From the NCBI GenBank assembly GCA_017306015.1, contig JAFKJK010000007.1, positions 558,001-622,000 on the forward strand: a stretch of 64,000 nucleotides of DNA, read 5' to 3'. Below the pieces are notes generated by a model. The model had not been told where the DNA came from. It saw nothing but the letters and a program-made list of their open reading frames with translations, and did no database searches. The translations under genes and the position numbers were made by a program. Of this stretch, positions 1-64,000 are shown piece after piece; positions within the stretch are counted from its first letter, which is position 1; every line of letters begins with the position of its first letter. The DNA is from Propionibacteriaceae bacterium (GTDB taxonomy: Bacteria; Actinomycetota; Actinomycetes; Propionibacteriales; Propionibacteriaceae).

Positions 1-2693
1 TCCATCGGCACCAGGGCCGGCTGGTTCGGGCCGTCCTCGTGCACCCGGACGTCGTCGCCGGCGTCGTTCTTCAGCGTCTCGGACTCGATCTGCTCGGCCT
101 CGTCCTCCTCCGAGAGGTACCGGCCGGTCTCCACATACCGGGCCCGCTCGGACGCGGTGTGGATGCCCAGCTCGGCCCGCTCGTCGAAGGACAAATAGTC
201 CAGGGCCAGCCTGCGGAAGATGTAGTCCATGATCGACTGCGCCATCCGCACGTCCGGGTCGTCGGTCATGCCGGCCGGCTCGAACTTCAGGTTGGTGAAC
301 TTCTGCACGAACTGCTCCAGCGGCACGCCGTACTGCAGGCCGATCGAGACCGCGATCGAGAAGGCGTCCATCACTCCGGCCAGCGTGGAGCCCTGCTTGC
401 CGAGCTTGAGGAACACCTCGCCGAGCTTGCCGTCGTCGTACTGGCCCGAGGTCATGTAGCCCTCGGCGCCGGCGACGGAGAACGACGTGGTGCGGCTGAT
501 CCGCGACTTCGGCAGGCGCTTGCGGCGCGGCCGGTACTCGATCCGCACCTCTGGCTCGGCCTTCGCGTCCGCCTTGCCATCGGACGCCTTCGCGTCGCTC
601 AGCGGCTGACCGACCTTGCAGTTGTCCCGGTAGACCGCCAGGGCCTTCAGGCCGAGCTTCCAACCCTCCAGGTACACGTCGGCGATGTCCTCGACGCTCG
701 CACTCTCCGGCAGGTTCACCGTCTTGGAGATCGCTCCGGACAGGAACGGCTGCACCGCAGCCATCATCCGGACGTGCCCCATCGGCTTGATCGAGCGGGC
801 ACCCATCGCGGTGTCGAAGATCTCGTAGTGCTCCTGCTTCAGCCCGGGAGCGTTGATCACGTGGCCGTTGGTGGAGATGTACTCCACGATGGCCTCGACC
901 GTCTCCTCCGCGTAGCCGAGCTTCGCCAGCGCCCGCGGGATCGTCTGGTTGACGATCTGCATCGAGCCGCCGCCGACCAGCTTCTTGAACTTCACCAGCG
1001 AGAAGTCCGGCTCGATGCCGGTCGTGTCGCAGTCCATCATGAAGCCGATGGTCCCGGTCGGGGCCAGCACGGACGCCTGCGCGTTGCGGAACCCGTTCCG
1101 GGCGCCCAGCGAGATCACCTTGGCCCATTCCTCACCAGCAGCACCCAGAACCGGCTTGTCCAGACCGTCGTAGCCGCGGACGTCGTCGTTGGCCGCCTGG
1201 TGCTTGCGCATCACCCGCTGGTGGGCGTCGGCGTTGCGGGCGTAGCCGGCGTAGGGGCCGACGATCGCAGCCAATTCGGTCGAACGCCGGTACGAGGTGG
1301 CGGTCATCAGCGAGGTGATCGCCGCCGCCAGCGCGCGCCCTCCGTCGGAGTCGTAGCCGCGGCCGACCGCCATCAGCAGCGCGCCCAGGTTGGCGTACCC
1401 GATGCCGAGCTGACGGAAGTTGCGGGTGGTCTCGCCGATCGCCTCGGTCGGGAAGTCGGCGAAGCAGATCGAGATGTCCATCGCGGTGATGACCAGCTCG
1501 ACGGCCTTGACGAAGTTGTCGACATCGAAGGTGTCGTCGTCGCGCAGGAACTTCATCAGGTTCAGGCTGGCCAGGTTGCACGAGCTGTTGTCCAGGCTCA
1601 TGTACTCGCTGCACGGGTTGGACGCGGTGATCCGGCCCGACTCCGGGTTGGTGTGCCAGGCGTTGATCGTGTCGTCGTACTGGATGCCCGGGTCGGCGCA
1701 CTCCCACGCCGCCTTGGCCATCTTGTCGAAAAGACTGCGGGCATCCACGGTCTCGATGACCTCGCCGGTCTTGCGGGCCCGCAGCCCGAACTCGGTGCCG
1801 TCCACAACGGCGCGCATGAACTCGTCGCTGACCCGGACGGAGTTGTTCGCGTTCTGGTACTGGACGGAGACGATGTCCTTGCCGCCGAGATCCATGTCGA
1901 AACCGGCGTCCCGCAGCGCACGGATCTTGTCCTCCTCGCGCGCCTTCGTCTCGATGAACTCCTCGATGTCGGGGTGGTCCACGTCCAGGACGACCATCTT
2001 CGCCGCCCGCCGGGTCGCACCGCCGGACTTGATCGTTCCCGCGGACGCGTCCGCGCCGCGCATGAACGACACCGGCCCGGACGCCGTCCCGCCGGAGGAC
2101 AGCAACTCCTTCGACGAGCGGATCCGGGACAGGTTCAGGCCGGCACCCGAGCCGCCCTTGAAGATGAAGCCCTCCTCCTTGTACCAGTTCAGGATCGAGT
2201 CCATCGAGTCGTCGACACTGAGAATGAAGCAGGCGCTGACCTGTTGCGGGCTGGCCGTCCCGACGTTGAACCAGACCGGGGAGTTGAAGCTGAAGTACTG
2301 GTGCAGCAGCATCCAGGTGAGCTCGTCGGCGAAGATCTGGGCATCCTCGTCCGTGGCGAAGTAGCCGGCATCAATGCCGGCCTCGTGGTACTTGCCGACG
2401 ACGCGGTCGATCAGCGTCTTCAGGCTCGTCTCCCGCTGCGGGGTGTTCAACGCACCACGGAAGTACTTCGTGGTGACGATCGTGGAGGCGTTCACGCTCC
2501 AGAAGTCGGGGAACTCGGCGCCCTTCTGCTCGAAAACCGTCTCGCCGGTCTTCCAGTTCGTCTGGACGACATCTCGCGGCTGCCAGGAGACCTCGTCGTA
2601 GGGGTGCACGCCGGCGGTGGTGAAGACCCGCTGGATCTTCAGCCCGGCCGGCCTGCGGCCGCCACGGGTGGTGGCCTTGACAGTCTCGGTCAT
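1..2693 (-). CDS. nrdJ: Class II (B12-dependent) ribonucleotide reductase, 3' part cut by window edge
   Basis: Open from an ATG at 2693 to the window edge (897 codons, no stop), so the C-terminus is missing. The product reduces ribonucleotides to deoxyribonucleotides using adenosylcobalamin and is oxygen-independent. Visible family features are the N-terminal ATP-cone/barrel region, the substrate and effector segment FNSPVWFNVG, the conserved NPCSEY active-site motif and the APTGTIGFMMDCDTTGIEPD segment of the barrel. A charged linker (KADAKAEPEVRIEYRPRRKRLPKSR, given here only as a landmark: basic residues near 770) leads into the long C-terminal part typical of actinobacterial NrdJ. It lies 29 bp downstream of nrdR with a GAAAGG ribosome site, so the two genes form an operon. 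Expression is probably NrdR-controlled. Confidence 0.95.
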   Translation of the reverse strand, partial: MTETVKATTRGGRRPAGLKIQRVFTTAGVHPYDEVSWQPRDVVQTNWKTGETVFEQKGAEFPDFWSVNASTIVTTKYFRGALNTPQRETSLKTLIDRVVGKYHEAGIDAGYFATDEDAQIFADELTWMLLHQYFSFNSPVWFNVGTASPQQVSACFILSVDDSMDSILNWYKEEGFIFKGGSGAGLNLSRIRSSKELLSSGGTASGPVSFMRGADASAGTIKSGGATRRAAKMVVLDVDHPDIEEFIETKAREEDKIRALRDAGFDMDLGGKDIVSVQYQNANNSVRVSDEFMRAVVDGTEFGLRARKTGEVIETVDARSLFDKMAKAAWECADPGIQYDDTINAWHTNPESGRITASNPCSEYMSLDNSSCNLASLNLMKFLRDDDTFDVDNFVKAVELVITAMDISICFADFPTEAIGETTRNFRQLGIGYANLGALLMAVGRGYDSDGGRALAAAITSLMTATSYRRSTELAAIVGPYAGYARNADAHQRVMRKHQAANDDVRGYDGLDKPVLGAAGEEWAKVISLGARNGFRNAQASVLAPTGTIGFMMDCDTTGIEPDFSLVKFKKLVGGGSMQIVNQTIPRALAKLGYAEETVEAIVEYISTNGHVINAPGLKQEHYEIFDTAMGARSIKPMGHVRMMAAVQPFLSGAISKTVNLPESASVEDIADVYLEGWKLGLKALAVYRDNCKVGQPLSDAKASDGKADAKAEPEVRIEYRPRRKRLPKSRISRTTSFSVAGAEGYMTSGQYDDGKLGEVFLKLGKQGSTLAGVMDAFSIAVSIGLQYGVPLEQFVQKFTNLKFEPAGMTDDPDVRMAQSIMDYIFRRLALDYLSFDERAELGIHTASERARYVETGRYLSEEDEAEQIESETLKNDAGDDVRVHEDGPNQPALVPM

Positions 2694-2722
2694 GGGTTTG
2701 CCTTTCGCTTCTGGAGTGGGGT

Positions 2723-3190
2723 TCAGAGCTGGTCGGAGGTGACCAGGGAGTTGCTGCGGAGGTTCTCGATCTCGGCGGCGAAGTCGTCGACGCTGTCGTA
2801 GTGCTTGTACACGCTGGCGAAGCGCAGGTAGGCCACCGCGTCCAGCTCGCTCAGCGGGCCGAGGATCGCCAGGCCCACCTCGTCCGCGGGGATCTCGGAG
2901 ACGCCCGACGCGCGCAGCTTCTCCTCGACCTGCTGGCCCAGCCTGGCCAGGTCGGCCTCGGAGACCGGGCGGCCCTTGCAGGCCTTGGCGACGCCGGTGA
3001 TGACCTTTTCCCGTGAGAAGGGCTCGACGACCCCGGATCGCTTGACCACGACGAGTTGCATCTGCTCCAGCGTGGTGAACCGGCGCTCGCACGCCGGGCA
3101 CTGCCGCCGGCGCCGGATGCTCTTGCCGTCCTCGGCGACACGCGAATCCAGCACCCTGGTGTCGGTGTTGCGGCAGAACGGGCAGTGCAT
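2723..3190 (-). CDS. nrdR: Transcriptional repressor NrdR
   Basis: 155 residues, the normal length. The N-terminal zinc ribbon has its four cysteines in two CxxC pairs (C3/C6 and C31/C34). The ATP-cone domain follows at about residues 46-136 ([16 protein letters not shown] onward). NrdR senses ATP/dATP and represses ribonucleotide reductase genes, and here it is the first gene of an nrdR-nrdJ operon. The upstream region carries two short palindromes 32 bp apart that look like NrdR boxes, which suggests autoregulation. Confidence 0.97.
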
Positions 3191-3242
3191 GTCGCCAACC
3201 TCTCGGCGGTGGATCGGGCTGTGGATAACGTGTGGACGGGTG

Positions 3243-3287
3243 ACACAACTTGTGGACGAAACACACGGCTGTAACTACTAGATGTAG
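3243..3287 (-). promoter_or_regulatory. Candidate tandem NrdR boxes upstream of nrdR-nrdJ
   Basis: Seen: a perfect 11-bp palindrome CACAACTTGTG centred at 3249, and CTACTAGATGTAG (near-palindrome) centred at 3281. The centres are 32 bp apart, about three helical turns. NrdR is known to bind paired boxes spaced about three turns apart upstream of nrd genes. Position, spacing and symmetry fit, and the assignment is inferred. Confidence 0.6.
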
Positions 3288-3360
3288 AGGTTACGCAGGT
3301 ACAACACCCGACGCAAGGCGCTTCTTCCGGCGTGTCTGCGGGAGCCGCAGAATTGCGAAA

Positions 3361-3383
3361 CCCGGCCGGTGCGACCGGCCGGG
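3361..3383 (-). terminator. GC-rich hairpin downstream of the SOS membrane-protein gene
   Basis: Perfect 9-bp stem CCCGGCCGG / CCGGCCGGG with loop TGCGA, lying just after the stop at 3398 on the minus strand. It is nested inside a second inverted repeat, GTCTGCGGG (3334-3342) with CCCGCAGAC (3390-3398). There is only a weak T-run (GGGTTTC), as is usual for high-GC actinobacterial terminators. It may also insulate the nrdR promoter. Confidence 0.6.
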
Positions 3384-3397
3384 TGCGTCCCCGCAGA

Positions 3398-3739
3398 CTA
3401 TCCGCCGAGGACGCTGACCACGCCGGCGGATCCGCCCGGCGCCGCGTGCACGGGTGCGTCGCTGACCGCGAGGAACGAGCCGACCAACACGGCCAGCCCG
3501 GCGATGAACAGGGCCACGAAGAGTGCCAGCACGACCGCGATCCCCCGGTCGGTCAGCCGCCAGGACGAGCCCGAAGCCGAAGGGGGCGCGATCGGGACGC
3601 CGTGGTCGCAGGGCGCGGGACGCCGGGTGGCGACCATCGGCCTCGCGGCGGGGGCTGAACGCACGCTGCCGCGCTGCGTCCTCGCCATCGGCGCGCCGTA
3701 GCCCTCGAAGCTGAACTCGTCCACCAGCGCTGCGCTCAT
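3398..3739 (-). CDS. Small SOS-controlled single-pass membrane protein (DivS/Rv2719c position)
   Basis: 113 residues. A basic, proline-rich cytoplasmic N-terminus is followed by one transmembrane helix (about residues 67-88) and a short tail of roughly 25 residues. The ATG at 3739 is chosen because it has a GAGGTGGAG ribosome site and because two LexA boxes lie directly upstream. A longer frame to 3883 would put the operators inside the coding region. Genes divergent from lexA at this position in actinobacteria encode SOS-induced division inhibitors or wall-active proteins, often with a LysM domain (Rv2719c-like). No LysM domain is present here. Function is inferred from location and regulation only. 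Confidence 0.8.
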   Translation of the reverse strand: MSAALVDEFSFEGYGAPMARTQRGSVRSAPAARPMVATRRPAPCDHGVPIAPPSASGSSWRLTDRGIAVVLALFVALFIAGLAVLVGSFLAVSDAPVHAAPGGSAGVVSVLGG

Positions 3740-3754
3740 CGGACTCCACCTCTC

Positions 3755-3770
3755 TCGAACGTCTGTTCGA
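3755..3770 (-). promoter_or_regulatory. LexA (SOS) box 1 upstream of the small membrane protein
   Basis: TCGAACGTCTGTTCGA is a perfect match to the actinobacterial SOS box (TCGAAC-N4-GTTCGA). It lies 16 bp upstream of the start codon at 3739 and would place LexA over the promoter or ribosome site. Confidence 0.93.
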
Positions 3771-3796
3771 TACTCTAGCCCGGCCTCGGAGCCGAT

Positions 3797-3812
3797 TCGA
3801 ACATCTGTTCGT
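3797..3812 (-). promoter_or_regulatory. LexA (SOS) box 2 upstream of the small membrane protein
   Basis: TCGAACATCTGTTCGT has one mismatch to the palindromic actinobacterial SOS box. It lies 42 bp (four turns) from box 1, so paired or cooperative LexA binding is likely and predicts tight repression. Confidence 0.9.
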
Positions 3813-3972
3813 GTCGGCGTGTCGAGCTGATCAGAGCCTGACAGCCGGGTCTGACAGTGGCCCTCCATCGGCTCGATGAGCACCTCCGTGCGCTGGGATC
3901 ACGGCACCGAGCACGGTCGGATGACCTCACGAGGCCTGCCTGGAGGGACGACTGAGGCGCTCCAGAGAGGGA

Positions 3973-4386
3973 CTACGCCGTGGAGTGCCGGGGACTCCGC
4001 TGGTAGATCGCCGACAGCATGCCGCCAACCGCGGCGACAACGATGCTTCCGGTCCCCACCACCCAGACCACCATCCACTCGAAGGAGGAGACGTTGCAGA
4101 AGACGTGCACAGCCACCAGGTGGACAAGGCACGCGACGATCCCGCACGCCGCCGCTCGGGCCCAGCGCGGTGCGCGCATCATCGCCAGCCCCGTGGCGGC
4201 GATCGCGGCGACCACGATCACGGGGGCCAGGACCGCGCCGGGCGACCACCTGTCGAGAGCTCCGGTCCAGAACGGGATCAGGGCCAACACCGCCCCGGTG
4301 ACCACCAACGCCACAGCCGATACGACCGCCGAGGCCGCCCGCGCGAACCTGGCAGCCTCCGGCCTCGCATACCGTGAAGCGTCCAT
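3973..4386 (-). CDS. Four-helix integral membrane protein of unknown function
   Basis: 137 residues with about four predicted transmembrane helices (near residues 20-42, 51-71, 79-97 and 105-125) and short basic ends. The start at 4386 is supported by an AGGAGG ribosome site 10 bases upstream. I do not recognise a family. It is transcribed away from lexA; the lexA SOS box at 4572-4587 lies about 185 bp upstream of its start. No signal peptide cleavage site or enzyme motif is visible. The 233-bp interval 3740-3972 downstream holds only the two LexA boxes and no other feature I can support. Confidence 0.65.
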   Translation of the reverse strand: MDASRYARPEAARFARAASAVVSAVALVVTGAVLALIPFWTGALDRWSPGAVLAPVIVVAAIAATGLAMMRAPRWARAAACGIVACLVHLVAVHVFCNVSSFEWMVVWVVGTGSIVVAAVGGMLSAIYQRSPRHSTA

Positions 4387-4571
4387 TGGCGGAATCCCTC
4401 CTGCCGGCGATGTTAGCCGGATCACCGGGCGTCATGCCGGGGGCAGGCCACCGCGAAGCCGCTCCAGCATCGACAGCACCCGGGGACGCGCAGCGGAGCG
4501 GGACCGTGCGCCGGGAGCCTCCAGTTGCCGGGCCCCCGGGAACCGGACTGGAGAGAGATCTCGCGACACGC

Positions 4572-4587
4572 TCGAACACATGTTTGA
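4572..4587 (+). promoter_or_regulatory. LexA box in the lexA promoter (autoregulation)
   Basis: TCGAACACATGTTTGA matches TCGAAC-N4-GTTCGA with one change. It lies 31 bp upstream of the lexA start at 4619, the usual arrangement for LexA autorepression. Confidence 0.9.
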
Positions 4588-4618
4588 TTCCGGGTCGCAG
4601 TGCGGCTAGCTTGCCGGT

Positions 4619-5383
4619 ATGGCAGAAGAGGCAGCACCGATCACCCGGCGTCGCGGGCGTCCGCGCAAGGAAGACGTCGCCGCCCAGCTCGGCACCAACG
4701 TGAGCGAACTCCCCGACGGCCCGATGGACTCCGAAGGCCTCACTCCGCGGCAGCGCCGGGTCCTGGAGGTGATCCGTGACGATCTGGCCGAGCGGGGCTA
4801 CCCGCCGAGCATTCGCGAGATCGCCGAGCGGGTCGGGCTGGCTTCGTCCTCGTCCGCGGCTCATCAGCTGAAGGTGCTGCAGGCCAAGGGCTTCCTGTTC
4901 CGCGACCCGCACCGTCCGCGCGCTCTGGAAGTCCGGCTGCCCGAATCGATGGCACCAGCGCCGCAGCCGGTCTACCAGGTCGAGCCGGACCTGCCCGCTC
5001 CGAGCGCGCCCGCTGTCGAGGTGCCGATCCTCGGCCGGATCGCCGCCGGCGGCCCGATCCTCGCCGAGCAGTCCGTCGAGGACGTGTTCACCCTGCCCAA
5101 GCAGCTCGTCGGCGAGGGCACGCTGTTCCTGCTGGAGGTCAAGGGCGACTCGATGATCGAGGCCGCGATCTGCGACGGCGACTATGTCGTCGTCCGCCAG
5201 CAACCGGACGCCGTCAACGGCGACATCGTTGCCGCCCTGCTCGGCGACGAGGCGACGGTCAAGACCTTCAAGCGGACGCCCGGCCAGGTGTGGCTGCTGC
5301 CGCACAACCCGGCCTACTCCCCCATCGACGGCAACGACGCGTCCATCCTGGGCAAGGTCGTCGCCGTCCTGCGCAGGGTCTGA
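4619..5383 (+). CDS. lexA: SOS repressor LexA
   Basis: 254 residues. An N-terminal extension with an AT-hook-like basic patch (RRRGRPRK, near residue 11) is common in actinobacterial LexA. It is followed by the winged-helix domain ([20 protein letters not shown] onward). The C-terminal S24-type protease domain has the cleavage region GRIAAGGP, the catalytic serine in GDSM and the lysine in ATVKTFKR. LexA represses DNA-damage genes and self-cleaves when RecA filaments form. Its targets seen in this window are its own gene, the divergent membrane protein and recA. Confidence 0.97.
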
Positions 5384-5385
5384 CG

Positions 5386-5658
5386 ATTCGCGTCCAGATC
5401 AGGGTGAAGCCCGCAGCCAGTAGGGCTCGGGTCGGTGGTCGCTACGGTGAGGACGCCCTTGTCGTCGCGGTGACCGAACCCGCCGTCGACGGGCGCGCGA
5501 CAGCGGCAGCACTGCGGGCACTCGCCCGAGCACTCGGCGTCCCGGCCGGCGACGTGGTCCTGGTCTCCGGCGCCACCAGCCGCACCAAGGTGGTCGAGGT
5601 TCCAGACGACTGCGCTCCGCTGGTGGCCGCACTGGTGAACGAGACGGCCTCCCGCTGA
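5386..5658 (+). CDS. DUF167/YggU family small protein
   Basis: About 90 residues of the DUF167 fold: beta strand IRVQIRVKPAASRARVGG, then ALVVAVTEPAVDGRATAAALRALA and GDVVLVSGATSRTKVVEV. The biochemical role of the family is unknown. The start is uncertain. The conserved first strand has no ATG or GTG in front of it, only CTG (5380, overlapping the lexA stop), ATT (5386) or an internal GTG (5404). The ATT at 5386 has a possible GCAGGG ribosome site. It lies directly behind lexA and is probably cotranscribed. Confidence 0.75.
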   Translation: MRVQIRVKPAASRARVGGRYGEDALVVAVTEPAVDGRATAAALRALARALGVPAGDVVLVSGATSRTKVVEVPDDCAPLVAALVNETASR

Positions 5659-5734
5659 CCATCACGCGTCAGGCCATGGCGCTTGGGTGTGACTCCGTCC
5701 GTCCAACATGACGGACCAGCTCACAGCGAGGGGG

Positions 5735-7672
5735 CTACGACAGCTTCCCCAGCCGGCGCAGCGCGCTGATCGCGGTCTCCCGATCGGTGGTCATCCAGAA
5801 GTCGGGCATCCCGGCGCGCAGGAAGGTGCCGTACCGTGCGGTGACCAGCCGTGGGTCGAGGATCGCGACCACACCGCGGTCGGTCATCGTGCGGATCAGC
5901 CGGCCCGAACCCTGCGCGAGCAACAGCCCGGCGTGGGTGGCCGCGACCGCCATGAAGCCGTTCCCGCCGGACTCGCTGACCGCCTGCTGGCGCGCCTGCA
6001 TCAGCGGGTCGTCCGGACGCGGGAACGGGATCTTGTCGATGATCACCAGCCGGCACGTGTCCCCGGGAACGTCGATGCCCTGCCACAGCGACAGAGTGCC
6101 GAACAGGGAGGCCTCGGGGTCCTCCACGAACTCCGCCGTCAGCCGGGCGAGGTGCGCATCGCCCTGGCACAGGATCAGCCGGTCGGGCACCTGTTCGCGG
6201 CAGTAGCGCACTGCTGCCTCCGCCGCCCGCTGGGACGCGAACAGGCCGAGCGTCCGTCCGTCCGCTGCCCACAGCAGCTCCGCGATCTCGGCAAGGGCGG
6301 CGTCGCTGATCCCGTCGCGGCCGGGAGGAGGCAGCTGCCGGGCGACGTAGAGGATGCCCTGGTGCCCGTAGTCGAACGGCGAGCCGACGTCGATGCCGCG
6401 CCAGCCAGCGCCCGCACCGCCGAGTCCGAGGGAGGCGGCGACCGCATCGAAGCTGCCGCCGATCTTCAGGGTCGCCGACGTCAGCACCGCCGGATGCTCG
6501 GCGAAGACGAGGTCGCGCAGTAGCCCCGCGACCGAGAGCGGCGCACAGTTCGCCTGCCGGCCGAATCGGTCCGACTCCGACACCCAGACCACGTCGTGCT
6601 CGCTGAGCTTCGCCATCCGCTCGGAGATGTCGAACACTTCCTGGACAGCGCCGGCGGCCTGCCGGCGGTCGGTGTCGTCGTCGGAGCCACCTCCCAACCC
6701 GGACACCGCCTTCCGGGCGGCATCCCGGACGGCGACGACGCTCGCGATCACGGCCGTGTCCGGATCGGTCACCCGTCCGACCGCGGCGTCGTCCAGGCCC
6801 TCCTGCAGGGTGTCGGCGGCGTTCAGGAAGTCCAGGCCGGTCTCGTCGGTGAGCCACGTCAGCGCCCGCTTCGCCACCCGCTCCACCACCGACGGGCTGA
6901 GCTCGACCGAGGCAGCCCCAGTCACTCGGGACGCGAGCTCGTGGGCCTCGTCGATGATCGCTACGTCGTACTCCGGCAGTGCCGTCCCGCCGTGGAGCGC
7001 GTCGATGGCCAGCAGCGCATGGTTGGTCACGACCAATTGGGCCCCCCGCGCGACCTGCCGGGACTTCTCCACCAGGCAGGACGCGCCCTGCGGGCACTTC
7101 TGCGCGCCGAGGCACTCGCGAACGGGGACGGAGATCTGCGCCCACGCCTGGGGCGTGTGCGCCGGCGCGTCGTCCCGGTCACCCACCCCACCGGACTCCG
7201 CCTCCTCCTCGGCCCAGGCGCGCAGGGCGACCACCTCGGCACCGACGCCCGAGGTCGTCGTCGGGTCGGCGACGAGGGCGTCCTGTTCTGTGCCCTGGCC
7301 CTCGCGGACGCGCAGCAGGCAGGCGTAGTTGCTGCGTCCCTTCAGGACGGCGTGCTTCAGCGCCTTGCCGGTGACCTGCTCGCAGGCGGCTGCTGCCGCC
7401 GGGATGTCCTTGTTCGCTAGCTGGGCCTGCAGTGCCAGTGTTGCGGTCGCGATCACCACCCGCGAGTCGGGCTCGTCGGCCAACCGAGCCAACGCCGGCG
7501 CGAGGTAGCCGAGCGACTTGCCCGTCCCGGTCCCCGCCTGGACGAGCAGGTGCTTCTCGGTGTCGAAGGCATCGCGGACAGCCTCGGCCATCTCCGTCTG
7601 CCCCGGACGCGGCTCGCCACCGATGGCCGCCACCGCGGCAGCCAGGATCTGAGCGCCCAGGTCGTCAGCCAT
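5735..7672 (-). CDS. DinG/XPD-type ATP-dependent DNA helicase with Fe-S cluster
   Basis: 645 residues. The Walker A motif AGTGTGKS is at 46-53, and the DEAH box IIDEAHEL is at about 239-246. Four cysteines between motifs Ia and II (C118, C187, C193, C199) match the 4Fe-4S ligands of XPD/DinG helicases. Helicase motifs V-VI near the C-terminus are SLWQGIDVPGD and QGSGRLIRT. It is expected to unwind forked or damaged DNA 5'-3', with the cluster needed for activity. No SOS box was found upstream, so LexA control is not indicated despite the dinG name in enterobacteria. Confidence 0.92.
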   Translation of the reverse strand: MADDLGAQILAAAVAAIGGEPRPGQTEMAEAVRDAFDTEKHLLVQAGTGTGKSLGYLAPALARLADEPDSRVVIATATLALQAQLANKDIPAAAAACEQVTGKALKHAVLKGRSNYACLLRVREGQGTEQDALVADPTTTSGVGAEVVALRAWAEEEAESGGVGDRDDAPAHTPQAWAQISVPVRECLGAQKCPQGASCLVEKSRQVARGAQLVVTNHALLAIDALHGGTALPEYDVAIIDEAHELASRVTGAASVELSPSVVERVAKRALTWLTDETGLDFLNAADTLQEGLDDAAVGRVTDPDTAVIASVVAVRDAARKAVSGLGGGSDDDTDRRQAAGAVQEVFDISERMAKLSEHDVVWVSESDRFGRQANCAPLSVAGLLRDLVFAEHPAVLTSATLKIGGSFDAVAASLGLGGAGAGWRGIDVGSPFDYGHQGILYVARQLPPPGRDGISDAALAEIAELLWAADGRTLGLFASQRAAEAAVRYCREQVPDRLILCQGDAHLARLTAEFVEDPEASLFGTLSLWQGIDVPGDTCRLVIIDKIPFPRPDDPLMQARQQAVSESGGNGFMAVAATHAGLLLAQGSGRLIRTMTDRGVVAILDPRLVTARYGTFLRAGMPDFWMTTDRETAISALRRLGKLS

Positions 7673-7770
7673 CGGGCATCGTCGACCGAAGACCCCGGGT
7701 CAAGCGCGGGAGGACAGGACGACCCAACCGAGGATCCCGCGCCAAGCCCGCGACGACGGCTTTCACGTGC

Positions 7771-9177
7771 TCAGCCATCGGCCTCGGCATAGGCAGCCAG
7801 CTCGCCGGCGAGGTCGGCATTCACCCGTGCCACGAGCCGGGTGCCGGCGGCGGTGTGCTCGCTGCTGACGAACTCTCCAGTGTTGTGGATCCGGTCGATC
7901 AGGTCGCCACGGGCGTACGGCACGAGCGCCTTCACCTCGATCGCCGGACGCGGCAGGCGTTCGGCCACCCGATCGCGGAGTTCGTCGATGCCCTCGCCGG
8001 TGCGGGCGGAGACGAACAGCGCGTCGGGGAATCGTCCTCGCAGCGCCAGCAGCACGTCGGGCGCGGCCGCGTCGATCTTGTTCATCACCAGCTGCTCGGC
8101 GACACCGGCCGCACCGATCTCGGACAGCACCTGGCGGACGGCGTCCACCTGCCCGTACGGATCGGGGTCGGACGCGTCCACGACGTGCAGGAGCAGGTCG
8201 GCGTTCACCGACTCCTCCAGGGTCGACCGGAAGGCCTCGACCAGGTCGTGCGGCAGGTGCCGGATGAACCCGACCGTGTCGGTGAGGGTGTACACCCGGC
8301 CGTCGGCGGTCCCGGTGCGGCGCGTGGTGGCGTCCAGGGTGGCGAACAGCGCGTTCTCGACCAGGACGCCGGCACCGGTGAGCCGGTTCAGCAGGGAACT
8401 CTTGCCGGCGTTGGTGTAGCCCACGATCGCCACGCTCGGCACCTGGTTGCGCTCGCGCTGGGAGCGCTTGGTGGCCCGCACCTGGTCGAGCTCGCGCAGC
8501 CTGCGACGGAGCACCGAGATCCGGGTCTTGATCCGGCGCCGGTCGGTCTCGATCTTCGTCTCGCCGGGACCACGCCCGCCGATGCCGGCGCCGGCTGCCG
8601 CCCGTCCGCCGGCCTGCCGGGACAGGTTCCCACCCCAGCCACGCAGCCGCTGGCGCAGGTACTGCAGCTGGGCCAACTCCACCTGGGCCTTGCCCTCGGC
8701 GCTCTTCGCGTGCTGGGCGAAGATGTCGAGGATCAGCGCGGTCCGGTCGATGACCTTGACCCCGACCCGGTCCTCCAGGTTGCGGAGCTGTGCGGGTTCG
8801 AGCTCACCGTCGCAGATCACGGTGTCGGCGCCGGTGGCGATCACGACCTCGCGCACCTCGTCCACCTTGCCGCGGCCGATGAACGTCGCCGGGTCAGGGT
8901 TGGACCGCCGCTGGACGAGGCCCTCGAGCACCTGCGAGCCGGCGGTCTCGGCGAGCAGCTTCAGCTCCGCCATCGCGAAGTCGCTGTCGACCTCGCTGCC
9001 GGTCGTCCAGACGCTGACCAGCACCACCCGCTCCAGCTGCAGCTCGCGGTACTCGACCTCGCTGATGTCGGCCAGCTGGGTGGACATGCCGGCGACCCGG
9101 CGCAGCGAGTGCCGCTCTTCGAGGTCGAGCTGGTCGCCGTCGGGGTCCGCCTCCTCCCACCAGGGCTGCTCGGTCAC
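7771..9177 (-). CDS. hflX: Ribosome-associated GTPase HflX
   Basis: 468 residues. The N-terminal HflX domain has the glycine-rich stretch GGRGPGETKIETDRRRI near 200-216. The GTPase domain has G1 GYTNAGKS (253-260), G3 DTVGF and G4 NKID. HflX splits stalled or stress-arrested ribosomes. The GTG start at 9177 overlaps the dapF stop by four bases (GTGA), so translation is coupled within the miaA-dapF-hflX operon. The 93-bp gap to the helicase start shows no terminator I can support. Confidence 0.96.
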   Translation of the reverse strand: MTEQPWWEEADPDGDQLDLEERHSLRRVAGMSTQLADISEVEYRELQLERVVLVSVWTTGSEVDSDFAMAELKLLAETAGSQVLEGLVQRRSNPDPATFIGRGKVDEVREVVIATGADTVICDGELEPAQLRNLEDRVGVKVIDRTALILDIFAQHAKSAEGKAQVELAQLQYLRQRLRGWGGNLSRQAGGRAAAGAGIGGRGPGETKIETDRRRIKTRISVLRRRLRELDQVRATKRSQRERNQVPSVAIVGYTNAGKSSLLNRLTGAGVLVENALFATLDATTRRTGTADGRVYTLTDTVGFIRHLPHDLVEAFRSTLEESVNADLLLHVVDASDPDPYGQVDAVRQVLSEIGAAGVAEQLVMNKIDAAAPDVLLALRGRFPDALFVSARTGEGIDELRDRVAERLPRPAIEVKALVPYARGDLIDRIHNTGEFVSSEHTAAGTRLVARVNADLAGELAAYAEADG

Positions 9178-9998
9178 GCCGCGTCTCCTTCGGCCAATCG
9201 GTACTCGCCGCTGGCGACGATCACGGCCGGCCCGGTCAGCACGGCCTCCGGCCCGGTCAGGTCGACCTCCAGCTCACCGCCCAGGACGCGGACGATGCAG
9301 CGGCCGCCGGGACACGCCACCGCAGCCGCAGCCACCACCCCGGTGCCGCAGGACGGGGTCTCCCCCACCCCACGCTCGTGGACCCGCAGGTGGATCCGGT
9401 CGGCGGTGCGCTGGACGTAGAACTCGACGTTGACCCCGTCCGGGTAGGCCTCGAGCGGCGTCCACGTCGGAGCCGTCCCGAGGTCGAGCCCGGCCAGCTC
9501 GCCCTCCGAACCGAGCCGGACGACGGCGTGCGGGTTGCCGACGTTCGCGCTGGTCGCCGTCCAGGCGTGGCCGGGTAGAGCGATCGTCACCGGGTCGCCG
9601 GTGGTGACCGGGCCCATGGTGGTGGAGATCCGTCCGTCGCGCAGGAACCGTCCGGTGCGCAGGCCGGCTCGGGTGGCGATCGGCACGTCGGCCGTGTCGT
9701 CGACCAGACCCTGCTCGGCGAGATGACGCAGGAACACCCGCAGGCCGTTGCCGCACATCTCGGCGATGGAACCGTCGGCGTTGCGGTAGTCCATGAACCA
9801 GATCCCGCCGGGCCCGTCCCACTCCGGGACGCGGTCGGCCGCGACCGCGCGCAGGATGCCGTCCGCGCCGATGCCGGAGCGCCGGTCGCAGATGGCCGCG
9901 ACGTCGGCCGGGCTCAGGTCGAGCAGGCCGTCGCGGTCGACGAGCAGCACGAAGTCGTTCCGCGTGCCGTGGCCCTTCGCGAACTCCACCGAGCGCAT
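9174..9998 (-). CDS. dapF: Diaminopimelate epimerase
   Basis: 274 residues from the ATG at 9998, which has a GGAGG ribosome site (an upstream ATG at 10019 would overlap miaA). It converts LL- to meso-diaminopimelate for lysine and peptidoglycan. The two catalytic cysteines are at C82 (AEMCGNGLR) and C217 (TPSCGTG). It starts one base after the miaA stop and overlaps hflX, so it is the middle gene of a coupled operon. Confidence 0.97.
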   Translation of the reverse strand: MRSVEFAKGHGTRNDFVLLVDRDGLLDLSPADVAAICDRRSGIGADGILRAVAADRVPEWDGPGGIWFMDYRNADGSIAEMCGNGLRVFLRHLAEQGLVDDTADVPIATRAGLRTGRFLRDGRISTTMGPVTTGDPVTIALPGHAWTATSANVGNPHAVVRLGSEGELAGLDLGTAPTWTPLEAYPDGVNVEFYVQRTADRIHLRVHERGVGETPSCGTGVVAAAAVACPGGRCIVRVLGGELEVDLTGPEAVLTGPAVIVASGEYRLAEGDAA

Positions 9999-9999
9999 C

Positions 10000-10938
10000 T
10001 CAACCTCCGATCCCCGCAACCCTACCCCGCAGCTCTGACACGATCCGCGGCGTCGCGGCCGCGTCGGCGGGCAGCCAGACGATCCGTGGATCGCGACGGA
10101 ACCAGCCGAGCTGCTTGCGGGCCAGCCGCCGGGTGCCGAACACCGTCTGCTGCCTCGCTTCCGCCTCGGTGATCTCGCCGTCGAGTTGGGCCAGCACCTG
10201 CCGGTAGCCGATCGCCCGGGACGCCGTCCGGCCCTGGCGCAGGCCGCGGCGAGCCAGCCCCTCCACCTCGGCGACCAGCCCGTCGGCCCACATCCGCTCC
10301 ACCCGCTGCTCGATCCGGGCGTCCAGGACGTCCCGCGGCACCTCGAGGCCGACCTGGACGACGGTGTCGAGGGCGTACGTCCACTCGGGCAGCTGGGAGC
10401 GAAACCCGCCGGTGAGTTCGATCACCTCCAGGGCGCGGACGATCCGGCGGCCGTTTCCCGGCAGAATCCCGGCAGCGGCCTCGGGGTCGAGTTGGCGCAG
10501 CCGCTCGTGCAGCGCGGCGGGTCCGACTTCGGCCAGCTCAGCCTCCAGGCGGGAGCGCACCCGCGGATCGGTGCCGGGAAACCGGAAGTCGTCCAGGATC
10601 GCGTGGACGTACAGAGCCGAGCCGCCGGCCAGGATCGGGACGACGCCGCGGGCCCGGCACTCGGCGATCTTCGCCCGCGCCAGGGCCTGGAACTCGGCGA
10701 CGGACGCGTCCTCGCTCACCTCCATGATGTCGATCAAGTGGTGCGGCACGCCTTCGCGCTCGGCCTCGGTCGGCTTGGCCGTGCCGATGTCCATGCCCCG
10801 GTAGACCAGCATCGAGTCGGCGTTCACGACCTCCGCCGGCACGCCGTGGTCGGCCAGCGCATGCGCTACGGCCACGGCCACGGCCGTCTTGCCGCTCGCG
10901 GTCGGGCCGTTCAGGGCGAGGACAGGCACCGGGGTCAC
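10000..10938 (-). CDS. miaA: tRNA dimethylallyltransferase MiaA
   Basis: 312 residues with the P-loop GPTASGKT at 11-18, the DSMLVYRGMDIGTAKP substrate segment and the GGSALYV motif. It adds the isopentenyl group to A37 of UNN-reading tRNAs; the product is the substrate of MiaB, encoded about 1.5 kb away. A GTG start at 10938 is used. It heads the miaA-dapF-hflX transcription unit. Confidence 0.97.
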   Translation of the reverse strand: MTPVPVLALNGPTASGKTAVAVAVAHALADHGVPAEVVNADSMLVYRGMDIGTAKPTEAEREGVPHHLIDIMEVSEDASVAEFQALARAKIAECRARGVVPILAGGSALYVHAILDDFRFPGTDPRVRSRLEAELAEVGPAALHERLRQLDPEAAAGILPGNGRRIVRALEVIELTGGFRSQLPEWTYALDTVVQVGLEVPRDVLDARIEQRVERMWADGLVAEVEGLARRGLRQGRTASRAIGYRQVLAQLDGEITEAEARQQTVFGTRRLARKQLGWFRRDPRIVWLPADAAATPRIVSELRGRVAGIGG

Positions 10939-11106
10939 ACCGCATTCTCCCGCCGCGTTGAGACAGGAGCGAACCGGGGACCTCGGCTCCTGGCTGATCC
11001 ACAGCAGCGTTTCTGGGCGTACCCATTGGCTGGCGGGCGCCGAAGGGTGACAATGAGGTACCGCAGCCGGGAGGTTCCCGGTGCCCAGGGACAGAAAGGA
11101 GGTCGT

Positions 11107-11280
11107 ATGGACATCGTCGATCAGATCAAGGGCCTAGCGGCCGGCCACGAGGCAGAAATCGAAGGCGCCATCGACCAGGTTGGTGACATCGTCGATGAGA
11201 AGACCGGTGGTCAGTACGCAGCCCAGGTCGATCAGGCCCAGGACTTCCTGAAGGATCAACTGGGAGGCGTGAGCCAGTAA
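11107..11280 (+). CDS. Small Rv0909/MT0933-type antitoxin-like protein (orphan)
   Basis: 57 residues, acidic and helical, with the VDEKTGGQYAAQVDQAQDFL core seen in the actinobacterial MT0933-like antitoxin family. A very strong AAAGGAGG ribosome site precedes the ATG at 11107. In the Rv0909-Rv0910 pair the toxin is the neighbouring SRPBCC gene, but no partner lies next to this gene. It is a single-gene unit on the plus strand between two minus-strand genes and is closed by a strong hairpin. An antitoxin role is therefore doubtful; stress or structural roles are equally possible. Confidence 0.8.
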   Translation: MDIVDQIKGLAAGHEAEIEGAIDQVGDIVDEKTGGQYAAQVDQAQDFLKDQLGGVSQ

Positions 11281-11329
11281 CCGGATCGACTGATCTGGAG
11301 CGGGTGGATCACCCGCAACAACGACGAAC

Positions 11330-11361
11330 CCGAGGGGTCGGCGCGAACGCCGGCCCCTCGG
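11330..11361 (+). terminator. Strong hairpin terminator after the antitoxin-like gene
   Basis: A 14-bp stem (CCGAGGGGTCGGCG with CGCCGGCCCCTCGG, one G-T pair) closes a CGAA tetraloop about 50 bp after the stop. It is followed by only a short AT-rich stretch (CCAATTCCC). Confidence 0.8.
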
Positions 11362-11383
11362 CCAATTCCCGCCCAATCACGCC

Positions 11384-11449
11384 GAGCGCCCCTGTTCCGG
11401 TCATTCGCCACACCCTGTGCTGGGGCGTTTGACCGAAACGGAGGCGCTC
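11384..11449 (-). terminator. Long imperfect inverted repeat downstream of miaB
   Basis: Arms of 20 bp (11384-11403 and 11430-11449, beginning GAGCGCC and ending GGCGCTC) pair with three differences that are all wobble-compatible. A 26-nt spacer with its own CGCC/GGCG pairing separates them. It sits 13 bp past the miaB stop and is most simply a terminator for miaB. Confidence 0.55.
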
Positions 11450-11461
11450 AGTGCGTAGTGG

Positions 11462-12919
11462 TCAAGCCTTGGCGAGGACCGGCATTCCCAGGCTGACGCC
11501 GGTGCGCGCGGGTTCGGAGCGCCGCGCGGCCCAGGCGTCCCCGCCGCGGGTGCGGCGCAGCGACAGCAGGCCGGCGTCCGCGGTCAGGTGGTGGGGCGCG
11601 GCGTAGGTGACCTCGACCGTCGCGATGTCGCCGGGACGCGGCCGATCGGCCTCCGCTTCGGGGACGCGGACGTGGACCAGCCGGTTGTCCCTCGCCCGGC
11701 CCGACATCCGGCCGGTGTCGGCGTCCTTGCGGCCCTCACCGTCGGCGAACAGCACCTCGACCTCATGACCGACGAGCTTCGAGTTCTCCGCCCAGCTGAT
11801 CTCGCCGACGAGGTCGACGAGCCGCTGGTAGCGCTCGGCCACGACGCCGGCCGGCACCTGGTCGGGCATCGTGGCCGCGGGGGTGCCGGGACGAATCGAG
11901 TACTGGAAGGTGAAGGCCGCCGCGAACCGGGACGCGGCGACGACATCGAGGGTCGCCTGGAAGTCGGCCTCGGTCTCGCCGGGGAAGCCGACGATGATGT
12001 CGGTGGTGATGGCTGCGTCCGGCATGGCCGCCCGGACCCGGTCGAGGATGCCGAGGTACTTCTCCGAGCGGTACGAGCGGCGCATCGCCTTCAGCACGGC
12101 GTCCGAGCCGGACTGCAGCGGCATGTGCAGGCTCGGCATCACGTTCGGCGTCTCGGCCATCGCCGCGATCACGTCGTCGGTAAAGGCAGCGGGGTGCGGC
12201 GAGGTGAACCGGACGCGTTCGAGGCCGTCGACATCGCCGCAGGCGCGCAGCAGCTTGGCGAACGCGCCACGGTCCCCGAACTCCACCCCGTAGGAGTTGA
12301 CGTTCTGGCCGAGCAGCGTGATCTCCTGGACGCCGGAATCCACCAGCGCCCGGATCTCGGCGAGGATCTCCCCCGGCCGGCGGTCGGTCTCCTTGCCACG
12401 CAGGGACGGCACGATGCAGAAGGTGCAGGTGTTGTTGCAGCCGACGCTGATCGAAACCCAGGCGGCGTAGGCCGAGTCCCGCCGGGTGGGCAGGGTGGAC
12501 GGGAACCGCTCCAGCGACTCCAGGATCTCGACCTGCGCCTCGGACTCGACGCGGGCCCGCTCCAGCAGGGCGGGCAGGTGGCCGAGGTTGTTGGTGCCGA
12601 AGACGACGTCCACCCACGGCGCCCGCTCGACGATCACCTGCCGGTCCTTCTGGGCCATGCAGCCGCCCACGGCGATCTGCATGCCCGGGTTGGCCTGCTT
12701 CGTGGGCGCGAGGTGGCCGAGGTTGCCGTACAGCCGGTTGTCGGCGTTCTCCCGGACCGCACAGGTGTTGAACACCACCAGGTCCGCCTGGGAGCCGACG
12801 TCAGCCTCGGCATAGCCAGCGTCGAGGAGCACTCCGGCGATCCGCTCGGAGTCGTGCTCGTTCATCTGGCACCCGTACGTGACGACCTGGAACGTCCGGG
12901 CTTGCGGGAGGGAAGTCAT
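11462..12919 (-). CDS. miaB: tRNA-2-methylthio-N6-dimethylallyladenosine synthase MiaB
   Basis: 485 residues. The N-terminal MTTase domain has cysteines C17, C53 and C87. The radical-SAM motif CNNTCTFC is at C161/C165/C168. A C-terminal TRAM domain spans about 385-450. It adds a methylthio group to the MiaA-modified A37 of tRNA. The ATG at 12919 lies 26 bp after the rny stop in the same direction, suggesting cotranscription with rny. Confidence 0.97.
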
Positions 12920-12945
12920 GGCCTGACGAGGATACCTGCTGGAGC

Positions 12946-14319
12946 TCAGCGGGCCATCGCGGTGGCGCGGGACTCCCGCACGACCAGCACCTTGATGCTG
13001 CCGGGATAGCTCAGCTCGGCTTCCACCTGGCTGGCGATCTCCCTGGCCAGGGCGGTCGCCTCGGCGTCGCTCACCTGCTCGGGCGCGACCATGACCCGGA
13101 CCTCGCGTCCGGCCTGGAGGGCGAACGCCTTCTCCACCCCGCGGTGCCCGGCCGCGATGTCCTCCAGGCGCTGCAGCCGCTTGGCGTAGAGCTCGACGCT
13201 CTCCGCTCGGGCGCCGGGGCGGGACCCGCTGATGGCGTCCGCGACCTGCACCAGGACGGCCTCGACCGTGTGCGGCTCAACCTCGTTGTGGTGCGCCTCG
13301 ATGGCGTGGACGATGTCGGGATGCTCGCCGTACCGCCGGGCCAGGGCGGCACCGGCGGTCGCGTGCGAGGTCTCTCCCGGGATGGCCTTGCCGATGTCAT
13401 GGAGGAACGCCGCCCGCGTGCAGGTGGCCACGTCCAGGCCGAGTTCGGCGGCGATCAGGCCGGCGATCCGTCCGGCCTCAACCGAGTGGCGGAGCACGTT
13501 CTGCCCGTACGACGTCCGGAACCGCAGGGCACCGATCGTCGGCAGCAGGCCCGCGTCCAGGTCGGTGATGCCGAGCTCGACCAGCGCGTCCTCGGCGGCG
13601 CGCACCGACTCCTGCTCGACCCGGCCCTCAACCCGCTCCCAGACATCCTCGATCCGGGCGGGGTGGATGCGCCCGTCCTCCACGAGTTCGGTGAGCGTGA
13701 GCCGGGCCACCTCGCGCCGGTGGGGGTCGAAACTGCTGAGCACCACGGTGCCCGGGGTCTCGTCGATCAGCAGGTTCACCCCGGTCACCTGCTCGAAAGC
13801 CTTGATGTTGCGGCCCTCCCGACCGATGATCCGGCCCTTCATCTCCTCGCCAGGCAATGGGACGACCGCGACCGTGCCGTCGGAGGTCTGCTCGGCGGCC
13901 AGCCGCTGCATGCTCGTCACGATCAGCTGCCGCGCCACGCGGTCTGCGTCGCGCCGGGCGGTCGCTTCCAGCTCACGGCTGAGCTGGGCGACCTCGAGCC
14001 GGACGGCTGCCTCAGCGGTGGCCACGACCTCCGCCTTCGCCTGCTCAACGGACATCCCGGCCACGTCGGCGAGGGCCTGGGCGCGCTTGGCCTCGGCCCG
14101 AGCCAGCTCCGCGTCGCGTGCGGCGAGTTCGTCCGTCCGCCTGGCGAGATCGGTCTCCGCCCGGTTGAGCCGGTCCTCGCGCTCGTCCAGCAGTTCGAGG
14201 TGGTGTCGCTGGGCGGCCGCTTCGGCACCGTTGCGTCGCAGCAACAAGACCCCGAGCAGCGCCGCTACCACTAGCAGGAGCACGATCGTCGCGATCAGCA
14301 GGACCAACTCGGCCGTCAT
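12946..14319 (-). CDS. rny: Ribonuclease Y
   Basis: 457 residues. An N-terminal membrane anchor (residues 3-27) is followed by a long charged coiled coil (about 35-135), a KH domain with [12 protein letters not shown] at 162-173 and an HD domain with H307/D308 in FLHDIGK. It is a membrane-bound endoribonuclease that initiates mRNA decay. The ATG at 14319 is chosen for its GGAGGTG ribosome site and because it puts the anchor at the very N-terminus; a longer frame from 14412 lacks these. The upstream interval 14320-14584 shows no gene or clear signal. Confidence 0.95.
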
Positions 14320-14584
14320 CGGAGCACCTCCATCGTCGCCGGCGTCCGCTCTCCCGACACCGACCGACGACGCCAACGCGTCCCCGGGATGGACCCGGAG
14401 GCTAACGACCACCCGATCGGCGCCCGCGCACGGGTGCCGAGACCGGGTTCAGTTGTGGCGGGGTTCAGTCCCCAATGGCTTGCAGCAGATATCGGTGGGC
14501 GGTTCGCCCGAGGTCAAGGTACGCGTGTCGGCAGGCGACCGCAAACCCCGCGCCGTTGGTCCTGACCCGCTCAGCAGGCGGGGA

Positions 14585-15127
14585 TCACTCGAAGTCGGAC
14601 GGGTCTGCGTCCTCGTCGGCCCCGTCGCGAAGCTCCGCCAGCACCTCCCGGGTGACCTGGGCCACCACGCCGGCAGCGAAGCCGCGGCGGGCCAGGGCCC
14701 CGGCCAACCGTCGGTACCGGGCGGACGGTTCCACCCGGGCCAGCCCGGCGAGTTTGGTCTCGGCGTAGCCACGGGCCACCACGTAGTCGCGGTCGGAGTC
14801 GAGCTCGGCGACGGCCTCGTCCACCACCTCCCGCGCCACACCCTTCTCGGCCAGCTCCGCCAGCAGCGCCGACCGGCTGCGACGCCGGCGGTCACCGGCG
14901 GCCAGCCACTCGCGGGCGAAGGCTGCGTCGTCGACGAGCCCGACCTCCTCCAGCCGGTCCAGCACCTCTCCGCTGACCTCGTCCGGCGTCCCCTTGCGCT
15001 TCAGTGCCCGGGCCAGTTCGGCCCGGCTGCGGGCCCGAACCGTGAGCTGGCGAAGAGCAATCTCGCGCGCGATGGCGACGGGATTGCCTTCCTCTTCCTC
15101 GCCGGTCTCACGGTCGGACCCGCTCAC
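14585..15127 (-). CDS. recX: RecA regulator RecX
   Basis: 180 residues from a GTG at 15127, five bases after the recA stop. Three helical repeats of the RecX type are visible (AREIALRQLTVRARSRAEL; DRLEEVGLVDDAAFAREWL; ALARRGFAAGVVAQVTREVL). It binds and modulates RecA filaments. Cotranscription with recA places it under the same SOS control. Confidence 0.93.
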   Translation of the reverse strand: MSGSDRETGEEEEGNPVAIAREIALRQLTVRARSRAELARALKRKGTPDEVSGEVLDRLEEVGLVDDAAFAREWLAAGDRRRRSRSALLAELAEKGVAREVVDEAVAELDSDRDYVVARGYAETKLAGLARVEPSARYRRLAGALARRGFAAGVVAQVTREVLAELRDGADEDADPSDFE

Positions 15128-15132
15128 GTCGA

Positions 15133-16179
<1,047 letters not shown>

Positions 16180-16304
16180 GATCGGCGTCCTTTCCCTGTT
16201 GCCATGATTCGTTGCCCACACCTTAGGGACCGGCACCGACACTGGGTCAGCGAGTTCCGGCCCTGTGCACAAGCGGTGCGCGCGGGACGATGGGAACACT
16301 CTAG

Positions 16305-16320
16305 GCGAACAGGTGTTCGA
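16305..16320 (-). promoter_or_regulatory. LexA box of the recA-recX operon
   Basis: Read on the minus strand: TCGAACACCTGTTCGC, one mismatch to the SOS palindrome. A TAGAGT sequence immediately downstream (about 16298-16303) could be the -10 element. Confidence 0.9.
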
Positions 16321-16365
16321 AATGCGACGACACGCCGTGGACGCTTGCGTTGCCGGGCAGGTGCC

Positions 16366-16487
16366 GGGATCCCGGCGTTCGCCGGGACGACGCGTAAGGG
16401 CTGGACCGCCGGTCGACGTGACCACCGCGAAGGCTGGACGGCCGGTCGACGCGACCACTGTCGTCCCGGGCCCCGACCCGGACCCCT
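16366..16487. repeat. Interspersed palindromic repeat modules plus a 33-bp tandem duplication upstream of recA
   Basis: The 352-bp gap 16180-16531 holds, besides the recA SOS box, a hairpin module with core CCCGGCGTTCGCCGGG at 16371-16386. Two copies of a 27-bp sequence follow (16399-16425 and 16432-16458, 25 of 27 identical, period 33). A second module, CGTCCCGGGCCCCGACCC, lies within 16461-16487. Both palindromic modules recur in inverted order at 26115-26192, so they are members of a dispersed repeat family. There is no coding potential I can support. Confidence 0.75.
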
Positions 16488-16531
16488 GGCACCAGAGCAG
16501 CCATGTCGGCGCCGGGACGACGCGTCTGCAG

Positions 16532-16726
16532 TCAGCGATGCACGTCCGGCAGTTCGAGTTCCGCCCAGGCGGCCCGCCAGACCTCCTTGCAGGGGACGCC
16601 GGCGGCCAGTGCCTGGTCGACGGTGCGCTGGTTCAGCGAGCCCAGGACGTGGGTCTGCGCCCACATCAGCGCGAACGCGTGGCCGAGATGGGCGTCGAGG
16701 CGGGAGCGCAGGTCGGCTTCGCGCAC
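16532..16726 (-). CDS. DUF3046 family protein
   Basis: 64 residues with the family core [18 protein letters not shown] followed by [23 protein letters not shown]3046 proteins are found only in actinobacteria, typically beside recA, and have no known function. It starts 4 bp after the clgR-like stop, so the two genes form one unit read toward recA. Confidence 0.88.
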
Positions 16727-16730
16727 CGGC

Positions 16731-17039
16731 TCAGGCCGCGGCTGCGCGCGGGCGCAGCGGGAGCTGGGTGATCTGGGCTCCGGTGCGGGAGTCGATCCGG
16801 TCGGAAACCAGCCGGAGCACGTCGGCCAGTGGGACGTCCAGCGCGCCGCAGATCGCGTTCAGCAGCTCCGAGGACGCTTCCTTCTGGCCGCGCTCGATCT
16901 CGGAGAGGTAGCCGAGGCTGACCTGCGCGCGGCCGGAGACCTCACGTAGGGTCAGGCTGGAGGTCGTGCGGAGTTCGCGCAGTGACTCTCCGAGGATCTC
17001 CCTCATCAGCACTGGGCGCTGCTGCACGTCCTGGATCAT
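16731..17039 (-). CDS. clgR: ClgR-like helix-turn-helix transcriptional activator
   Basis: 102 residues with a Cro/C1-type HTH at about 14-68. The hallmark segment [21 protein letters not shown] is split here as [10 protein letters not shown] and [11 protein letters not shown]. ClgR activates clp protease genes in actinobacteria and sits near recA and pgsA/cinA, as here. The start may be ATG 17039 or ATG 17006 (MREILGESL). The name rests on sequence pattern and location. Confidence 0.85.
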
Positions 17040-17111
17040 GTATCGACTCTACCTGCCACTGTCTAGCGTTGCCGTGAGTATTCAAACGCCACGCGGGTGC
17101 CCGATTGTTCC

Positions 17112-17612
17112 TCAACCCCGTGTTGAGGTGCTGGGCCCGGTCAGCACCGCGTCGAGCCAGCCCAGCGCCGCGGCCACCGTCCCGGTGCGGACGCGGTCGC
17201 GATCGCCGGCCAGCTCCAGCCTGCGGGCGGCCGCCGCCCGGCCCGGCCCGGCGAGCCCGACCCACACCTCACCGGCCTCGTGCCCCTCCTGCGGCTCGGG
17301 CCCGGCGACACCGGTGACCGCGAGCCCCCAGTCGGCGTCGGCTGCCTCCCGGACCCCGGAAGCCATCGCGGCCGCCGTCTCCGGTGAGATGACGCCGAAG
17401 CGCTCCAGCACCTCGGCCGGAACCCTTCCCAGGGTGTGCTTGAGCTCGGTCGCGTAGGTGACGACCCCGCCGCGGTAGGCCGCCGACGAGCCCGGCACGG
17501 CGGTCACCGCCGCCCCGATCAGCCCGCCGGTGAGCGACTCGGCCGTCGCCAGCGTCTCGCCCCGGGCGACCAGGGACGCCACCACCGAAGCCGCGAGCGG
17601 GTCAGCCGGCAT
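17112..17612 (-). CDS. Nicotinamide-nucleotide amidohydrolase, CinA C-terminal domain family
   Basis: 166 residues of the stand-alone CinA/PncC domain: ATAESLTGGLIGA, then GSSAAYRGGVVTYATELK, and a C-terminal GEVWVGLAG strand. It deamidates NMN to nicotinate mononucleotide in NAD salvage. The start is ambiguous because a 15-bp tandem repeat supplies three in-frame ATGs (17612, 17627, 17642), with a fourth at 17657. I use 17612, which overlaps the pgsA stop by 11 bases, the usual coupling. Confidence 0.88.
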   Translation of the reverse strand: MPADPLAASVVASLVARGETLATAESLTGGLIGAAVTAVPGSSAAYRGGVVTYATELKHTLGRVPAEVLERFGVISPETAAAMASGVREAADADWGLAVTGVAGPEPQEGHEAGEVWVGLAGPGRAAAARRLELAGDRDRVRTGTVAAALGWLDAVLTGPSTSTRG

Positions 17613-18243
17613 CGCCGGAGCCGGCATCGCCAGAGCCGGCATCGCGGTCGGCCGCACGCTTCAGCCGGAGCGCGTCGAACACGTACATGACGCCGGTGAT
17701 GAAGGTGAGGGCGAACGCGGCCCACATCAGCGTCCAGCCGACGTAGTACCACACGGGTGCCGGCTCCAGGGTCTCCTGGATCGGGTAGGGCAGGAACATC
17801 AGCAACGCGAACGCCTGCAGCAGGGTCTTCAGCTTGCCGCCCGGAGCGGCCGCCATCACCGCGTACTTCAGCATCACCACCCGCATCCAGGTGATGCCCC
17901 ACTCCCGGACGAGGATCAGGACGGTGACCCACCACGGCAGCTCGCCGAGGATGGACAAGACGATGAACGCGGCCCCGGTGAGCGCCTTGTCGGCGATCGG
18001 ATCCCAGATCTTGCCGAAGTCGCTCACCAGGCCGTAGCGGCGGGCCAGCCGGCCGTCGAAGAAGTCGGTGAGGATGGCGAGACCGAACGCCGCCGTCCCG
18101 GCCAGCCGCCAGCCGAAGCCCTCGTGCGGCTCGACGAACATCAGGGCGACGAACACCGGGACCAGGATCAGCCGGAGCACCGTGAGCGCGTTGGGCAGCT
18201 GGGCCGGCACCCGCCAAGCCTGTCCCTGTGCCTGCTGGCTCAC
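17602..18243 (-). CDS. pgsA: CDP-alcohol phosphatidyltransferase (phosphatidylglycerophosphate synthase)
   Basis: 213 residues. The CDP-OH-P motif is D-G-x2-A-R-x8-G-x3-D-x3-D ([23 protein letters not shown]), here within residues 63-87, with about five transmembrane helices. It makes phosphatidylglycerophosphate from CDP-diacylglycerol and glycerol-3-phosphate. The GTG start at 18243 overlaps the rimO stop by four bases (GTGA). The C-terminus is lengthened by a short DAGSG repeat. Substrate specificity among CDP-alcohol transferases is inferred from the pgsA-cinA-clgR context. Confidence 0.92.
17605..17645. repeat. 15-bp tandem repeat shared by the pgsA 3' end and the cinA start
   Basis: Two complete units (GCCGGCATCGCCGGA at 17605 and GCCGGCATCGCCAGA at 17620) plus a partial third. 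The period is divisible by three. It therefore adds SGDAG units to the PgsA C-terminus and, in the other frame, alternative ATG starts for CinA. Confidence 0.85.
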
Positions 18244-19631
18244 CTCGTCTCCGCCCTCACTACCAGGTCCACCCCGTCCGCACCGGTGACGATACCCCAC
18301 ACCAGGTCGCCGGCCCTGGCCTCCGGGTCCGCCCCGACCAGGGTGGTCTGGCCGTCGGTCTCCGGTCCCTGGTGGACGGAGCGTCCCACCCCGTGGCCAT
18401 CGGCGGACGCCGACTCGACCAGCACCTGTGTCCGCTGTCCGATCCGCTCGGCCGCCGCCTCCGCGCTGAGGTCGTCGACCAGGCCGGCGATCCGGTCGAC
18501 CCGCTCGGCGATCACCTCCTCGGGCACCTTCGGCCCGAGCGTCGCACCCTCGGTCCCCTCCTCGTCGGAGTAGCCGAAGACGCCGACCGCGTCCAGCCGG
18601 GCCTCGGCGAGGAAATCGGCCAGGACGTCCACCTGGGCCTCGGTCTCGCCGGGGAAGCCGACGATCACGTTGCTGCGGATGCCCGCCTCGGGGCGGACGG
18701 AACGGATCCGGTCGAGCAGGTCGAGGAAGGACTCCGGGTCGCCGAACCGCCGCATCCGGCGCAGCACGACCGGGTCGGCGTGCTGGAACGGCAGGTCGAA
18801 GTAGGGCACCACCCGATGCAGGTGGAGCATCGCGTCGAGCAGCGTCGGACGGATCTCGGCCGGCTGGAGGTAGGAGACCCGGATCCAGTCCAGGCCGTCC
18901 ACCGTGTCCAGGCCGACCAGCAGCCGCTCGAGGTTGGTGCCGATGTCCTTGCCGTACGCGCTGGAGTTCTCGCTGACCAGCACCACCTCGCGGACGCCGC
19001 GCGCGACCAGCCAGCGAGCCTCGGCGACCACTTCGTCGACCGGACGGGAGAGATAGGAGCCACGGAAGCTCGGGATCGCGCAGAAGGCGCAGCGGCGGTC
19101 GCAGCCGGACGCGATCTTCAACGGCGCGGACGCGCCCGTGGTCAGCCGGTACCGCGGGATCCAGCCATGGCCGGGGACAGTGACCTCCGCCGCGCGGGCA
19201 GGCCGGGCGACCGGCGCGACCGGCAGCAGGGTTCGGCGATCCCGCGGGGCGTGCGCCTCGGCGTGCCCGCCGGCCAGGATCCACTCCAGCCTGCCGGCGA
19301 TGTCCGGGTAGGCGTCGAAGCCGAGGACCGCGTCCGCCTCGGGCAGGGACTCGGCCAGCTCCCGTCCGTAGCGCTCGGCCAGGCAGCCGACCGCCACGAC
19401 CGCCCGCGTCCGGCCGTTGCCCTTGTGGTCGGCCGCGTCGAGCAGGGTGTCGATGGAGTCCTTCTTCGCCGCGTCGATGAAACCGCAGGTGTTCACCACG
19501 ATCGCGGTGGCCTCGTCCGGGTCGTCGACGAGGGTGAACCCGCCGGCCGCCAGGCGTCCGGCCAGTTCCTCGGAGTCGACCTCGTTGCGCGCGCAGCCGA
19601 GGCTGATCAGGTGCACGGGCGTCGGGCTCAC
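18240..19631 (-). CDS. rimO: Ribosomal protein S12 methylthiotransferase RimO
   Basis: 463 residues from the GTG at 19631. The MTTase domain cysteines are in [28 protein letters not shown] and VAVGCLAER. The radical-SAM motif is CDRRCAFC, and a TRAM domain is at the C-terminus. It methylthiolates an aspartate of S12. It is a paralogue of miaB in the same window; the NEVDSE/AKKDS signatures separate RimO from MiaB. Confidence 0.96.
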
Positions 19632-19796
19632 CCGAGCCACGCTACCCCACGTCACTGAGGGTGCCGTCCCCGATGCGCTCTTCGGAAGCAGCGGAAACGG
19701 TGCGCGCCAACCGTGATTCCACCCGGCGAGTTGGACGGACGGAGTCACGGACAAGGCCGAGATCCGGACGGAGTCCTGGGTGCCGGCCGGCCGTCG

Positions 19797-22205
19797 TCAG
19801 CCTTCGCGGAGGGCCTCCAGTACCTCGTCCAGGTCGTCGGGCTTCACCAGGACCTCACGCGGCTTCGAGCCCTCGGACGGACCGACCACTCCCCTGGTCT
19901 CGAGGATGTCCATCAGCCGTCCGGCCTTCGCGAAACCGACGCGAAGCTTGCGCTGCAGCATCGAGGTGGAGCCGAGCTGCAGGTTCACCACGAGCTGGGC
20001 GGCCTCCAGCACCAGTTCGAGGTCGTCACCGATGTCCTCGGCGACCACCTTCGACTCGACCGGAGCCGCCACGTCCTCGCGGTACTGCGGGCTCAGCTGC
20101 TCGGTGACCTTCTTCACGACCGAGCGGATCTCCGCCTCGGTCACCCACGCACCCTGGACGCGCATCGGCTTGGACTGGCCCATCGGCAGGAAGAGCGCGT
20201 CGCCCTGGCCGACGAGCTTCTCCGCCCCCGGCTGGTCGAGCACGACCCGGGAATCGATCATCGACGACGTCGCGAAGGCCAGCCGGGAAGGCACGTTGGC
20301 CTTGATCAGGCCGGTGACAACGTCGGTCGATGGACGCTGGGTCGCCAGCACCAGGTGGATGCCGGCCGCGCGGGCGAGCTGCGTGATCCGGACGACCGAG
20401 TCCTCCACGTCGCGGGGGGCGACCATCATCAAGTCACTGAGCTCGTCCACGATCACCAGCAGGTACGGATAGGGCGCGAGCTCCCGCTCCGATCCGGGCG
20501 GCAGCTTCACCTGGCCGGCGCGGACCGCCTTGTTGAAATCGTCCACGTGCCGAAAGCCGAAGGCGGCCAGATCGTCGTAGCGGGCGTCCATCTCGCGGAC
20601 GACCCACTGCAGCGCTTCGGCAGCCTTCTTCGCGTTGGTGATGATCGGCGTGACCAGGTGGGGAATGCCCTCGTAGTGGGTCAACTCGACCCGCTTGGGG
20701 TCGACGAGCATCATCCGCACCTCTTCCGGCGTGGCGCGCATCAGGATCGAGGTGATCATCGAGTTCACGAAACTCGACTTGCCCGAGCCGGTCGCGCCGG
20801 CCACCAGCAGGTGCGGCATCTTCGCCAGGTTCGCCACCACGTAGCCACCTTCGACGTCCTTGCCCAGGCCGACGGTGAGGGGATGGTGGTCGTTGCGGGC
20901 GCGATTGGAGCGAAGCACGTCGCCGAGGGAGACGATCTCCTTGTCGGCATTGGGGATCTCGATCCCGATCGCAGACTTCCCGGGGATCGGCGACAGGATC
21001 CTGACGTCCGCGGACGCGACCGCGTAGGCGATGTTCTTCGCCAGCGCGGTGACCTTCTCGACCTTCACGCCGTTGCCGAGCTCGACCTCGTAGCGGGTCA
21101 CGGTCGGGCCGCGGGTGTAGCCCGTCACGGCTGCGTCGATGTCGAACTGCCGCAGCACCTCGGTTAGGCTGCCGACCACCTGGTCGCTGGCGCCGCTGCG
21201 GGCCTTCGGCACCGTCCCGGGCTTGAGGATGGCCGGGTCGGGCAGCTCGTAGACGATGTCGCCGCTCAGCGGTGCCTGCTCGGCCCGCAGCGGGGCCGAC
21301 GACATCTCGGGCACCGGCAGCGGCTCGGGCACCTCGACCTTGGCGCCCGGCCTGCGTCCGGGCTTCTGCGGGACGGCGACCGTGAGCTCCTCGTCGGGAT
21401 CGGGATCGTCGACGATGGGGGTGTCGTACGCATGGTGGCTGGTGCCGTACTCGATCTCCGGCTTCTGCCGGTGGAACCGCGCTGCGATCGCGCCGGCGTG
21501 CCGGCGCAACTCGCTGACCGGGACCCCGAGGATCACCACCACTCCGAAGATCGCCAGGAGCACCAGCAGGGGCACCGCCAGCCAGGTGCTGAGCAGGTCC
21601 ACCAGCAGGGAGGACGAGATGAAGCCGAGGAAGCCCCCCGCGTCCCGGACCGCGGCCGGCTGGCCTCCGCGCGGCAACCCCTTCGCGATGTGGATCAGGC
21701 CGAGTACGCCGAACAGGGCAGCCGTCCACCCGACGAGCTGGCGTCCCGCCGAGCCGTGGCGTTCAGGGTGGCGGAACGTGCGCCACGCCATCGCCACCGC
21801 GAGGACGGGCAGCGCATAGGCGAACGACCCGACCACGGTGGTGATGCCGACGGCCAGCCAGTTGCCGGCTGCGCCCGGCAGGCCGAACCAGAACTCCGCC
21901 GCGACCAGCAGGCCGAACAGGAACAGGGTCAGTCCGGAGCCGTCGTGGCGGTTCTCCTGTGGCAGGTCCTTCACGGCCGGGCCGATCGCCCGGATGGCGG
22001 CACCGAACGCGGCGGCGATACCGCGCCAGGCGGCGGCGATGCCGTGGCCGATACCCGCGAGCAGCCTCGCCAGCCCCGAGGGCTCGTCCGAAGGACGGTT
22101 CGGGGCGCGGGTGGGTGTCTTCTTGCTTCCGCTGCTTCTGGAGGCGCTCTGGCGCGTGGACGCGTTGCTGCGGCTCCGCGAAGGGGAAGACGCGCGGGTC
22201 GCCAT
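19797..22205 (-). CDS. ftsK: DNA translocase FtsK/SpoIIIE
   Basis: 802 residues. After a Ser/Arg-rich cytoplasmic start come four or so transmembrane helices (about 90-230), an acidic/proline linker, and the motor domain with Walker A GATGSGKS at 470-477. The Walker B region is [17 protein letters not shown]-terminal gamma winged helix (about 740-802) reads KOPS-type sites. It pumps chromosome ends through the septum. It is somewhat shorter in the linker than many homologues. The 165-bp gap 19632-19796 holds nothing I can name. Confidence 0.97.
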
Positions 22206-22252
22206 GAACGCAGGTTAGGCCATCCCACCCGAAATGGGGGGTCTCCACGCCG

Positions 22253-23206
22253 TCAGTGGCCGAAGTGCCGCCAGCCCGGGGCGCTGGATTCCCACTCGGC
22301 ACCGTCCACCAGGACCACCGCCTCGCCGGCGACGACGCGACCGATCACCGTCCAGCCGTCCGGCACCTGGCCGGCCGGAAAGGTGGCCGCCAGGGCGTGG
22401 TCGTCGCCGCCGGTCAGCTGGAAGTCCAGCGGGTTGCCGCCGCCGATCGCGGCCGCGACAGCCTGCTGGGGCTCGGTGGTCTCGAAGGCGGACGAGTCCA
22501 GCTCGATCCGGGCCCCGGAAGCCCGGGCGACGTGGCCGAGGTCGGCGAGCAGGCCGTCGGAGACGTCGATCATCGCCGTGGCTCCGGCCTCGGCGGCCAC
22601 CCGTCCCTGGCCGTACGGTGGCTCGGGCACGCGGTGCGCGACGACGACGGCACGGGGCGAACGAAAGCCGCGGTTCAGGGCGGCCAGCCCGGCCGCGGCC
22701 CAGCCGAGCCGGCCGGCGAAGGCGACCAGGTCTCCCGGACGGGCGCCGGAGCGGGTCACCGGCGTGACGCCGCCCAGGTCACCCACCACCGTGGCGGTGA
22801 CCACGATCGCGGGCGCGCTGGTGGTGTCGCCGCCGACAAGCTGGGCGCCGCAGCGCTCGCACTCGGCGCGGACGCCGGCGCTGAACCCGTCCACCCACTC
22901 GGTGCTGGTCTGCGTCGGAATGGCGAGGCTGACCACCACCGCGACCGGAGCTGCGCCCATCGCCTCCGCGTCGGAGACGCAGGCGGCGACGGCCTTGCGG
23001 CCCACGTCCTCCGCCGACGACCAGTCGGGGCGGAAGTGGACCCCTTCGACCATCGTGTCGGTGGAGATCACGACGTCGCCGGCCGGGCGCACGACGGCCG
23101 CATCGTCACCGGTGCCGAGCAGGACCGGGCCGGACGCTCCGAGCCCGGCGATGATCCGTTCGATCAGGCCGAACTCGCCGACGTCGGCGGCGGTCTGGCC
23201 GGTCAT
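22253..23206 (-). CDS. thiL: Thiamine-monophosphate kinase
   Basis: 317 residues of the PurM/ThiL fold: GTGDDAAVV, a D-T-M-V-E-G-V-H-F motif, GGDTTSAP, IDVSDGLLADLGH and FQLTGGDDHAL. It phosphorylates thiamine monophosphate to the diphosphate cofactor. The ATG at 23206 overlaps the ddl stop (ATGA), so it is coupled behind ddl. Confidence 0.96.
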   Translation of the reverse strand: MTGQTAADVGEFGLIERIIAGLGASGPVLLGTGDDAAVVRPAGDVVISTDTMVEGVHFRPDWSSAEDVGRKAVAACVSDAEAMGAAPVAVVVSLAIPTQTSTEWVDGFSAGVRAECERCGAQLVGGDTTSAPAIVVTATVVGDLGGVTPVTRSGARPGDLVAFAGRLGWAAAGLAALNRGFRSPRAVVVAHRVPEPPYGQGRVAAEAGATAMIDVSDGLLADLGHVARASGARIELDSSAFETTEPQQAVAAAIGGGNPLDFQLTGGDDHALAATFPAGQVPDGWTVIGRVVAGEAVVLVDGAEWESSAPGWRHFGH

Positions 23207-24309
23207 CGCAGGCCGAGCGGTCGGCGGGCTGCGAGGTCGATCAGGGTGCTGATCAGGGCGGTGTAGTCCAGCCCCGAGGCCGCCCACATCATCGGGAACA
23301 TCGACAGCCTGGTGAAGCCGGGCATCGTGTTGAGTTCGTTGACCCAGGGCTTGTCGTCGGCGTCCAGGAAGAGGTCGACGCGGGCGAGTCCTTCCACCGC
23401 CATCGCGCTGAAGGTGCGCCCGGCCAGCTCCTGGATCGCCGCCAGCGCGGTGTCGTCCAGGCGTGCGGGAACCTCGAGCGTCACCTGCTCCTCGGGCAGG
23501 TACTTGGCCTCGAAGTCGTAGTAGGCGTCCGGGTCGTGCATCAGCACCTCGCCGGGGAACGACGTCCGCGGCGGCCCGGAGAGGTCCTCCAGCACGGCGA
23601 CCTCGATCTCCCGGACCCCGGTGAATCCCTGCTCGACGATCACCTTGGGATCGAAGCGACGGGCCTGCTCGATTGCTGCGAGCAGGCCGTCGGGGGCGTC
23701 CACCTTCACGATGCCGAGGCTGGAGCCGCCCCGGGCCGGCTTGACGAACAGCGGGTAGCTCAGGCGTCCGACCTCGCGGAGGGCGCCGTCCCGGTCGTCG
23801 CGCCAGCGGGCCGGCGTGATCGTCACCCAGGGCCCGACCGGCAGCCCGGCAGCGGCCATCGCGCGCTTCATCAGGTCCTTGTCCATGCCGATGGCGCTGG
23901 CGGCGACCCCGGCGCCGACGTAGTGGACGCCGTGCATCTCGAACAGCCCCTGGATGGTGCCGTCCTCCCCGAACGGGCCGTGCAGGAGGGCGAACGCGAC
24001 GTCGAACGGGACGACATCGGCGAGGCGCCCGGCGACCAGCGTGGCGATCGCCGCTCCCCCGGGGGCAGGCACCAGCACCGCAGCCGGACGGTCGGGCGCG
24101 ACCTCGGGCAGGTGCCCGTCCACGACCTCGTAGGCGGCCAGTTCCTCGCTGTCGATCCGGATCCAGCAGCCGTCCCGGGTGATGCCGACCCCGACGACGT
24201 CGAACCTGTCGGCGTCGATGGCGCGGGCGACGCTGCCGGCGGTCAGACAGCTGATCGAGTGCTCGGAGCTGACCCCGCCGAAGAAGAGCGCGACCGTCTG
24301 GCGGGCCAC
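23203..24309 (-). CDS. ddl: D-alanine--D-alanine ligase
   Basis: 368 residues with FGGVSSEHSIS at the N-terminus, the ATP-grasp core FVKPARGGSSLG, and the C-terminal metal-binding segment ARVDLFLD...WVNELNTMPGFT. It joins two D-alanines for peptidoglycan precursors. Unlike many actinobacteria, gpsA and cofC are not between it and the acyltransferase. Confidence 0.97.
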   Translation of the reverse strand: MARQTVALFFGGVSSEHSISCLTAGSVARAIDADRFDVVGVGITRDGCWIRIDSEELAAYEVVDGHLPEVAPDRPAAVLVPAPGGAAIATLVAGRLADVVPFDVAFALLHGPFGEDGTIQGLFEMHGVHYVGAGVAASAIGMDKDLMKRAMAAAGLPVGPWVTITPARWRDDRDGALREVGRLSYPLFVKPARGGSSLGIVKVDAPDGLLAAIEQARRFDPKVIVEQGFTGVREIEVAVLEDLSGPPRTSFPGEVLMHDPDAYYDFEAKYLPEEQVTLEVPARLDDTALAAIQELAGRTFSAMAVEGLARVDLFLDADDKPWVNELNTMPGFTRLSMFPMMWAASGLDYTALISTLIDLAARRPLGLR

Positions 24310-24312
24310 CGG

Positions 24313-24627
24313 CTAGGCCTCCACCGGTCGGACGCCTGCGGTGACGGCCGCGTAGTGCTCGACCCGCGGGGGCTCGGCGAAGAACGGTCCGATGATGGCC
24401 CGCCACTGCACGAACAGGTCGCTGGAACGGAAGCCGTCGACGTGCGCCGCCAGGGTGTCCCAGCCGACCAGCAGCAGGAAGGTGGACGTCCGCTCGACGC
24501 CGCGGTGCAGCTCGGCCCAGCGGAAGCCGTCCGCCTGGCTGAGTACCGCTCTGGCTTGCGGGAACGCCGCGACGAACTCGTCCTCGCGCCCCGGGGTGAC
24601 GTTGATCTCGGCGTGCTCGACGATCAC
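24313..24627 (-). CDS. Antibiotic biosynthesis monooxygenase (ABM) domain protein
   Basis: 104 residues from a GTG at 24627 with an AAGGAGG ribosome site. A single dimeric alpha-beta barrel ABM domain is visible: VEHAEINVTPGREDEFVAAF, then GFRWAELHRGVE, TFLLLVGWDTLAAHVDGF and FRSSDLFVQW. Members range from quinol monooxygenases to heme-degrading enzymes. No heme-coordinating pattern is obvious and the substrate is unknown. It precedes ddl by 3 bp and is probably cotranscribed. Confidence 0.85.
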   Translation of the reverse strand: MIVEHAEINVTPGREDEFVAAFPQARAVLSQADGFRWAELHRGVERTSTFLLLVGWDTLAAHVDGFRSSDLFVQWRAIIGPFFAEPPRVEHYAAVTAGVRPVEA

Positions 24628-24757
24628 GCGGTTCCTCCTTGGGTTCGCGGCCAACCCTAGTGGTGTGTGCCCAAATGGCGCACCGCCAGCGGCTGGTGGG
24701 GCCGGATGCCTCGTGTCGGTCGCAGCGGAGTAGGCGGGCGGCCGAGGCGAGCGGCTG

Positions 24758-24920
24758 GTGCTAGACCGTGGTGGTTGTGGCGCGGTCGGACGCGGGCCGG
24801 ACGCGGCCGTGCCAGATGGTGGTGGTTCTCGGCGCGAATTCGGGCGCGACAACCACCATCAGCTAGCACGACGTCGAGCTCGGGCTTCGCCGGACCCTGA
24901 CAACCACCATCAGCTAGCAC
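24758..24920. repeat. Cluster of four related 21-22-bp repeats in the ABM-acyltransferase interval
   Basis: The 332-bp gap 24628-24959 has no gene. It carries two identical 22-bp copies (24848-24869 and 24899-24920, ending ACCATCAGCTAGCAC) 51 bp apart. Two diverged copies lie in the opposite orientation (24758-24778, starting GTGCTAG, and 24809-24830, starting GTGCCAGATGG). The inverted pair around the GGCGCGAATTCGGGCGC centre can fold (TGGTGGTT with AACCACCA). This is probably a dispersed intergenic repeat, possibly also a terminator. Confidence 0.75.
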
Positions 24921-24959
24921 GGACCCCCCTGGGTCGTGACCGGGCGGCTCCGGGGCGGC

Positions 24960-25724
24960 CTAACCGCGTTGGCGGGGTACCCGGTGGCCGACGCGAATGT
25001 CGTAGACGTCCTCGGGTGAGGCCTCGCCACGGATGCCGGCGACGAGTGCGGTGAGGGCCGCGATGATCCGGGCGCCGGCGATCCGGACGGCCTCGTCGTC
25101 GCTCGCGTCCAGGTCGTCGAGACGGACCGGATCACCCATCCGGAAGACCATCGTCCGGCGCGGGCGGAACCGGGGCCAGACCGGTTTCTTGCCGGGCATC
25201 ACGAAGTTCGCGCCCCACTGGCCGACCGGAACCACCGGATAGCCGGTCTGCAGCGCCAGCCGGGCGACCCCGGGACGGGCGGTCATCGGCCAGGTGCCCG
25301 GATCCGCGGTGATCGTGCCCTCGGGGTAGACCACGACGCACTCGCCGGCGTCCAGGGCCTCGCGGGCGTGGACGAGTGCGTCCTTGGCCCGGTCGGTGCC
25401 ACGCTCGACCGGGATCTGGCCGGTCCGCCGGGCCAGCCAGCCGATGACCGGCACCTTCCAGAGGTCGGACTTGCCCAGAGCGCGCGGCCAGCGTCCGTGC
25501 CAGACGAGGTAGTGGGCGAGCGCAGGCGGGTCGAAGTTCGAGATGTGGTTCGACACGACGATCACGCCGCCGGTCCTCGGGAGTTGCGCGGCATCGTCCC
25601 AGTCGGCGTTCACCAGGCGGCGCAGGAGCCAGCCCGCGAAGCCTGCCAGCCGCCGGTACGTCGGCTGTACCGGCGTCGGGTTGGCGACCCGCAGCGGCAG
25701 GCGGACGGTCGGATCAGCGCTCAT
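24960..25724 (-). CDS. 1-acyl-sn-glycerol-3-phosphate acyltransferase (PlsC family)
   Basis: 254 residues. The acyltransferase motifs are NHISNFD (NHx4D, about 58-64), the GQIPVERG region, and VVYPEGTIT (about 128-136). It transfers a fatty acyl group to lysophosphatidate or a related acceptor at the membrane. The actinobacterial usual neighbour ddl is 0.65 kb downstream on the same strand. The exact acceptor cannot be told. Confidence 0.9.
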   Translation of the reverse strand: MSADPTVRLPLRVANPTPVQPTYRRLAGFAGWLLRRLVNADWDDAAQLPRTGGVIVVSNHISNFDPPALAHYLVWHGRWPRALGKSDLWKVPVIGWLARRTGQIPVERGTDRAKDALVHAREALDAGECVVVYPEGTITADPGTWPMTARPGVARLALQTGYPVVPVGQWGANFVMPGKKPVWPRFRPRRTMVFRMGDPVRLDDLDASDDEAVRIAGARIIAALTALVAGIRGEASPEDVYDIRVGHRVPRQRG

Positions 25725-25785
25725 GATCTGGCGAGCCTACTGGCCAGCGGCGCCCTACCGCCCGTTCGTGTCGCCTTCTCACTCT

Positions 25786-26133
25786 CGTCGTCCCGGCGCA
25801 AGCTCGTCGTCCGGCGCACGCCCGTCGACAGGCAAACCCCCGTTGTCCGGCAAACCCCCGTCGACCCAGCGAACGCTCGTCGTCCGGCAAACCCCGTCGA
25901 CCCAGCAAACGCTCGTCGTCCGGCAAACCCCGTCGTCCAGCAGACGCTCATCGTCCGGCAAACGCCCATCGTCCCGGCGCACCCCGTCGTCCGGCAAACG
26001 CCCGTCGACCCGGCGAACGCTCGTCGTCCGGTAGACGCCCCTCGATCCGGCGCACGCCCATCGTCCCAGCGCACCCCCGTCGACCGGCAAACGCCCGTCG
26101 ACCCGGCGCACTCCCGTCGTCCCGGCGAACGCC
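25786..26133. repeat. Degenerate tandem array, 19 units of 17-20 bp
   Basis: The 509-bp gap between the acyltransferase and leuD is largely this array. Parsing gives 19 back-to-back units averaging 18.3 bp (348 bp in all) of the form CGTCGTCCGGCAAACGCC. Frequent variants are GTCGACCCAGCGAACGCT and CATCGTCCCGGCGCACCC. In the middle, two unit types alternate, giving a higher period near 36 bp. Units are never separated by unique spacers, so it is not a CRISPR. The last unit is the left arm of the palindrome at 26121-26136, suggesting the array arose by repeated duplication of half that element. Confidence 0.85.
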
Positions 26134-26192
26134 GGGATCCCCGCACCGACGTGGCAAGTCGGCCGCCGGGGTCCCGGGTCGGGGCCCGGGAC
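26115..26192. repeat. Pair of palindromic repeat modules upstream of the leuD end
   Basis: Hairpin CCCGGCG-AA-CGCCGGG (26121-26136) and hairpin GTCCCGGG-TCGGGG-CCCGGGAC (26171-26192), both ending in CGTCGTC/GACGAC. The same two modules occur near recA at 16366-16487 in inverted order. They lie 42 bp past the leuD stop and may act as a terminator for leuCD. Confidence 0.75.
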
Positions 26193-26233
26193 GACGAGGG
26201 GGCCCAAGACGACCGCGGGCGCGGCAACGGGCT

Positions 26234-26839
26234 TCAGCCGGCGACCTTGGCGGGCAGCGTCTTCGGCAGCCAGGCCGGACGACGGGCCTCGTAGGCGGTG
26301 ATCTCGTCGGCGTGCTGGAGGGTGAGGCCGATGTCGTCCAGGCCCTCGAGGAGACGGTGCCGGGTGTAGTCGTCGATGGTGAACTCGAAGACGTTGTCGG
26401 CCGCCTCGATGGTGCGGTGGTGCAGGTCGACGGTGAAGGTCATGCCGGGCTCGCTCTCGGCGAGTTCCCAGAGCTTCTCGACGACGTCCTGGTCGACGGT
26501 CGCGATGACGAGGCCGGCCTTGCCCGAGTTGCCGCGGAAGATGTCGCCGAAGCGGGAGCCGATGACCACCGCGAAGCCGTAGTTCTGCAGGGCCCAGACG
26601 GCGTGCTCCCGAGACGAGCCGGTGCCGAAGTCGGGGCCGGCGACGAGGATCGAGCCGGCCGCGTAGGCCGGGTCGTTGAGGACGAAGTCGGGGTCGCCCC
26701 GCCAAGCGGCGAACAGGCCGTCCTCGAAGCCGGTGCGGGTGACCCGCTTCAGGTAGACCGCAGGGATGATCTGGTCGGTGTCGACGTTGCTGCGGCGCAG
26801 CGGGACGGCGATGCCGGTGTGGGTGCTGAACTTGTCCAT
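26234..26839 (-). CDS. leuD: 3-isopropylmalate dehydratase small subunit
   Basis: 201 residues with the swivelling-domain signature [14 protein letters not shown] and [13 protein letters not shown]. With LeuC it isomerises 2- to 3-isopropylmalate in leucine synthesis. It starts 10 bp after leuC in the same operon. Confidence 0.98.
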
Positions 26840-26849
26840 TCCAGGCTCC

Positions 26850-28247
<1,398 letters not shown>

Positions 28248-28313
28248 GCCGGCCTCCCGTTGCCTGGACGTGGTCGTCGAAGAAGCCAGCGTACAGCTTG
28301 CATATCATTCTCC

Positions 28314-28327
28314 GAGACGGCAGTCTT
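28314..28327. promoter_or_regulatory. Candidate NdgR/LtbR operator between leuC and its regulator
   Basis: Inverted repeat GAGAC-GGCA-GTCTT (one mismatch) in the 85-bp divergent region. It is 6 bp from the regulator start and 67 bp from leuC. IclR regulators of leuCD are known to bind here in related genera. The specific site is inferred. Confidence 0.5.
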
Positions 28328-28332
28328 ATCAC

Positions 28333-29058
28333 ATGGACAATTCAAGCGGCGTGGGCGTTCTCGACAAAGCGGCGCTCGTCCTGACAGCACTCGAGCAGGG
28401 CCCCACGACGCTCGCCGGACTGGTCACCGCGACCGGCCTGGCCCGGCCCACGGCGCACCGCCTGGCCGTTGCCCTGGAACACCACCGGCTGGTCAGCCGC
28501 GATCTCCAGGGACGGTTCGTGCTCGGCCCGCGGCTCACCGAGTTGGCATCGGCAGCCGGCGAGGACCGCCTGCTGGCAACCGCCGGACCGGTGCTGGCCC
28601 GGCTGCGCGACATCACTGGCGAGTCGGCGCAACTGTACCGCCGCCAGGGTGACTACCGGGTCTGCGCAGCTGCGGCCGAGCGTCCGTCCGGGCTGCGGGA
28701 CACGATCCCGGTCGGCACCCAACTGACCATGTCGGCAGGCTCGGCAGCGCAGGTACTGCTGGCCTGGGAGGACCCGGACCGGATCCAGCGCGGCCTGCAG
28801 AACTCGTCCTTCTCCGCGGTGGCGCTGGCCACCGTCCGGCGTCGCGGCTGGGCGCAGTCGGTGGCCGAGCGCGAGGCGGGTGTGGCTTCGGTGTCGGCCC
28901 CCGTCCGCTCCCCCAGCGGCAAGGTGATCGCCGCGGTCAGCGTCTCCGGCCCCATCGAGCGACTCTCCCGTCAGCCGGGCCGCCTGCACGCGCCGGCCGT
29001 GATCGCCGCGGCCGAACGGCTCAGCGACGTCCTGCGCCGCACCGGCGGCGAAGGCTAG
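28333..29058 (+). CDS. IclR-family regulator of leucine genes (NdgR/LtbR type)
   Basis: 241 residues from the ATG at 28333. The N-terminal winged helix (GVLDKAALVLTALEQGPTTL, then LARPTAHRLAVALEHHRLV) is followed by the IclR effector domain (about 80-235). The short, cysteine-poor effector domain and divergence from leuCD match the NdgR/LtbR group, which controls leucine and tryptophan or antibiotic genes in Streptomyces and Corynebacterium. Upstream in-frame codons overlap leuC and are not used. Confidence 0.92.
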   Translation: MDNSSGVGVLDKAALVLTALEQGPTTLAGLVTATGLARPTAHRLAVALEHHRLVSRDLQGRFVLGPRLTELASAAGEDRLLATAGPVLARLRDITGESAQLYRRQGDYRVCAAAAERPSGLRDTIPVGTQLTMSAGSAAQVLLAWEDPDRIQRGLQNSSFSAVALATVRRRGWAQSVAEREAGVASVSAPVRSPSGKVIAAVSVSGPIERLSRQPGRLHAPAVIAAAERLSDVLRRTGGEG

Positions 29059-29146
29059 CCCCGCGGGGTACGGCCCGACGGGCCCGACAGTGAATCCGGC
29101 GCCCGAACTCAGTCGGTAGGTTCACTGTCTGGCCCGGCTCCACGGG

Positions 29147-29359
29147 TCAGACCTGGTCGTCCCGGTGCTCGATGACATTCGTGCGGCGAGTGGCCTGGGC
29201 GTTGGTGACCAGGCCGAGGATGACGGCCAGCGCTCCGGCGCCCATGCAGATGTAGCCGATCAGTGAGAGGTTGACGCCCGGGAGCGAGTCCCTCACGGCG
29301 AAGCTGAGGATCGCGCCGATCACGAGCAGGGCGATTCCGGAACCGGTGGTGGTCGACAT
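29147..29359 (-). CDS. DUF6458-like two-helix small membrane protein
   Basis: 70 residues with two transmembrane helices (about 6-24 and 33-55) and a charged C-terminal tail. The ATG at 29359 has AAGGAG at the right distance; a GTG two codons upstream would sit on the ribosome site. The pattern GIALLVIGAILSFAVRDSL then LIGYICMGAGALAVILGLV is that of the actinobacterial DUF6458 family, of unknown role. A stress-sigma-like promoter lies 35 bp upstream. Confidence 0.8.
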   Translation of the reverse strand: MSTTTGSGIALLVIGAILSFAVRDSLPGVNLSLIGYICMGAGALAVILGLVTNAQATRRTNVIEHRDDQV

Positions 29360-29393
29360 GGTCACTCCTTGCCTTCGGGTTTCCCGGGATCAG

Positions 29394-29419
29394 TTACCCG
29401 AGGCGGACGACGTCAAACC
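29394..29419 (-). promoter_or_regulatory. SigB/SigF-type promoter of the DUF6458 gene
   Basis: On the minus strand: GGTTT (29419-29415), a 15-bp spacer, then GGGTAA (29399-29394). This matches the actinobacterial general-stress promoter GGTTT-N15-17-GGGTA. The predicted start of transcription is about 25 bp before the ATG. Confidence 0.7.
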
Positions 29420-29498
29420 TCACAGCGACGCTGAGACGGAGGCCGACCTGATCGGGACGCAATGCGACCATGGCATCCGTCCCGAGGAAAGGTGTCCT

Positions 29499-30566
29499 GT
29501 GGAGCGCGCACTCCCCCAGCTGCGTCCGGCCGTCGCCGGGCTGCCCGGATATGTCGCCGGACGTAAGGCGCACGGCGACGGCATCGCCGCGCTGGCGTCG
29601 AACGAGAGCCACTACCCTCCCCTGCCGAAGGTGCTGGCTGCGATCGAGGCGACTGCCGGCCGGGTGAACCGCTACCCCGATATGGCCTCGATCGCCCTGC
29701 GGCAGCGGATCGCCGAGGTGAACGGCGTCGGGAGCGAGGAGGTGGCGGTGGGCCCGGGCAGCGTCGGCGTCCTCGCCCAGTTGGTGGCCGCCCTCTGCGA
29801 CCCGGGCGACGAAGTGGCCTTCGCCTGGCGGTCGTTCGAGGCGTACCCGATCCTGTGCCAGCTCGCCGGAGCCGTCCCGGTCCGCGTCCCGCTGACCCCG
29901 GACGCGAGCCACGACCTGCCGGCGATCGCCGCGGCCATCACTGAGCGGACGAAGCTGGTGCTGCTCTGCTCGCCGAACAACCCGACCGGCACGACGATCA
30001 CCCCGGCCGACCTGGACGGGTTCCTGGCGAGCGTGCCGAGCACCGTCCTGGTCGTGCTGGACGAGGCGTACCGCGAGTTCATGGCCGAGCCGCCGGACTC
30101 GCTCGGGCTGTACCGGGCGCACCCCAACGTGTGCCTGCTGCGGACCTTCTCCAAGGCCCACGGCCTGGCCGGGCTGCGGGTCGGCTACGCGATCGCCCGT
30201 CCGGAGATCGCCGAGGGTCTACGCCGCGCCCAGGTGCCGTTCTCCGTGAGCAGCGTCGCCGAGGCTGCTGCTCTGGCGGCGCTCGACTCCGCCGAGGAGG
30301 TCGCCCGCAGGGCCGCCACCGTGGTGGCCGAGCGGCCACGGGTCGAGGCCGCCGCCCGCGCCCTCGGCTGGGACGTCCCCTCCGGTGACGCGAACTTCGT
30401 CTGGCTGCGCTGCGGGGACGCCGAGCGCGAGCGCCTGGTCGCTGCCTTCGACGACGCCGGCATCCTCGTCCGCGGCTACGCCGGGGACGGAATCCGCGTC
30501 ACCCTCGCCGACCCGGCCAGCAACGACCGGGTGCTGTCCGTCCTCGCCGCCTTCGCCGGACGGTGA
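29499..30566 (+). CDS. HisC-like/aromatic aminotransferase (PLP fold type I)
   Basis: 355 residues from a GTG at 29499 with AGGAAAGG upstream. It has NESHYPPLPKVLAAI at the N-terminus, CSPNNPTGT, DEAYREF, the PLP-lysine motif TFSKAHGLAGLRVGY and a C-terminal GIRVTLADP. It transfers amino groups onto histidinol-phosphate or aromatic 2-oxo acids. Because no his genes are adjacent, the Pat-type aromatic aminotransferase assignment is as likely as HisC. The upstream region (29366-29498) contains only the divergent stress-type promoter. Confidence 0.88.
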   Translation: MERALPQLRPAVAGLPGYVAGRKAHGDGIAALASNESHYPPLPKVLAAIEATAGRVNRYPDMASIALRQRIAEVNGVGSEEVAVGPGSVGVLAQLVAALCDPGDEVAFAWRSFEAYPILCQLAGAVPVRVPLTPDASHDLPAIAAAITERTKLVLLCSPNNPTGTTITPADLDGFLASVPSTVLVVLDEAYREFMAEPPDSLGLYRAHPNVCLLRTFSKAHGLAGLRVGYAIARPEIAEGLRRAQVPFSVSSVAEAAALAALDSAEEVARRAATVVAERPRVEAAARALGWDVPSGDANFVWLRCGDAERERLVAAFDDAGILVRGYAGDGIRVTLADPASNDRVLSVLAAFAGR

Positions 30567-30599
30567 AGGCTCGACGCCCCCACTTCGTACGCTGAGCAC

Positions 30600-31463
30600 G
30601 TGGACGACCTCTCGACCCCGCTGATCGCCTGGTACCGACGATCCGCCCGCGACCTGCCGTGGCGCCGTCCCGGGTTCAGTGCCTGGGGCGTCCTGGTGAG
30701 TGAGTTCATGCTGCAGCAGACGCCGGTGAACCGCGTCCGTCCGCAGCTGGAGGCGTGGCTGGAGCGCTGGCCGAGCCCGGCGTCCCTCGCCGCGGACTCC
30801 CCCGCCGAGGCGGTCCGGCAGTGGGCGAACCTCGGCTACCCGCGCCGGGCGCTGTGGCTGCACCGGGCGGCCGTCGAGATCGCCGAGCGCTTCGGCGGGG
30901 TCGTCCCCCGCGGGCTCGACGACCTGCTCTCCCTCAGCGGTGTCGGTGACTACACGGCTCGGGCGGTCGCAGTCTTCGCCTACGGTGAGCGCCACCCGGT
31001 CGTCGACACCAACACCCGCAGGGTGCTCGCCCGGGCGATCCTCGGACGCGCCCAGCCCGCCGCACCTGCCCGCGCCGACCTCGCCGCCATGGACGCCGTC
31101 CTGCCGGCCGACGACGGGGACGCTGCGGTGTTCAACGCCGCCACGATGGAGCTCGGCGCGACGATCTGCACCTCACGGGCGCCGCGCTGCGACGCCTGCC
31201 CGGTCCGTGGGGGCTGCGCCTGGCGAGCCGCCGGCTACCCCGCGACACCGGACAACCGGACGCGCCAGGCCCGCTACGAGGGCAGCGACCGGCAGGCTCG
31301 CGGCGCGATCCTGCGGACGCTCCGCGAAGCCTCGGCCGCCGTCCCGGTGGACCGGGTGATCGCTGACTGGCCGGACCCCGCGCAGCGCGAGCGGGCGATC
31401 GCCTCCCTGGTCGGCGACGGGCTCGCGCGCATCACCGATGCCGGGCTGCACCTCCCCGCCTGA
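30600..31463 (+). CDS. mutY: A/G-specific adenine glycosylase MutY
   Basis: 287 residues. The HhH-GPD domain has SEFMLQQTPVNRV, catalytic LSGVGDYTARAV and VDTNTRRV. The Fe-S ligands follow as C-x6-C-x2-C-x5-C (CTSRAPRCDACPVRGGC). It excises adenine opposite 8-oxoguanine. It lacks the long C-terminal NUDIX-like domain of E. coli MutY, as is common in actinobacteria. GTG start. Confidence 0.95.
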   Translation: MDDLSTPLIAWYRRSARDLPWRRPGFSAWGVLVSEFMLQQTPVNRVRPQLEAWLERWPSPASLAADSPAEAVRQWANLGYPRRALWLHRAAVEIAERFGGVVPRGLDDLLSLSGVGDYTARAVAVFAYGERHPVVDTNTRRVLARAILGRAQPAAPARADLAAMDAVLPADDGDAAVFNAATMELGATICTSRAPRCDACPVRGGCAWRAAGYPATPDNRTRQARYEGSDRQARGAILRTLREASAAVPVDRVIADWPDPAQRERAIASLVGDGLARITDAGLHLPA

Positions 31464-31561
31464 CCCACGCTCGACCACGACAGCGGAGAACCCCGGCCGA
31501 TGCTGGGTAAGGCCACTGGCATGGAGGAACATCTGCGCACCCCGGCCGACGGAGCCACGGC

Positions 31562-32080
31562 GTGGTGACCATGGAGACCGCGTTGCCCGACGGCTGGGGC
31601 GAATTCGGCGTCGCGGCCGCGGGCGCGACCGGAGCCCTCGCCGGCCTGTTGATCGTGGCGATCTCGGTGAACGTGAAGGAGATCCTCGCGTCCCGGGTGA
31701 CCCTCCGTGGCGCCGCGTCGACCGTCGCCTCGCTCGTGCTCTCCCTGGTCGTGGCCCTGCTCCTGCTGGTGCCACAGCAGCCGCTGGTCGCGCTCGGCGT
31801 CGAGGTGCTGGTCGTCACGGCTTCGGCCGGTGCCGTCCAGCTGCGCTCGGTGTCGGCCGCGCTCGCCGTCCGCCGCACCGGCGCGGACGGCGTGACCGGC
31901 GGGGTGTTCGGCCTGATCGTGGCGCTCGCCGTCGTCCAGTACCTGCCGTTCGGGGTGGGCGCGGTCCTGCTGATCGCCGAGCTGGCCAGCGGCGTGTTCC
32001 TGGTCGCCGCCGGGGTGGTGATCGTCGTGATCGCCGCGATGGTCGGGGCCTGGGTGCTGCTCGTCGAGGTGCTGCGCTGA
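31562..32080 (+). CDS. Integral membrane protein of unknown function
   Basis: 172 residues, about five transmembrane helices, with few charged residues. The start is unclear (GTG 31562 or ATG 31571); no strong ribosome site is present. I recognise no family. The first helix begins right after a short WGEFGVAAAGATGA segment. It follows mutY by about 100 bp and could be monocistronic. Confidence 0.7.
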   Translation: MVTMETALPDGWGEFGVAAAGATGALAGLLIVAISVNVKEILASRVTLRGAASTVASLVLSLVVALLLLVPQQPLVALGVEVLVVTASAGAVQLRSVSAALAVRRTGADGVTGGVFGLIVALAVVQYLPFGVGAVLLIAELASGVFLVAAGVVIVVIAAMVGAWVLLVEVLR

Positions 32081-32167
32081 CCGGAGGAACCAGACCCGGA
32101 GAACCCTGGAACACGGCACCCCGCCCGGCGCGCACCAGAAGGCACGCACCAGGCAGAGGAGGACCGG

Positions 32168-32416
32168 TCAGTCAGATTCGATGTCGACGCCGAACCTCGG
32201 GGCTGCCCTCTTGATCCGGTCGCGGATCTGCTCGGCGTCGGCTTTGGTGTACTTGTCCGCGTTGCCGGCCTTGTTGATGTAGGCCCAGGCCGCCCGGACG
32301 TGCTCGGCGTTGTCGATGGGGTACTTCTTGTTGGTCGGGTCGGCGAATGTCACGTCGCCGTACTCCCGCTCCCCCTCCCGGGGGCTGACGTCTGCGCGCT
32401 TGTGAACCTTGGCCAT
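32168..32416 (-). CDS. DUF6582-like small soluble protein
   Basis: 82 residues, highly charged, with DVTFADPTNKKYPIDN and EHVRAAWAYINKAGNADKY. This pattern recurs in small actinobacterial and phage-borne stress proteins (DUF6582). GGAGGAGG precedes the ATG at 32416. The function is unknown. A possible stress-type promoter is 30 bp upstream. Confidence 0.85.
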   Translation of the reverse strand: MAKVHKRADVSPREGEREYGDVTFADPTNKKYPIDNAEHVRAAWAYINKAGNADKYTKADAEQIRDRIKRAAPRFGVDIESD

Positions 32417-32445
32417 GGATGCCTCCTCCTGCCTGAAGCCGTCCC

Positions 32446-32471
32446 ATACCCCGCCTGATGCCCCGGCTAAC
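32446..32471 (-). promoter_or_regulatory. Weak SigB/SigF-type promoter for the DUF6582 gene
   Basis: Minus strand: GTTAG (32471-32467), 15-bp spacer, GGGTAT (32451-32446). The -10 is perfect but the -35 is degenerate. Confidence 0.5.
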
Positions 32472-32533
32472 TGCGCACGACCGCTCAGGTCCGGACGGCA
32501 CCAGTACTGCGCGAGGTGGGGTACGGCACTGTC

Positions 32534-32725
32534 ATGAATGAGAACTTGCGCGCGCTCGCCGACGAGCTCACCCGGGTGGACGCCGCCATCGCCGACGCCC
32601 CGCTGTTCAGCGATCCCGGCGACCCGACATCGGGCTTCAGCGACGTCCTGGTGGACCTGGTCGCCCGGGAGGACAAGATCATCGGCGAACTCGCCCGCGA
32701 GGCCCGCGACCTCGTCACCGAGTGA
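32534..32725 (+). CDS. Short acidic helical protein, unknown
   Basis: 63 residues (MNENLRALADELTRVDAAIA, then a DVLVDLVAREDKIIGELARE helix). It could start at GTG 32516. Codon use is like the neighbours and it ends 18 bp before the topoisomerase gene, so cotranscription is likely. No family is recognised. A GGGTAC at 32519-32524 suggests a near-leaderless transcript but has no matching -35. Confidence 0.6.
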   Translation: MNENLRALADELTRVDAAIADAPLFSDPGDPTSGFSDVLVDLVAREDKIIGELAREARDLVTE

Positions 32726-32743
32726 GCGGTCGCTGAACCGTCG

Positions 32744-33751
32744 ATGCCGAGGCTGCGCCGGGTATCGGCCAACCAGCCGGGTTGGACCCGGCGTCGCTCC
32801 GGGCGGGGCTTCCGTTACCTCGACACGCAGGGCGCGCCGGTGCCACCCGATGAGGTGGAACGGATCCGCTCGCTGGCCATTCCGCCGGCGTGGCGGGACG
32901 TGTGGATCTGCCCGCTGGCCACCGGGCACCTCCAGGCCACGGGCGTGGACGCCGCCGGCCGGCGCCAGTACCTGTATCACCCGCAGTGGCGGATCCGGCG
33001 CGACCGGCTCAAGTTCGATCGGGTCGCCGAGGCGGCCCGGCTCCTGCCGAAAGTGCGCCGCCGGGTCGGCGTCGACCTCCGGCGTCCCGGAATGCCGCTG
33101 GAGCGGGCAGCGGCAACGGCCGTGCGGCTGCTCGACCTGGGCTACTTCCGGATCGGCAACGACTACTACGCGGACGCCAACGGCTCCTTCGGCCTGACCA
33201 CGCTCGAACGCCGGCACATCCGCCGCGATGGCTCGGGACTCGCCTTCCGGTTCATCGGCAAGTCGGGCATCGAGCACCACGTCCTGATCTCCGACGAGCA
33301 GGCGATCGCCGCGCTCGAAGAGATGCGCCGGCGGTCTGGCGGTGACCGGCTGCTGGCCTACCACCAGGACGGCGGCTGGACCGACCTGAGCTCCGGTGCG
33401 GTCAACGCCTATCTCGCCGAGTTGTTCGGCGGCGCCTTCACCGCCAAGGACTTCCGCACCTGGCACGCCACCGTGATCGCGGCCGAGGCGCTCGCCCTGA
33501 GCGCCGAACCCGGGGACACGCAGGCGTCCCGCCGGCGGGCCGAGCGCGAGGCGATCGGGCAGGTGGCGACCTACCTCGGCAACACCCCCACGGTCGCCCG
33601 GTCGTCCTACATCGACCCTCGGGTGCTGGACGCCTACGCGGCCGGCACGACCATCGCGGCGGCCACCGCCGGCTCCTCCCGGAGCCGGGAAGCCCGTCAG
33701 TCCCGCCTGGAGCGCTCCGTCCTGGAACTGCTCGGAGTCGGCGCGTCCTGA
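32744..33751 (+). CDS. Bacterial DNA topoisomerase IB (poxvirus type)
   Basis: 335 residues. The N-terminal TopIB domain (GFRYLDTQGAPV, AIPPAWRDVWICP, GHLQATGVDAAGRRQY) precedes the catalytic domain with LDLGYFRIGNDYY, the DFRTWHATV motif and the nucleophilic tyrosine in VARSSYIDPRV (about residue 290). It relaxes supercoils through a 3'-phosphotyrosyl link. It sits among small stress-type genes, unlike the housekeeping topA. Confidence 0.95.
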   Translation: MPRLRRVSANQPGWTRRRSGRGFRYLDTQGAPVPPDEVERIRSLAIPPAWRDVWICPLATGHLQATGVDAAGRRQYLYHPQWRIRRDRLKFDRVAEAARLLPKVRRRVGVDLRRPGMPLERAAATAVRLLDLGYFRIGNDYYADANGSFGLTTLERRHIRRDGSGLAFRFIGKSGIEHHVLISDEQAIAALEEMRRRSGGDRLLAYHQDGGWTDLSSGAVNAYLAELFGGAFTAKDFRTWHATVIAAEALALSAEPGDTQASRRRAEREAIGQVATYLGNTPTVARSSYIDPRVLDAYAAGTTIAAATAGSSRSREARQSRLERSVLELLGVGAS

Positions 33752-33763
33752 GGCTGAAACGAC

Positions 33764-33790
33764 GGTTTGGCAGGCCCGGGCACCGGGTAC
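33764..33790 (+). promoter_or_regulatory. SigB/SigF-type promoter of the CsbD gene
   Basis: GGTTT (33764-33768), 16-bp spacer, GGGTAC (33785-33790), 38 bp upstream of the CsbD ATG. It is a full match to the general-stress consensus. Confidence 0.75.
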
Positions 33791-33827
33791 CGAACCAGTA
33801 CATCCCAACCAGAGAGCGGAGGAAGTC

Positions 33828-33998
33828 ATGGGTCTCGACGACAAGGTCAAGAACGCGGCTCAAGAGGCCAAGGGCAAGGTCAAGGACGCCTGGGGCAAGG
33901 CCACGGACGATCCCGAGCTGCAGGCGGAAGGCAAGGCCGAGCAGGCCGCTGCCAACGTCAAGCAGGCCGGGGAAGACGTCAAGGACGCCTTCAAGTAA
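33828..33998 (+). CDS. CsbD-family stress protein
   Basis: 56 residues, Lys/Ala/Asp-rich and helical (VKNAAQEAKGKVKDAWGKAT, GEDVKDAFK). This is the CsbD pattern of small general-stress proteins, with unknown biochemical role. GGAGGAAG precedes the ATG. In B. subtilis csbD is SigB-controlled, which agrees with the promoter seen here. Confidence 0.9.
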   Translation: MGLDDKVKNAAQEAKGKVKDAWGKATDDPELQAEGKAEQAAANVKQAGEDVKDAFK

Positions 33999-34019
33999 CC
34001 CAACCGGAAGGAGCCGGGC

Positions 34020-34163
34020 ATGGCCACGATTCTGTGGATTATCGCTGCGGTCCTGGTGATCTCGGGCATCTTCGCCATCATCAGGCAGCAGTTGGTCTGG
34101 GGCATTGTCCTGATTGTCGTCGGCCTGCTCGTCGGGCCGGGCGGAGTCAGCATCTTCACCTGA
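34020..34163 (+). CDS. GPGG-motif small membrane protein
   Basis: 47 residues with two short hydrophobic helices and a GPGG motif near the end (VGPGGVSIFT). This is a recognised actinobacterial micro-protein type. GGAAGGAG lies before the ATG. It follows the CsbD gene by 21 bp and is probably cotranscribed. Function unknown. Confidence 0.85.
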   Translation: MATILWIIAAVLVISGIFAIIRQQLVWGIVLIVVGLLVGPGGVSIFT

Positions 34164-34181
34164 GCCCTGGCCGATCGACCA

Positions 34182-34217
34182 CCGCCGCCACCGGGAGAAC
34201 ACTTCCGGTGGCGGCGG
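34182..34217 (+). terminator. Hairpin terminator after the CsbD-GPGG unit
   Basis: Perfect 13-bp stem CCGCCGCCACCGG / CCGGTGGCGGCGG with a 10-nt loop, starting 18 bp past the stop of the GPGG gene. Confidence 0.75.
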
Positions 34218-34233
34218 CCTGTTCGGCGGCCGG

Positions 34234-34260
34234 CGTTTCCGCCGCGGCCGGCGCGGGTAC
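34234..34260 (+). promoter_or_regulatory. SigB/SigF-type promoter of the Rho-N gene
   Basis: CGTTT (34234-34238), 16-bp spacer, GGGTAC (34255-34260), located between the preceding terminator and the ATG at 34292. Confidence 0.7.
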
Positions 34261-34291
34261 TTCGCCGGCGTCCGAACAGAACGGAGGAACC

Positions 34292-34561
34292 ATGCCCAAA
34301 CGTGACCCGGGGCCGTCGGTGAAGGACAAGGAGATGTACGAGGCTCTCCGGGACGACGGCGCCAGCAAGGAGAAGGCCGCGCGGATCTCGAATGCCGCCG
34401 CCGCCTCCTCCCGCTCGAAGGTGGGGCGCAAGGGGGCAACCGCCAAGGACTACGACGAGCGGTCGAAGTCCGAGCTGATGTCGAGGGCGAAGGACCTCGG
34501 CATCAAGGGACGCTCCCGCATGTCGAAGTCGGAGTTGATCAGCGCGCTCCGCAACCACTGA
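34292..34561 (+). CDS. Rho-termination-factor N-terminal-like small protein (DUF7218 type)
   Basis: 89 residues. The N-terminal half is PSVKDKEMYEALRDDGASKE and KAARISNAAAASSRSKVGRKG. The C-terminal half is a Rho-N/SAP-like helix pair (SKSELMSRAKDLGIKGRSRM, SKSELISALRNH). Rho-N domains bind nucleic acid, so a role in binding DNA or RNA under stress is plausible but untested. ACGGAGGAAC ribosome site. Confidence 0.87.
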   Translation: MPKRDPGPSVKDKEMYEALRDDGASKEKAARISNAAAASSRSKVGRKGATAKDYDERSKSELMSRAKDLGIKGRSRMSKSELISALRNH

Positions 34562-34565
34562 GCGC

Positions 34566-36095
34566 TCAGGCGCGGACGGAGCCCAACAGACCCGTCAGTG
34601 GCGGCGACCACAGGTCGTGGCCGCGCCGCCCCCAGCCGGCGAGCAGGGTGTTTGCCGCCTGCCAGCCGGTCGTCGCCGCTCGCTCCATCAGCGCGATCGG
34701 CCAGTCGCTGCGGACCAGGTCCCCGGCGAGCACGATCCGCGCGTCGGGGGTGGCCACGGTCGGCCGCAGCAGCCACGGCGAGGTGTCGACCAGCGGGCAG
34801 TCCTGCGCGACCAGCCACTGCTCCGCCAGCACGTCCGACGCCCCGATGCTCGGCTGGACCCGCGCGGCCTGGCGCCACAGCTCGTCCCGGGTCCGCTCCG
34901 AGGTGTCGGCGAGCGCATAGCCGTGCACCTCGACCACGGTGCCGCCACCGTGCCCGGCCCAGTCGGCGGCACCGGCCTCGAAGGCGTCCAGCCGGCTGAC
35001 GTTGTCCAGCGGACCGTAGCCGCTGGTGCCGAGGAAGGCAGGCAGGTCCGCAAGCCGGTTGGCCAGCCAGCGGCGTCCCACCCCGAACGGCGGGGCGGTG
35101 CGGAGGCGGGCGATCCGGTCGGCCCAGGCCGGGTCCAGCCAGGGCGACGCGGCGACCAGTTCCTGCAGCGGACGCGTGTCGGTGGCGAGCACGACCGCGT
35201 CAGCCGTCAACTCGCCCGCCGAGGTGGCGACGACGACCTGTTCGCCGCGCTCGATCAGGCCCCCCGCCCGGACGCCCGTGCGCACGTCGACACCGAGCCC
35301 GGCGAGGTGGCGTCCCAGCGGCGCCCACAGCGCGGTGTCGTAGTCGTCGTCCGGGACGTCGAACAGCAGGCCCTCGGCCGAGCCGACGAAGTAGGTGTGG
35401 AACATCCCGACCAGTTCGCCGGCGGAGAACTCCCGCGGATCGGCGAAGAAGCTGCGGGCGAAGACCTCCAGGGCCAGGTGCCGGGCGGCGGCGGGGAACC
35501 GCAGCCGGTCGAGGAACTCGGCCGCGCTGACCCCGTCCAGGTCGGAGTAGGTGCGCGGGAAGGCCACCCGGAGCAGGCCGAGTGCCTCCCGGACGTCGAC
35601 CCGGGCCAGGTCGCGCGCCCGGAAGGACGGGCTCGCCGCGACGAAGCCGACCAGGTTCCACGGCGGGGTCCTGGGGACGCCGGCGAACGAGTCGCGCACG
35701 ACCGGACGACCGGAGGCCGGCGCCAGTTCGAGCGGGTAGTCGGCGACCGGCACCAGCCGGGACAGCGCCGGATCGGCTCGCCGCAGCAGCGCCCGCAGGT
35801 TGTAGTACTGCCGGAAGAAGGCGTGGAAACCCCGGCTCATCGTGGCCGGAGTGCCGTCCTGCAGCTGGATCGGCCAGGAGCGGACCCGCCCGCCGAGGGT
35901 GTCGGCCGCTTCCACGACCGTGACGCGCACGCCGCGCTCGGCCAGCCCGGTGGCGGCCGCCAGTCCGGCGATGCCGCCGCCGACGACCACCGCTGCCGGA
36001 GGCGAACCGAGATGGGAACCGTCCCCATTTCGGGTCGGCTGCTGCGCGGGGTGGTGGACGGCCCGCCGGTCGCGTCCCGGACGCCAGCTGTTCAC
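34566..36095 (-). CDS. crtU: Carotenoid phi-ring synthase/beta-carotene desaturase-methyltransferase (isorenieratene synthase)
   Basis: 509 residues. The FAD-binding dinucleotide motif GGGIAGLAAATGLAERG begins at 39, and CrtU hallmarks are SRGFHAFFRQYYNLRALLRR, FPRTYSDLDGVSAAEFLDRL and ARSFFADPREFSAGEL. CrtU turns beta-ionone rings into aromatic rings, giving isorenieratene from beta-carotene. The GTG at 36095 overlaps the crtYd stop by four bases (GTGA), matching every other junction of the operon. It is the last gene; only a 4-bp gap separates it from the convergent Rho-N gene. Confidence 0.9.
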   Translation of the reverse strand: MNSWRPGRDRRAVHHPAQQPTRNGDGSHLGSPPAAVVVGGGIAGLAAATGLAERGVRVTVVEAADTLGGRVRSWPIQLQDGTPATMSRGFHAFFRQYYNLRALLRRADPALSRLVPVADYPLELAPASGRPVVRDSFAGVPRTPPWNLVGFVAASPSFRARDLARVDVREALGLLRVAFPRTYSDLDGVSAAEFLDRLRFPAAARHLALEVFARSFFADPREFSAGELVGMFHTYFVGSAEGLLFDVPDDDYDTALWAPLGRHLAGLGVDVRTGVRAGGLIERGEQVVVATSAGELTADAVVLATDTRPLQELVAASPWLDPAWADRIARLRTAPPFGVGRRWLANRLADLPAFLGTSGYGPLDNVSRLDAFEAGAADWAGHGGGTVVEVHGYALADTSERTRDELWRQAARVQPSIGASDVLAEQWLVAQDCPLVDTSPWLLRPTVATPDARIVLAGDLVRSDWPIALMERAATTGWQAANTLLAGWGRRGHDLWSPPLTGLLGSVRA

Positions 36096-36406
36096 TCGGC
36101 CCGCTCCCGCCGTCCGGCGACCTCCCAGGTGATGATCACGGCCGTGACCAGGGCGAACCCGAAGCCGAAGTCCTCGATCGGGATGTCCAGCGGGAACCGG
36201 ACGCCGGCGAACTGCTGCGGCGCGTAGCGGACGATCGGGTCGCTCAGCTTCGTCAGCCAGCCGTCCACCAGGATCTGGAAGAAGAACACGATCGCCATCG
36301 CCAGCCAGTACTGCAGCCTGCCGAAGATGCCCGTCCTCGCCCACAGCAGTTCGATCGCCACGACGACGACCATGGCGGCGAGGGTGGCGACGGTGTACTC
36401 AGGCAT
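36092..36406 (-). CDS. crtYd: Lycopene beta-cyclase subunit CrtYd
   Basis: 104 residues, three transmembrane helices, with the cyclase motif PIEDFGFGF (about 81-89). It is the second half of the heterodimeric actinobacterial lycopene cyclase. The ATG at 36406 lies inside the end of crtYc (8-base overlap). It carries DGWLTKLSDPIVRY, conserved in CrtYd. Confidence 0.92.
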   Translation of the reverse strand: MPEYTVATLAAMVVVVAIELLWARTGIFGRLQYWLAMAIVFFFQILVDGWLTKLSDPIVRYAPQQFAGVRFPLDIPIEDFGFGFALVTAVIITWEVAGRRERAE

Positions 36407-36734
36407 CGGAGGCCTCCCGCGACCGTCCTCGCTGGAGCACCGTGCCGACGGCCTCATAGGTGAGCAGCCCGCAGATCGGGATCACCACGAAGAAGACCAG
36501 TTCCTCGATCGGGACGCCGCCCGGCAGCAGGACGCCGGTGGTGTGGTCGGGGCTGTAGTCCCAGTGGCCGCGGGCGATCGCGACCGCGTCCCAGACGTAG
36601 AAGACGACCACCGACGGCACCAGCGCGATCAGCAGCCGGAGCGGACGCCGGTAGACCCGGGCGCGCAGCCAGAACTCCAGCGGCAGGGTCACCAGCAGGC
36701 AGGCCGCCATCAGCAACAGGTACTCCGCCCTCAT
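36399..36734 (-). CDS. crtYc: Lycopene beta-cyclase subunit CrtYc
   Basis: 111 residues, three transmembrane helices, with VWDAVAIARGHWDYSPDHTTG and the motif PIEELVFFVVIP. It pairs with CrtYd to cyclise both ends of lycopene to beta-carotene. The ATG at 36734 shares its A with the crtB stop (TGATG). Confidence 0.93.
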   Translation of the reverse strand: MRAEYLLLMAACLLVTLPLEFWLRARVYRRPLRLLIALVPSVVVFYVWDAVAIARGHWDYSPDHTTGVLLPGGVPIEELVFFVVIPICGLLTYEAVGTVLQRGRSREASDA

Positions 36735-37600
36735 CAGGCCACCGCCCGCTGCGGGGTCAGCAGTGCTCCGGCCGCGGTCAGCGCCTTGCGCCAGGTCGGG
36801 ACGCGGGCGCGTCCGGAGAACACGTCGTAGTCGCGGGCCTCGATCCGCTGCAGGATCCGGGAGTAGAGGGTGAGCGCCGTGCCGACGCACCGCGCGGATG
36901 CCGGTGGCAGCATCGGCACCCCGGTGCGGGCGAGGTCGTACAGCTCCCGGTTGCGGGCGATCTCGAAGGCCATCACGCTGCGCCAGGCGTCGTCGACGCG
37001 CCGCCGCCAGGGGTCGGCGCCGAACCGGGCCAGGTCCTCGGCGGGGACGTACACCCGGCCGCGATCGAGGTCCTCGCCGACGTCGCGGAGGAAGTTGGTC
37101 AGCTGGAACGCGAAGCCGAGCGCGCGGGCCGGCTCGAAGGCGTCCGGTGTCAGGGGCTGCAGCACCGGCAGCATCATCTCCCCGATCACGGCGGCCGAGC
37201 CCTCCATGTAGCCGCACAGGTCGTCCCAGGTGGCGTAGCGGATCCGGGTGAGGTCGAGCTCCATCGCGCCGAAGAAACGGTCGAAGCACTCGGGGGCGAT
37301 GCCGGTCTCGGCCACCGTGTGCGCGATCGCGGCCAGGGTGTCGTCGGCCGGCTCGCCGGCCAGCGCGGCGTCGAAGGACGCCCGGAACGCCGCCAGCGCC
37401 CGGCTGGTCGCCGCGACGTCGACGGTGGTGGCGCCGTCCGCGTCCACGATGTCGTCGGCCAGCCGGCACAGCGCGTACACGGCGTAGACGTGCCGGCGCT
37501 GCTCGACCGGCAGCAGCGCGGTCCCCCAGTAGTAGGTGGTGCCGTACGCGCGGGTCAGCCGCGCGCATTCGGCGTAGCCGGCGGCCAGCTCCACGGTCAT
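36734..37600 (-). CDS. crtB: 15-cis-phytoene synthase
   Basis: 288 residues with the two aspartate-rich motifs (DDIVDADG near 49-56 and FLRDVGEDLDRGRVYVP) and YCWGT-like YYWGTALLP at the N-terminus. It condenses two GGPP into phytoene. The ATG at 37600 overlaps the crtI stop by four bases (ATGA). Confidence 0.95.
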   Translation of the reverse strand: MTVELAAGYAECARLTRAYGTTYYWGTALLPVEQRRHVYAVYALCRLADDIVDADGATTVDVAATSRALAAFRASFDAALAGEPADDTLAAIAHTVAETGIAPECFDRFFGAMELDLTRIRYATWDDLCGYMEGSAAVIGEMMLPVLQPLTPDAFEPARALGFAFQLTNFLRDVGEDLDRGRVYVPAEDLARFGADPWRRRVDDAWRSVMAFEIARNRELYDLARTGVPMLPPASARCVGTALTLYSRILQRIEARDYDVFSGRARVPTWRKALTAAGALLTPQRAVA

Positions 37601-39072
37601 CGCCGGCCCCCGAGGTAGTCGCGGACGCGGGCCGCGGCGAGCTCGCCGCTGATCAGCACCATCGGGACGCCGACGCCCGGCACCGTCCCCGACCCGGCGA
37701 AGAACACGCCCGGCAGCCGGGGTTCGACGTTGCGGGGACGGAACGGGCCGGTCTGCGCGAAGGTGTGGGCGAGGCTGAACGGCGTCCCCATGGCCAGCCC
37801 TTGGGCTGCCCAGTCGGCCGGGGTGACCAGCCGCTCGGTGACGATGTCGTCCGGATACCCGTTCGTCCGCAGGAACCGGGCCAGGCGCTCCCGCGCCGGG
37901 CCGCGCTCGGCCACCCAGTCGAGCCGTGAGCCGAGGTGCGGCACCGGCTCCAGCACGTACAGGACGCTGTGGCCCGGCGGAGCCATGCCGGGTGCGTCCA
38001 GGCTCGGGACGGTGACCAGCCGGGACGGGTCGCTCATCAGCTCCTTGCGCTTGATCAGCTGGTCGAACGAGGCCGTCCACTCGTCCCCGAAATGGATGTT
38101 GTGGTGGGCCACCGCCGGCCCGGGCAGGCCCCGCACGCCGACGTGCCAGACCAGCGCGGACGGGGACCATGCCGCTCCGGTCAGTACCCGTGGCGGCGAG
38201 AGCCGCGGCAGCAGTTCCCGGTAGGCGGTCGGCAGGTCGAGGGTGACGACCGCCGCGTCCACGGCTAGCTTCTCACCGCCGACGACCACCCCGGCGAGTC
38301 TGCCGGTCGCATCGGTGAGCAGCTCGCTGACCGGGCTGTCGTAGCGCACTCCGGCGCCGGCATCGACCAACGCGCCGGCCAGCGCCCGCGGCACCTGGTG
38401 CATGCCCCCTTCGGGGAAGTGGACGCCGGAGACGCAGTCCATGTAGGTGATCACCGCGTAGATGGCCAGCGCCTCGGCCGGCGCCAGGCCCGCATACATC
38501 GCCTGGAACGTGAACAACCGCAGCAGCCGGGGGTCGGTGAGGTGGCGGGAGACTGCCTTCTCCAGCCGTCCGAAGCCACCCAGCCGCACGAGCCTCGCAG
38601 CCGCGACCGGACGGGCGAGCAGGTCGAACACCGAGTCGAAGTTCCGCTCGATGAAGTGGGGCACCTCAGCGTCGTACAGGGCCTCCAGCCAGTCGACGAA
38701 GCCCGGAAAGGCCTCCGCGTCAGCCGTCAGTCCCCGGCTGCGCAACTCGGCGACCTGGGCGGCGACACCGGACCGGACGAGCAGTTCGGACCCGTCCGCG
38801 AAGACACCGCGGTAGGCCGGGTCCAGCTTCCGCAGCGGGAGGAGCGAGGTGCGATCGCGGCCCAGCCGGGCGAAGGCGCGGTCCAGCAGGTGCGGCATGG
38901 TGAGGACGGTCGGGCCGGCGTCGAAGACGAACCCGTCGGAGTTGAGCGTTGCCGCCCGTCCGCCGGGCTCCCCGGCCCGTTCCAGCACGACGACGTCGTG
39001 ACCGTCGCCGACCAGGTGGGCGGCGGCCGACAGCCCGGCCAGGCCGGCCCCCACCACGGCGACCCGGCTCAT
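37597..39072 (-). CDS. crtI: Phytoene desaturase
   Basis: 491 residues. N-terminal FAD motif VVGAGLAGLSAAAHLVGDGH, GGRAATLNSDGFVFDAGPT, and C-terminal GVFFAGSGTVPGVGVPMVL. It converts phytoene to lycopene by four desaturations using FAD. It overlaps crtE by four bases (ATGA). Confidence 0.95.
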   Translation of the reverse strand: MSRVAVVGAGLAGLSAAAHLVGDGHDVVVLERAGEPGGRAATLNSDGFVFDAGPTVLTMPHLLDRAFARLGRDRTSLLPLRKLDPAYRGVFADGSELLVRSGVAAQVAELRSRGLTADAEAFPGFVDWLEALYDAEVPHFIERNFDSVFDLLARPVAAARLVRLGGFGRLEKAVSRHLTDPRLLRLFTFQAMYAGLAPAEALAIYAVITYMDCVSGVHFPEGGMHQVPRALAGALVDAGAGVRYDSPVSELLTDATGRLAGVVVGGEKLAVDAAVVTLDLPTAYRELLPRLSPPRVLTGAAWSPSALVWHVGVRGLPGPAVAHHNIHFGDEWTASFDQLIKRKELMSDPSRLVTVPSLDAPGMAPPGHSVLYVLEPVPHLGSRLDWVAERGPARERLARFLRTNGYPDDIVTERLVTPADWAAQGLAMGTPFSLAHTFAQTGPFRPRNVEPRLPGVFFAGSGTVPGVGVPMVLISGELAAARVRDYLGGRR

Positions 39073-40184
39073 GCGGTCCGCCAGGCGACGCGCCGGGCCA
39101 ACGCCCGGAGCCCGGCCACGGCGGCGGGGTCGATGGCGGGCTCGTCGAGCGCGATGTACGCGGCGGCGACCGCGTCCTCGATCATTGTCTCGACCTCGGC
39201 GATCACGCCTGAGCGGACCAGCTCGCCCTGAATGTCGGCGACCAGCCGGGCCGACGCCCGTGGCGAGGACGCCCGCCGCAGCGCGCTGCGCCACCGCGGC
39301 GAGAACCGGTCGTCGGCCAGAGCCATCAGGACGGTCGGTTTGCCGGCGACGATGTCGTCCCCGACCGGCTTCCCGGTGGCGGCCGGGTCGCCGATCACCC
39401 CGAGGACGTCGTCGCGGAGCGCGAACGCCTCCCCGACGGCGAGCCCGTAGCGCTCCAGGGCGGCCAGTGTGTCCGGCGCAGCGCCGGCGGCGGTGGCGCC
39501 CAGCTGAAGCGGCCGCCACACGGTGTAGGCGCCGGACTTCGCCCGGGCCACCTCCCGGGCGTGGCCGAAGTCGCGGCGCCCGTTGGCCGCACCGACGAGG
39601 TCCCTGCCCTGGCCCATCATCAGTTCGATGACCAGCGTCCGCCACGCCGCGAGCAGTGGTGCGGGCAGGCTGGCCGCGAGCAGGTCCGCCTCGCTGTGCG
39701 CGAGGTCGCCGGCGAGGATGGCGATGTTCTCCCCGTACCGCTGCGGGTCACCGATGCCACGCAGGGTCCGATGCTGCGTCCGTGCGCTGGCGTGGACGGA
39801 CGGACGCCCGCGCCGGGTCTCGGAGCCGTCCATCACGTCGTCGTGGATCAGCGCGAACACATGGAGCAGTTCCAGCGCGGCCCCGGCGCGAACCACGTCC
39901 GCCCGGCCCCGCCCGTCCCGCTGGCCACCGGCCGCGACCCAGCCCCAGTGGGCCATCCGCGGCCGGAACCGTTTGCCGCCGGAGGAGACCATCGCCTCGA
40001 GAAGGTCCAGCACGGAGTCCGTGTGCAACACGCCGTCGCGCGGTACCACCGACCGGGCCAGTCCTGTCCAGGTGGAGCGGAGCGAGGCGATCGTCTCCGC
40101 GACCAGGGCCTCGACCTCCGCCACGGTCTCGGTGTCGGTCAGTTGCCACGGGGAGAGGTCGTGCCGGGCGTCCAGCAATGTCAT
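39069..40184 (-). CDS. crtE: Geranylgeranyl diphosphate synthase
   Basis: 371 residues of the trans-prenyltransferase family. GGKRFRPRM, the first aspartate-rich motif LIHDDVMDGSETRRGRPS and the second region LRDDVLGVIGDPAATGKPVGDD, which keeps two of the three aspartates typical of many actinobacterial CrtE. It makes C20 diphosphate for CrtB. The N-terminal ~20 residues are an extension. It overlaps idi (ATGA). Confidence 0.94.
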   Translation of the reverse strand: MTLLDARHDLSPWQLTDTETVAEVEALVAETIASLRSTWTGLARSVVPRDGVLHTDSVLDLLEAMVSSGGKRFRPRMAHWGWVAAGGQRDGRGRADVVRAGAALELLHVFALIHDDVMDGSETRRGRPSVHASARTQHRTLRGIGDPQRYGENIAILAGDLAHSEADLLAASLPAPLLAAWRTLVIELMMGQGRDLVGAANGRRDFGHAREVARAKSGAYTVWRPLQLGATAAGAAPDTLAALERYGLAVGEAFALRDDVLGVIGDPAATGKPVGDDIVAGKPTVLMALADDRFSPRWRSALRRASSPRASARLVADIQGELVRSGVIAEVETMIEDAVAAAYIALDEPAIDPAAVAGLRALARRVAWRTA

Positions 40185-40729
40185 GCGGCACCGGCCTTCC
40201 GCAGTTCGGCATCGAGCAGCGGCACCTGCAGCGCGCACCAGGGACTTACCAGCTCCGGTGCGCCGGCGACGACCTGGACGAGGTCCGCCCAGGTCACCCA
40301 GCCGGTGTCGGCGACCTCGGCCGGGTCCGGCCGCAGGGGACCGGCCAATCGCCCGATCCAGACCGGGCAGGCTTCGTCCTCGACGATGCCGGAAGCATCG
40401 ACCGCCCGATAGCCGAAATCGGGCAGGACCAGGCTCAGGCCGGTGACCCCGGCGCCCAGCTCGTCGCGGACCCGGCGGAGGACGGCGACGTCGGCTGCCT
40501 CGCCGGGACGCGGGTGCCCGCAGCACGAGTTCGTCCACACCCCCGGCCAGGTCGGCTTGCCGAGTGCGCGGCGGGTCAGCAGCACCCTGCCGTGGTCGTC
40601 GAACAGGTAACTGGAGAACGCGAGATGCCGGGGAGTGTCCGCGGTGTGCACCGCCAGCCGCGGGGCATGCCCGACTGGCCGGTCGTACTCGTCGAGGAGC
40701 ACCACCAGGTCTTCGCTCTCCGGGTTCAT
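40181..40729 (-). CDS. idi: Isopentenyl-diphosphate delta-isomerase, type I
   Basis: 182 residues, Nudix fold, with the active-site cysteine in TNSCCGHPRPGE and glutamate in GIVEDEACPV. It interconverts IPP and DMAPP, priming CrtE. It overlaps the upstream TspO-like gene (ATGA) and crtE. Confidence 0.95.
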   Translation of the reverse strand: MNPESEDLVVLLDEYDRPVGHAPRLAVHTADTPRHLAFSSYLFDDHGRVLLTRRALGKPTWPGVWTNSCCGHPRPGEAADVAVLRRVRDELGAGVTGLSLVLPDFGYRAVDASGIVEDEACPVWIGRLAGPLRPDPAEVADTGWVTWADLVQVVAGAPELVSPWCALQVPLLDAELRKAGAA

Positions 40730-41532
40730 CCGCGCGTCCCCGTTCGGGCTGGTACCCCTACAGGCTCATCGGAGCGGCGCAGGCGGGACAAGGCCGTCAC
40801 GATCAGCACTACTGCTGCGGCGACCGCTGCGGCCGTCCCGGCCAGGGCGGACGGCGGTTCGCCGGCCAGTCGGCCGACGGCGATCCAGGCCAGTCCCCAG
40901 CCCATCGCCAGGGCGACGGCGACCCGCGCGCCCAGCACCCGGGACAGCAGGACGCCGATCACCGCGGCGGTGGCGAGCACGACCACGGCCAGCCACTCGG
41001 CCGCCAGCGGCGAGGGATCGATCCCCGAGGCGACGAGGGCGGCGGTGATGTTCGCGACGGTGGCGACAGCCGTCCAGCCGAGGTAGAGGCCGAACGTCCC
41101 GTCGACGACGAGCTTGTCCACGGGTGCCTCGGCACCGATGACTCCGAGGCGGCGGACGAGTTCGCCGAGCACGGCCACCAGCGCGACGATCACCGCGACG
41201 CTCGCCCACAGCCACCCGGCCTGCGTGACCAGCAACCAGGCCCCGTTCAGCACCATCGAGGCTGCTGCCAGGCCACCGATGCTGCGCAGGCGCGGCGACG
41301 CTGCGTTGGCCGGCAGCCACTGCCAGACGACGTAGGCGAGCAGGCCCGCGTAGATGACGGACCAGATCGAGAACGCCGGACCGGCTGGCGCGACCAGCGT
41401 CGCCGTCGCCGACAGGCTGCCGCCGGCGCTCTCCTCCACCCTGCTTCCGAAGACTCCGAGACCGAAGAGGGTACCGAGCACCATGAAGGCTGCCGCGACG
41501 GTCACCACGACCTGACGGACCCTGTCCTGCAT
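40726..41532 (-). CDS. TspO/tryptophan-rich-sensory-type membrane protein, first gene of the crt operon
   Basis: 268 residues with seven or eight predicted transmembrane helices and the segment PAGPAFSIWSVIYAGLLAYV, which resembles the TspO/MBR tryptophan-rich family. It is longer than classic five-helix TspO (~160 residues). GGAGGAGAG precedes the ATG at 41532; an upstream GTG/ATG extension is less likely. Its stop overlaps idi (ATGA), so it belongs to the carotenoid operon. TspO proteins bind tetrapyrroles and affect pigment genes in Rhodobacter. A porphyrin- or light-linked role here is inference. Confidence 0.65.
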   Translation of the reverse strand: MQDRVRQVVVTVAAAFMVLGTLFGLGVFGSRVEESAGGSLSATATLVAPAGPAFSIWSVIYAGLLAYVVWQWLPANAASPRLRSIGGLAAASMVLNGAWLLVTQAGWLWASVAVIVALVAVLGELVRRLGVIGAEAPVDKLVVDGTFGLYLGWTAVATVANITAALVASGIDPSPLAAEWLAVVVLATAAVIGVLLSRVLGARVAVALAMGWGLAWIAVGRLAGEPPSALAGTAAAVAAAVVLIVTALSRLRRSDEPVGVPARTGTRG

Positions 41533-41554
41533 CTCTCCTCCTGCGTCCCAACCT

Positions 41555-41624
41555 TTGACAGACACTGCCACGGTCGTACCCTCACTCGACAGACTGCGCG
41601 TGAAACCCTAGACAAACTGCGTAG
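41555..41624. promoter_or_regulatory. Direct-repeat operator candidate between the crt operon and its B12 photoregulator
   Basis: Three direct copies of TNGACA-(G/A)AC-(NN)TGC: TTGACAGACACTGC from 41555, TCGACAGACTGC from 41586 and TAGACAAACTGC from 41609 (spacings 31 and 23 bp) in the 136-bp divergent region. CarH-type regulators contact direct repeats with successive MerR domains. The 41586 and 41609 copies also look like a -35/-10 pair 17 bp apart for the regulator gene. Confidence 0.5.
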
Positions 41625-41668
41625 CCTGCGCGTTCGCCGGTGCCGGCAGCCATAGGATCGCCACCGTC

Positions 41669-42523
41669 ATGGTCACCATCAAGAAGGCCGCTGCGATCAC
41701 CGGGGTCCCCGAGCACACCCTCCGGGCCTGGGAGCGTCGCTACGACCTGATCAGCACCGCCAGGACCGAAGCCGGCTATCGGGTCTACGACGAGGCGGCG
41801 CTGGAGCGCATCCGGGCGATGAACGACCTTGTCCGGGCCGGCTGGGCGCCGAGGGACGCGGCGGTGGAGGCGGCCCGCAACGGCCGGGGCCCGGTCGAGC
41901 GGGACGCCGATGAGCGGCTGCTGCGGGCGGCGGCCGACCTGGACGACGACGGCGTCGCCCGGGTCCTCGACGAGCAGTTCGCCCGCGGCTCCTTCGAGAC
42001 CGTGGTGGACGGGTGGTTGATGCCCGCCCTGGTCCGGCTGGGCCGGGCGTGGGCCGACCAGGAGGTGTCGGTGGCCGGAGAGCACCTCGTCAGCGCGGTG
42101 ACGATGCGCCGACTCGCCGTCGCCTACGAGGACGCCGGAGGCGGGCGGGGCGGACCGGTCGTCCTCGTCGGCGCCCCACCGGGGGTGGAGCACGAACTGA
42201 GCCTGCTGGCGTTCGCCACCGCTGCCCGCCGGGCTGGGGTGAACACGGTCTACCTCGGCGCCCAGGTGCCACCGGAGGCCTGGCGGCTGGCTGTGCTCAA
42301 GGTGAAGGCGAAGGCCGCCGTCAGCTCACTGCACCGCCGCACCGACGCCGTCCGCCTCGTCCCCGTCGCCGAGGCGCTCGCGGACGTTCGCGGGCTCGAT
42401 CTGTGGACGGGTGGTCGCCACCAGCACCGGGCACCGGCCCCCTTCCGTCCGCTCGGGCACTCGATCTCGGCGGCCGCCGCGCGGCTCGCCGGACGCCGTC
42501 CGGGGCCGGCACCGGCCGTCTGA
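41669..42523 (+). CDS. MerR-family B12-dependent photoreceptor/repressor (CarH/LitR type)
   Basis: 284 residues. MerR winged helix at 2-70 (TIKKAAAITGVPEHTLRAWE, RRYDLI). The four-helix B12-binding bundle (about 80-155) has the CarH signature W-x9-E-H (W128, E138, H139). The Rossmann-like B12-binding domain (163-245) has H175 in GVEHELSLL as the expected lower cobalt ligand. Such proteins bind adenosylcobalamin in the dark, repress crt genes and release DNA in light. The residue after W128 is alanine, whereas Thermus CarH has the photo-adduct histidine there. The proline-rich tail of about 40 residues is extra. It is divergent from the carotenoid operon. Confidence 0.9.
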   Translation: MVTIKKAAAITGVPEHTLRAWERRYDLISTARTEAGYRVYDEAALERIRAMNDLVRAGWAPRDAAVEAARNGRGPVERDADERLLRAAADLDDDGVARVLDEQFARGSFETVVDGWLMPALVRLGRAWADQEVSVAGEHLVSAVTMRRLAVAYEDAGGGRGGPVVLVGAPPGVEHELSLLAFATAARRAGVNTVYLGAQVPPEAWRLAVLKVKAKAAVSSLHRRTDAVRLVPVAEALADVRGLDLWTGGRHQHRAPAPFRPLGHSISAAAARLAGRRPGPAPAV

Positions 42524-42569
42524 CCGCACTCCCGTCCGGCCTCCGGCCCGAGCCGATGGGCCGGCGCCG

Positions 42570-43064
42570 TCAGCGGGGCCCGGCGAGCCGGGAGCGCAGC
42601 ACCAGCGGCATGACCAGCCAGACTCCGGTGAACGCGATCCCGGCGACCACGAACGCAACCAGCGCGGCGGTCTCGCCGAGGACGAACCCGAAGACCAGGG
42701 TGGTCACCAGCGTGATCGTCACGGCGAGCGCGACCAGGCCGACCTTGGCCAGCACGTCGGAGGTCGTGACCAGCGCCTCCTTCACATGTCTGCGGAACAG
42801 GATCCGGTGCAGGCTGACCGGCGCCACCACGAGGAGCGTCGCCAGCGCGGCGAAGCCGACAGCGCCGAGGAAGACGCCCAGCATCGCCGGGCTGAGCGAG
42901 GTGAACCGCGCCTGGAACGGCACGGTGAGCAGGAAGCCGGAGAGGATCTGGATGCCGGTCTGCGTCACCCGCACCTCCTGCAGCAGTTCGCTCCAGTTGC
43001 GGTCGCTGCGTTCCGCTGCCGTCTCGCGGCGCTCGGGCTGCGTGGGCTCGCGTTCCTCAGTCAT
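42570..43064 (-). CDS. DUF6328-type membrane protein
   Basis: 164 residues. A charged N-terminus with WSELLQEVRVTQTGIQILSG is followed by four transmembrane helices (about 40-60, 68-92, 108-130, 133-155). The pattern matches the actinobacterial DUF6328 family, of unknown function. It converges with the B12 photoregulator gene (46-bp gap). Confidence 0.8.
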   Translation of the reverse strand: MTEEREPTQPERRETAAERSDRNWSELLQEVRVTQTGIQILSGFLLTVPFQARFTSLSPAMLGVFLGAVGFAALATLLVVAPVSLHRILFRRHVKEALVTTSDVLAKVGLVALAVTITLVTTLVFGFVLGETAALVAFVVAGIAFTGVWLVMPLVLRSRLAGPR

Positions 43065-43115
43065 CCGATTCCCTCTCCACCGCCGATGCCGAACCTGCGC
43101 CGGCCGGGCTGGGCG

Positions 43116-43877
43116 TCACTCGGCCGGGCATGGGCGTGACTCCTCGGGTGCGTATGGCCGGCGGGCCCGAAACGTGTGCAGGATCCCACGTTGCCAACCC
43201 TGGACGTCCTGGCGTGCGATGTCGACGAAGCCGGCTTCGGCGAGCCGGCGCGCAAACCTCTCGGTGGCGTCGAAGTCGCGGACGCTCCGCCACAGGTACA
43301 CGTACAGGCCGGGGTGCCCGCCGACCAGGGCGGCGAGCGGGATCACGACGAGCCAGCAGACGAGGGTCCAGACCAGGCCGGCCAGCCGGCGTCCGGCGAC
43401 GGAGTACTCCTGGACCACGAGCCAGCCGCCGGGGCGCAACTGGCACAGCGCCGAGCGCGCCACCCGGTCACGGTCGCGGTCCGGCACGTTGCGGAACAGG
43501 TACGCCGCCAGGATCCCGTCCACCGGCCCGAGGCGGAGTTCCGGCAAGGCCTCCGCGCTGGCCTGGACGAAGCGGACGCCGTCCGGCCAGGCCTTGCCGG
43601 CGGCCCGGGCGAGCATGCCGACCGAGGCGTCCACCCCGACGACGGACGCTCCCGGGAGGGCTCTCAGCAGCGCGGCGGTGGACGAGCCTGAGCCGCAGCC
43701 CAGGTCGAGCAGGCACGGCGCGTCCCGGTCCAGCCGGTCGGCGAGGGCGCTCGCGGCCTCGGCCAAGTGCCGGTGGTAGCCCGGGTTCAGCGCGGTCAGC
43801 AGGTCGTAGCGTCCCGCCGCGCGATCGAACTCGTCCGCCAACTCCGGCTCGGTGTCCACGCGGCCACCGTAGGGCAC
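43116..43877 (-). CDS. Class I SAM-dependent methyltransferase
   Basis: 253 residues, UbiE/MenG-like: D-R-A-A-G-R-Y-D-x-L-T at the N-terminus, motif I LLDLGCGSGSSTAALL (about 56-71), VVGVDASVGMLA, and a membrane-associating hydrophobic helix (LVWTLVCWLVVIPLAALVGG). Similar methyltransferases sit in actinobacterial aromatic-carotenoid clusters (crtT in S. griseus), so a carotenoid, quinone or lipid substrate is possible. It is not in the crt operon. The start may instead be GTG 43859. Confidence 0.85.
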   Translation of the reverse strand: MPYGGRVDTEPELADEFDRAAGRYDLLTALNPGYHRHLAEAASALADRLDRDAPCLLDLGCGSGSSTAALLRALPGASVVGVDASVGMLARAAGKAWPDGVRFVQASAEALPELRLGPVDGILAAYLFRNVPDRDRDRVARSALCQLRPGGWLVVQEYSVAGRRLAGLVWTLVCWLVVIPLAALVGGHPGLYVYLWRSVRDFDATERFARRLAEAGFVDIARQDVQGWQRGILHTFRARRPYAPEESRPCPAE

Positions 43878-43967
43878 CGACCGGCTGTCGTGAGCCTCGA
43901 ATCGCCATCGTGGCGCTCAAGTGGCCGAGGATCTGCGCTCGCCGGCAGGCCGGTGGCGGGCCCTCCG

Positions 43968-43993
43968 GATTGGCCGGAAGTCGCCGCGGGTAC
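43968..43993 (+). promoter_or_regulatory. SigB-like promoter of the SDR gene
   Basis: GATT (43968-43971), 16-bp spacer, GGGTAC (43988-43993), fitting the Streptomyces SigB form GNNT-N14-16-GGGTAY. It lies only 9 bp before the ATG, so the transcript would be nearly leaderless. Confidence 0.5.
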
Positions 43994-44002
43994 TGCGGGT
44001 GG

Positions 44003-44899
44003 ATGACCGAGTCCGATCAGTCGCCGTCCAGCGACGCCCAGAACACGAACTTCCCGCCCCAGGAGCAGCAGCCGCCCGGCCTGACGAGCCGGATGGATCC
44101 CCCGCCCGACCACGGCGAGGAGTCCTACGTCGGCCACGGCCTGCTGGCGGGCCGGCGCGCCCTGATCACCGGCGGCGATTCCGGCATCGGCCGCGCCGTC
44201 GCGATCGCCTTCGCCCGCGAAGGAGCGGACGTGGCGATCTGCTACCTGCCGCAGGAGCAGCCGGACGCGGACGCGACCGCTGCCCTGATCGAGCAGGCCG
44301 GCGCGCGGGCCGTGACGATCGCCGAGGACCTGACCGACGTCGAGGCCTGCCGCCGAGCGGTCGCCGCCGCCGTGGACGGACTCGGCGGGTTGGACATCCT
44401 GGTGAACAACGCCGGCTTCCACTTCACCAAGGACCAGTCGGGGACGCTGGAAGGGCTCGAGCCCGAACTCGTCGACCGTGTCCTGCACACCAACCTGGCC
44501 GCGCCGCTGTGGCTGGCCCAGGCCGCGCTCCCCCACCTCGGGAAGGGGTCGGTGATCATCAACACCAGCTCGATCCAGGCCTACGAACCGTCCGGGCACC
44601 TGCTGGACTACGCGGCGACCAAGGCCGCCGTCAACAGCATCACCGTCAACCTGGCCGAGCAACTCGGGCCGAAGGGGATCCGGGTGAACGCCGTCGCGCC
44701 CGGGCCGATCTGGACGCCGCTGCAGCCGGCCACCCGGACCGCCGAGGAGGTAGCCAACTTCGGAGCCGACAGCCCGCTGGGCCGCGCGGGCCAGCCTGCC
44801 GAGGTGGCCCCGGCGTACGTCTTCCTTGCGTCCGAGGCGACCGCCAGCTACGTGTCGGGCAGCATCCTCGGGGTGACCGGAGGCAAGGCGACCTTCTAG
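44003..44899 (+). CDS. Short-chain dehydrogenase/reductase of the YghA/general-stress-39 type
   Basis: 298 residues. A ~45-residue N-terminal extension rich in Pro/Gln (RMDPPPDHGEESYVGHGLLA) precedes the Rossmann motif TGGDSGIGRA, NNAG, catalytic SSIQAYEPSGHLLDYAATK (Ser, Tyr-x3-Lys) and PGPIWTPLQPA. It is an NAD(P)-dependent oxidoreductase of unknown substrate. Homologues of this extended type are stress-induced. Its TAG stop overlaps the stop of the convergent flavoprotein gene. Confidence 0.92.
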   Translation: MTESDQSPSSDAQNTNFPPQEQQPPGLTSRMDPPPDHGEESYVGHGLLAGRRALITGGDSGIGRAVAIAFAREGADVAICYLPQEQPDADATAALIEQAGARAVTIAEDLTDVEACRRAVAAAVDGLGGLDILVNNAGFHFTKDQSGTLEGLEPELVDRVLHTNLAAPLWLAQAALPHLGKGSVIINTSSIQAYEPSGHLLDYAATKAAVNSITVNLAEQLGPKGIRVNAVAPGPIWTPLQPATRTAEEVANFGADSPLGRAGQPAEVAPAYVFLASEATASYVSGSILGVTGGKATF

Positions 44900-46389
44900 C
44901 CCCGCTCCACGCCGGGCAGGTCGGTGGTCGCCGGACCCTCGAGCACGCGGCCGTCCGCCGTGAACCGGGAGCCGTGCAGCGGACAGTCCCAGCTGCGTTC
45001 CGCCTCGTTCCAGGTCACCACGCCGCCCAGGTGCGTGCAGACGGCCGACACCGCGCACGTCCGTCCTTCCACCGTCGACACCGCGACCGGACGGAGCCCA
45101 CGCCGTCCGACCACACCCTGGCCCTCCGCGGGCGGATCCGCCACGCTCCTGACCTCGCCGCCGAACCACCCGCGGACCGCCTCGATCCCCACGCCGCCGG
45201 TGAGCCGCGCCGCCGTCGGCCAACCGGTGACATCGGTCGCCGAGCCCAGCACGGACGCCCAGCCGGGGTGCGACCCGCCGTCCAGCTGCGCGAGCAGGCG
45301 CAGGCCCGCCGCGACCGCGTTCGTCATCCCCCACTTGTGGTATCCGGTGGCGACGAAGACCCGGCCATGGGTCCAGGGCAGCCCGCCGACCAGGGGCAGC
45401 CCGGCCGCAGGGGCGTAGTCCTGGGCGGACCAGCGGTGAGTCACCTCGGCCCCGGGGAACCAGCGACGCGTCCAGTCGTCCAGGTCGTCGACACGGTGGC
45501 GGGTATCCGCGGCTCGTCCGACCACGTGCCCGTTGCCGCCGACCAGGAGCACGTCACCGTCGCCGGTGACGGCGGGGGTGGTGCGCAACGACCGGGTCGG
45601 CTGGTCGATCGACAGGTACATGCCCTGAGGCAGCTCGCCCGGAACCTCGGCGGCCAGGGCGTAGGAACGCTGCGGTTCGAGCACCGCGAAGTGGCCGCCG
45701 CGGTCGGCCACCGGTGTTCCGGTCGCGAGCACGACCTGGTCGGCCATCAGGTCGCCTCCCGACGTGTGCAGCGCCACCCGGGCGCCGACCCTGAGCCGGC
45801 GCAGCCGGCAGCCGAGGTGGAGGACGCCACCGCAGGAGGTGAACTCGGCCAGCAGCGCGTCCAGCGCCATCGTCGGGTGGAACTGAAGCTGGTCGTCGAG
45901 CCGGATCGCACCGGCAACCGGGAAGGGCAAGCCGGTCGCGTCGTCGCGGACCACGGGAAGCCCGGCCTCGACCGCAGCGGCACGTTCGCCTTCCAGGCGC
46001 CCGATCCCGTCCCGGTCAGTGGCGTAGGTCCAGGCCGTCCGACGCTGGTACGGCACGCCGTGCGTCGCCAGGAAGCCGGCCAGCCAGTCCTGGCCGGCCC
46101 GGTTCGCGTCCGCGTAGGCGCGCAGTACCTCTGCTGAGTGTCGCCGGCGGATCCCGGAGAACAGGGCGCCCTGCAGCAGGCTGGCCTTGGCCGTCGTGTT
46201 GCCGGTCGCGACCGCCCCGACACCGCGGGCCTCGAGCAGGGCGACCCTCCGTCCGGACCGGGCCAGGAGCGCCGCTGTCACCACGCCGGTCAACCCGGCT
46301 CCCACGACCACGACATCAGCCGATTCGCCTGCCGACAGCGGGGTGCCCGTCGCGTCGATGGGACGCGTGGCAAGCCAGAACGATGTCAT
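44896..46389 (-). CDS. FAD-dependent oxidoreductase with C-terminal Rieske domain
   Basis: 497 residues. The N-terminal DAO-type FAD domain has VVVGAGLTGVVTAALLARSG and GNTTAKASLLQGALFS. The C-terminal Rieske 2Fe-2S domain has CTHLGGVVTWN and DCPLHGSRF (C-x-H and C-x2-H ligands). Such proteins oxidise amines or other small substrates and pass electrons through the Rieske centre; the substrate is unknown. The stop (CTA read on the minus strand) shares CTAG with the SDR stop. A stress-type promoter lies 36 bp upstream. Confidence 0.9.
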   Translation of the reverse strand: MTSFWLATRPIDATGTPLSAGESADVVVVGAGLTGVVTAALLARSGRRVALLEARGVGAVATGNTTAKASLLQGALFSGIRRRHSAEVLRAYADANRAGQDWLAGFLATHGVPYQRRTAWTYATDRDGIGRLEGERAAAVEAGLPVVRDDATGLPFPVAGAIRLDDQLQFHPTMALDALLAEFTSCGGVLHLGCRLRRLRVGARVALHTSGGDLMADQVVLATGTPVADRGGHFAVLEPQRSYALAAEVPGELPQGMYLSIDQPTRSLRTTPAVTGDGDVLLVGGNGHVVGRAADTRHRVDDLDDWTRRWFPGAEVTHRWSAQDYAPAAGLPLVGGLPWTHGRVFVATGYHKWGMTNAVAAGLRLLAQLDGGSHPGWASVLGSATDVTGWPTAARLTGGVGIEAVRGWFGGEVRSVADPPAEGQGVVGRRGLRPVAVSTVEGRTCAVSAVCTHLGGVVTWNEAERSWDCPLHGSRFTADGRVLEGPATTDLPGVERG

Positions 46390-46424
46390 CTCGAGCCTCC
46401 GGATGGGCGATCGGTGCCGACCCA

Positions 46425-46451
46425 GTACCCAGGGACGTGACCACCGAGACC
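46425..46451 (-). promoter_or_regulatory. SigB/SigF-type promoter of the FAD/Rieske gene
   Basis: Minus strand: GGTCT (46451-46447), 16-bp spacer, GGGTAC (46430-46425). Four of five -35 bases and all -10 bases match the stress consensus. The rest of the 330-bp divergent interval 46390-46719 shows no gene and no other signal I can support. Confidence 0.6.
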
Positions 46452-46719
46452 GATACGTTCCGGCCTCGCAGGGTAAGCACCCAATTGCCTCGGGGAGACG
46501 CCTCCTGGCTGCCCGGGCAGCCAGCGGGCGAGGTGCGCCGGTTGAAACCACAGCCGGCGCACCGCTCCGGGCGCGTCCCGCGGGGCGGGGACGCGGCTCC
46601 ACAGAAGTGCTGCACCCACCCATGCGCGCCATCAGCAGAGGTTCTATCGTGGTCGCACGAACTCCCGTGAACCAGTGGGATCCACCAAGCCCCCGGGCCC
46701 GACCCCGAATGGAGCGTCC

Positions 46720-49700
46720 ATGCCACTGCCCCCCGCCTCGGGCGACCCCGCGTCGTCGTCGCGTCGGGATCCGTCCACGCCGTGGTGGGCCGGGCTGGAG
46801 CGTCGGGGGGAGATGGGTCGCCGGTTCGTCGAGTTCGACTGGGCGGGCACCGAACTGGGACCGCTGGACGCCTGGCCGCTTGAGCTCCGGGTCGCGGTCG
46901 ACCTGTGTCTGGGCACGCTCTTCCCGACCTCGCTGCGGGTGGGAGACACCCTCCGGATGGTCTACAACGACGCCTGCCGCGAGGTCTACGGCGAGGCCCG
47001 CTTCCAGGACGCGCTCGGCCAGCCCGCCGCGGACGTGTGGCCGGAGACCACCGCGCAGGTCGGGGACCTGATCGCGACGGTCAAGGAGACCGGCCGGCCC
47101 TACTTCTTCTCCGACCGGCCGCTCTACCTCAACCGGGTCGTCGACTCCGAGGAGTGCTACTTCACCCTCTGTTTCAGCGCGCTCGACGCCGAGGACGGCT
47201 CCGTCCTGGCCGTCGTGGCGACGTTCGTCGAGACGACGAGACAGGTCCTCGCCGAGCGTCGGCTCAGCACCCTGGCCCGCGTCGGACGGGCGGTCTCCCA
47301 GTCCGGGACGGAAGCCGAGCTCGCCCGGGCAGCCCTGCCCGTCCTGGCCGAGAACGCAGCCGACCATCCCTCCGGTGCGCTCTACCGGGCACCCAGGGCG
47401 TCGGCCGCCCGGGCGGCGCCGTTGGCCGAGTTCGGCCGGGTCGAGGACGCTGCCGCCGTCCTCACGCTCGTCGAACACTGCCGCTCGGCGGCCGCCGTCC
47501 AGCATGACGGCACGCTGCACGCCTTCCCGATCATCGCGCCGGAGCAGGAGTCGCCGAGCCACGTCCTGGTCCTGCGCCACAACGACGCCCGACCCTGGGA
47601 CGCCGAACTGGACACGTACTTCGGCCTCCTCGCCACCACCATCGGCGCCGCACTCATCGACCAGGGCGAGCTGTGGGCCGAACGGCGGCAGGTGGCCCGC
47701 GCGGCAGCGCTCGACGCAGCCAAGTCCGCGTTCTTCGCCGGCGTGAACCACGAGCTGCGGACTCCGCTGTCCCTGATCTCGGCACCCGTCGAGGCCCTGT
47801 CCGAGCGCCGCGGCGAATTGCCGCCCGACGTCGTGCGGCACGTTGACCTCGTCCGGTCCAATGCCGCCCGACTCGCCCGGATGGTCGACGCGATGCTGGA
47901 CTTCAGCCGGATGGAGGCCGGCAGGCTGCTTCCCGACCTCGACTCGGTCACCGTCTCCGAGCAGATCCGCACCCTGGCGACCGCGTTCGCGCCGGCCGTC
48001 GAGCAGGCCGGGCTCCGCTTCGTCGTCGACGTGCCGGAACTGTCGCGGGCAGCCCTGGTCGATGCCGACTTCCTGGAACGGATCGTGCTGAACCTGCTCT
48101 CCAACGCGGTGAAGTTCACCGCCACCGGCACCGTCGAGCTGAGGCTGGTGGAGGACGGGGATCGCTACCAGATCGCGGTGACCGACACCGGACCGGGGAT
48201 CGACGCCGAGGACCACGAGCGGATCTTCTCCCGGTTCGAGCGGATCGCGCCGCCGGCCGGCGCGCGAGCCCCCTGGGGTGCCGGGATCGGCCTGGCGATG
48301 GTCCGGCAGCTCACCGGGCTGCTGGGGGGAACGGTGACCCTGCGCTCGGCGCCGGGAGAGGGCAGCACGTTCACCGTCCGGCTGCCCTTCGTCCCGCCGC
48401 TCGACCCGGGGACGCGCGGCCAGTCGGTGACGCCCCGCCGGGTCGAGTCGTTCCTGGCCGAACTGGAGCGCCCGGCGGAGCCTGCGACCGGAGAGGACGA
48501 CGGACGCCCGCGGCTGCTGATCGTCGAGGACGACGGCCAGATGGCGTCCTTCCTCGCCGATTCGCTCGCCGACTCCTACCGGGTCGAGATCGCCACCGAC
48601 GGCGAGTCCGGCCTGGCCGTGTTGCGGGAACGCCGGCCCGACATCGTGCTCTCCGACGTGGCGATGCCCGGAATGGACGGCGTGGAACTCGTCCGTCGGG
48701 TACGCGCCGACCCGGCGCTGCGCGACCTGCCCGTCCTGCTGCTCTCAGCCCACTCGGACGACCACTCCTCGGCCAGCGGCCTCGACAGCGGTGCCGACGA
48801 CTACATCGGCAAGCCGTTCACGATCGTCGACGTGCGGGCCCGGCTGGCCGCGCACCTCAGCCGCGCCCGGGAGCGCAGCCTGGACGCCGACTGGCGACGT
48901 GCGGCGCTGAGCGGCATCCGGGACGGTGTCCTGGTGCTGGATTCCGACGGCCTGGTCATCGAGATGAACCAGGCATTCACCGACCTCGTCGGGTACAGCA
49001 TGGACGACGGCCCGCTGCGTCCGCCGTATCCGTGGTGGCCGACCGAGCAGGAGGATCCCGAGGCGCTCGCCGAGTTGCGGCGGGCTCTCGCCGAGCTTGC
49101 CGACGGCGTCCAGGGCTCGGGTGAGTTCCGGATCTACCGCCGCGACCGGCGTCCGCTGTGGGTGTGGATCGGGGGCGGCCGCGTTCGCCATCAGCAGAGC
49201 GGGCTGACCGCGGCCGTCCGTACCGTCCGGGCCATCGACCGGGAACGTGCCGCCCGCGAGCGCCGCCTGGCCGCGGCCCAGGTCAGCGCCGATTTCAGTT
49301 CAGCCGACGATCTCGACACCCTGCTGGGTGCGGCCGAGCACGGCTTCAGCGTGCTCTTCGACGGCGGGAGCACCGTCCGGCTGAAGCTGAACGGCAAGGA
49401 ACTCCTGATCAGCGGCGGGTTGCAGGTGACCGCCGAGAACCTGCCCGAGCAGGTCAGCACGGGGCTGGCCGGTGAGCCGAGCGCGGACGCGACCAGCCTG
49501 CGCCCCGGGATCCTGCTGGTGCCGCGCAGCGCCGAGACCGACTGCCGCGCGTGGATCCAGTTCCCGTCGCCGCGCCGGATCTGGCCGGACGAGATGATCG
49601 TCGCCGACCTCCTCGCGCAGGCTTTCGCCCTGGCGGTGGACCGGGTGGTCGCGGCGGAGACCGCGGCCGACCGGGAGACGAACCTCGAGCACGCGGTGGA

Positions 49701-49869
49701 GAGCCAGCGGCTGGTCGGCCAGGCCGTCGGCATCCTGATCGAACGCCACCGGATCTCGCCGAACGAGGCCTTCCAACTCCTGCGCAGCGCCAGCCAGAAC
49801 CGAAACCTCAAGCTGCGCGAGGTGGCCAGCCGGGTGATCGAGACCGGCCTGGAACCGGACGACGCCTGA
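46720..49869 (+). CDS. Hybrid histidine kinase: PAS - HisKA/HATPase - receiver - PAS - ANTAR
   Basis: 1049 residues from ATG 46720 (GGAG upstream; GTG 46675 is possible). Residues 35-175 are PAS-like (GTELGPLDAWPLELRVAVDL). Residues 185-315 are probably a GAF-type region. HisKA has phosphoacceptor H344 (FFAGVNHELRTPLS), and HATPase has N-box LLSNAVKF and G boxes DTGPGID and GAGIGLAM. The receiver (598-712) has D646 and K698. A second PAS spans about 728-840 and an unassigned alpha/beta region 855-985. The ANTAR RNA-binding domain is at 992-1045 (LVGQAVGILIERHRISPNEA, FQLLRSASQNRNLKLREVA). ANTAR domains cause transcription antitermination. Their fusion to a complete hybrid kinase is unusual. 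No membrane helix is visible, so it is cytoplasmic. Confidence 0.92.
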   Translation: MPLPPASGDPASSSRRDPSTPWWAGLERRGEMGRRFVEFDWAGTELGPLDAWPLELRVAVDLCLGTLFPTSLRVGDTLRMVYNDACREVYGEARFQDALGQPAADVWPETTAQVGDLIATVKETGRPYFFSDRPLYLNRVVDSEECYFTLCFSALDAEDGSVLAVVATFVETTRQVLAERRLSTLARVGRAVSQSGTEAELARAALPVLAENAADHPSGALYRAPRASAARAAPLAEFGRVEDAAAVLTLVEHCRSAAAVQHDGTLHAFPIIAPEQESPSHVLVLRHNDARPWDAELDTYFGLLATTIGAALIDQGELWAERRQVARAAALDAAKSAFFAGVNHELRTPLSLISAPVEALSERRGELPPDVVRHVDLVRSNAARLARMVDAMLDFSRMEAGRLLPDLDSVTVSEQIRTLATAFAPAVEQAGLRFVVDVPELSRAALVDADFLERIVLNLLSNAVKFTATGTVELRLVEDGDRYQIAVTDTGPGIDAEDHERIFSRFERIAPPAGARAPWGAGIGLAMVRQLTGLLGGTVTLRSAPGEGSTFTVRLPFVPPLDPGTRGQSVTPRRVESFLAELERPAEPATGEDDGRPRLLIVEDDGQMASFLADSLADSYRVEIATDGESGLAVLRERRPDIVLSDVAMPGMDGVELVRRVRADPALRDLPVLLLSAHSDDHSSASGLDSGADDYIGKPFTIVDVRARLAAHLSRARERSLDADWRRAALSGIRDGVLVLDSDGLVIEMNQAFTDLVGYSMDDGPLRPPYPWWPTEQEDPEALAELRRALAELADGVQGSGEFRIYRRDRRPLWVWIGGGRVRHQQSGLTAAVRTVRAIDRERAARERRLAAAQVSADFSSADDLDTLLGAAEHGFSVLFDGGSTVRLKLNGKELLISGGLQVTAENLPEQVSTGLAGEPSADATSLRPGILLVPRSAETDCRAWIQFPSPRRIWPDEMIVADLLAQAFALAVDRVVAAETAADRETNLEHAVESQRLVGQAVGILIERHRISPNEAFQLLRSASQNRNLKLREVASRVIETGLEPDDA

Positions 49870-49952
49870 GCGGCCACCGGCCCTGAGTACCACCGGCGCC
49901 GGCCGCCGGTGCCGCTCCCGGCATCCCGGCGGCCGACGGCTCGGGTAGGGCG

Positions 49953-50114
49953 TCAGCTCCCGGTGTTGCCCACGAAGCTCGCCGGGTCGTTCACGAACTG
50001 GTCGCGGCAGCCTTCCGAGCAGAAGTGGTAGGTCTGGTCGTCGTAGGTCGCCGAAGGCGCGGACTGCGGATCAACCGCCATCCCGCACACCGGGCACTGG
50101 TTCTCGCTGGGCAT
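49953..50114 (-). CDS. YHS-domain metal-binding small protein
   Basis: 53 residues: CPVCGMAVDPQSAPSATYDD, then YHFCSEGCRDQFVNDPASFV. This is a YHS/TRASH-type domain with four cysteines, found alone or in copper ATPases, likely binding metal. AAAGGAAC ribosome site and a strong stress-type promoter upstream. Confidence 0.9.
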   Translation of the reverse strand: MPSENQCPVCGMAVDPQSAPSATYDDQTYHFCSEGCRDQFVNDPASFVGNTGS

Positions 50115-50144
50115 GGTTCGTTCCTTTCGTCGCGTCCCGTCCGA

Positions 50145-50171
50145 GTACCCGGGGCCGGCACGGCCGAAACC
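50145..50171 (-). promoter_or_regulatory. SigB/SigF-type promoter of the YHS gene
   Basis: Minus strand: GGTTT (50171-50167), 16-bp spacer, GGGTAC (50150-50145), 31 bp upstream of the ATG. Full consensus match. Confidence 0.75.
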
Positions 50172-50221
50172 GGGCCCCTCCCGAACCGGACGAACCGTCC
50201 CGCTGCGATCCGCTGGGCGGG

Positions 50222-51415
50222 CTACGGCAGGCGAAGCTCGAAGCCGCGCAGCCGGTAGCCCTCGATCAGGTTGTCCCAGTCGAGGTCCGGCTCGCGGACG
50301 ATCTCGGGTCGTAACGCCAGCAGGCGGGTCAGCAGGACGTCGGTCTCCAGGATCGCCAGCGGCTGGCCGGGGCACCGATGGGCACCGTCCCCGAAGCTGA
50401 GGACGGCGGCGTTGACGCCGCTGGGCAGCGGCCGTGCCGGGCACAGGTCGAGCGGCGCCTCGCCGACCGCGTCCGGATCGGTGTTCGCCTGCCGGACGCA
50501 GACGTCGATCAGGTCGCCCGGCGGGATCGTCCATGCGCCGTCCCGGTCGCTGACGGCGATCTCGGCGCCGGCCCGCCGGTAGAGGTGGCCGACGACCGGC
50601 TCCAGCCGGATGAGCTCGTTGAGGATGGCGAAGCGCTCCTCCTGGCCGGCGGCCAGATACCGATCCCGCAGGGTCGGCTCCCGCAGCAGGTGCCAGCACG
50701 CCATCGCGATGAACTCGCGGGTGGTCACCATGCCGGCGGTGCCGTAGGTGACGCACTCGACGAGGATGTCAGCATTGGTGTAGCCCTCGGCGATCAGGTG
50801 GCTGATCACATCCTGACCAGGGGTTCTGCGGCGACGCCGGATCGCCGGACGGACGTCGGCCAGGTAGAAGCGGACGATCGGGAGCAGGCCGTTCACGGCG
50901 GCCTGCGCCCACTGCCCGGGCGTCCGGCCGAGGTCGGGACGGGTGATGTCGAACGGCGGCTGGTTGAAGAAGCTGACCAGCCGCCGGGCCATTGCCGGCA
51001 CCGGCGAGTCGGTGAGCCCGACCACTTCGGCGGTGACCTCGACGGCGTAGTCGAGGGCGAGGTCGTCCAGCAGCAGCGCGCCGCGGTCAGTGGCCGCTGA
51101 CAGCAGGGTGCCGGCGGTCGTCTCCATCAAGGCCGTGTAGCGCTCGGCGACCACGGCAGGGGCGAAGAAGCGTCCGACCTTGCGCCGCTGCTCGTCGTGC
51201 AGCGGCCCGTCCGAGATCAGGATGGGGTGGTGCCTCAGGTAGCCCTTGGGGATCTTCTCCGCGGTGAACCCGGCCTGGGTGGTGCGATCCCGGGCACGCA
51301 GCACCTGGCGGGCGGCGACCAGCGACCGGATCCGCCAGGTGTGCCCGTCCCGCTCCACAGGAGGCCCGTCCGGCTCCCCCGGCTTCGCCGACAGGCGCCG
51401 GTCGACCTCGGCCAT
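50222..51415 (-). CDS. Cytochrome P450
   Basis: 397 residues from ATG 51415 (AAGGAGG upstream). The heme-thiolate motif is FGDGAHRCPGQPLA near residue 350. The K-helix ExxR is ELIRLEP. The I-helix segment TYGTAGMVTTREF has an atypical sequence in place of the usual (A/G)GxxT. It is a soluble bacterial P450 needing a ferredoxin partner, which is not encoded next to it. The substrate is unknown and a link to carotenoid tailoring is speculative. Confidence 0.93.
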   Translation of the reverse strand: MAEVDRRLSAKPGEPDGPPVERDGHTWRIRSLVAARQVLRARDRTTQAGFTAEKIPKGYLRHHPILISDGPLHDEQRRKVGRFFAPAVVAERYTALMETTAGTLLSAATDRGALLLDDLALDYAVEVTAEVVGLTDSPVPAMARRLVSFFNQPPFDITRPDLGRTPGQWAQAAVNGLLPIVRFYLADVRPAIRRRRRTPGQDVISHLIAEGYTNADILVECVTYGTAGMVTTREFIAMACWHLLREPTLRDRYLAAGQEERFAILNELIRLEPVVGHLYRRAGAEIAVSDRDGAWTIPPGDLIDVCVRQANTDPDAVGEAPLDLCPARPLPSGVNAAVLSFGDGAHRCPGQPLAILETDVLLTRLLALRPEIVREPDLDWDNLIEGYRLRGFELRLP

Positions 51416-51529
51416 CGTCCTCCTTCGCTCGTTCGTCACAGGGTAGGAGCGCTCCCGCGAGCGGGAAAGGGCGGCGCACAGCGGTGAGCGTCCCGCGGGA
51501 CGGGTAGTGCTGACGTGCTGAGCGCGTCC

Positions 51530-52009
51530 TCAGCGGTAGGTGAGCTCCATGGGGAGATGGTCGTCGCTACTCGGCACGAAGCCGAGCGACGCGTAGAGCG
51601 GCTTCCCCGCCTCGCTGGACAGCAGTTCGAGTCGTGCCAGGCCGAGCTGCCGTCCGAGCGCGATGACCTCTCCGAGCAGCGCCGTGGCCAGGCCGCGGCG
51701 CCGGTGGGCCGGCCGGGTCCAGACGTTGAGGACGGTGCCGACGCGGCCGTTGGGGAACCGGGGGTTGGCCGGGTACTCGTTCACCACGAGCACGGCGATC
51801 CCGGCGGGCAACCCGTCCACGAAGGCCAGCTCCGCGAAGTACCGCTCGCCGAGGTTCGCCGGGATCCACGTCCGCAGCTGGGACGTGATCGCCACCTCCT
51901 CGTCGTCGGCCAGCTCGGCGAGGTCCGCCCGGATGTACTCCACCCGCAACTGGACGAGCAGGTCGAGATCGGCAGCAGTCGCCTGGCGGATCTCGACCGA
52001 ACCGCTCAC
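51530..52009 (-). CDS. GNAT-family N-acetyltransferase
   Basis: 159 residues from GTG 52009. GNAT strand/loop TVLNVWTRPAHRRRGLATALL (split: TVLNVWTRPAHRR, RGLATALL) gives the acetyl-CoA-binding R-x-x-G-x-A pattern, and LGFVPSSDDHLPMEL is near the C-terminus. The acceptor is unknown. It starts 20 bp after the aldo/keto reductase stop, probably in one operon. A CGTCCCGCGGGACG palindrome (51489-51502) past the stop may terminate it. Confidence 0.88.
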   Translation of the reverse strand: MSGSVEIRQATAADLDLLVQLRVEYIRADLAELADDEEVAITSQLRTWIPANLGERYFAELAFVDGLPAGIAVLVVNEYPANPRFPNGRVGTVLNVWTRPAHRRRGLATALLGEVIALGRQLGLARLELLSSEAGKPLYASLGFVPSSDDHLPMELTYR

Positions 52010-52029
52010 CCGGACACCCCCGGACGCCG

Positions 52030-52962
52030 TCAGGGCACCAGGTAGCCGGCGGCCCGGTAGAGCTCGTACCACTCCGGACGCGTGAGCACGACGTCCGCAC
52101 CCTTCGCCGCCGCGGTGACCCGCTCGGGTGTCGTGGTGCCGAGGACGACCTGCATGCGCGCCGGGTGTCGGGTGATCCACGCGGTCGCGATGGCCTCCGC
52201 TTCGACCTCGTACTTCGCGGCGAGCCGGTCGATCACCTCGTTCAGCTCCGGGTAGTCGGGGTTGCCGAGGAACACACCGGTGAAGAAGCCGGCCTGGAAC
52301 GGCGACCACGCCTGGACGGTGATGTCGTGCAGGCGGCAGTAGTCGAGGACGCCGAGGTCGCGGCTGAGCGACTGGTCGAGGGCGGCCATGTTCATCGCGA
52401 CCCCCTGGGCGATGATCGGCGCATGGGTGATCGACAGCTGCACCTGGTTGGCGACCAGCGGCTGGCGGACGTGGCGCTTGAGCAGTTCGATCTGGCCCGG
52501 CGTGTGGTTGGACACCCCGAAGGCCCGCACCTTGCCGGCGGCTTCGAGCTCGTCGAACGCCTTCGCGACCTCCTCCGGCTCGACCAGGGCGTCGGGACGA
52601 TGCAGCAGCAGGATGTCGATGTAGTCGGTGGCCAGCGCCTTCAGCGAGCCCTCGACGGCTTCCACGATGTGGTCGTGGGAGAAGTCGAAGTACGGTCCGG
52701 ACGGCACGATGCCGGCCTTGGTCTGCAGCGTGATCTCCGACCGCTGGGACGGGCTGAGGTTCAGCGCCTCGGCGAACCGACGCTCGCAGCCGTGGATGTC
52801 GGAGCCGTAGATGTCGGCATGGTCGAAGAAGTCGATGCCGGCAGCCAGGGACGCATCGAACAGCGCCCGCACGTCCGCGTCCGACTTCTCCTGGATGCGC
52901 ATCACGCCCGTGACGACCGCGGGCACGGTGATGTCCGTGCCGGTCAGGGTGAAGGTCTTCAT
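52030..52962 (-). CDS. Aldo/keto reductase (YdhF-like)
   Basis: 310 residues. AKR features are FFDHADIYG (catalytic Asp and Tyr), the lysine in LQTKAG, and the histidine in ILLLHRPDAL, with the C-terminal NADPH site LGTTTPERV. It reduces carbonyls with NADPH; the substrate is unknown. It is divergent from the sugar ABC operon across a 229-bp region, so it may belong to that locus. Confidence 0.93.
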   Translation of the reverse strand: MKTFTLTGTDITVPAVVTGVMRIQEKSDADVRALFDASLAAGIDFFDHADIYGSDIHGCERRFAEALNLSPSQRSEITLQTKAGIVPSGPYFDFSHDHIVEAVEGSLKALATDYIDILLLHRPDALVEPEEVAKAFDELEAAGKVRAFGVSNHTPGQIELLKRHVRQPLVANQVQLSITHAPIIAQGVAMNMAALDQSLSRDLGVLDYCRLHDITVQAWSPFQAGFFTGVFLGNPDYPELNEVIDRLAAKYEVEAEAIATAWITRHPARMQVVLGTTTPERVTAAAKGADVVLTRPEWYELYRAAGYLVP

Positions 52963-53052
52963 GTCAGGTTCCTCTCTCGGGCCGCCGCAACGAGGCTCAA
53001 CGCGATCCGGCCCGACCTCAACCTATCGGCTGTCATGGACACTCGACGTTCT

Positions 53053-53065
53053 GAAATGAAATTTC
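53053..53065 (+). promoter_or_regulatory. Palindrome upstream of the ABC operon, candidate RpiR operator
   Basis: GAAAT-GAA-ATTTC, perfect 5-bp arms, unusually AT-rich for this genome. It lies 127 bp before the binding-protein gene and near the divergent aldo/keto reductase. RpiR-family regulators often bind GAAAT/ATTTC palindromes. A second inverted repeat (TGTGCGG / CCGCACA) follows at about 53101-53123. Confidence 0.5.
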
Positions 53066-53191
53066 TTGCCATCGTCCGATCCGCGAGCTATGGTTTCGCC
53101 TGTGCGGTGCGAGGCCGCACACACTGAGTGGGTTTCGCCGGCGAACCGCGCTGCGGATCCAGTCAGCCACGACGCTGAAAGGCAGGTTCAG

Positions 53192-54562
53192 ATGACAAGG
53201 TGGTCGAACCACAAAACGACCTGGCGACTCGGGATCGGGCTCGTCGCGACAGGCATGGTGACACTCGCCGGCTGCGCCGGCGCACCCGCGCCGAACTCCA
53301 CCAGTGCCACGACGGGGGCCGCAGTCGTGGCGGGACAGTGCCCCGCGTCCGACGGCCCGGTCACCCTCAACTACTGGTCCTGGGGCGCTGGCTACGAGGA
53401 CGCGGCGAAGCTGTGGAACTCCACCCACCCCGACATCCAGGTCACCTACAGCGACATCCCCGTGGGCAACTCCGGCGGCTACCAGAAGATGTTCAACGCG
53501 GTGAAGGCGGGAACGGCACCCGACATCGGCTTCCTCGAGTTCGACAACATCGCCGCCTTCGGCAGCCAGGACTATCTGGCCGACGTGTCCGGCTACGTCA
53601 CCGATGCCCAGAAGGCGGACTTCGTCGCACCCGTGAAGAAGGCGGTCTCGCTCGGCACCGACGGAGCGATGTTCTCCGTCCCGATCGGCGGCGGTCCGAT
53701 GGCGCTGATCTACCGCAAGGACCTGTTCACCAAGCACGGCATCGACGTGCCCACCACCTGGGCGGAGTTCGAGCAGGCAGCTGCCAAGGTGCACAAGGCC
53801 GACCCGAGCGCCGTCCTGGCGAACTTCGACGGCTACGGCAACGCCAACTGGTTCGCCGGGCTGTCGTCGCAGAACAAGGCGCAGTGGTTCGCACCCGACG
53901 GCGACGGCTGGAAGGTGAGCGTGAACGACGCCGCCAGCAAGGCCACCGCGGACCTGTGGCAGCGAATGCTCGACGCCAGGAGTGCCTCCGACCTGGCGAC
54001 CTTCTCCCCCGCCTGGAGCTCGGCTCTGGCCAAGGGCAAGATCTGGTCGTGGCCGACCGCGGTCTGGGGCGCCGGTGTGGTCAAGAGCTCGGCTCCGGAC
54101 ACGTCCGGCGACTGGGCGGTCGCGCCACTGCCGACGTGGAATGCCGGCGAGAAGGTGTCGGCGACCTGGGGCGGCGGGGGCCTTTCGGTCTTCAAGACCT
54201 CCAAGCACCCGTGTGAGGCCGCGCAGTTCGCGCTGTGGATGGGCACCAGCCCGGACGCGCTGAAGATCCTGAACAAGGCCATCGGCATCTACCCGACCAC
54301 CAACACCCTGCTGGCCGACCCGCTGTTCTCCGAACCGGACAAGTTCTTCGGCGACCAGAAGATCTTCGACGTGTTCCGCGCCGCCTCCGAGGTCACCCCT
54401 GACTTCACCTGGGGGCCGTCGATGACCGACACCTACAAGGCCATCACGGACGCGTTCACCAACGCCAAGACAGCGAAGTCGTCGCTGTCGGCAGCGCTGG
54501 ACGAGGCCCAGACAGCAGTGGTGTCATCGATGCAGAAGGACGGCTTCACCGTAAGCCAGTGA
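53192..54562 (+). CDS. Carbohydrate ABC transporter substrate-binding lipoprotein
   Basis: 456 residues. Signal peptide with lipobox VTLAGC (Cys about 29), then a family-1 solute-binding protein: LNYWSWGAGYEDAAKLWN, GTAPDIGFLEFDNI, GGPMALIYRKDLF and a C-terminal SLSAALDEAQ. It delivers a sugar or oligosaccharide to the two permeases downstream. The ATG at 53192 is preceded by GAAAGGCAGG. The ligand cannot be predicted from sequence; nearby esterases suggest an acylated sugar. Confidence 0.94.
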   Translation: MTRWSNHKTTWRLGIGLVATGMVTLAGCAGAPAPNSTSATTGAAVVAGQCPASDGPVTLNYWSWGAGYEDAAKLWNSTHPDIQVTYSDIPVGNSGGYQKMFNAVKAGTAPDIGFLEFDNIAAFGSQDYLADVSGYVTDAQKADFVAPVKKAVSLGTDGAMFSVPIGGGPMALIYRKDLFTKHGIDVPTTWAEFEQAAAKVHKADPSAVLANFDGYGNANWFAGLSSQNKAQWFAPDGDGWKVSVNDAASKATADLWQRMLDARSASDLATFSPAWSSALAKGKIWSWPTAVWGAGVVKSSAPDTSGDWAVAPLPTWNAGEKVSATWGGGGLSVFKTSKHPCEAAQFALWMGTSPDALKILNKAIGIYPTTNTLLADPLFSEPDKFFGDQKIFDVFRAASEVTPDFTWGPSMTDTYKAITDAFTNAKTAKSSLSAALDEAQTAVVSSMQKDGFTVSQ

Positions 54563-54566
54563 TCTG

Positions 54567-55559
54567 ATGCCTGACCCAATCTCACCCCTGGCGGAGCCGG
54601 CCACCGCGGCCGGCTCCGCCGTGTCGGCCGACGTACGGAAGGTCCGGGGCCGGTCCGCCGATCCCTCCCGGAGGAACCGCAGGAAAAGGGCCGACCTGCG
54701 GACGGTCGCCGTCCTCACCCTCCCGTTCCTCGTCCTGTTCGCCGCCTTCTACATCGCCCCGATCCTGTACGCCATCTGGCAGAGCCTGTTCGCTCTCCGC
54801 CGCAGCGGCGCCTACCGTCCCGCCGAGAACGTGTTCGTCGGGCTCGGCAACTACGCCCAGGTTCTGACGGACCCGGCGTTCCAGCAGAGCCTGGCCAACG
54901 TCGGGCTGTACGCGATCGGTCCGTCCACCCTCACGGTGCTGATCGGCCTGCTGATCGCCCTGGTCATCGACGCGCGGGCGAACCGGCTCGGCGCCAAGCT
55001 GGCGCGAGCAGCCGTCTTCGCCCCCTACGCGGTCCCCGCCGTGATCGGCGCGACCATCTGGGGCTTCCTCTACGCCCCCTCGACCAGCCCGTTCGTCTCC
55101 GCAGCCCAGGCGGTCGGCTGGGACGTGAACCCCCTTGCCGGGCCGGTGGTCTGGCAGGTGGGCAACATCGCACTGTGGACCTACATCGGGTTCAACGTCC
55201 TGATCTTCGCCTCCGGGTTGGCGTCCATCGACCCCAGCATGCTGGAGAGCGCCCGGATGGACGGGGCGTCCTCCCTGCGGATCGCCTGGTCGATCAAGCT
55301 GCCGCTGCTGCGTCCCTCGATCGTGCTCAGCATCGTGTTCAACCTGATCGGAACCCTGCAGCTGTTCACCGAGCCGATGGCACTACGGACGCTGTCGAAC
55401 GAGATCTCCAGTGTCTGGACGCCGAACATGCTCGCCTACAGCGAGGCCGCGGCGAACCGCTACAGCTTCTCGGCAGCGGTCTCGACGCTGCTGGCGGTGG
55501 TCACGGCCGTCTTCTCGTTCGCGCTGCTGCGGGCGGCGACGAGGGGGGCCAAGTCATGA
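54567..55559 (+). CDS. ABC sugar transporter permease (MalF/UgpA type)
   Basis: 330 residues, six core transmembrane helices, preceded by a ~45-residue basic cytoplasmic leader. The EAA loop is ESARMDGASSLRIAWSIKLP (split: ESARMDGASS, LRIAWSIKLP). It forms the membrane channel with the next gene. Starts 4 bp after the binding-protein gene. Confidence 0.95.
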   Translation: MPDPISPLAEPATAAGSAVSADVRKVRGRSADPSRRNRRKRADLRTVAVLTLPFLVLFAAFYIAPILYAIWQSLFALRRSGAYRPAENVFVGLGNYAQVLTDPAFQQSLANVGLYAIGPSTLTVLIGLLIALVIDARANRLGAKLARAAVFAPYAVPAVIGATIWGFLYAPSTSPFVSAAQAVGWDVNPLAGPVVWQVGNIALWTYIGFNVLIFASGLASIDPSMLESARMDGASSLRIAWSIKLPLLRPSIVLSIVFNLIGTLQLFTEPMALRTLSNEISSVWTPNMLAYSEAAANRYSFSAAVSTLLAVVTAVFSFALLRAATRGAKS

Positions 55560-56398
55560 CCGGTCTTCGGAAGGTACAGCCGGCCAACGCGGCCGTCCTG
55601 GTGGTGATGTGCGCCTACTTCGTACTGCCGCTGTGGTGGCTCGCGGTCTCGGCGACCAAGACTCAGGGCGAGCTGGTCCAGGACTCCGGCCTGTTCTCGG
55701 CTTCGAACCACTTCCTCAGCAATGTGGCCGACCTCTACGCCCGCGACTCTGGCGTCTTCGGCCGCTGGCTGGTCAACAGCCTGCTCTACGCCGGGGTCGG
55801 CGCCGCCGTCGGCACCGTCCTGGCCGCGGCCGTCGGCTACGCGCTCAGCAAGTACCGCTTCACCGGCCGGGACGCACTGTTCAACGCGATCCTCGCCGGT
55901 GTGCTGGTGCCGCCGGCGGCTCTCGCCCTGCCGCTGTTCCTGATGTTCAGCCGGGTCGGCCTGACCAATACCTACTGGGCGGTGCTCCTGCCCAGCCTGG
56001 TCAGCCCGCTGGCGGTGTACCTGGCCAGGGTGTCGATCGATGCGGCCGTGCCGGACGAGGTCGTCGAGGCGGCGTCGGTGGACGGCGCGGGCGGCGTCCG
56101 GACGTTCGCCCTGATCGGGCTGCCGATGATGGGCCCCGGCCTGGTGACCATCTTCCTGTTCCAGTTCGTGCTGATCTGGAACAACTTCATGCTGCCGCTG
56201 ATCATGCTCAACGACTCCTCCCTCTACCCGGTCACCCTCGGCCTCTACAACTGGAGCGGGCAGTTCATCCAGGACCCGACGCTGGCCACCAGCGTCCTCG
56301 TCGGCGCACTGATCGCCGTGCTTCCGGTGATCGTCGGCTTCCTGTTGCTGCAGCGGTTCTGGAACACCGGACTCACCCAAGGTGCGGTGAAGTCGTGA
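55556..56398 (+). CDS. ABC sugar transporter permease (MalG/UgpE type)
   Basis: 280 residues, six transmembrane helices, EAA loop EVVEAASVDGAGGVRTFALI. The ATG at 55556 overlaps the previous stop by four bases (ATGA). No ATPase gene is in the operon; in actinobacteria a shared MsiK/UgpC-type ATPase usually serves such transporters. Confidence 0.95.
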   Translation: MTGLRKVQPANAAVLVVMCAYFVLPLWWLAVSATKTQGELVQDSGLFSASNHFLSNVADLYARDSGVFGRWLVNSLLYAGVGAAVGTVLAAAVGYALSKYRFTGRDALFNAILAGVLVPPAALALPLFLMFSRVGLTNTYWAVLLPSLVSPLAVYLARVSIDAAVPDEVVEAASVDGAGGVRTFALIGLPMMGPGLVTIFLFQFVLIWNNFMLPLIMLNDSSLYPVTLGLYNWSGQFIQDPTLATSVLVGALIAVLPVIVGFLLLQRFWNTGLTQGAVKS

Positions 56399-57396
56399 GC
56401 CAGGACGCCCTGGAGCCGGCCATCGCCGCCCACTTCGCGGAACGGGCGGCGCAGGGGACGCTCAGCGTCGCCCCGCTCGGCCCCGAGGACGCCCGGCTGC
56501 TGTCGGCGACCGGACAGGAGCTGGGCACCGCTGCCGACCAGCCGTCGGTGCCCTCGCGGGACATCGTGATCCGGCTGGCCGGCCGGGACCTGCCCGGACG
56601 GGTCTACCCGGCACCGGGAGCGAGGCACGGCGAAGCCACTCCGGTCGTGGTCTGGTACCACGGCGGCGGCTTCGTGCTGTGCGACCTCGACTCCGCCGAC
56701 GGGATCTGCTCCCGCCTGGTCACCAACACCGGCGCCACGGTCATCTCGGTCGGCTATCGCCTGGCCCCCGAGGATCCGTGGCCGGCCGCCCATGACGACG
56801 CCGCCGACGCGCTGGCATGGGTGCACGCCCACGCCGCCGAGCTGGGGGTGGATCCGGGTCGCATCGCCGTCGCCGGGGACTCGGCCGGAGCGACCCTGGC
56901 CGCATGGGCGGCGACGACCGCCGCGCACGTCCTGGGGATCCCCGTCGTCCTGCAGGTGCTGTTCTATCCGGTCATCTCCGCCCGGGCCGACTCGGGCTCC
57001 TACCGGCAGTTCGCCAGCGGGTGGGGACTCGACCGCGACGAGATGCTCTGGTTCCTGCGGCACTACGGCGTCCTGGACGGCCCCGCCAGGGACGAGTTCG
57101 ACCGCACGCTCGCCGACCCGAGACCGCCGCTGGCGCCGATCCACCTGGTCAGCGCCGAGTGCGACATCCTTCGTGACGAGGGCGAACGATACCTCGCGCA
57201 CGCCCGGGCCGCCGGTGTCGCCACCACCGGGGTGCGCCACCTCGGCGTGCCCCACGGCTTCGTCCAGCTCACCGGCCTGACGCCGCAGGCCGACGCCGCC
57301 CTCGCCGGCGCGGCGCGGGCGCTGCGGCAGGCGTTCACCGCTCGGGCCGAAGCCGCGGCTCCGGGCGTCCGCACGGCTACCCTTGGCACGAACTAG
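56395..57396 (+). CDS. Alpha/beta hydrolase, hormone-sensitive-lipase-type esterase
   Basis: 333 residues from GTG 56395, overlapping the permease stop (GTGA). HSL family: oxyanion motif HGGGFVLCD, nucleophile GDSAGAT, acid in SAECDILRDEG and histidine in VPHGF. It is likely to hydrolyse short acyl esters in the cytoplasm. Translational coupling to the permeases suggests it acts on the imported compound. Confidence 0.93.
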   Translation: MSQDALEPAIAAHFAERAAQGTLSVAPLGPEDARLLSATGQELGTAADQPSVPSRDIVIRLAGRDLPGRVYPAPGARHGEATPVVVWYHGGGFVLCDLDSADGICSRLVTNTGATVISVGYRLAPEDPWPAAHDDAADALAWVHAHAAELGVDPGRIAVAGDSAGATLAAWAATTAAHVLGIPVVLQVLFYPVISARADSGSYRQFASGWGLDRDEMLWFLRHYGVLDGPARDEFDRTLADPRPPLAPIHLVSAECDILRDEGERYLAHARAAGVATTGVRHLGVPHGFVQLTGLTPQADAALAGAARALRQAFTARAEAAAPGVRTATLGTN

Positions 57397-57406
57397 GAGG
57401 TACGGG

Positions 57407-58288
57407 ATGGCGCTCTTGAGCGCGGGCGGAGAGTGGGCTCGCGACGTCCGCAGCCCACTCGTCTTGATCGCGCAGTCTCGCGAGCAACTGCACGAGGCCG
57501 AGGGCAGGGTCGCGGACCTGGTGCTCAACGACCCCGGCTTCGTGGTCCAGGCGACGGTCTCGCAGGTCGCCCAGGCCGCCGACACGTCGGACGCCACCGT
57601 GGTCCGGTTCTGCCGTTCCGTCGGCTTCCGCGGCTTTCCCGAGCTGCGGATGGCGCTCACCAGGGACATGACCAGGGCCGAGGAGGTGGGCAGCGCCCGC
57701 GGACACGTCGACCCGCTGCTGCCCACCGACCAGGCCATCGTCACGTACTTCTCGGCACAGCGCGTGGCCCTGGGCAACACCATGGAGATCCAGCAGGCCT
57801 CCGTCCTGGAGGAGGCGGTCGCTGCGATCGCCGGCGCCACCGTCTTGTTGATCCTCGGGGACCGGCAGCGGTCGGCCCTCGCCAAGGAGGCCGAGCGGCG
57901 GTTCAGCTCGATCGGCATTCCGTCCCACGCGGTCTCCGAACTCGAGTCGCTCACCGGGGTGCTGACCCGGCTCCGGCCCGGTGCGGTACTGCTGGTCCTT
58001 CCCGGGCCCGTCGCGCCCGCCCCGTTCCTCCGAGTGACCCAGCTCGCCAAGGAGCGCGAGGTGTCCTCGATCGTCGTCTCGCCCTCGGTCACCGACGAGA
58101 TCGCCTCCCTGGCGGACGTCTTCATCGCGATCCACTCCGGCAACGTCACCGTCGGCACGATCACGATCGAGTCGCTGGTCTCCGAACTCGCGCTGATGGA
58201 GGCGCTGGTTGTCGGCACTGCGCAGCAGGATCACGCCCGCACCTCCACCGCGATGAGCCTGCTCCAGGATCCGGCACTCCAGCCCTGA
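57407..58288 (+). CDS. RpiR-family (HTH-SIS) transcriptional regulator
   Basis: 293 residues from ATG 57407 (AGGAGGT upstream). HTH_6 domain at about 25-95 (VSQVAQAADTSDATVVRFCR) and SIS sugar-phosphate-binding domain at about 120-260. It senses a phosphosugar and probably controls this operon through the GAAAT-GAA-ATTTC site. It starts 11 bp after the esterase gene. Confidence 0.93.
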   Translation: MALLSAGGEWARDVRSPLVLIAQSREQLHEAEGRVADLVLNDPGFVVQATVSQVAQAADTSDATVVRFCRSVGFRGFPELRMALTRDMTRAEEVGSARGHVDPLLPTDQAIVTYFSAQRVALGNTMEIQQASVLEEAVAAIAGATVLLILGDRQRSALAKEAERRFSSIGIPSHAVSELESLTGVLTRLRPGAVLLVLPGPVAPAPFLRVTQLAKEREVSSIVVSPSVTDEIASLADVFIAIHSGNVTVGTITIESLVSELALMEALVVGTAQQDHARTSTAMSLLQDPALQP

Positions 58289-58297
58289 GACGTCGCC

Positions 58298-60169
58298 ATG
58301 GCCACCATCGGCATCTCGATCGGCTCGCAGTGCCTGGGAATCACCGATCCGGGCTGTGTCGGGGTCCCGGTCTGGCGTGCCGAGTTCGGACGGGACGGGC
58401 ACAGCACCCGGCTCCTCGACCTGGCGTCGCTGGACGGGCTGCGCGAGATGTGGACGTGCGACGCCGTGGTGCTGGTCAGTGACGGCAGCTACCCGGAGGC
58501 CAATCTCGCGCTGACGCTGGCCAGCCTGACCGCGTGGTGCCGGCGAGGCGGCGTCCTGGCGACGGTCGGCGGAGCGCCGTTCCTGGTCTCCCAGCGTCCG
58601 GACGGAGCGGTCGCCGACCCCGGCGTGGCAGTGGACGTGACCGAGTGCCTGGTGTCGAGCACCCTTGAGGAGGTCGAACTGCGGCTCACTCGGCTCGGCC
58701 GCGAACTGCTGGGCGCCGGCGCCCTCCCGGCCAGCCTGCTGGAACTGGATCTCGGCTCGCGCCTGCCGCTCGCCCTGTACTCCCCCGCTCAGGCCGACGA
58801 GGTCGCCGCGGAGTCCACTCGCGGCGAGGCGGTGCTGTCGGCTTTCCAGCTCGGGCAGGGCTGGTGGGTGACCTGGGGTGCGGCCGTACAACCCGGCTAC
58901 GCAGCGACGATCGTCCGAGGTGTCGCCGGGCTGGTCCGTCGGCACCTGCCGTCCGCTCCCCCGGCACGGCCGGGGATCGTCCTGGACCCGCTGCGGCGTC
59001 GGCTCGACCACGGCGACGACGAGGTGCTCGGGCTCGCTGAGCTGAGCTCGGCGCCGCTGGAACTCGTCGACCAGGACACCTCGGTCCGGTGGAGCGGGAC
59101 CGCGGACGCGGACGGTGTGGCCCGGTTCCGGGTGCCGGCCACCCTGCAGCTGTCGAGCCTCGGCGTCCTGCATCCCGACCTGCCCGACAGCGGCTTCTCC
59201 CTCGTCGCGCCGGCGCCGAGCGCGTCCCCCGCGCTCGGCGCGGTCACTGCCGAGCCCGCCGACTTCGACACCTTCTGGGCGGACCGGCTCGCCGAACTGA
59301 ACGCGGAACCGCCGGACTTCGAACTCACCGCGTTCCCGCGATTCACGACCGCGGCCTTCACCGGGCACCGGCTGCGCTACCGCGGCGCGGGCGGCCTGGC
59401 GATCACCGGGGTGGTGACCGTCCCCCGCTCTGGCGAGCCGGCTCCCGGCGTCCTGGCGATCCCGGGCTATGCGTCCGCCGGTATCACCGAGCACCTGACC
59501 GAGTTCGCGGACCGGGCGGTCGTCGCGTCCATCGACGTCCGCCAGGTCGGCTCGATCCTGCGGCCGCCGGGGCGAGGTCGGGGGCCACTCTGCGAGGGCC
59601 TGGACCACCCGGACCGGGCCGGCATGATCGCGGCGGCACTGGACGCCGTCCGCGGCTTCCAGGTGCTCGCCGGACTCTGTCCCGGCGGACCCACCGCGAT
59701 CTACGGGCACAGCCAGGGCGCGACGCTCGGGCTGGCTGTGGGCGCGCTCTGCCCGGACGCAGCCGGTGTGGTCGCCGGCGTGCCGTTCCTGGTCAACCTG
59801 CAGCACAACCTGCCCCGGTGCTCGACCGATCCCTACGTCGAACTGCGCTGGCACCTTGAGCGGCATCCGGAGCAGGAGGGTTCCGGGCTTCGGACCCTTT
59901 CCTACCTGGACCCGCGGTTCTTCCTGCCGCGGCTCAAGCGACCCTGCCTGCTCACCCTCGCACCGGACGACGACGTGGCTCCCGGGATGGAACTGGCCGG
60001 CGTCGCCGCGTCCTGCCCGGGTGTCCGGCTGGTCGTCCGCGGTGGAGGCCACATCGTGCCGTACCTGCCCGAGCAGCGGAGGCTGGCGGGAGGCTTCCTC
60101 CACCAGGTCCTGGGACTGCCCGGCGCAGAGGGGGACGAGCTCGCCGCGGCCGCTCAGCCCTCGCGATAG
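58298..60169 (+). CDS. GATase-like domain fused to acetyl-xylan-esterase/cephalosporin-deacetylase-type hydrolase
   Basis: 623 residues. The N-terminal ~220 residues resemble the glutamine-amidotransferase-like fold of sugar-active proteins (CDAVVLVSDGSYPE, TAWCRRGGVLATVGGAPFL) without a catalytic Cys-His pair that I can identify. After a beta-rich linker, an AXE1-type hydrolase begins near 325 (FDTFWADRLAELN). It has nucleophile GHSQGATLG, acid in LAPDDDVAPG and histidine in VRGGGHIVPY. It probably removes acyl groups from the imported glycoside. It ends inside the convergent fixX gene (16-base overlap). Confidence 0.8.
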   Translation: MATIGISIGSQCLGITDPGCVGVPVWRAEFGRDGHSTRLLDLASLDGLREMWTCDAVVLVSDGSYPEANLALTLASLTAWCRRGGVLATVGGAPFLVSQRPDGAVADPGVAVDVTECLVSSTLEEVELRLTRLGRELLGAGALPASLLELDLGSRLPLALYSPAQADEVAAESTRGEAVLSAFQLGQGWWVTWGAAVQPGYAATIVRGVAGLVRRHLPSAPPARPGIVLDPLRRRLDHGDDEVLGLAELSSAPLELVDQDTSVRWSGTADADGVARFRVPATLQLSSLGVLHPDLPDSGFSLVAPAPSASPALGAVTAEPADFDTFWADRLAELNAEPPDFELTAFPRFTTAAFTGHRLRYRGAGGLAITGVVTVPRSGEPAPGVLAIPGYASAGITEHLTEFADRAVVASIDVRQVGSILRPPGRGRGPLCEGLDHPDRAGMIAAALDAVRGFQVLAGLCPGGPTAIYGHSQGATLGLAVGALCPDAAGVVAGVPFLVNLQHNLPRCSTDPYVELRWHLERHPEQEGSGLRTLSYLDPRFFLPRLKRPCLLTLAPDDDVAPGMELAGVAASCPGVRLVVRGGGHIVPYLPEQRRLAGGFLHQVLGLPGAEGDELAAAAQPSR

Positions 60170-60444
60170 GCGATCCCGAACCCGCCACGCGGATAGTGCC
60201 AGGTCAGCGCCCCCGGGGCGGCGACGGCAAGGCAGGTGCCGCATTCCAGGCACGCCGCATAGTTGACGCTGATCGTTCCGTCGGGCGCCTCGCCGTACAC
60301 CTGGGCGGGGCACACCCGGACCAGGAGCTTGCCGGTGCCCGTGCTGCGGGCGATCTCCTGGTTCACCTCGATGTGGCACTCCGCCTCGTCGAGGACGTAG
60401 GAGTTCCGGGCAAGCCGGTCGGTCACCGAGCCGTACGCACTCAT
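60154..60444 (-). CDS. fixX: FixX-type ferredoxin-like protein
   Basis: 96 residues with RVCPAQVYG and CLECGTCLAVA, the Fe-S motifs of FixX/ETF-QO ferredoxin domains. It partners FixC, directing electrons from ETF to quinone. It starts 12 bp after fixC. Its last codons overlap the convergent esterase gene. Confidence 0.93.
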   Translation of the reverse strand: MSAYGSVTDRLARNSYVLDEAECHIEVNQEIARSTGTGKLLVRVCPAQVYGEAPDGTISVNYAACLECGTCLAVAAPGALTWHYPRGGFGIAYREG

Positions 60445-60456
60445 CTGTCCTCCTGC

Positions 60457-61755
60457 CTACAGCGCCCGGGCGGCGGCCCAGCCGTCGCGGGCGAGTTGTC
60501 CCAGGCCGACGCCTGACGCCTTCACCGCGCCGAGCGCCGCGCCGACGAGGTGACGGCGTGGACGCAGGTCGTGGGTGTAGATCCCGTGGAACACGTCGGC
60601 CAGCAACCTGCCGTAGTCGCCGTACATTCGCGGATTCTCCAGAAACTTGGGCGCCCTGCCGTACGTCCTCAGGTCGGCGCCGACGAAGCTGCGCTCGAGC
60701 TCCGTCCGATACGCGCCCAGCGCCTCGCCCGAGCAGTCGCCGGTGGACAGTGCGGCTGCCACCGTCCTCGCGGCGGCGAGGGCACTGCCGGCGGCCAGGT
60801 CCATGCCCCGGATCGTCAGCCCGGTGTTGAGGGTGAGGCCGGCGGCGTCGCCGATGAGCACCAGTCCGGGCCGGGTCAGGTCGCGGGCAGCCATGGCCGG
60901 CCCGTCCTCGATCGTCAGGTGGCAGCCGTACTCGAGCAGTTCGCCGCCCCTGATCAGCGGCGCGATCGCCGGATGGGCGAGGAAGTGGTCGTGCACGTCG
61001 GACGAGCTCAGGCCCCGCGCGCCCAGGTCGTCCAGGCGCAGCACCACCCCGACCGAGACCGACTCCCGATTGGTGTAGAGGAAGCCGCCGCCGGCGACCC
61101 CCTGGGTGCAGTCGCCCACGACCGCATACGCCACCCCCTCGTCGCCGGTCACCCGGAAGCGATCCTCGATCACCGGCCGTGGCAGCGCGATCACCGACTT
61201 CACGCCGACAGCCAGGTGCCGCTGCGGCTCCTTCGGGCGCACCCCGGCGTCCCTGGCCAGGAAGGAGTTCACGCCGTCGGCCGCGACCACCACATGGGCA
61301 CGCAGCTCGTCCTCGCCGGCGCGGACGCCGACGACGCGCTCCCCGTCCCGGAGCAGTCCGTCGACGCGGACGCCCGGCATCACCATGGCTCCGGCCTGTT
61401 CGCACTGCTCGGCCAGCCAGGGATCAAGCCGGGCGCGCAGCACGGTGACCGCGTTGGCCGGCTCGGCCAGGCGCTCGTCCCAGTAGTCGATGTTCACGTG
61501 CGAGTCGCCGTTCAGGAAGCTCAGCACGTTGCGGGTGATCCGCCGCTCGACGGGGGCGGACGACACGAAGTCCGGGAAGACCTCGTCCAGCACCCGGCAG
61601 TAGAAGACGCCGCCGGACAGGTTCTTCGAGCCGGGCTCCGACCCACGCTCGATCAGCACGACCTCGTGCCCGGCCTTGGCGAGCTGGTGCGCGCACACTG
61701 ATCCGGCGACACCGGCCCCGATCACGATCACGTCGAAGTCGACATCGTCACTCAT
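60457..61755 (-). CDS. fixC: FixC-type ETF:quinone oxidoreductase flavoprotein
   Basis: 432 residues. FAD motif VIGAGVAGSVCAHQLAKAGH, LIERGSEPGSKNLSGGVFY, and LVLIGDAAGLTLNTGLTIRGMD (split at GLTL-NTGL). FixC carries ETF electrons with FixX to the quinone pool and is part of electron-bifurcating FixABCX. GGAAGGG ribosome site before ATG 61755. Confidence 0.93.
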   Translation of the reverse strand: MSDDVDFDVIVIGAGVAGSVCAHQLAKAGHEVVLIERGSEPGSKNLSGGVFYCRVLDEVFPDFVSSAPVERRITRNVLSFLNGDSHVNIDYWDERLAEPANAVTVLRARLDPWLAEQCEQAGAMVMPGVRVDGLLRDGERVVGVRAGEDELRAHVVVAADGVNSFLARDAGVRPKEPQRHLAVGVKSVIALPRPVIEDRFRVTGDEGVAYAVVGDCTQGVAGGGFLYTNRESVSVGVVLRLDDLGARGLSSSDVHDHFLAHPAIAPLIRGGELLEYGCHLTIEDGPAMAARDLTRPGLVLIGDAAGLTLNTGLTIRGMDLAAGSALAAARTVAAALSTGDCSGEALGAYRTELERSFVGADLRTYGRAPKFLENPRMYGDYGRLLADVFHGIYTHDLRPRRHLVGAALGAVKASGVGLGQLARDGWAAARAL

Positions 61756-61776
61756 TCGATTCCCTTCCGGCACCGC

Positions 61777-61808
61777 CGGGTGACGGACGGACCAGCGTCC
61801 GCCACCCG
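61777..61808 (-). terminator. Intercistronic hairpin between the flavoprotein gene and fixC
   Basis: 13-bp arms (CGGGTGACGGACG and CGTCCGCCACCCG, one mismatch) around a 6-nt loop, in the 62-bp gap. It could be an attenuator or RNA-stability element setting fixCX levels relative to the upstream genes. Confidence 0.5.
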
Positions 61809-61817
61809 ACTCGGCGA

Positions 61818-63290
61818 CTACAGCGCGCCGGCCTTGACCGCCTCGGCGATGTCGTCGGCAGCCAGCCAGCCGGAGGTCAGCGCGAAGCCGTTGGCCGAGC
61901 CCGGGATGGGCAGCGCGTACGACTCGCCGAACAAGCCACCGGCGTCGCAGCCGACCGAGTAGAGACCCGGCACCGGACGTCCGTCCGGGTCGAGGCAGCG
62001 CATGTGCTCGTCGATCTTCAGCGCGCCCATCGAGATCATGATCCCGGTCTCCATCTTGATCGCGTAGAACGGCGCTTCCGTGACCTGGCGCAGGAACTTG
62101 GCCGGCTTGTGGAAGCGGGTGTCCACACCCGCGCGGCACAGCTCGTTGTAGCCGTCCACCTCGACGCGCAGGACGGACGGATCGACGCCCATGTTCTGCG
62201 CGAGCTCCTCGATGGTGGCACCGCTGACCACGTTGGTGCGGCCGGGGTCGGCCGCGTCCGCCTCGATCTCGGTGGGCAGGTTCACCATCTTCTCGTTGTT
62301 GCGGACGTAGATGCCCAGCCCGATCTCGTTGCCGTCCTCCACCAGGTGGCGGATCGTGGCCGAGTCGATGATGTTCCAGTAGAACGCACCGGGCAGGGCG
62401 GCGGTGACATCACCGGCGTTGCCGAAGCTCATCCCCACGACCTCGTCGATGAACCGGCGGCCCTCGGCGTTCACCCAGAAGTACGGCTGCATGCCGGTGC
62501 AGTTGGTGTGGCTGGTGATCGTCTTGTCCCGCATCAGCGGGAACAGCAGCAGGCAGCCGATCGAGTTGTGCTCGGTCCCACCGGCAGCCAGCACCATGGT
62601 GATGCCGTCTCCGGTGTTGCCCTGGCCGCCGACGTTGATCATCTTCGCCCCGATGCCGTACTTGGTGTACTTGTCCAGCATCTCGGGGTTGGCCGCGAAG
62701 CCGCCGGTGGCGACGACGACCGCCTTCGCGCCGAGGCGGACCTTCTGGCCGTCGTCGTCCCTGGCGAGCAGACCGGTCACCTTGCCGGCGTCGTCCTTGA
62801 GGATCTGGGTGGCCGCCGTGGACAGGAACACGTCCACGCCACGCCGGCGGGCGTCCGACTCGAGCAGCTCGATCACCCGGGCGACCTCGCCCTCGGGCAG
62901 GTGCCAGGTGACCAGCTCTCCGGGCTGGTCGAGGGCGGTGACGGTCACGTCCTCGTAGACCGCACCCACCTCGTCGCGCATCTTCACGATGGTGGTGGCC
63001 GCGTTCTCGACGAAGCGGCTGACCAGCGGGGCGTCGGCCCGCCAATGGGAGTAGTCGAGGTAGGTGTTGAACGCCTGGTCCTTGGTGACCGTGATCCCCC
63101 GCTTCAGCTGCTCGTCGGACTCGAAGGCGGCGTGCCCCTCGGCGAACGCCGAGCTGCCACCGGTGTGCTGCTCCTTCTCCAGGATCGCGCAGCTCAGCCC
63201 GTCCTTGGCCGCCTGCACCGCGCAGGACAGCCCGGAGGCTCCCGCCCCCACCACGACGACGTCGTAGGCGGCGTCGAACTCTTGCGTCAT
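61818..63290 (-). CDS. Fumarate-reductase/KstD-like FAD flavoprotein
   Basis: 490 residues, FAD_binding_2 family. It has VVVVGAGASGLSCAVQAAKDG at the N-terminus, GGSSAFAEGHAAFES, AVVVATGGFAANPEML, a capping domain, and the C-terminal FAD segment GLYSVGCDAGGLFGESYALP followed by GSANGFALTSG. No heme or flavin-transferase domain is attached. It sits between etfA/fixB and fixC, so it probably exchanges electrons with the ETF module by reducing or oxidising an enoate or similar compound. The substrate is unknown. Strong AAAGGAG site before ATG 63290. Confidence 0.88.
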   Translation of the reverse strand: MTQEFDAAYDVVVVGAGASGLSCAVQAAKDGLSCAILEKEQHTGGSSAFAEGHAAFESDEQLKRGITVTKDQAFNTYLDYSHWRADAPLVSRFVENAATTIVKMRDEVGAVYEDVTVTALDQPGELVTWHLPEGEVARVIELLESDARRRGVDVFLSTAATQILKDDAGKVTGLLARDDDGQKVRLGAKAVVVATGGFAANPEMLDKYTKYGIGAKMINVGGQGNTGDGITMVLAAGGTEHNSIGCLLLFPLMRDKTITSHTNCTGMQPYFWVNAEGRRFIDEVVGMSFGNAGDVTAALPGAFYWNIIDSATIRHLVEDGNEIGLGIYVRNNEKMVNLPTEIEADAADPGRTNVVSGATIEELAQNMGVDPSVLRVEVDGYNELCRAGVDTRFHKPAKFLRQVTEAPFYAIKMETGIMISMGALKIDEHMRCLDPDGRPVPGLYSVGCDAGGLFGESYALPIPGSANGFALTSGWLAADDIAEAVKAGAL

Positions 63291-63310
63291 TTCTCCAACT
63301 CCTTTGGTGA

Positions 63311-64000
63311 TTACTTGTCGAGCTTGTCGATCTCGGCGACGAGTGCGGGCACGACCTCGTAGAGGTCGCCGACGATCCCGTAGTCGGCCGACTGGAAGAT
63401 GCGCGCGTCCGGATCGTTGTTGATCGCCGCCACGATGCGGGCCCCCCGGACGCCCTCCAGGTGCTGGGGCGCGCCGGCGATGCCCACGGCGAGGTACAGG
63501 GCGGGCGCGATGTGGTTCCCCGACCGGCCCACGTAGCGGCTCTTGTCGAGCCAGCCGAGGTCGTCGGCGATCGGCATCGAGCAGGCCAGTTCGGCGCCGC
63601 ACGCATCGGCCAGCGCCTGGACGATGGCCACGTCCTCCCTCGCCCTGACGCCGCGGCCAAAGGAGACGACACGCTCCGCGTCGGAGAGGCCACTGGCCTG
63701 GCCGACCGGTTCGCTCGCCCCGATCGCGAGCGGTGAACAGGTGAGGCCCAGCACCTCGATCGTCGCCTCCGGACGCGTCGCGGCCGGGGCGTCTTCGCCG
63801 GCGTAGATGACCGCAACGCCGCCGCCGGGCGCGCACGTCTCGATGGTCTGGCCCCCGGCAAGGGCACGGCGGACGCGCAGGTGCCCATCCTCGACGGCCA
63901 GCCCGACGGCCCCCGGCAGCAGGGGGACCTCCAGCGCAGCTGCGGCAGCCCCGAGCAGAGCCCGGGCCGCCGGATCGGCACCGGCGACCAGCACCGCGGG
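63311..64000 (-). CDS. fixB: Electron-transfer flavoprotein alpha subunit (FixB), 5' part beyond the window
   Basis: The visible 229 codons are open to the window edge, with the N-terminus missing. The C-terminal FAD domain is clear: RYVGRSGNHIAPALYLAVG, then IAGAPQHLEGVRGARIVAAI and NNDPDARIFQSADYGIVGD. It passes electrons between an ETF beta subunit (not in the window) and FixC. It is the first visible gene of the fixB-flavoprotein-fixC-fixX operon. Confidence 0.92.
   Translation of the reverse strand, partial: PAVLVAGADPAARALLGAAAAALEVPLLPGAVGLAVEDGHLRVRRALAGGQTIETCAPGGGVAVIYAGEDAPAATRPEATIEVLGLTCSPLAIGASEPVGQASGLSDAERVVSFGRGVRAREDVAIVQALADACGAELACSMPIADDLGWLDKSRYVGRSGNHIAPALYLAVGIAGAPQHLEGVRGARIVAAINNDPDARIFQSADYGIVGDLYEVVPALVAEIDKLDK

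Follow-up and report, generated by a model that had tools for sequence, protein, structure and literature searches.

The window analysed here, a stretch of 64,000 nucleotides from the genome of a Propionibacteriaceae bacterium, contains an open frame of 1049 amino acids (46720-49869, forward strand), for which a GTG located upstream at 46675 represents a possible earlier start that would add 15 residues. The gene encodes one protein, in which a complete hybrid histidine kinase is joined to an ANTAR output domain (table 1). The initial annotation had read from the sequence a single polypeptide with the order PAS / GAF-like / HisKA-HATPase / receiver / PAS / X / ANTAR, X being a segment without assignment. 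The open frame and the Pfam matches bear this order out, and the alignment placed H344, D646 and K698 at the residues given there. The HMM search of the C-terminal helices also recovered the ANTAR domain proposed for them (PF03861), with 71.5 bits against a curated cut-off of 27.3. Residues ~186-320 have no Pfam match of their own, and they aligned in hhalign with the part of the sister kinases described below that Pfam recognises as GAF_2 (98%, E 8e-14). The presence of kinase, receiver and ANTAR on one chain thus stands on the domains, while RNA binding by that chain, the other part of the claim, is something that we infer.

Besides H344, D646 and K698, the acidic (ED) pair and the N and G boxes of the kinase are all intact in the window protein. 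The phosphoacceptor His, the N and G boxes and the receiver Asp, Lys and acidic pair are conserved in every fused relative, which indicates that the kinase is under selection where it has been kept. Kyte-Doolittle analysis revealed no long hydrophobic stretch or convincing membrane segment, the highest 19-residue mean being 1.65, at an amphipathic helix within the second GAF; describing the protein as soluble is therefore reasonable. The protein matched neither a LOV-type cysteine motif, in a pattern search, nor a SpoIIE (PP2C) output domain in Pfam.

Among the neighbours of the gene are oxidoreductases of the SDR and DAO-Rieske types and, accompanied by a MerR-B12 regulator, a carotenoid cluster. 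Judged by eye, the carotenoid/isoprenoid cluster (36228-42520) comprises frames resembling a phytoene desaturase-like amino oxidase, a prenyl synthase and IDI. The MerR-B12-binding regulator beside it is reminiscent of the light-responsive LitR/CarH, and a carotenoid cluster also lies beside the fusion gene of another family member (L037).

Table 1. Features of the fusion gene and of its upstream region in the window
Feature	Position	Strand	Basis
Hybrid histidine kinase-ANTAR protein gene	46720..49869	+	Open frame, Pfam domains, equal architecture in independent genomes
N-terminal PAS domain, residues 82-175	46963..47244	+	Pfam PAS_4, whole-protein 1e-15, best stretch 82-175
N-terminal GAF-like domain, residues ~186-320	47275..47679	+	hhalign to sister-kinase GAF_2 region
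HisKA dimerisation/phosphoacceptor domain, 334-401	47719..47922	+	Pfam 5e-15; H344 at 47749-47751
HATPase_c kinase domain, 448-557	48061..48390	+	Pfam 4.9e-28
Receiver (Response_reg) domain, 600-709	48517..48846	+	Pfam 1.6e-23; D646 at 48655-48657, K698 at 48811-48813
Second PAS domain, 727-827, with the family's PPYPWWP motif	48898..49200	+	Pfam PAS 1.9e-9; conserved columns
Second, divergent GAF domain, ~840-980	49237..49659	+	AlphaFold2 pLDDT 91, VIA-align, colinearity with pre-SpoIIE segment
Single predicted helix of ~55 residues (956-1010), from GAF to ANTAR helix 1	49585..49749	+	DSSP on AlphaFold2 models
ANTAR domain, 988-1040	49681..49839	+	Pfam 4.9e-20; superposes on EutV and Rv1626/PdtaR
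Weak candidate ANTAR target, two A..G.. hexaloop hairpins	46445..46490	-	Highest-scoring pair in the window

A second GAF domain and the SpoIIE-output sister kinases

The segment 855-985, which was initially described as matching nothing, proved to have a GAF fold, and we rejected the idea of a novel domain. In AlphaFold2 models built on 26-28 natural sequences (pLDDT 89-91), residues 840-980 matched the GAF domain of PDE6 with a VIA-align Z of 12.3 (rmsd 3.4 over 146 residues), that of PDE2A with 12.2 and that of PtsP with 12.0. Moreover, hhalign profile comparison showed that these residues are colinear with the pre-SpoIIE part of the sister proteins (132 columns, 89%, E 2e-6), which indicates that this domain came with the rest of the chassis. 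Compared directly with the N-terminal GAF of these kinases, the segment gave no significant hhalign match, and its assignment as GAF rests on the structure match together with the homology to the pre-SpoIIE segment. The final helix of the domain is predicted to extend unbroken for about 55 residues into the ANTAR domain.

The sister proteins, of 1340-2054 amino acids, were found in Mycobacterium, Amycolatopsis, Microbispora, Micromonospora and uncultured Pseudonocardiales. They share with the window protein the whole chassis PAS-GAF-HisKA-HATPase-REC-PAS-divergent GAF, but end in a SpoIIE phosphatase, followed in several of them by an RsbW-like kinase, where the window protein has ANTAR. In a tblastn search, for instance, residues 31-892 of the window protein were covered at 36% by a protein of a Mycobacterium gordonae plasmid (NZ_CP070974) annotated as "SpoIIE family protein phosphatase". 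In the tree of the HK-REC core, ANTAR and SpoIIE versions clustered together to the exclusion of every other kinase tested (100/99), which makes them nearest kin, and the ANTAR versions were monophyletic, with support of 100/100 in the larger tree and 87/91 in the reduced one. Based on this kinship, the two types look like one chassis with exchanged outputs.

The direction of such an exchange is another matter. The ANTAR clade was nested inside the SpoIIE clade in our first tree (95/83). A monophyletic SpoIIE group was not rejected by the AU test, however (p 0.54), and the nesting was lost in a tree without long branches. A swap from SpoIIE to ANTAR is therefore unsupported, and neither direction is favoured. 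A single frame of another actinobacterial genome (G169; L133:3169-5709) carries ANTAR, PAS and SpoIIE, that is, both outputs on one chain.

Distribution of the family and its kinase-less relatives

A scan of 85,000 species genomes found the family in Propionibacteriaceae and close kin (Propionicimonas, Micropruina, Tessaracoccus and Propionibacterium cyclohexanicum) and in Intrasporangiaceae (Intrasporangium and Humibacillus). Among 147 genomes of the same taxonomic family as the window's, 28 were positive, the weakest of them matching the ANTAR domain only, and the C-terminal PAS-X-ANTAR module occurred in many, in frames of 362-1076 amino acids. The full order PAS-(GAF)-HK-REC-PAS-X-ANTAR was found at L057, L058, L060, L075, L078, L079, L081 and L083; at least nine genomes, including that of the window, carry the full architecture, and N-terminally shorter versions exist at L049, L072 and L074. 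The fusion is rare, since only four of the 103 ANTAR matches in 59 other actinobacterial genomes lay in frames of 600 amino acids or more and none of these four was HK+REC+ANTAR: one was a REC-ANTAR in a longer shadow frame, one an ANTAR-PAS-SpoIIE and two were ANTAR-GAF-PAS. No paper on an HK-REC-ANTAR fusion was found in the open-access literature, to which our search was confined. The family is small, actinobacterial and absent, as far as descriptions go, from the literature searched. A natural minimal version occurs in Tessaracoccus lapidicaptus (L087:8744-10255), whose HK-REC-ANTAR protein of 504 amino acids has neither PAS nor GAF between receiver and ANTAR.

An intact kinase is missing from 17 of the 30 family members analysed, in which PAS-GAF-ANTAR is nevertheless retained. 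These kinase-less relatives have 362-558 amino acids and are 44-71% identical to the window protein over PAS-GAF-ANTAR; in fact, the nearest kin of the window's own output half is one of them (L059), and Tessaracoccus bendigoensis is a cultivated species with this form. The output half can therefore stand alone, and phosphorylation is not needed in those relatives. Several of them preserve traces of the missing part: L045/L071 has a receiver in which the Asp was replaced by Glu and the Lys was lost, L040/L062 a receiver and no more of the ATPase than its tail, L041/L080 a degenerate receiver, whereas L039/L061 lost kinase and receiver internally and retained the N-terminal GAF. We also considered that the kinase might have split off into a neighbouring gene, and rejected it, as no candidate appeared other than two ordinary HK/RR pairs ~8 kb away.

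The tree requires at least four changes of kinase state. Repeated loss of the kinase appears likelier than repeated gain, because the fused state occurs in both bacterial families and the full chassis in the sister group. An alternative explanation is that PAS-GAF-ANTAR is in essence a one-component sensor-regulator, receiving its main signal through the second PAS and GAF, with the kinase-receiver half as a modulator in the course of being lost and phosphorylation as a secondary influence. The short relatives that retain PAS-GAF-ANTAR, the decaying remnants in L071/L045 and L062/L040 and the recurrent changes of state all point in this direction, as does the finding that the flanks of most kinase-less relatives contain no HK/REC homologue close to the window's. 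However, all catalytic residues are intact in all fused members, including those of the deep Intrasporangiaceae branch, indicating selection there, and we regard the one-component explanation as possible but somewhat unlikely. The kinase half is most likely a conserved but losable input to the ANTAR output.

The ANTAR domain and its possible RNA targets

In the AlphaFold2 model, 66 residues of the window protein's ANTAR domain superpose on EutV (VIA-align Z 11.3, rmsd 1.6) and 58 on Rv1626/PdtaR (Z 10.0, rmsd 1.6). We mapped the RNA contacts of EutV (PMC8934654) onto 26 family members through a profile alignment. In EutV, Arg142 and Lys149 are two of the three polar residues that hold the hexaloop guanine (G4), and Met172 is essential (PMC8934654). 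The equivalent of Arg142 is His or Gln and that of Lys149 is Val, Ile or Thr in all 26 members; Met172 corresponds to Gln in 25 and to His in one. Tyr164 is replaced by Phe and Arg175 by Asn throughout the 26, Arg168 corresponds to R/K and Arg177 to K/R, and Glu160 to P. With the counterparts of Arg142, Lys149 and Met172 replaced, binding of the canonical hexaloop is doubtful. Nevertheless, PAL, an RNA-binding ANTAR protein (PMC12797116), lacks equivalents of Glu160 and Met172 just as the family does, but retains the Arg and Lys. RNA binding by the family's ANTAR is, to judge from these residues, plausible, although its specificity is uncertain.

The search for targets was directed at pairs of hairpins. 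The highest-scoring pair in the window (46445-46490) was found 56 nt ahead of the start codon of a divergent DAO-Rieske oxidoreductase gene (ATG at 46389). Its score was reached in 27 of 300 shuffled windows (9%), that is, within chance; its first hairpin was not formed in the RNAfold structure, and the motif was missing from two orthologues (L038 and L043). As a candidate ANTAR target it may serve as a lead only. No conserved dual hairpin was found upstream of the sigma gene discussed below or of the family's ANTAR genes, and an Rfam scan of the 64-kb window returned no match. Canonical antitermination by the window protein can thus only be conjectured, given that two G4-contact residues are replaced in 26 of 26 members and that neither the window nor the regions upstream of the sigma and family genes yielded a convincing dual-hairpin target.

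These same results could be taken to mean that the domain no longer binds RNA hexaloops at all, and works instead through dimerisation or contacts between proteins, for example, on a SigB/SigF-type sigma factor or its regulators. The replacements of Arg142 and Lys149 across the family and of Met172 by Gln would fit, and so would a hairpin target conserved nowhere that we looked (the window and upstream of sigma and family genes), the SpoIIE/RsbW-like outputs of the sister proteins and the linkage of the family to a sigma gene. Even so, the fold superposes at 1.6 A, Phe is kept for Tyr164, Arg or Lys for Arg168 and Lys or Arg for Arg177, with Asn for Arg175 in 26 of 26, and PAL is a characterised RNA-binding ANTAR protein despite its own missing contacts. 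We regard this reading as unlikely.

Sigma gene linkage and proposed mechanism

Matches to SigB/SigF-type sigma factors at E 1e-20 or better were present in 15 of the 16 genomes examined, in effect one gene each (one of the 15 has two partial pieces, both located where contigs end). In 10 of these 15 genomes this only close SigB/SigF-type gene lies within ~5 kb of the family gene, often adjacent to it. By chance, such linkage would be expected in ~0.6% of genomes, and the naive binomial tail, which ignores shared ancestry, is 1e-19. For several of the sigma genes (L053:2166-3041 and orthologues), no short RsbW-like frame stood out in a HATPase_c_2 search. In mycobacteria, a receiver-PP2C protein and its cognate kinase feed the SigF switch (PMC7693655, PMC10950880). 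By this analogy, the chassis is plausibly a stress input; for an action of the family on a sigma factor, the gene linkage gives no more than a hint. In the genome of the window, the sigma gene (C1:289885) lies away from the fusion gene, which counts against the interpretation given below, and no SpoIIE domain was detected anywhere. Four other ANTAR genes occur there within 7 kb (G000:C1:305945-312325, L054), ~15 kb from the lone close SigB/SigF-type sigma gene.

With moderate confidence, we interpret the window protein as a cytoplasmic, stress-sensing hybrid histidine kinase whose ANTAR output controls stress-related transcripts; phosphotransfer, passage of the signal, RNA binding and the targets are what we infer. 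The N-terminal PAS/GAF pair would sense signals and set autophosphorylation at H344, from which the phosphate would pass to D646 of the built-in receiver. Phosphorylation of D646, combined with the input of the second PAS/GAF pair, would then be transmitted down the continuous helix into ANTAR, whose dimeric RNA binding would thereby be controlled, and with it the expression of stress-related transcripts. This interpretation is supported by the domains and their intact residues, by the occurrence of the full architecture in at least nine genomes, by the PAS-GAF-helix-ANTAR arrangement in the AlphaFold2 models, by the superposition of ANTAR on EutV and PdtaR, by the kinship with SpoIIE-output kinases and by the sigma linkage. 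The replaced RNA contacts, the lack of a conserved hairpin near family genes and the 17 kinase-less relatives speak against it. A broader scenario, in our judgement unlikely, is that a phosphatase/anti-sigma chassis exchanged its output for an RNA-binding ANTAR of altered specificity which, in Propionibacteriaceae and with or without the kinase, would control or cooperate with the only general-stress sigma factor of the SigB/SigF type.

That the gene results from an assembly fusion or frameshift joining two genes, the case in which the initial annotation would have fallen, can be dismissed as practically nil, for the same uninterrupted architecture is found in named isolates and independent MAGs of Propionibacteriaceae and Intrasporangiaceae (Intrasporangium calvum, I. 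chromatireducens, Humibacillus xanthopallidus and Propionicimonas).

Control through ANTAR is normally either shared between a kinase and a response regulator on different polypeptides or contained in a one-component sensor. The kinase-receiver-ANTAR protein, its kinase-less relatives and its SpoIIE sisters form a natural series in which to ask how one sensory chassis drives very different outputs, and whether control of general stress can shift from partner switching to the level of RNA. With its RNA-contact residues changed throughout, the family also offers a way of testing how broad ANTAR recognition is.

EutV of E. faecalis and Rv1626/PdtaR of M. tuberculosis, both under the control of receiver phosphorylation (PMC8934654, PMC3369931), place a receiver before ANTAR, as the window protein does, and a helix lies between the two. 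However, their kinases (EutW and PdtaS) are separate and their helix directly follows the receiver, whereas in the window protein kinase, receiver and PAS-GAF share one chain and neither of the two G4 contacts discussed above is kept. Mycobacterial SigF is controlled by Rv1364c and the RsfSR system, which are likewise stress regulators, multidomain or coupled to a receiver, that act on a SigB/F-type sigma factor (PMC7693655, PMC10950880), but their output is PP2C/RsbW partner switching, and the family's tie to sigma is one of gene linkage. PAL (PAS-ANTAR-LOV) of Nakamurella multipartita and the GAF-ANTAR proteins also combine a sensor domain with ANTAR on one polypeptide (PMC12797116), but have no kinase or receiver, and the order of PAL differs. 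The window's genome has a GAF-ANTAR protein of its own (P0003).

Follow-up and report, generated by a model that had tools for sequence, protein, structure and literature searches.

In two published systems, acetylated oligosaccharides enter through ABC transporters and lose their acetyl groups in the cytosol to a pair of esterases (PMC8262883, PMC9675976). In Faecalibacterium prausnitzii, beta-mannooligosaccharides are taken up by ABC import and then deacetylated in the cytosol by CE2 and CE17 esterases, which complement each other. These loci differ from the one analysed here in that they also encode glycosidases and phosphorylases, are regulated by a LacI protein and use esterases of other families (PMC8262883). 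The xua cluster of Ruminiclostridium cellulolyticum likewise combines a solute-binding protein (SBP), two permeases and two cytosolic acetyl esterases (XuaH and XuaJ), but it differs in its four glycoside hydrolases, two-component system and arabinoxylan ligand (PMC9675976). A third point of comparison is provided by Bifidobacterium, where the partner of the GNB/LNB importer is given as the GNB/LNB pathway (PMC8106489). The Bifidobacterium GL-BP (GNB/LNB) and Bal6GBP importers have the nearest solved binding proteins to the SBP studied here (best PDB match 2z8d, E 6e-40; next 7vfq and 6h0h). The partners known for these importers belong to phosphorylase or galactosidase pathways, and esterases are not known among them.

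We analysed a 64,000-nucleotide stretch of a Propionibacteriaceae genome (the window), in which six genes for an SBP, permease A, permease B, an HSL-family esterase, an RpiR-family regulator and an AXE1 protein are closely packed (53192-60169; Table 1), with successive junction spacings of 4, -4, -4, 10 and 9 bases. The close packing and the presence of a single promoter support the prediction that SBP through AXE1 form one transcription unit. Pfam profiles found every gene named in the first-pass annotation at its given span, and its statement that 52030-60169 contains no glycoside hydrolase and no ATPase was borne out, as was the overlap of the HSL-type esterase with the second permease (GTGA, 56395-56398, where the HSL GTG start overlaps the permease B stop). 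The divergent aldo/keto reductase, also part of that description, is a real gene with the YdhF structures 1og6/1ur3 among its top PDB matches, but it has no match in the corresponding loci of two genus mates, G009 and G012. We therefore rejected it as a pathway member; it is probably a neighbour outside the conserved unit.

Table 1. Coordinates and supporting matches of the features in the window
Feature	Position	Strand	Details
Aldo/keto reductase (AKR), divergent	52030-52962	-	PF00248 E 8e-49; YdhF-like
Candidate RpiR operator	53053-53065	no strand	Perfect inverted repeat GAAAT-gaa-ATTTC (GAAATGAAATTTC) adjoining promoter
Sigma-70-like promoter TTGCCA-17-TATGGT	53066-53094	+	Abuts candidate operator; 1 found vs 0.1 expected; sole promoter of unit
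Solute-binding protein (SBP)	53192-54562	+	Lipoprotein, GL-BP/Bal6GBP-like; PF01547 E 5e-34; lipobox LAGC
CUT1 permease A	54567-55559	+	PF00528 E 4e-11
CUT1 permease B	55556-56398	+	PF00528 E 1e-15; 4-base overlap with permease A
HSL-family (Abhydrolase_3) esterase	56395-57396	+	PF07859 E 6e-56; GTG start
RpiR-family regulator with SIS domain	57407-58288	+	PF01418 E 4e-20, PF01380 E 1e-7
AXE1 protein, 623 residues	58298-60169	+	PF05448 E 2e-25, residues 317-562
N-terminal region of AXE1 protein, residues 1-316	58298-59245	+	Orphan
AXE1/CE7-like predicted catalytic domain	59246-60169	+	Tyr391, Ser472, Asp558, candidate His585; PF05448

With a lipoprotein of the SBP_bac_1 family and two BPD_transp_1 permeases, the transporter is a CUT1-type ABC sugar importer. 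Sequence comparison places it in the galacto-N-biose/lacto-N-biose/beta-galactobiose group: its closest solved SBP relatives are binding proteins for GNB/LNB, lacto-N-tetraose and beta-1,6-galactobiose, and the imported ligand is probably galactoside-like. A change of the ligand pocket, sought as clade-specific substitutions, found no support: these fall in 17 of 95 conserved SBP columns, no excess over control clades (0.02-0.34).

The ligands of these solved relatives are plain or N-acetylated galactosides (PMC12345172, PMC8106489). The locus could thus import a plain galactoside. The esterases would then be accessory passengers with other small esters as substrates, or would just clear away occasional acetyl groups, and the glycosidase would be encoded elsewhere in the genome; we regard this as possible but rather doubtful. 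Homologous loci fit such an arrangement. Among 22 of them (rows 3-25 of the SBP match list minus the G009 fragment, including L081 and L085; weaker SBP matches and L086, which lies at a contig end of G029 with a broken SBP, fall outside the count), 13 carry GH42, GH2 or GH112 genes (nine, three and one, respectively) and, outside close orthologues, none carries either esterase. The esterases also diverge fastest. Between the window and G012, NG86 dN is 0.33 for HSL and 0.05-0.09 for the transporter, values calculated on G012 frames of which some have called starts later than likely, and for HSL over 265 codons only. The esterases thus change more quickly than the transporter, so they are not closely bound to any single ligand. 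However, HSL directly follows permease B with the same GTGA overlap in both the window and G012, where the SBP and permeases are 83-92% identical to the window's. HSL, RpiR and AXE are also kept contiguous in G009, whose SBP lies at the end of another contig. The sole GH42-like match in the window's own genome is weak (E 8e-12, partial domain), while the GH42 match in G009 is complete. A GH112 search of the genome came back empty, but control genomes gave no match in it either.

The HSL esterase belongs to the Abhydrolase_3 family, with the PF07859 domain, HGGG and GDSAG motifs, and an Asp and a His that are visible in the alignment to 4ypv. No hydrophobic leader was found in either HSL or the AXE1 protein, and both esterases look cytosolic. 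The best-scoring models for HSL are a lipase, LipP1 (244 bits), and a chloramphenicol hydrolase (E 9e-57, 192 bits), which could mean that the unit imports a natural product or drug in glycosylated form, or else an acylated compound that is no carbohydrate, and cleaves its ester for use or detoxification. Yet both scores lie under their cut-offs (350 and 500, respectively), the solved proteins that best match the SBP bind oligosaccharides, and among AXE1/CE7 relatives the structures solved are those of acetyl xylan esterases and cephalosporin C deacetylases, so that we consider this explanation distinctly unlikely.

The first-pass annotation described the second enzyme as an AXE1-type esterase. 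The AXE1 domain is real (Pfam AXE1 score 89.6 bits against a cut-off of 21) but is confined to the C-terminal half of the protein. Tyr391, Ser472 and Asp558 align with the CE7 triad and oxyanion residues, while His585 was placed by eye and lies outside the alignment column of the CE7 His. The domain resembles the CE7 acetyl xylan esterase and cephalosporin C deacetylase (1l7a, 1vlq) in its Ser, Asp and oxyanion Tyr, together with a candidate His, but differs from them in lacking the RGQ and HE motifs and in carrying the additional N-terminal region. The RGQ motif has a role in CE7 enzymes. At its position the window protein reads VRQVG and the G009 protein VARA, whereas RGQ is present in L019, L020, L031, L033, L035, L036 and in a CE7 enzyme of the same genome (G000:C20, L088). 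The latter is also an AXE1 gene in a sugar context, but it is single-domain and sits beside GH3 and GH43 genes, as is usual for xylan loci. Because RGQ is missing, we call the AXE1 protein CE7-like rather than a CE7 member; by its sequence it is a divergent CE7 relative. Residues 1-225 of the N-terminal region match no Pfam family, a PDB profile search of the region gave chance matches alone, none of them credible, and its profile has strong matches in 2 of 391 genomes of the order, so that among these it is convincingly present in two species only. A likeness to the GH42 trimerisation domain was not borne out by profile comparison (probability 0.1%), and a single-sequence AlphaFold model of the full-length protein was discarded (mean pLDDT 36.6).

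The RpiR protein, in which both HTH_6 and SIS domains are found, is 80% identical in G009. Its candidate operator, as the perfect GAAATGAAATTTC, occurs once in the 4.24 Mb genome of the window and once in G009, in both cases upstream of the SBP, and is absent from the RpiR-less G012 genome; shuffles of the window gave a mean of 0.06 matches to the inverted repeat with up to one mismatch allowed. Where the window has RpiR and GAAATGAAATTTC, the G012 locus has a divergent gene for LacI and the 16-base palindrome GTGGATACGTATCCAC, a clean swap of regulator and operator on nearly the same transporter. Both genomes with RpiR have an RpiR-type operator at the promoter of the importer and no perfect copy at any other place, so RpiR seems to govern the importer. 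Encoded within the unit, RpiR most likely represses it through this single candidate site. The operator also bears on whether two units have merged here, an old one of importer and HSL and a later insertion of RpiR and AXE serving a different sugar. G012 has importer, HSL and LacI, with RpiR and AXE absent from the 20 kb read at its locus, as such a history would predict, but with an RpiR-type operator sited at the importer promoter itself we consider it very unlikely.

The first-pass annotation had proposed uptake of an esterified sugar followed by intracellular deacylation. The predicted single unit, the conserved permease-esterase coupling, the local operator, the two cytosolic-looking esterases with their likely catalytic residues and the candidate shared ATPase all favour this proposal. 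An ABC sugar importer backed by two cytosolic esterases is an arrangement of an already known kind, with F. prausnitzii and R. cellulolyticum as precedents (PMC8262883, PMC9675976). The ester on the ligand is a prediction, and against it stand the plain or N-acetylated ligands of the SBP relatives and the homologous loci without esterases. For hydroxycinnamoyl or aglycone esters, also suggested at first, no specific support was found. In the literature searched, the one paper to combine RpiR with an acetyl xylan esterase and an ABC transporter was an unrelated streptococcal study.

Our best reading, which we put at about even, is that a galactoside-like ligand is imported with the help of a shared ATPase and relieved of O-acyl groups in the cytosol, under RpiR control. 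The CUT1-type importer would take up an oligosaccharide or glycoside that is small and galactoside-like, and an MsiK-like ATPase encoded elsewhere would energise its two permeases. At least part of the ligand would bear O-acyl groups, most simply O-acetyl, which two cytosolic serine esterases may strip off: HSL, translationally coupled to permease B, and the divergent CE7-like enzyme. RpiR would repress the unit via the single operator adjoining the -35 box, and would leave it once its SIS domain has bound a sugar metabolite. Counting against this reading are the lack of either esterase beside homologous transporters, the fast divergence of the esterases, the unremarkable clade-specific changes in the SBP, the absence of RpiR and AXE from the 20 kb read in G012, and the lipase and chloramphenicol hydrolase models as best scores of HSL. 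The unit would then be a compact case of ester decorations on small sugars being handled inside the cell, with no dedicated glycosidase beside the importer.

A bolder version, which we think unlikely, is that within a single genus a galactoside importer took on the new task of handling acylated glycosides. The two cytosolic esterases would replace the glycosidase of its relatives, one of them with a newly fused domain for binding or positioning the acyl-sugar, and deacylation would yield the signal that releases RpiR. The pathway would then be ester-first: its committed step would be ester removal and not glycosidic cleavage. The unit also offers a CE7-like esterase to which an orphan region is fused.

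The first-pass annotation also called for finding the shared MsiK-like ATPase. A CUT1 importer is expected to work with a MalK/MsiK-type ATPase that has OB/TOBE domains, and the unit itself encodes none. An orphan MalK-type ATPase gene lies elsewhere in the genome (G000:C8:86884-87972), scores above the NCBIfam UgpC cut-off, and is a candidate for powering the permeases of the unit.

The first-pass annotation had described a sugar ABC uptake operon with two esterases, possibly serving an acylated carbohydrate. All of the genes it named are present with strong domain matches: a binding protein (SBP), two permeases (PermA and PermB), an HSL-type esterase, an RpiR/SIS regulator and an AXE1 protein (AXE) in one direction, and an aldo/keto reductase (AKR) in the other. 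HSL does overlap the second permease. We found one promoter-like site in the intergenic region (0.1 expected) and none from the end of SBP through AXE (0.2 expected). The unit is real and coherent. An ETF ferredoxin gene on the minus strand comes next downstream and overlaps the 3' end of AXE by 16 bases; FixX/FixC-like ETF-quinone oxidoreductase genes are convergent with AXE, and a cytochrome P450 gene (PF00067, E 3e-13) lies beyond AKR.

Features, spacings and NG86 substitution rates (window against the genus mate named)
Feature	Location	Strand	Spacing to next gene (bases)	dN	dS	Compared with
Cytochrome P450	50222-51439	-
AKR	52030-52962	-
Inverted repeat	53053-53065
SBP	53192-54562	+	4	0.09	0.66	G012
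PermA	54567-55559	+	-4	0.07	0.57	G012
PermB	55556-56398	+	-4	0.05	0.46	G012
HSL	56395-57396	+	10	0.33	0.84	G012
RpiR	57407-58288	+	9	0.14	0.56	G009
AXE	58298-60169	+		0.27	0.81	G009
FixX/FixC-like genes	60154-61755	-
G012 importer	L079:9695-14987
G011 importer and GH112	L085:5043-10543
Two-AXE1 locus	L082:10571-12347
Two-AXE1 locus	L083:7044-8833
Two-AXE1 locus	L084:10646-12394
Two-AXE1 locus	L089:9163-10940

As first reported, the unit itself contains no ATPase. The proposed shared MsiK-like ATPase has a candidate elsewhere in the 4.24 Mb genome (completeness 99.5%), where a single ATPase scores above the UgpC cut-off of NCBIfam (466 bits vs 432). No permease genes adjoin it within the 4.1 kb read, which would fit an MsiK ATPase.

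HSL carries the motifs of its family and can be aligned to HSL esterases such as Est8; its scores on the NCBIfam models of LipP1 and chloramphenicol hydrolase stay below the cut-offs. AXE has an AXE1 domain at residues 317-562, with Tyr391, Ser472 and Asp558 present and His585 placed by eye; the RGQ motif is missing from the protein. Residues 1-225 match no Pfam family and no solved structure credibly. Among 391 order genomes, a profile of this N-terminal region found five matches, strong ones in the window genome and G009 and partial-coverage ones (E 1e-4 to 1e-3) in the other three. Residues 1-306 matched three of 394 class genomes, the window's strongly and two near threshold. The genome's second CE7 is ordinary and adjoins GH3 and GH43 genes. 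Since a simple hydropathy scan found no hydrophobic leader on HSL or AXE, both are taken as cytosolic.

An ABC importer with two cytosolic esterases is a kind of system already known. Two reports describe an importer with two cytosolic acetyl esterases in F. prausnitzii beta-mannooligosaccharide use (PMC8262883) and in the R. cellulolyticum xua cluster (PMC9675976). The window unit would work like both, although it lacks glycosidases. Uptake and deacylation of an acylated sugar is the best, though unproven, reading of the unit. The best solved relative of SBP is 2z8d (E 6e-40), a protein that binds galacto-N-biose/lacto-N-biose, followed by 7vfq and 7vfr and then by 6q5g and 6h0h, the last two of which we take to be Bal6GBP. 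7VFQ is a lacto-N-tetraose complex (PMC12345172), and Bal6GBP is a beta-1,6-galactobiose protein with a galactosyl subsite common to GL-BP (PMC8106489). Among 22 homologous transporter loci (SBP relatives outside the close orthologues), GH42 occurs in nine, GH2 in three, GH112 in one, aldehyde dehydrogenase in three and a DHDPS-like gene in one; no such enzyme was seen among the genes scanned, part of each locus, in L081, L111, L117, L120 and L122. None of the 22 has a match to HSL, AXE, RpiR or AKR at E 1e-4. Together, the solved relatives and neighbouring genes suggest a transporter for galactosides, from which the esterases are the departure. SBP changes specific to the window clade (17 of 95 conserved columns) lie inside the control-clade range, and thus give no sequence sign of a new pocket. 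In G011, of the same genus, a GH112 lacto-N-biose phosphorylase family gene directly follows the homologous importer; in L119, L121 and L123 a co-directional aldehyde dehydrogenase gene lies ahead of the importer. An apiosidase-like gene lies nearby in L117.

Among 196 relatives, the window's own genome included, full-length AXE is confined to the window and G009, which share 65% identity, and RpiR has its sole close relative in G009 (80%). Close relatives of both SBP and HSL are present in G012 (85% and 58%, respectively) and in G009 (SBP 77%, at a contig end; HSL 63%, at a contig start). A PermB scan of 30 genus genomes (E below 1e-60) matched only the window, G012 (92%) and G011 (48%). G009 most likely carries the whole unit, split over two contigs whose join we infer, with the permeases falling within the gap. 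The G012 locus shares the identical GTGA overlap of PermB and HSL, and 20 kb of it contains no match to RpiR, AXE or AKR. A concatenated-transporter tree groups the window and G012 (support 1.0) with no close partner. All six genes are under purifying selection, weakest on the esterases. This pace of change counts against a ligand that is both fixed and shared, and may equally speak for changing acyl groups.

The 5-base inverted repeat GAAATGAAATTTC touches the -35 hexamer. It has a single perfect match in each of the window genome and G009, both upstream of SBP, and none in G012; sites with one mismatch number two, three and four, respectively. In G012, a divergent LacI gene instead heads the near-identical importer, and a perfect 16-base palindrome, GTGGATACGTATCCAC, lies before SBP. 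This exchange is a regulator swap within one genus. That regulator and site change together between genomes supports control of the unit by RpiR; from just the position of the candidate site, we infer that it is a repressor.

A separate pairing occurs in four of four order-mate loci, where a sugar importer with its own ATPase is joined to two AXE1 genes (SBP-PermA-PermB-ATPase-AXE1-AXE1). The second AXE1 copy lacks the GxSxG nucleophile motif in all four, and the one such copy tested still scores on PF05448.
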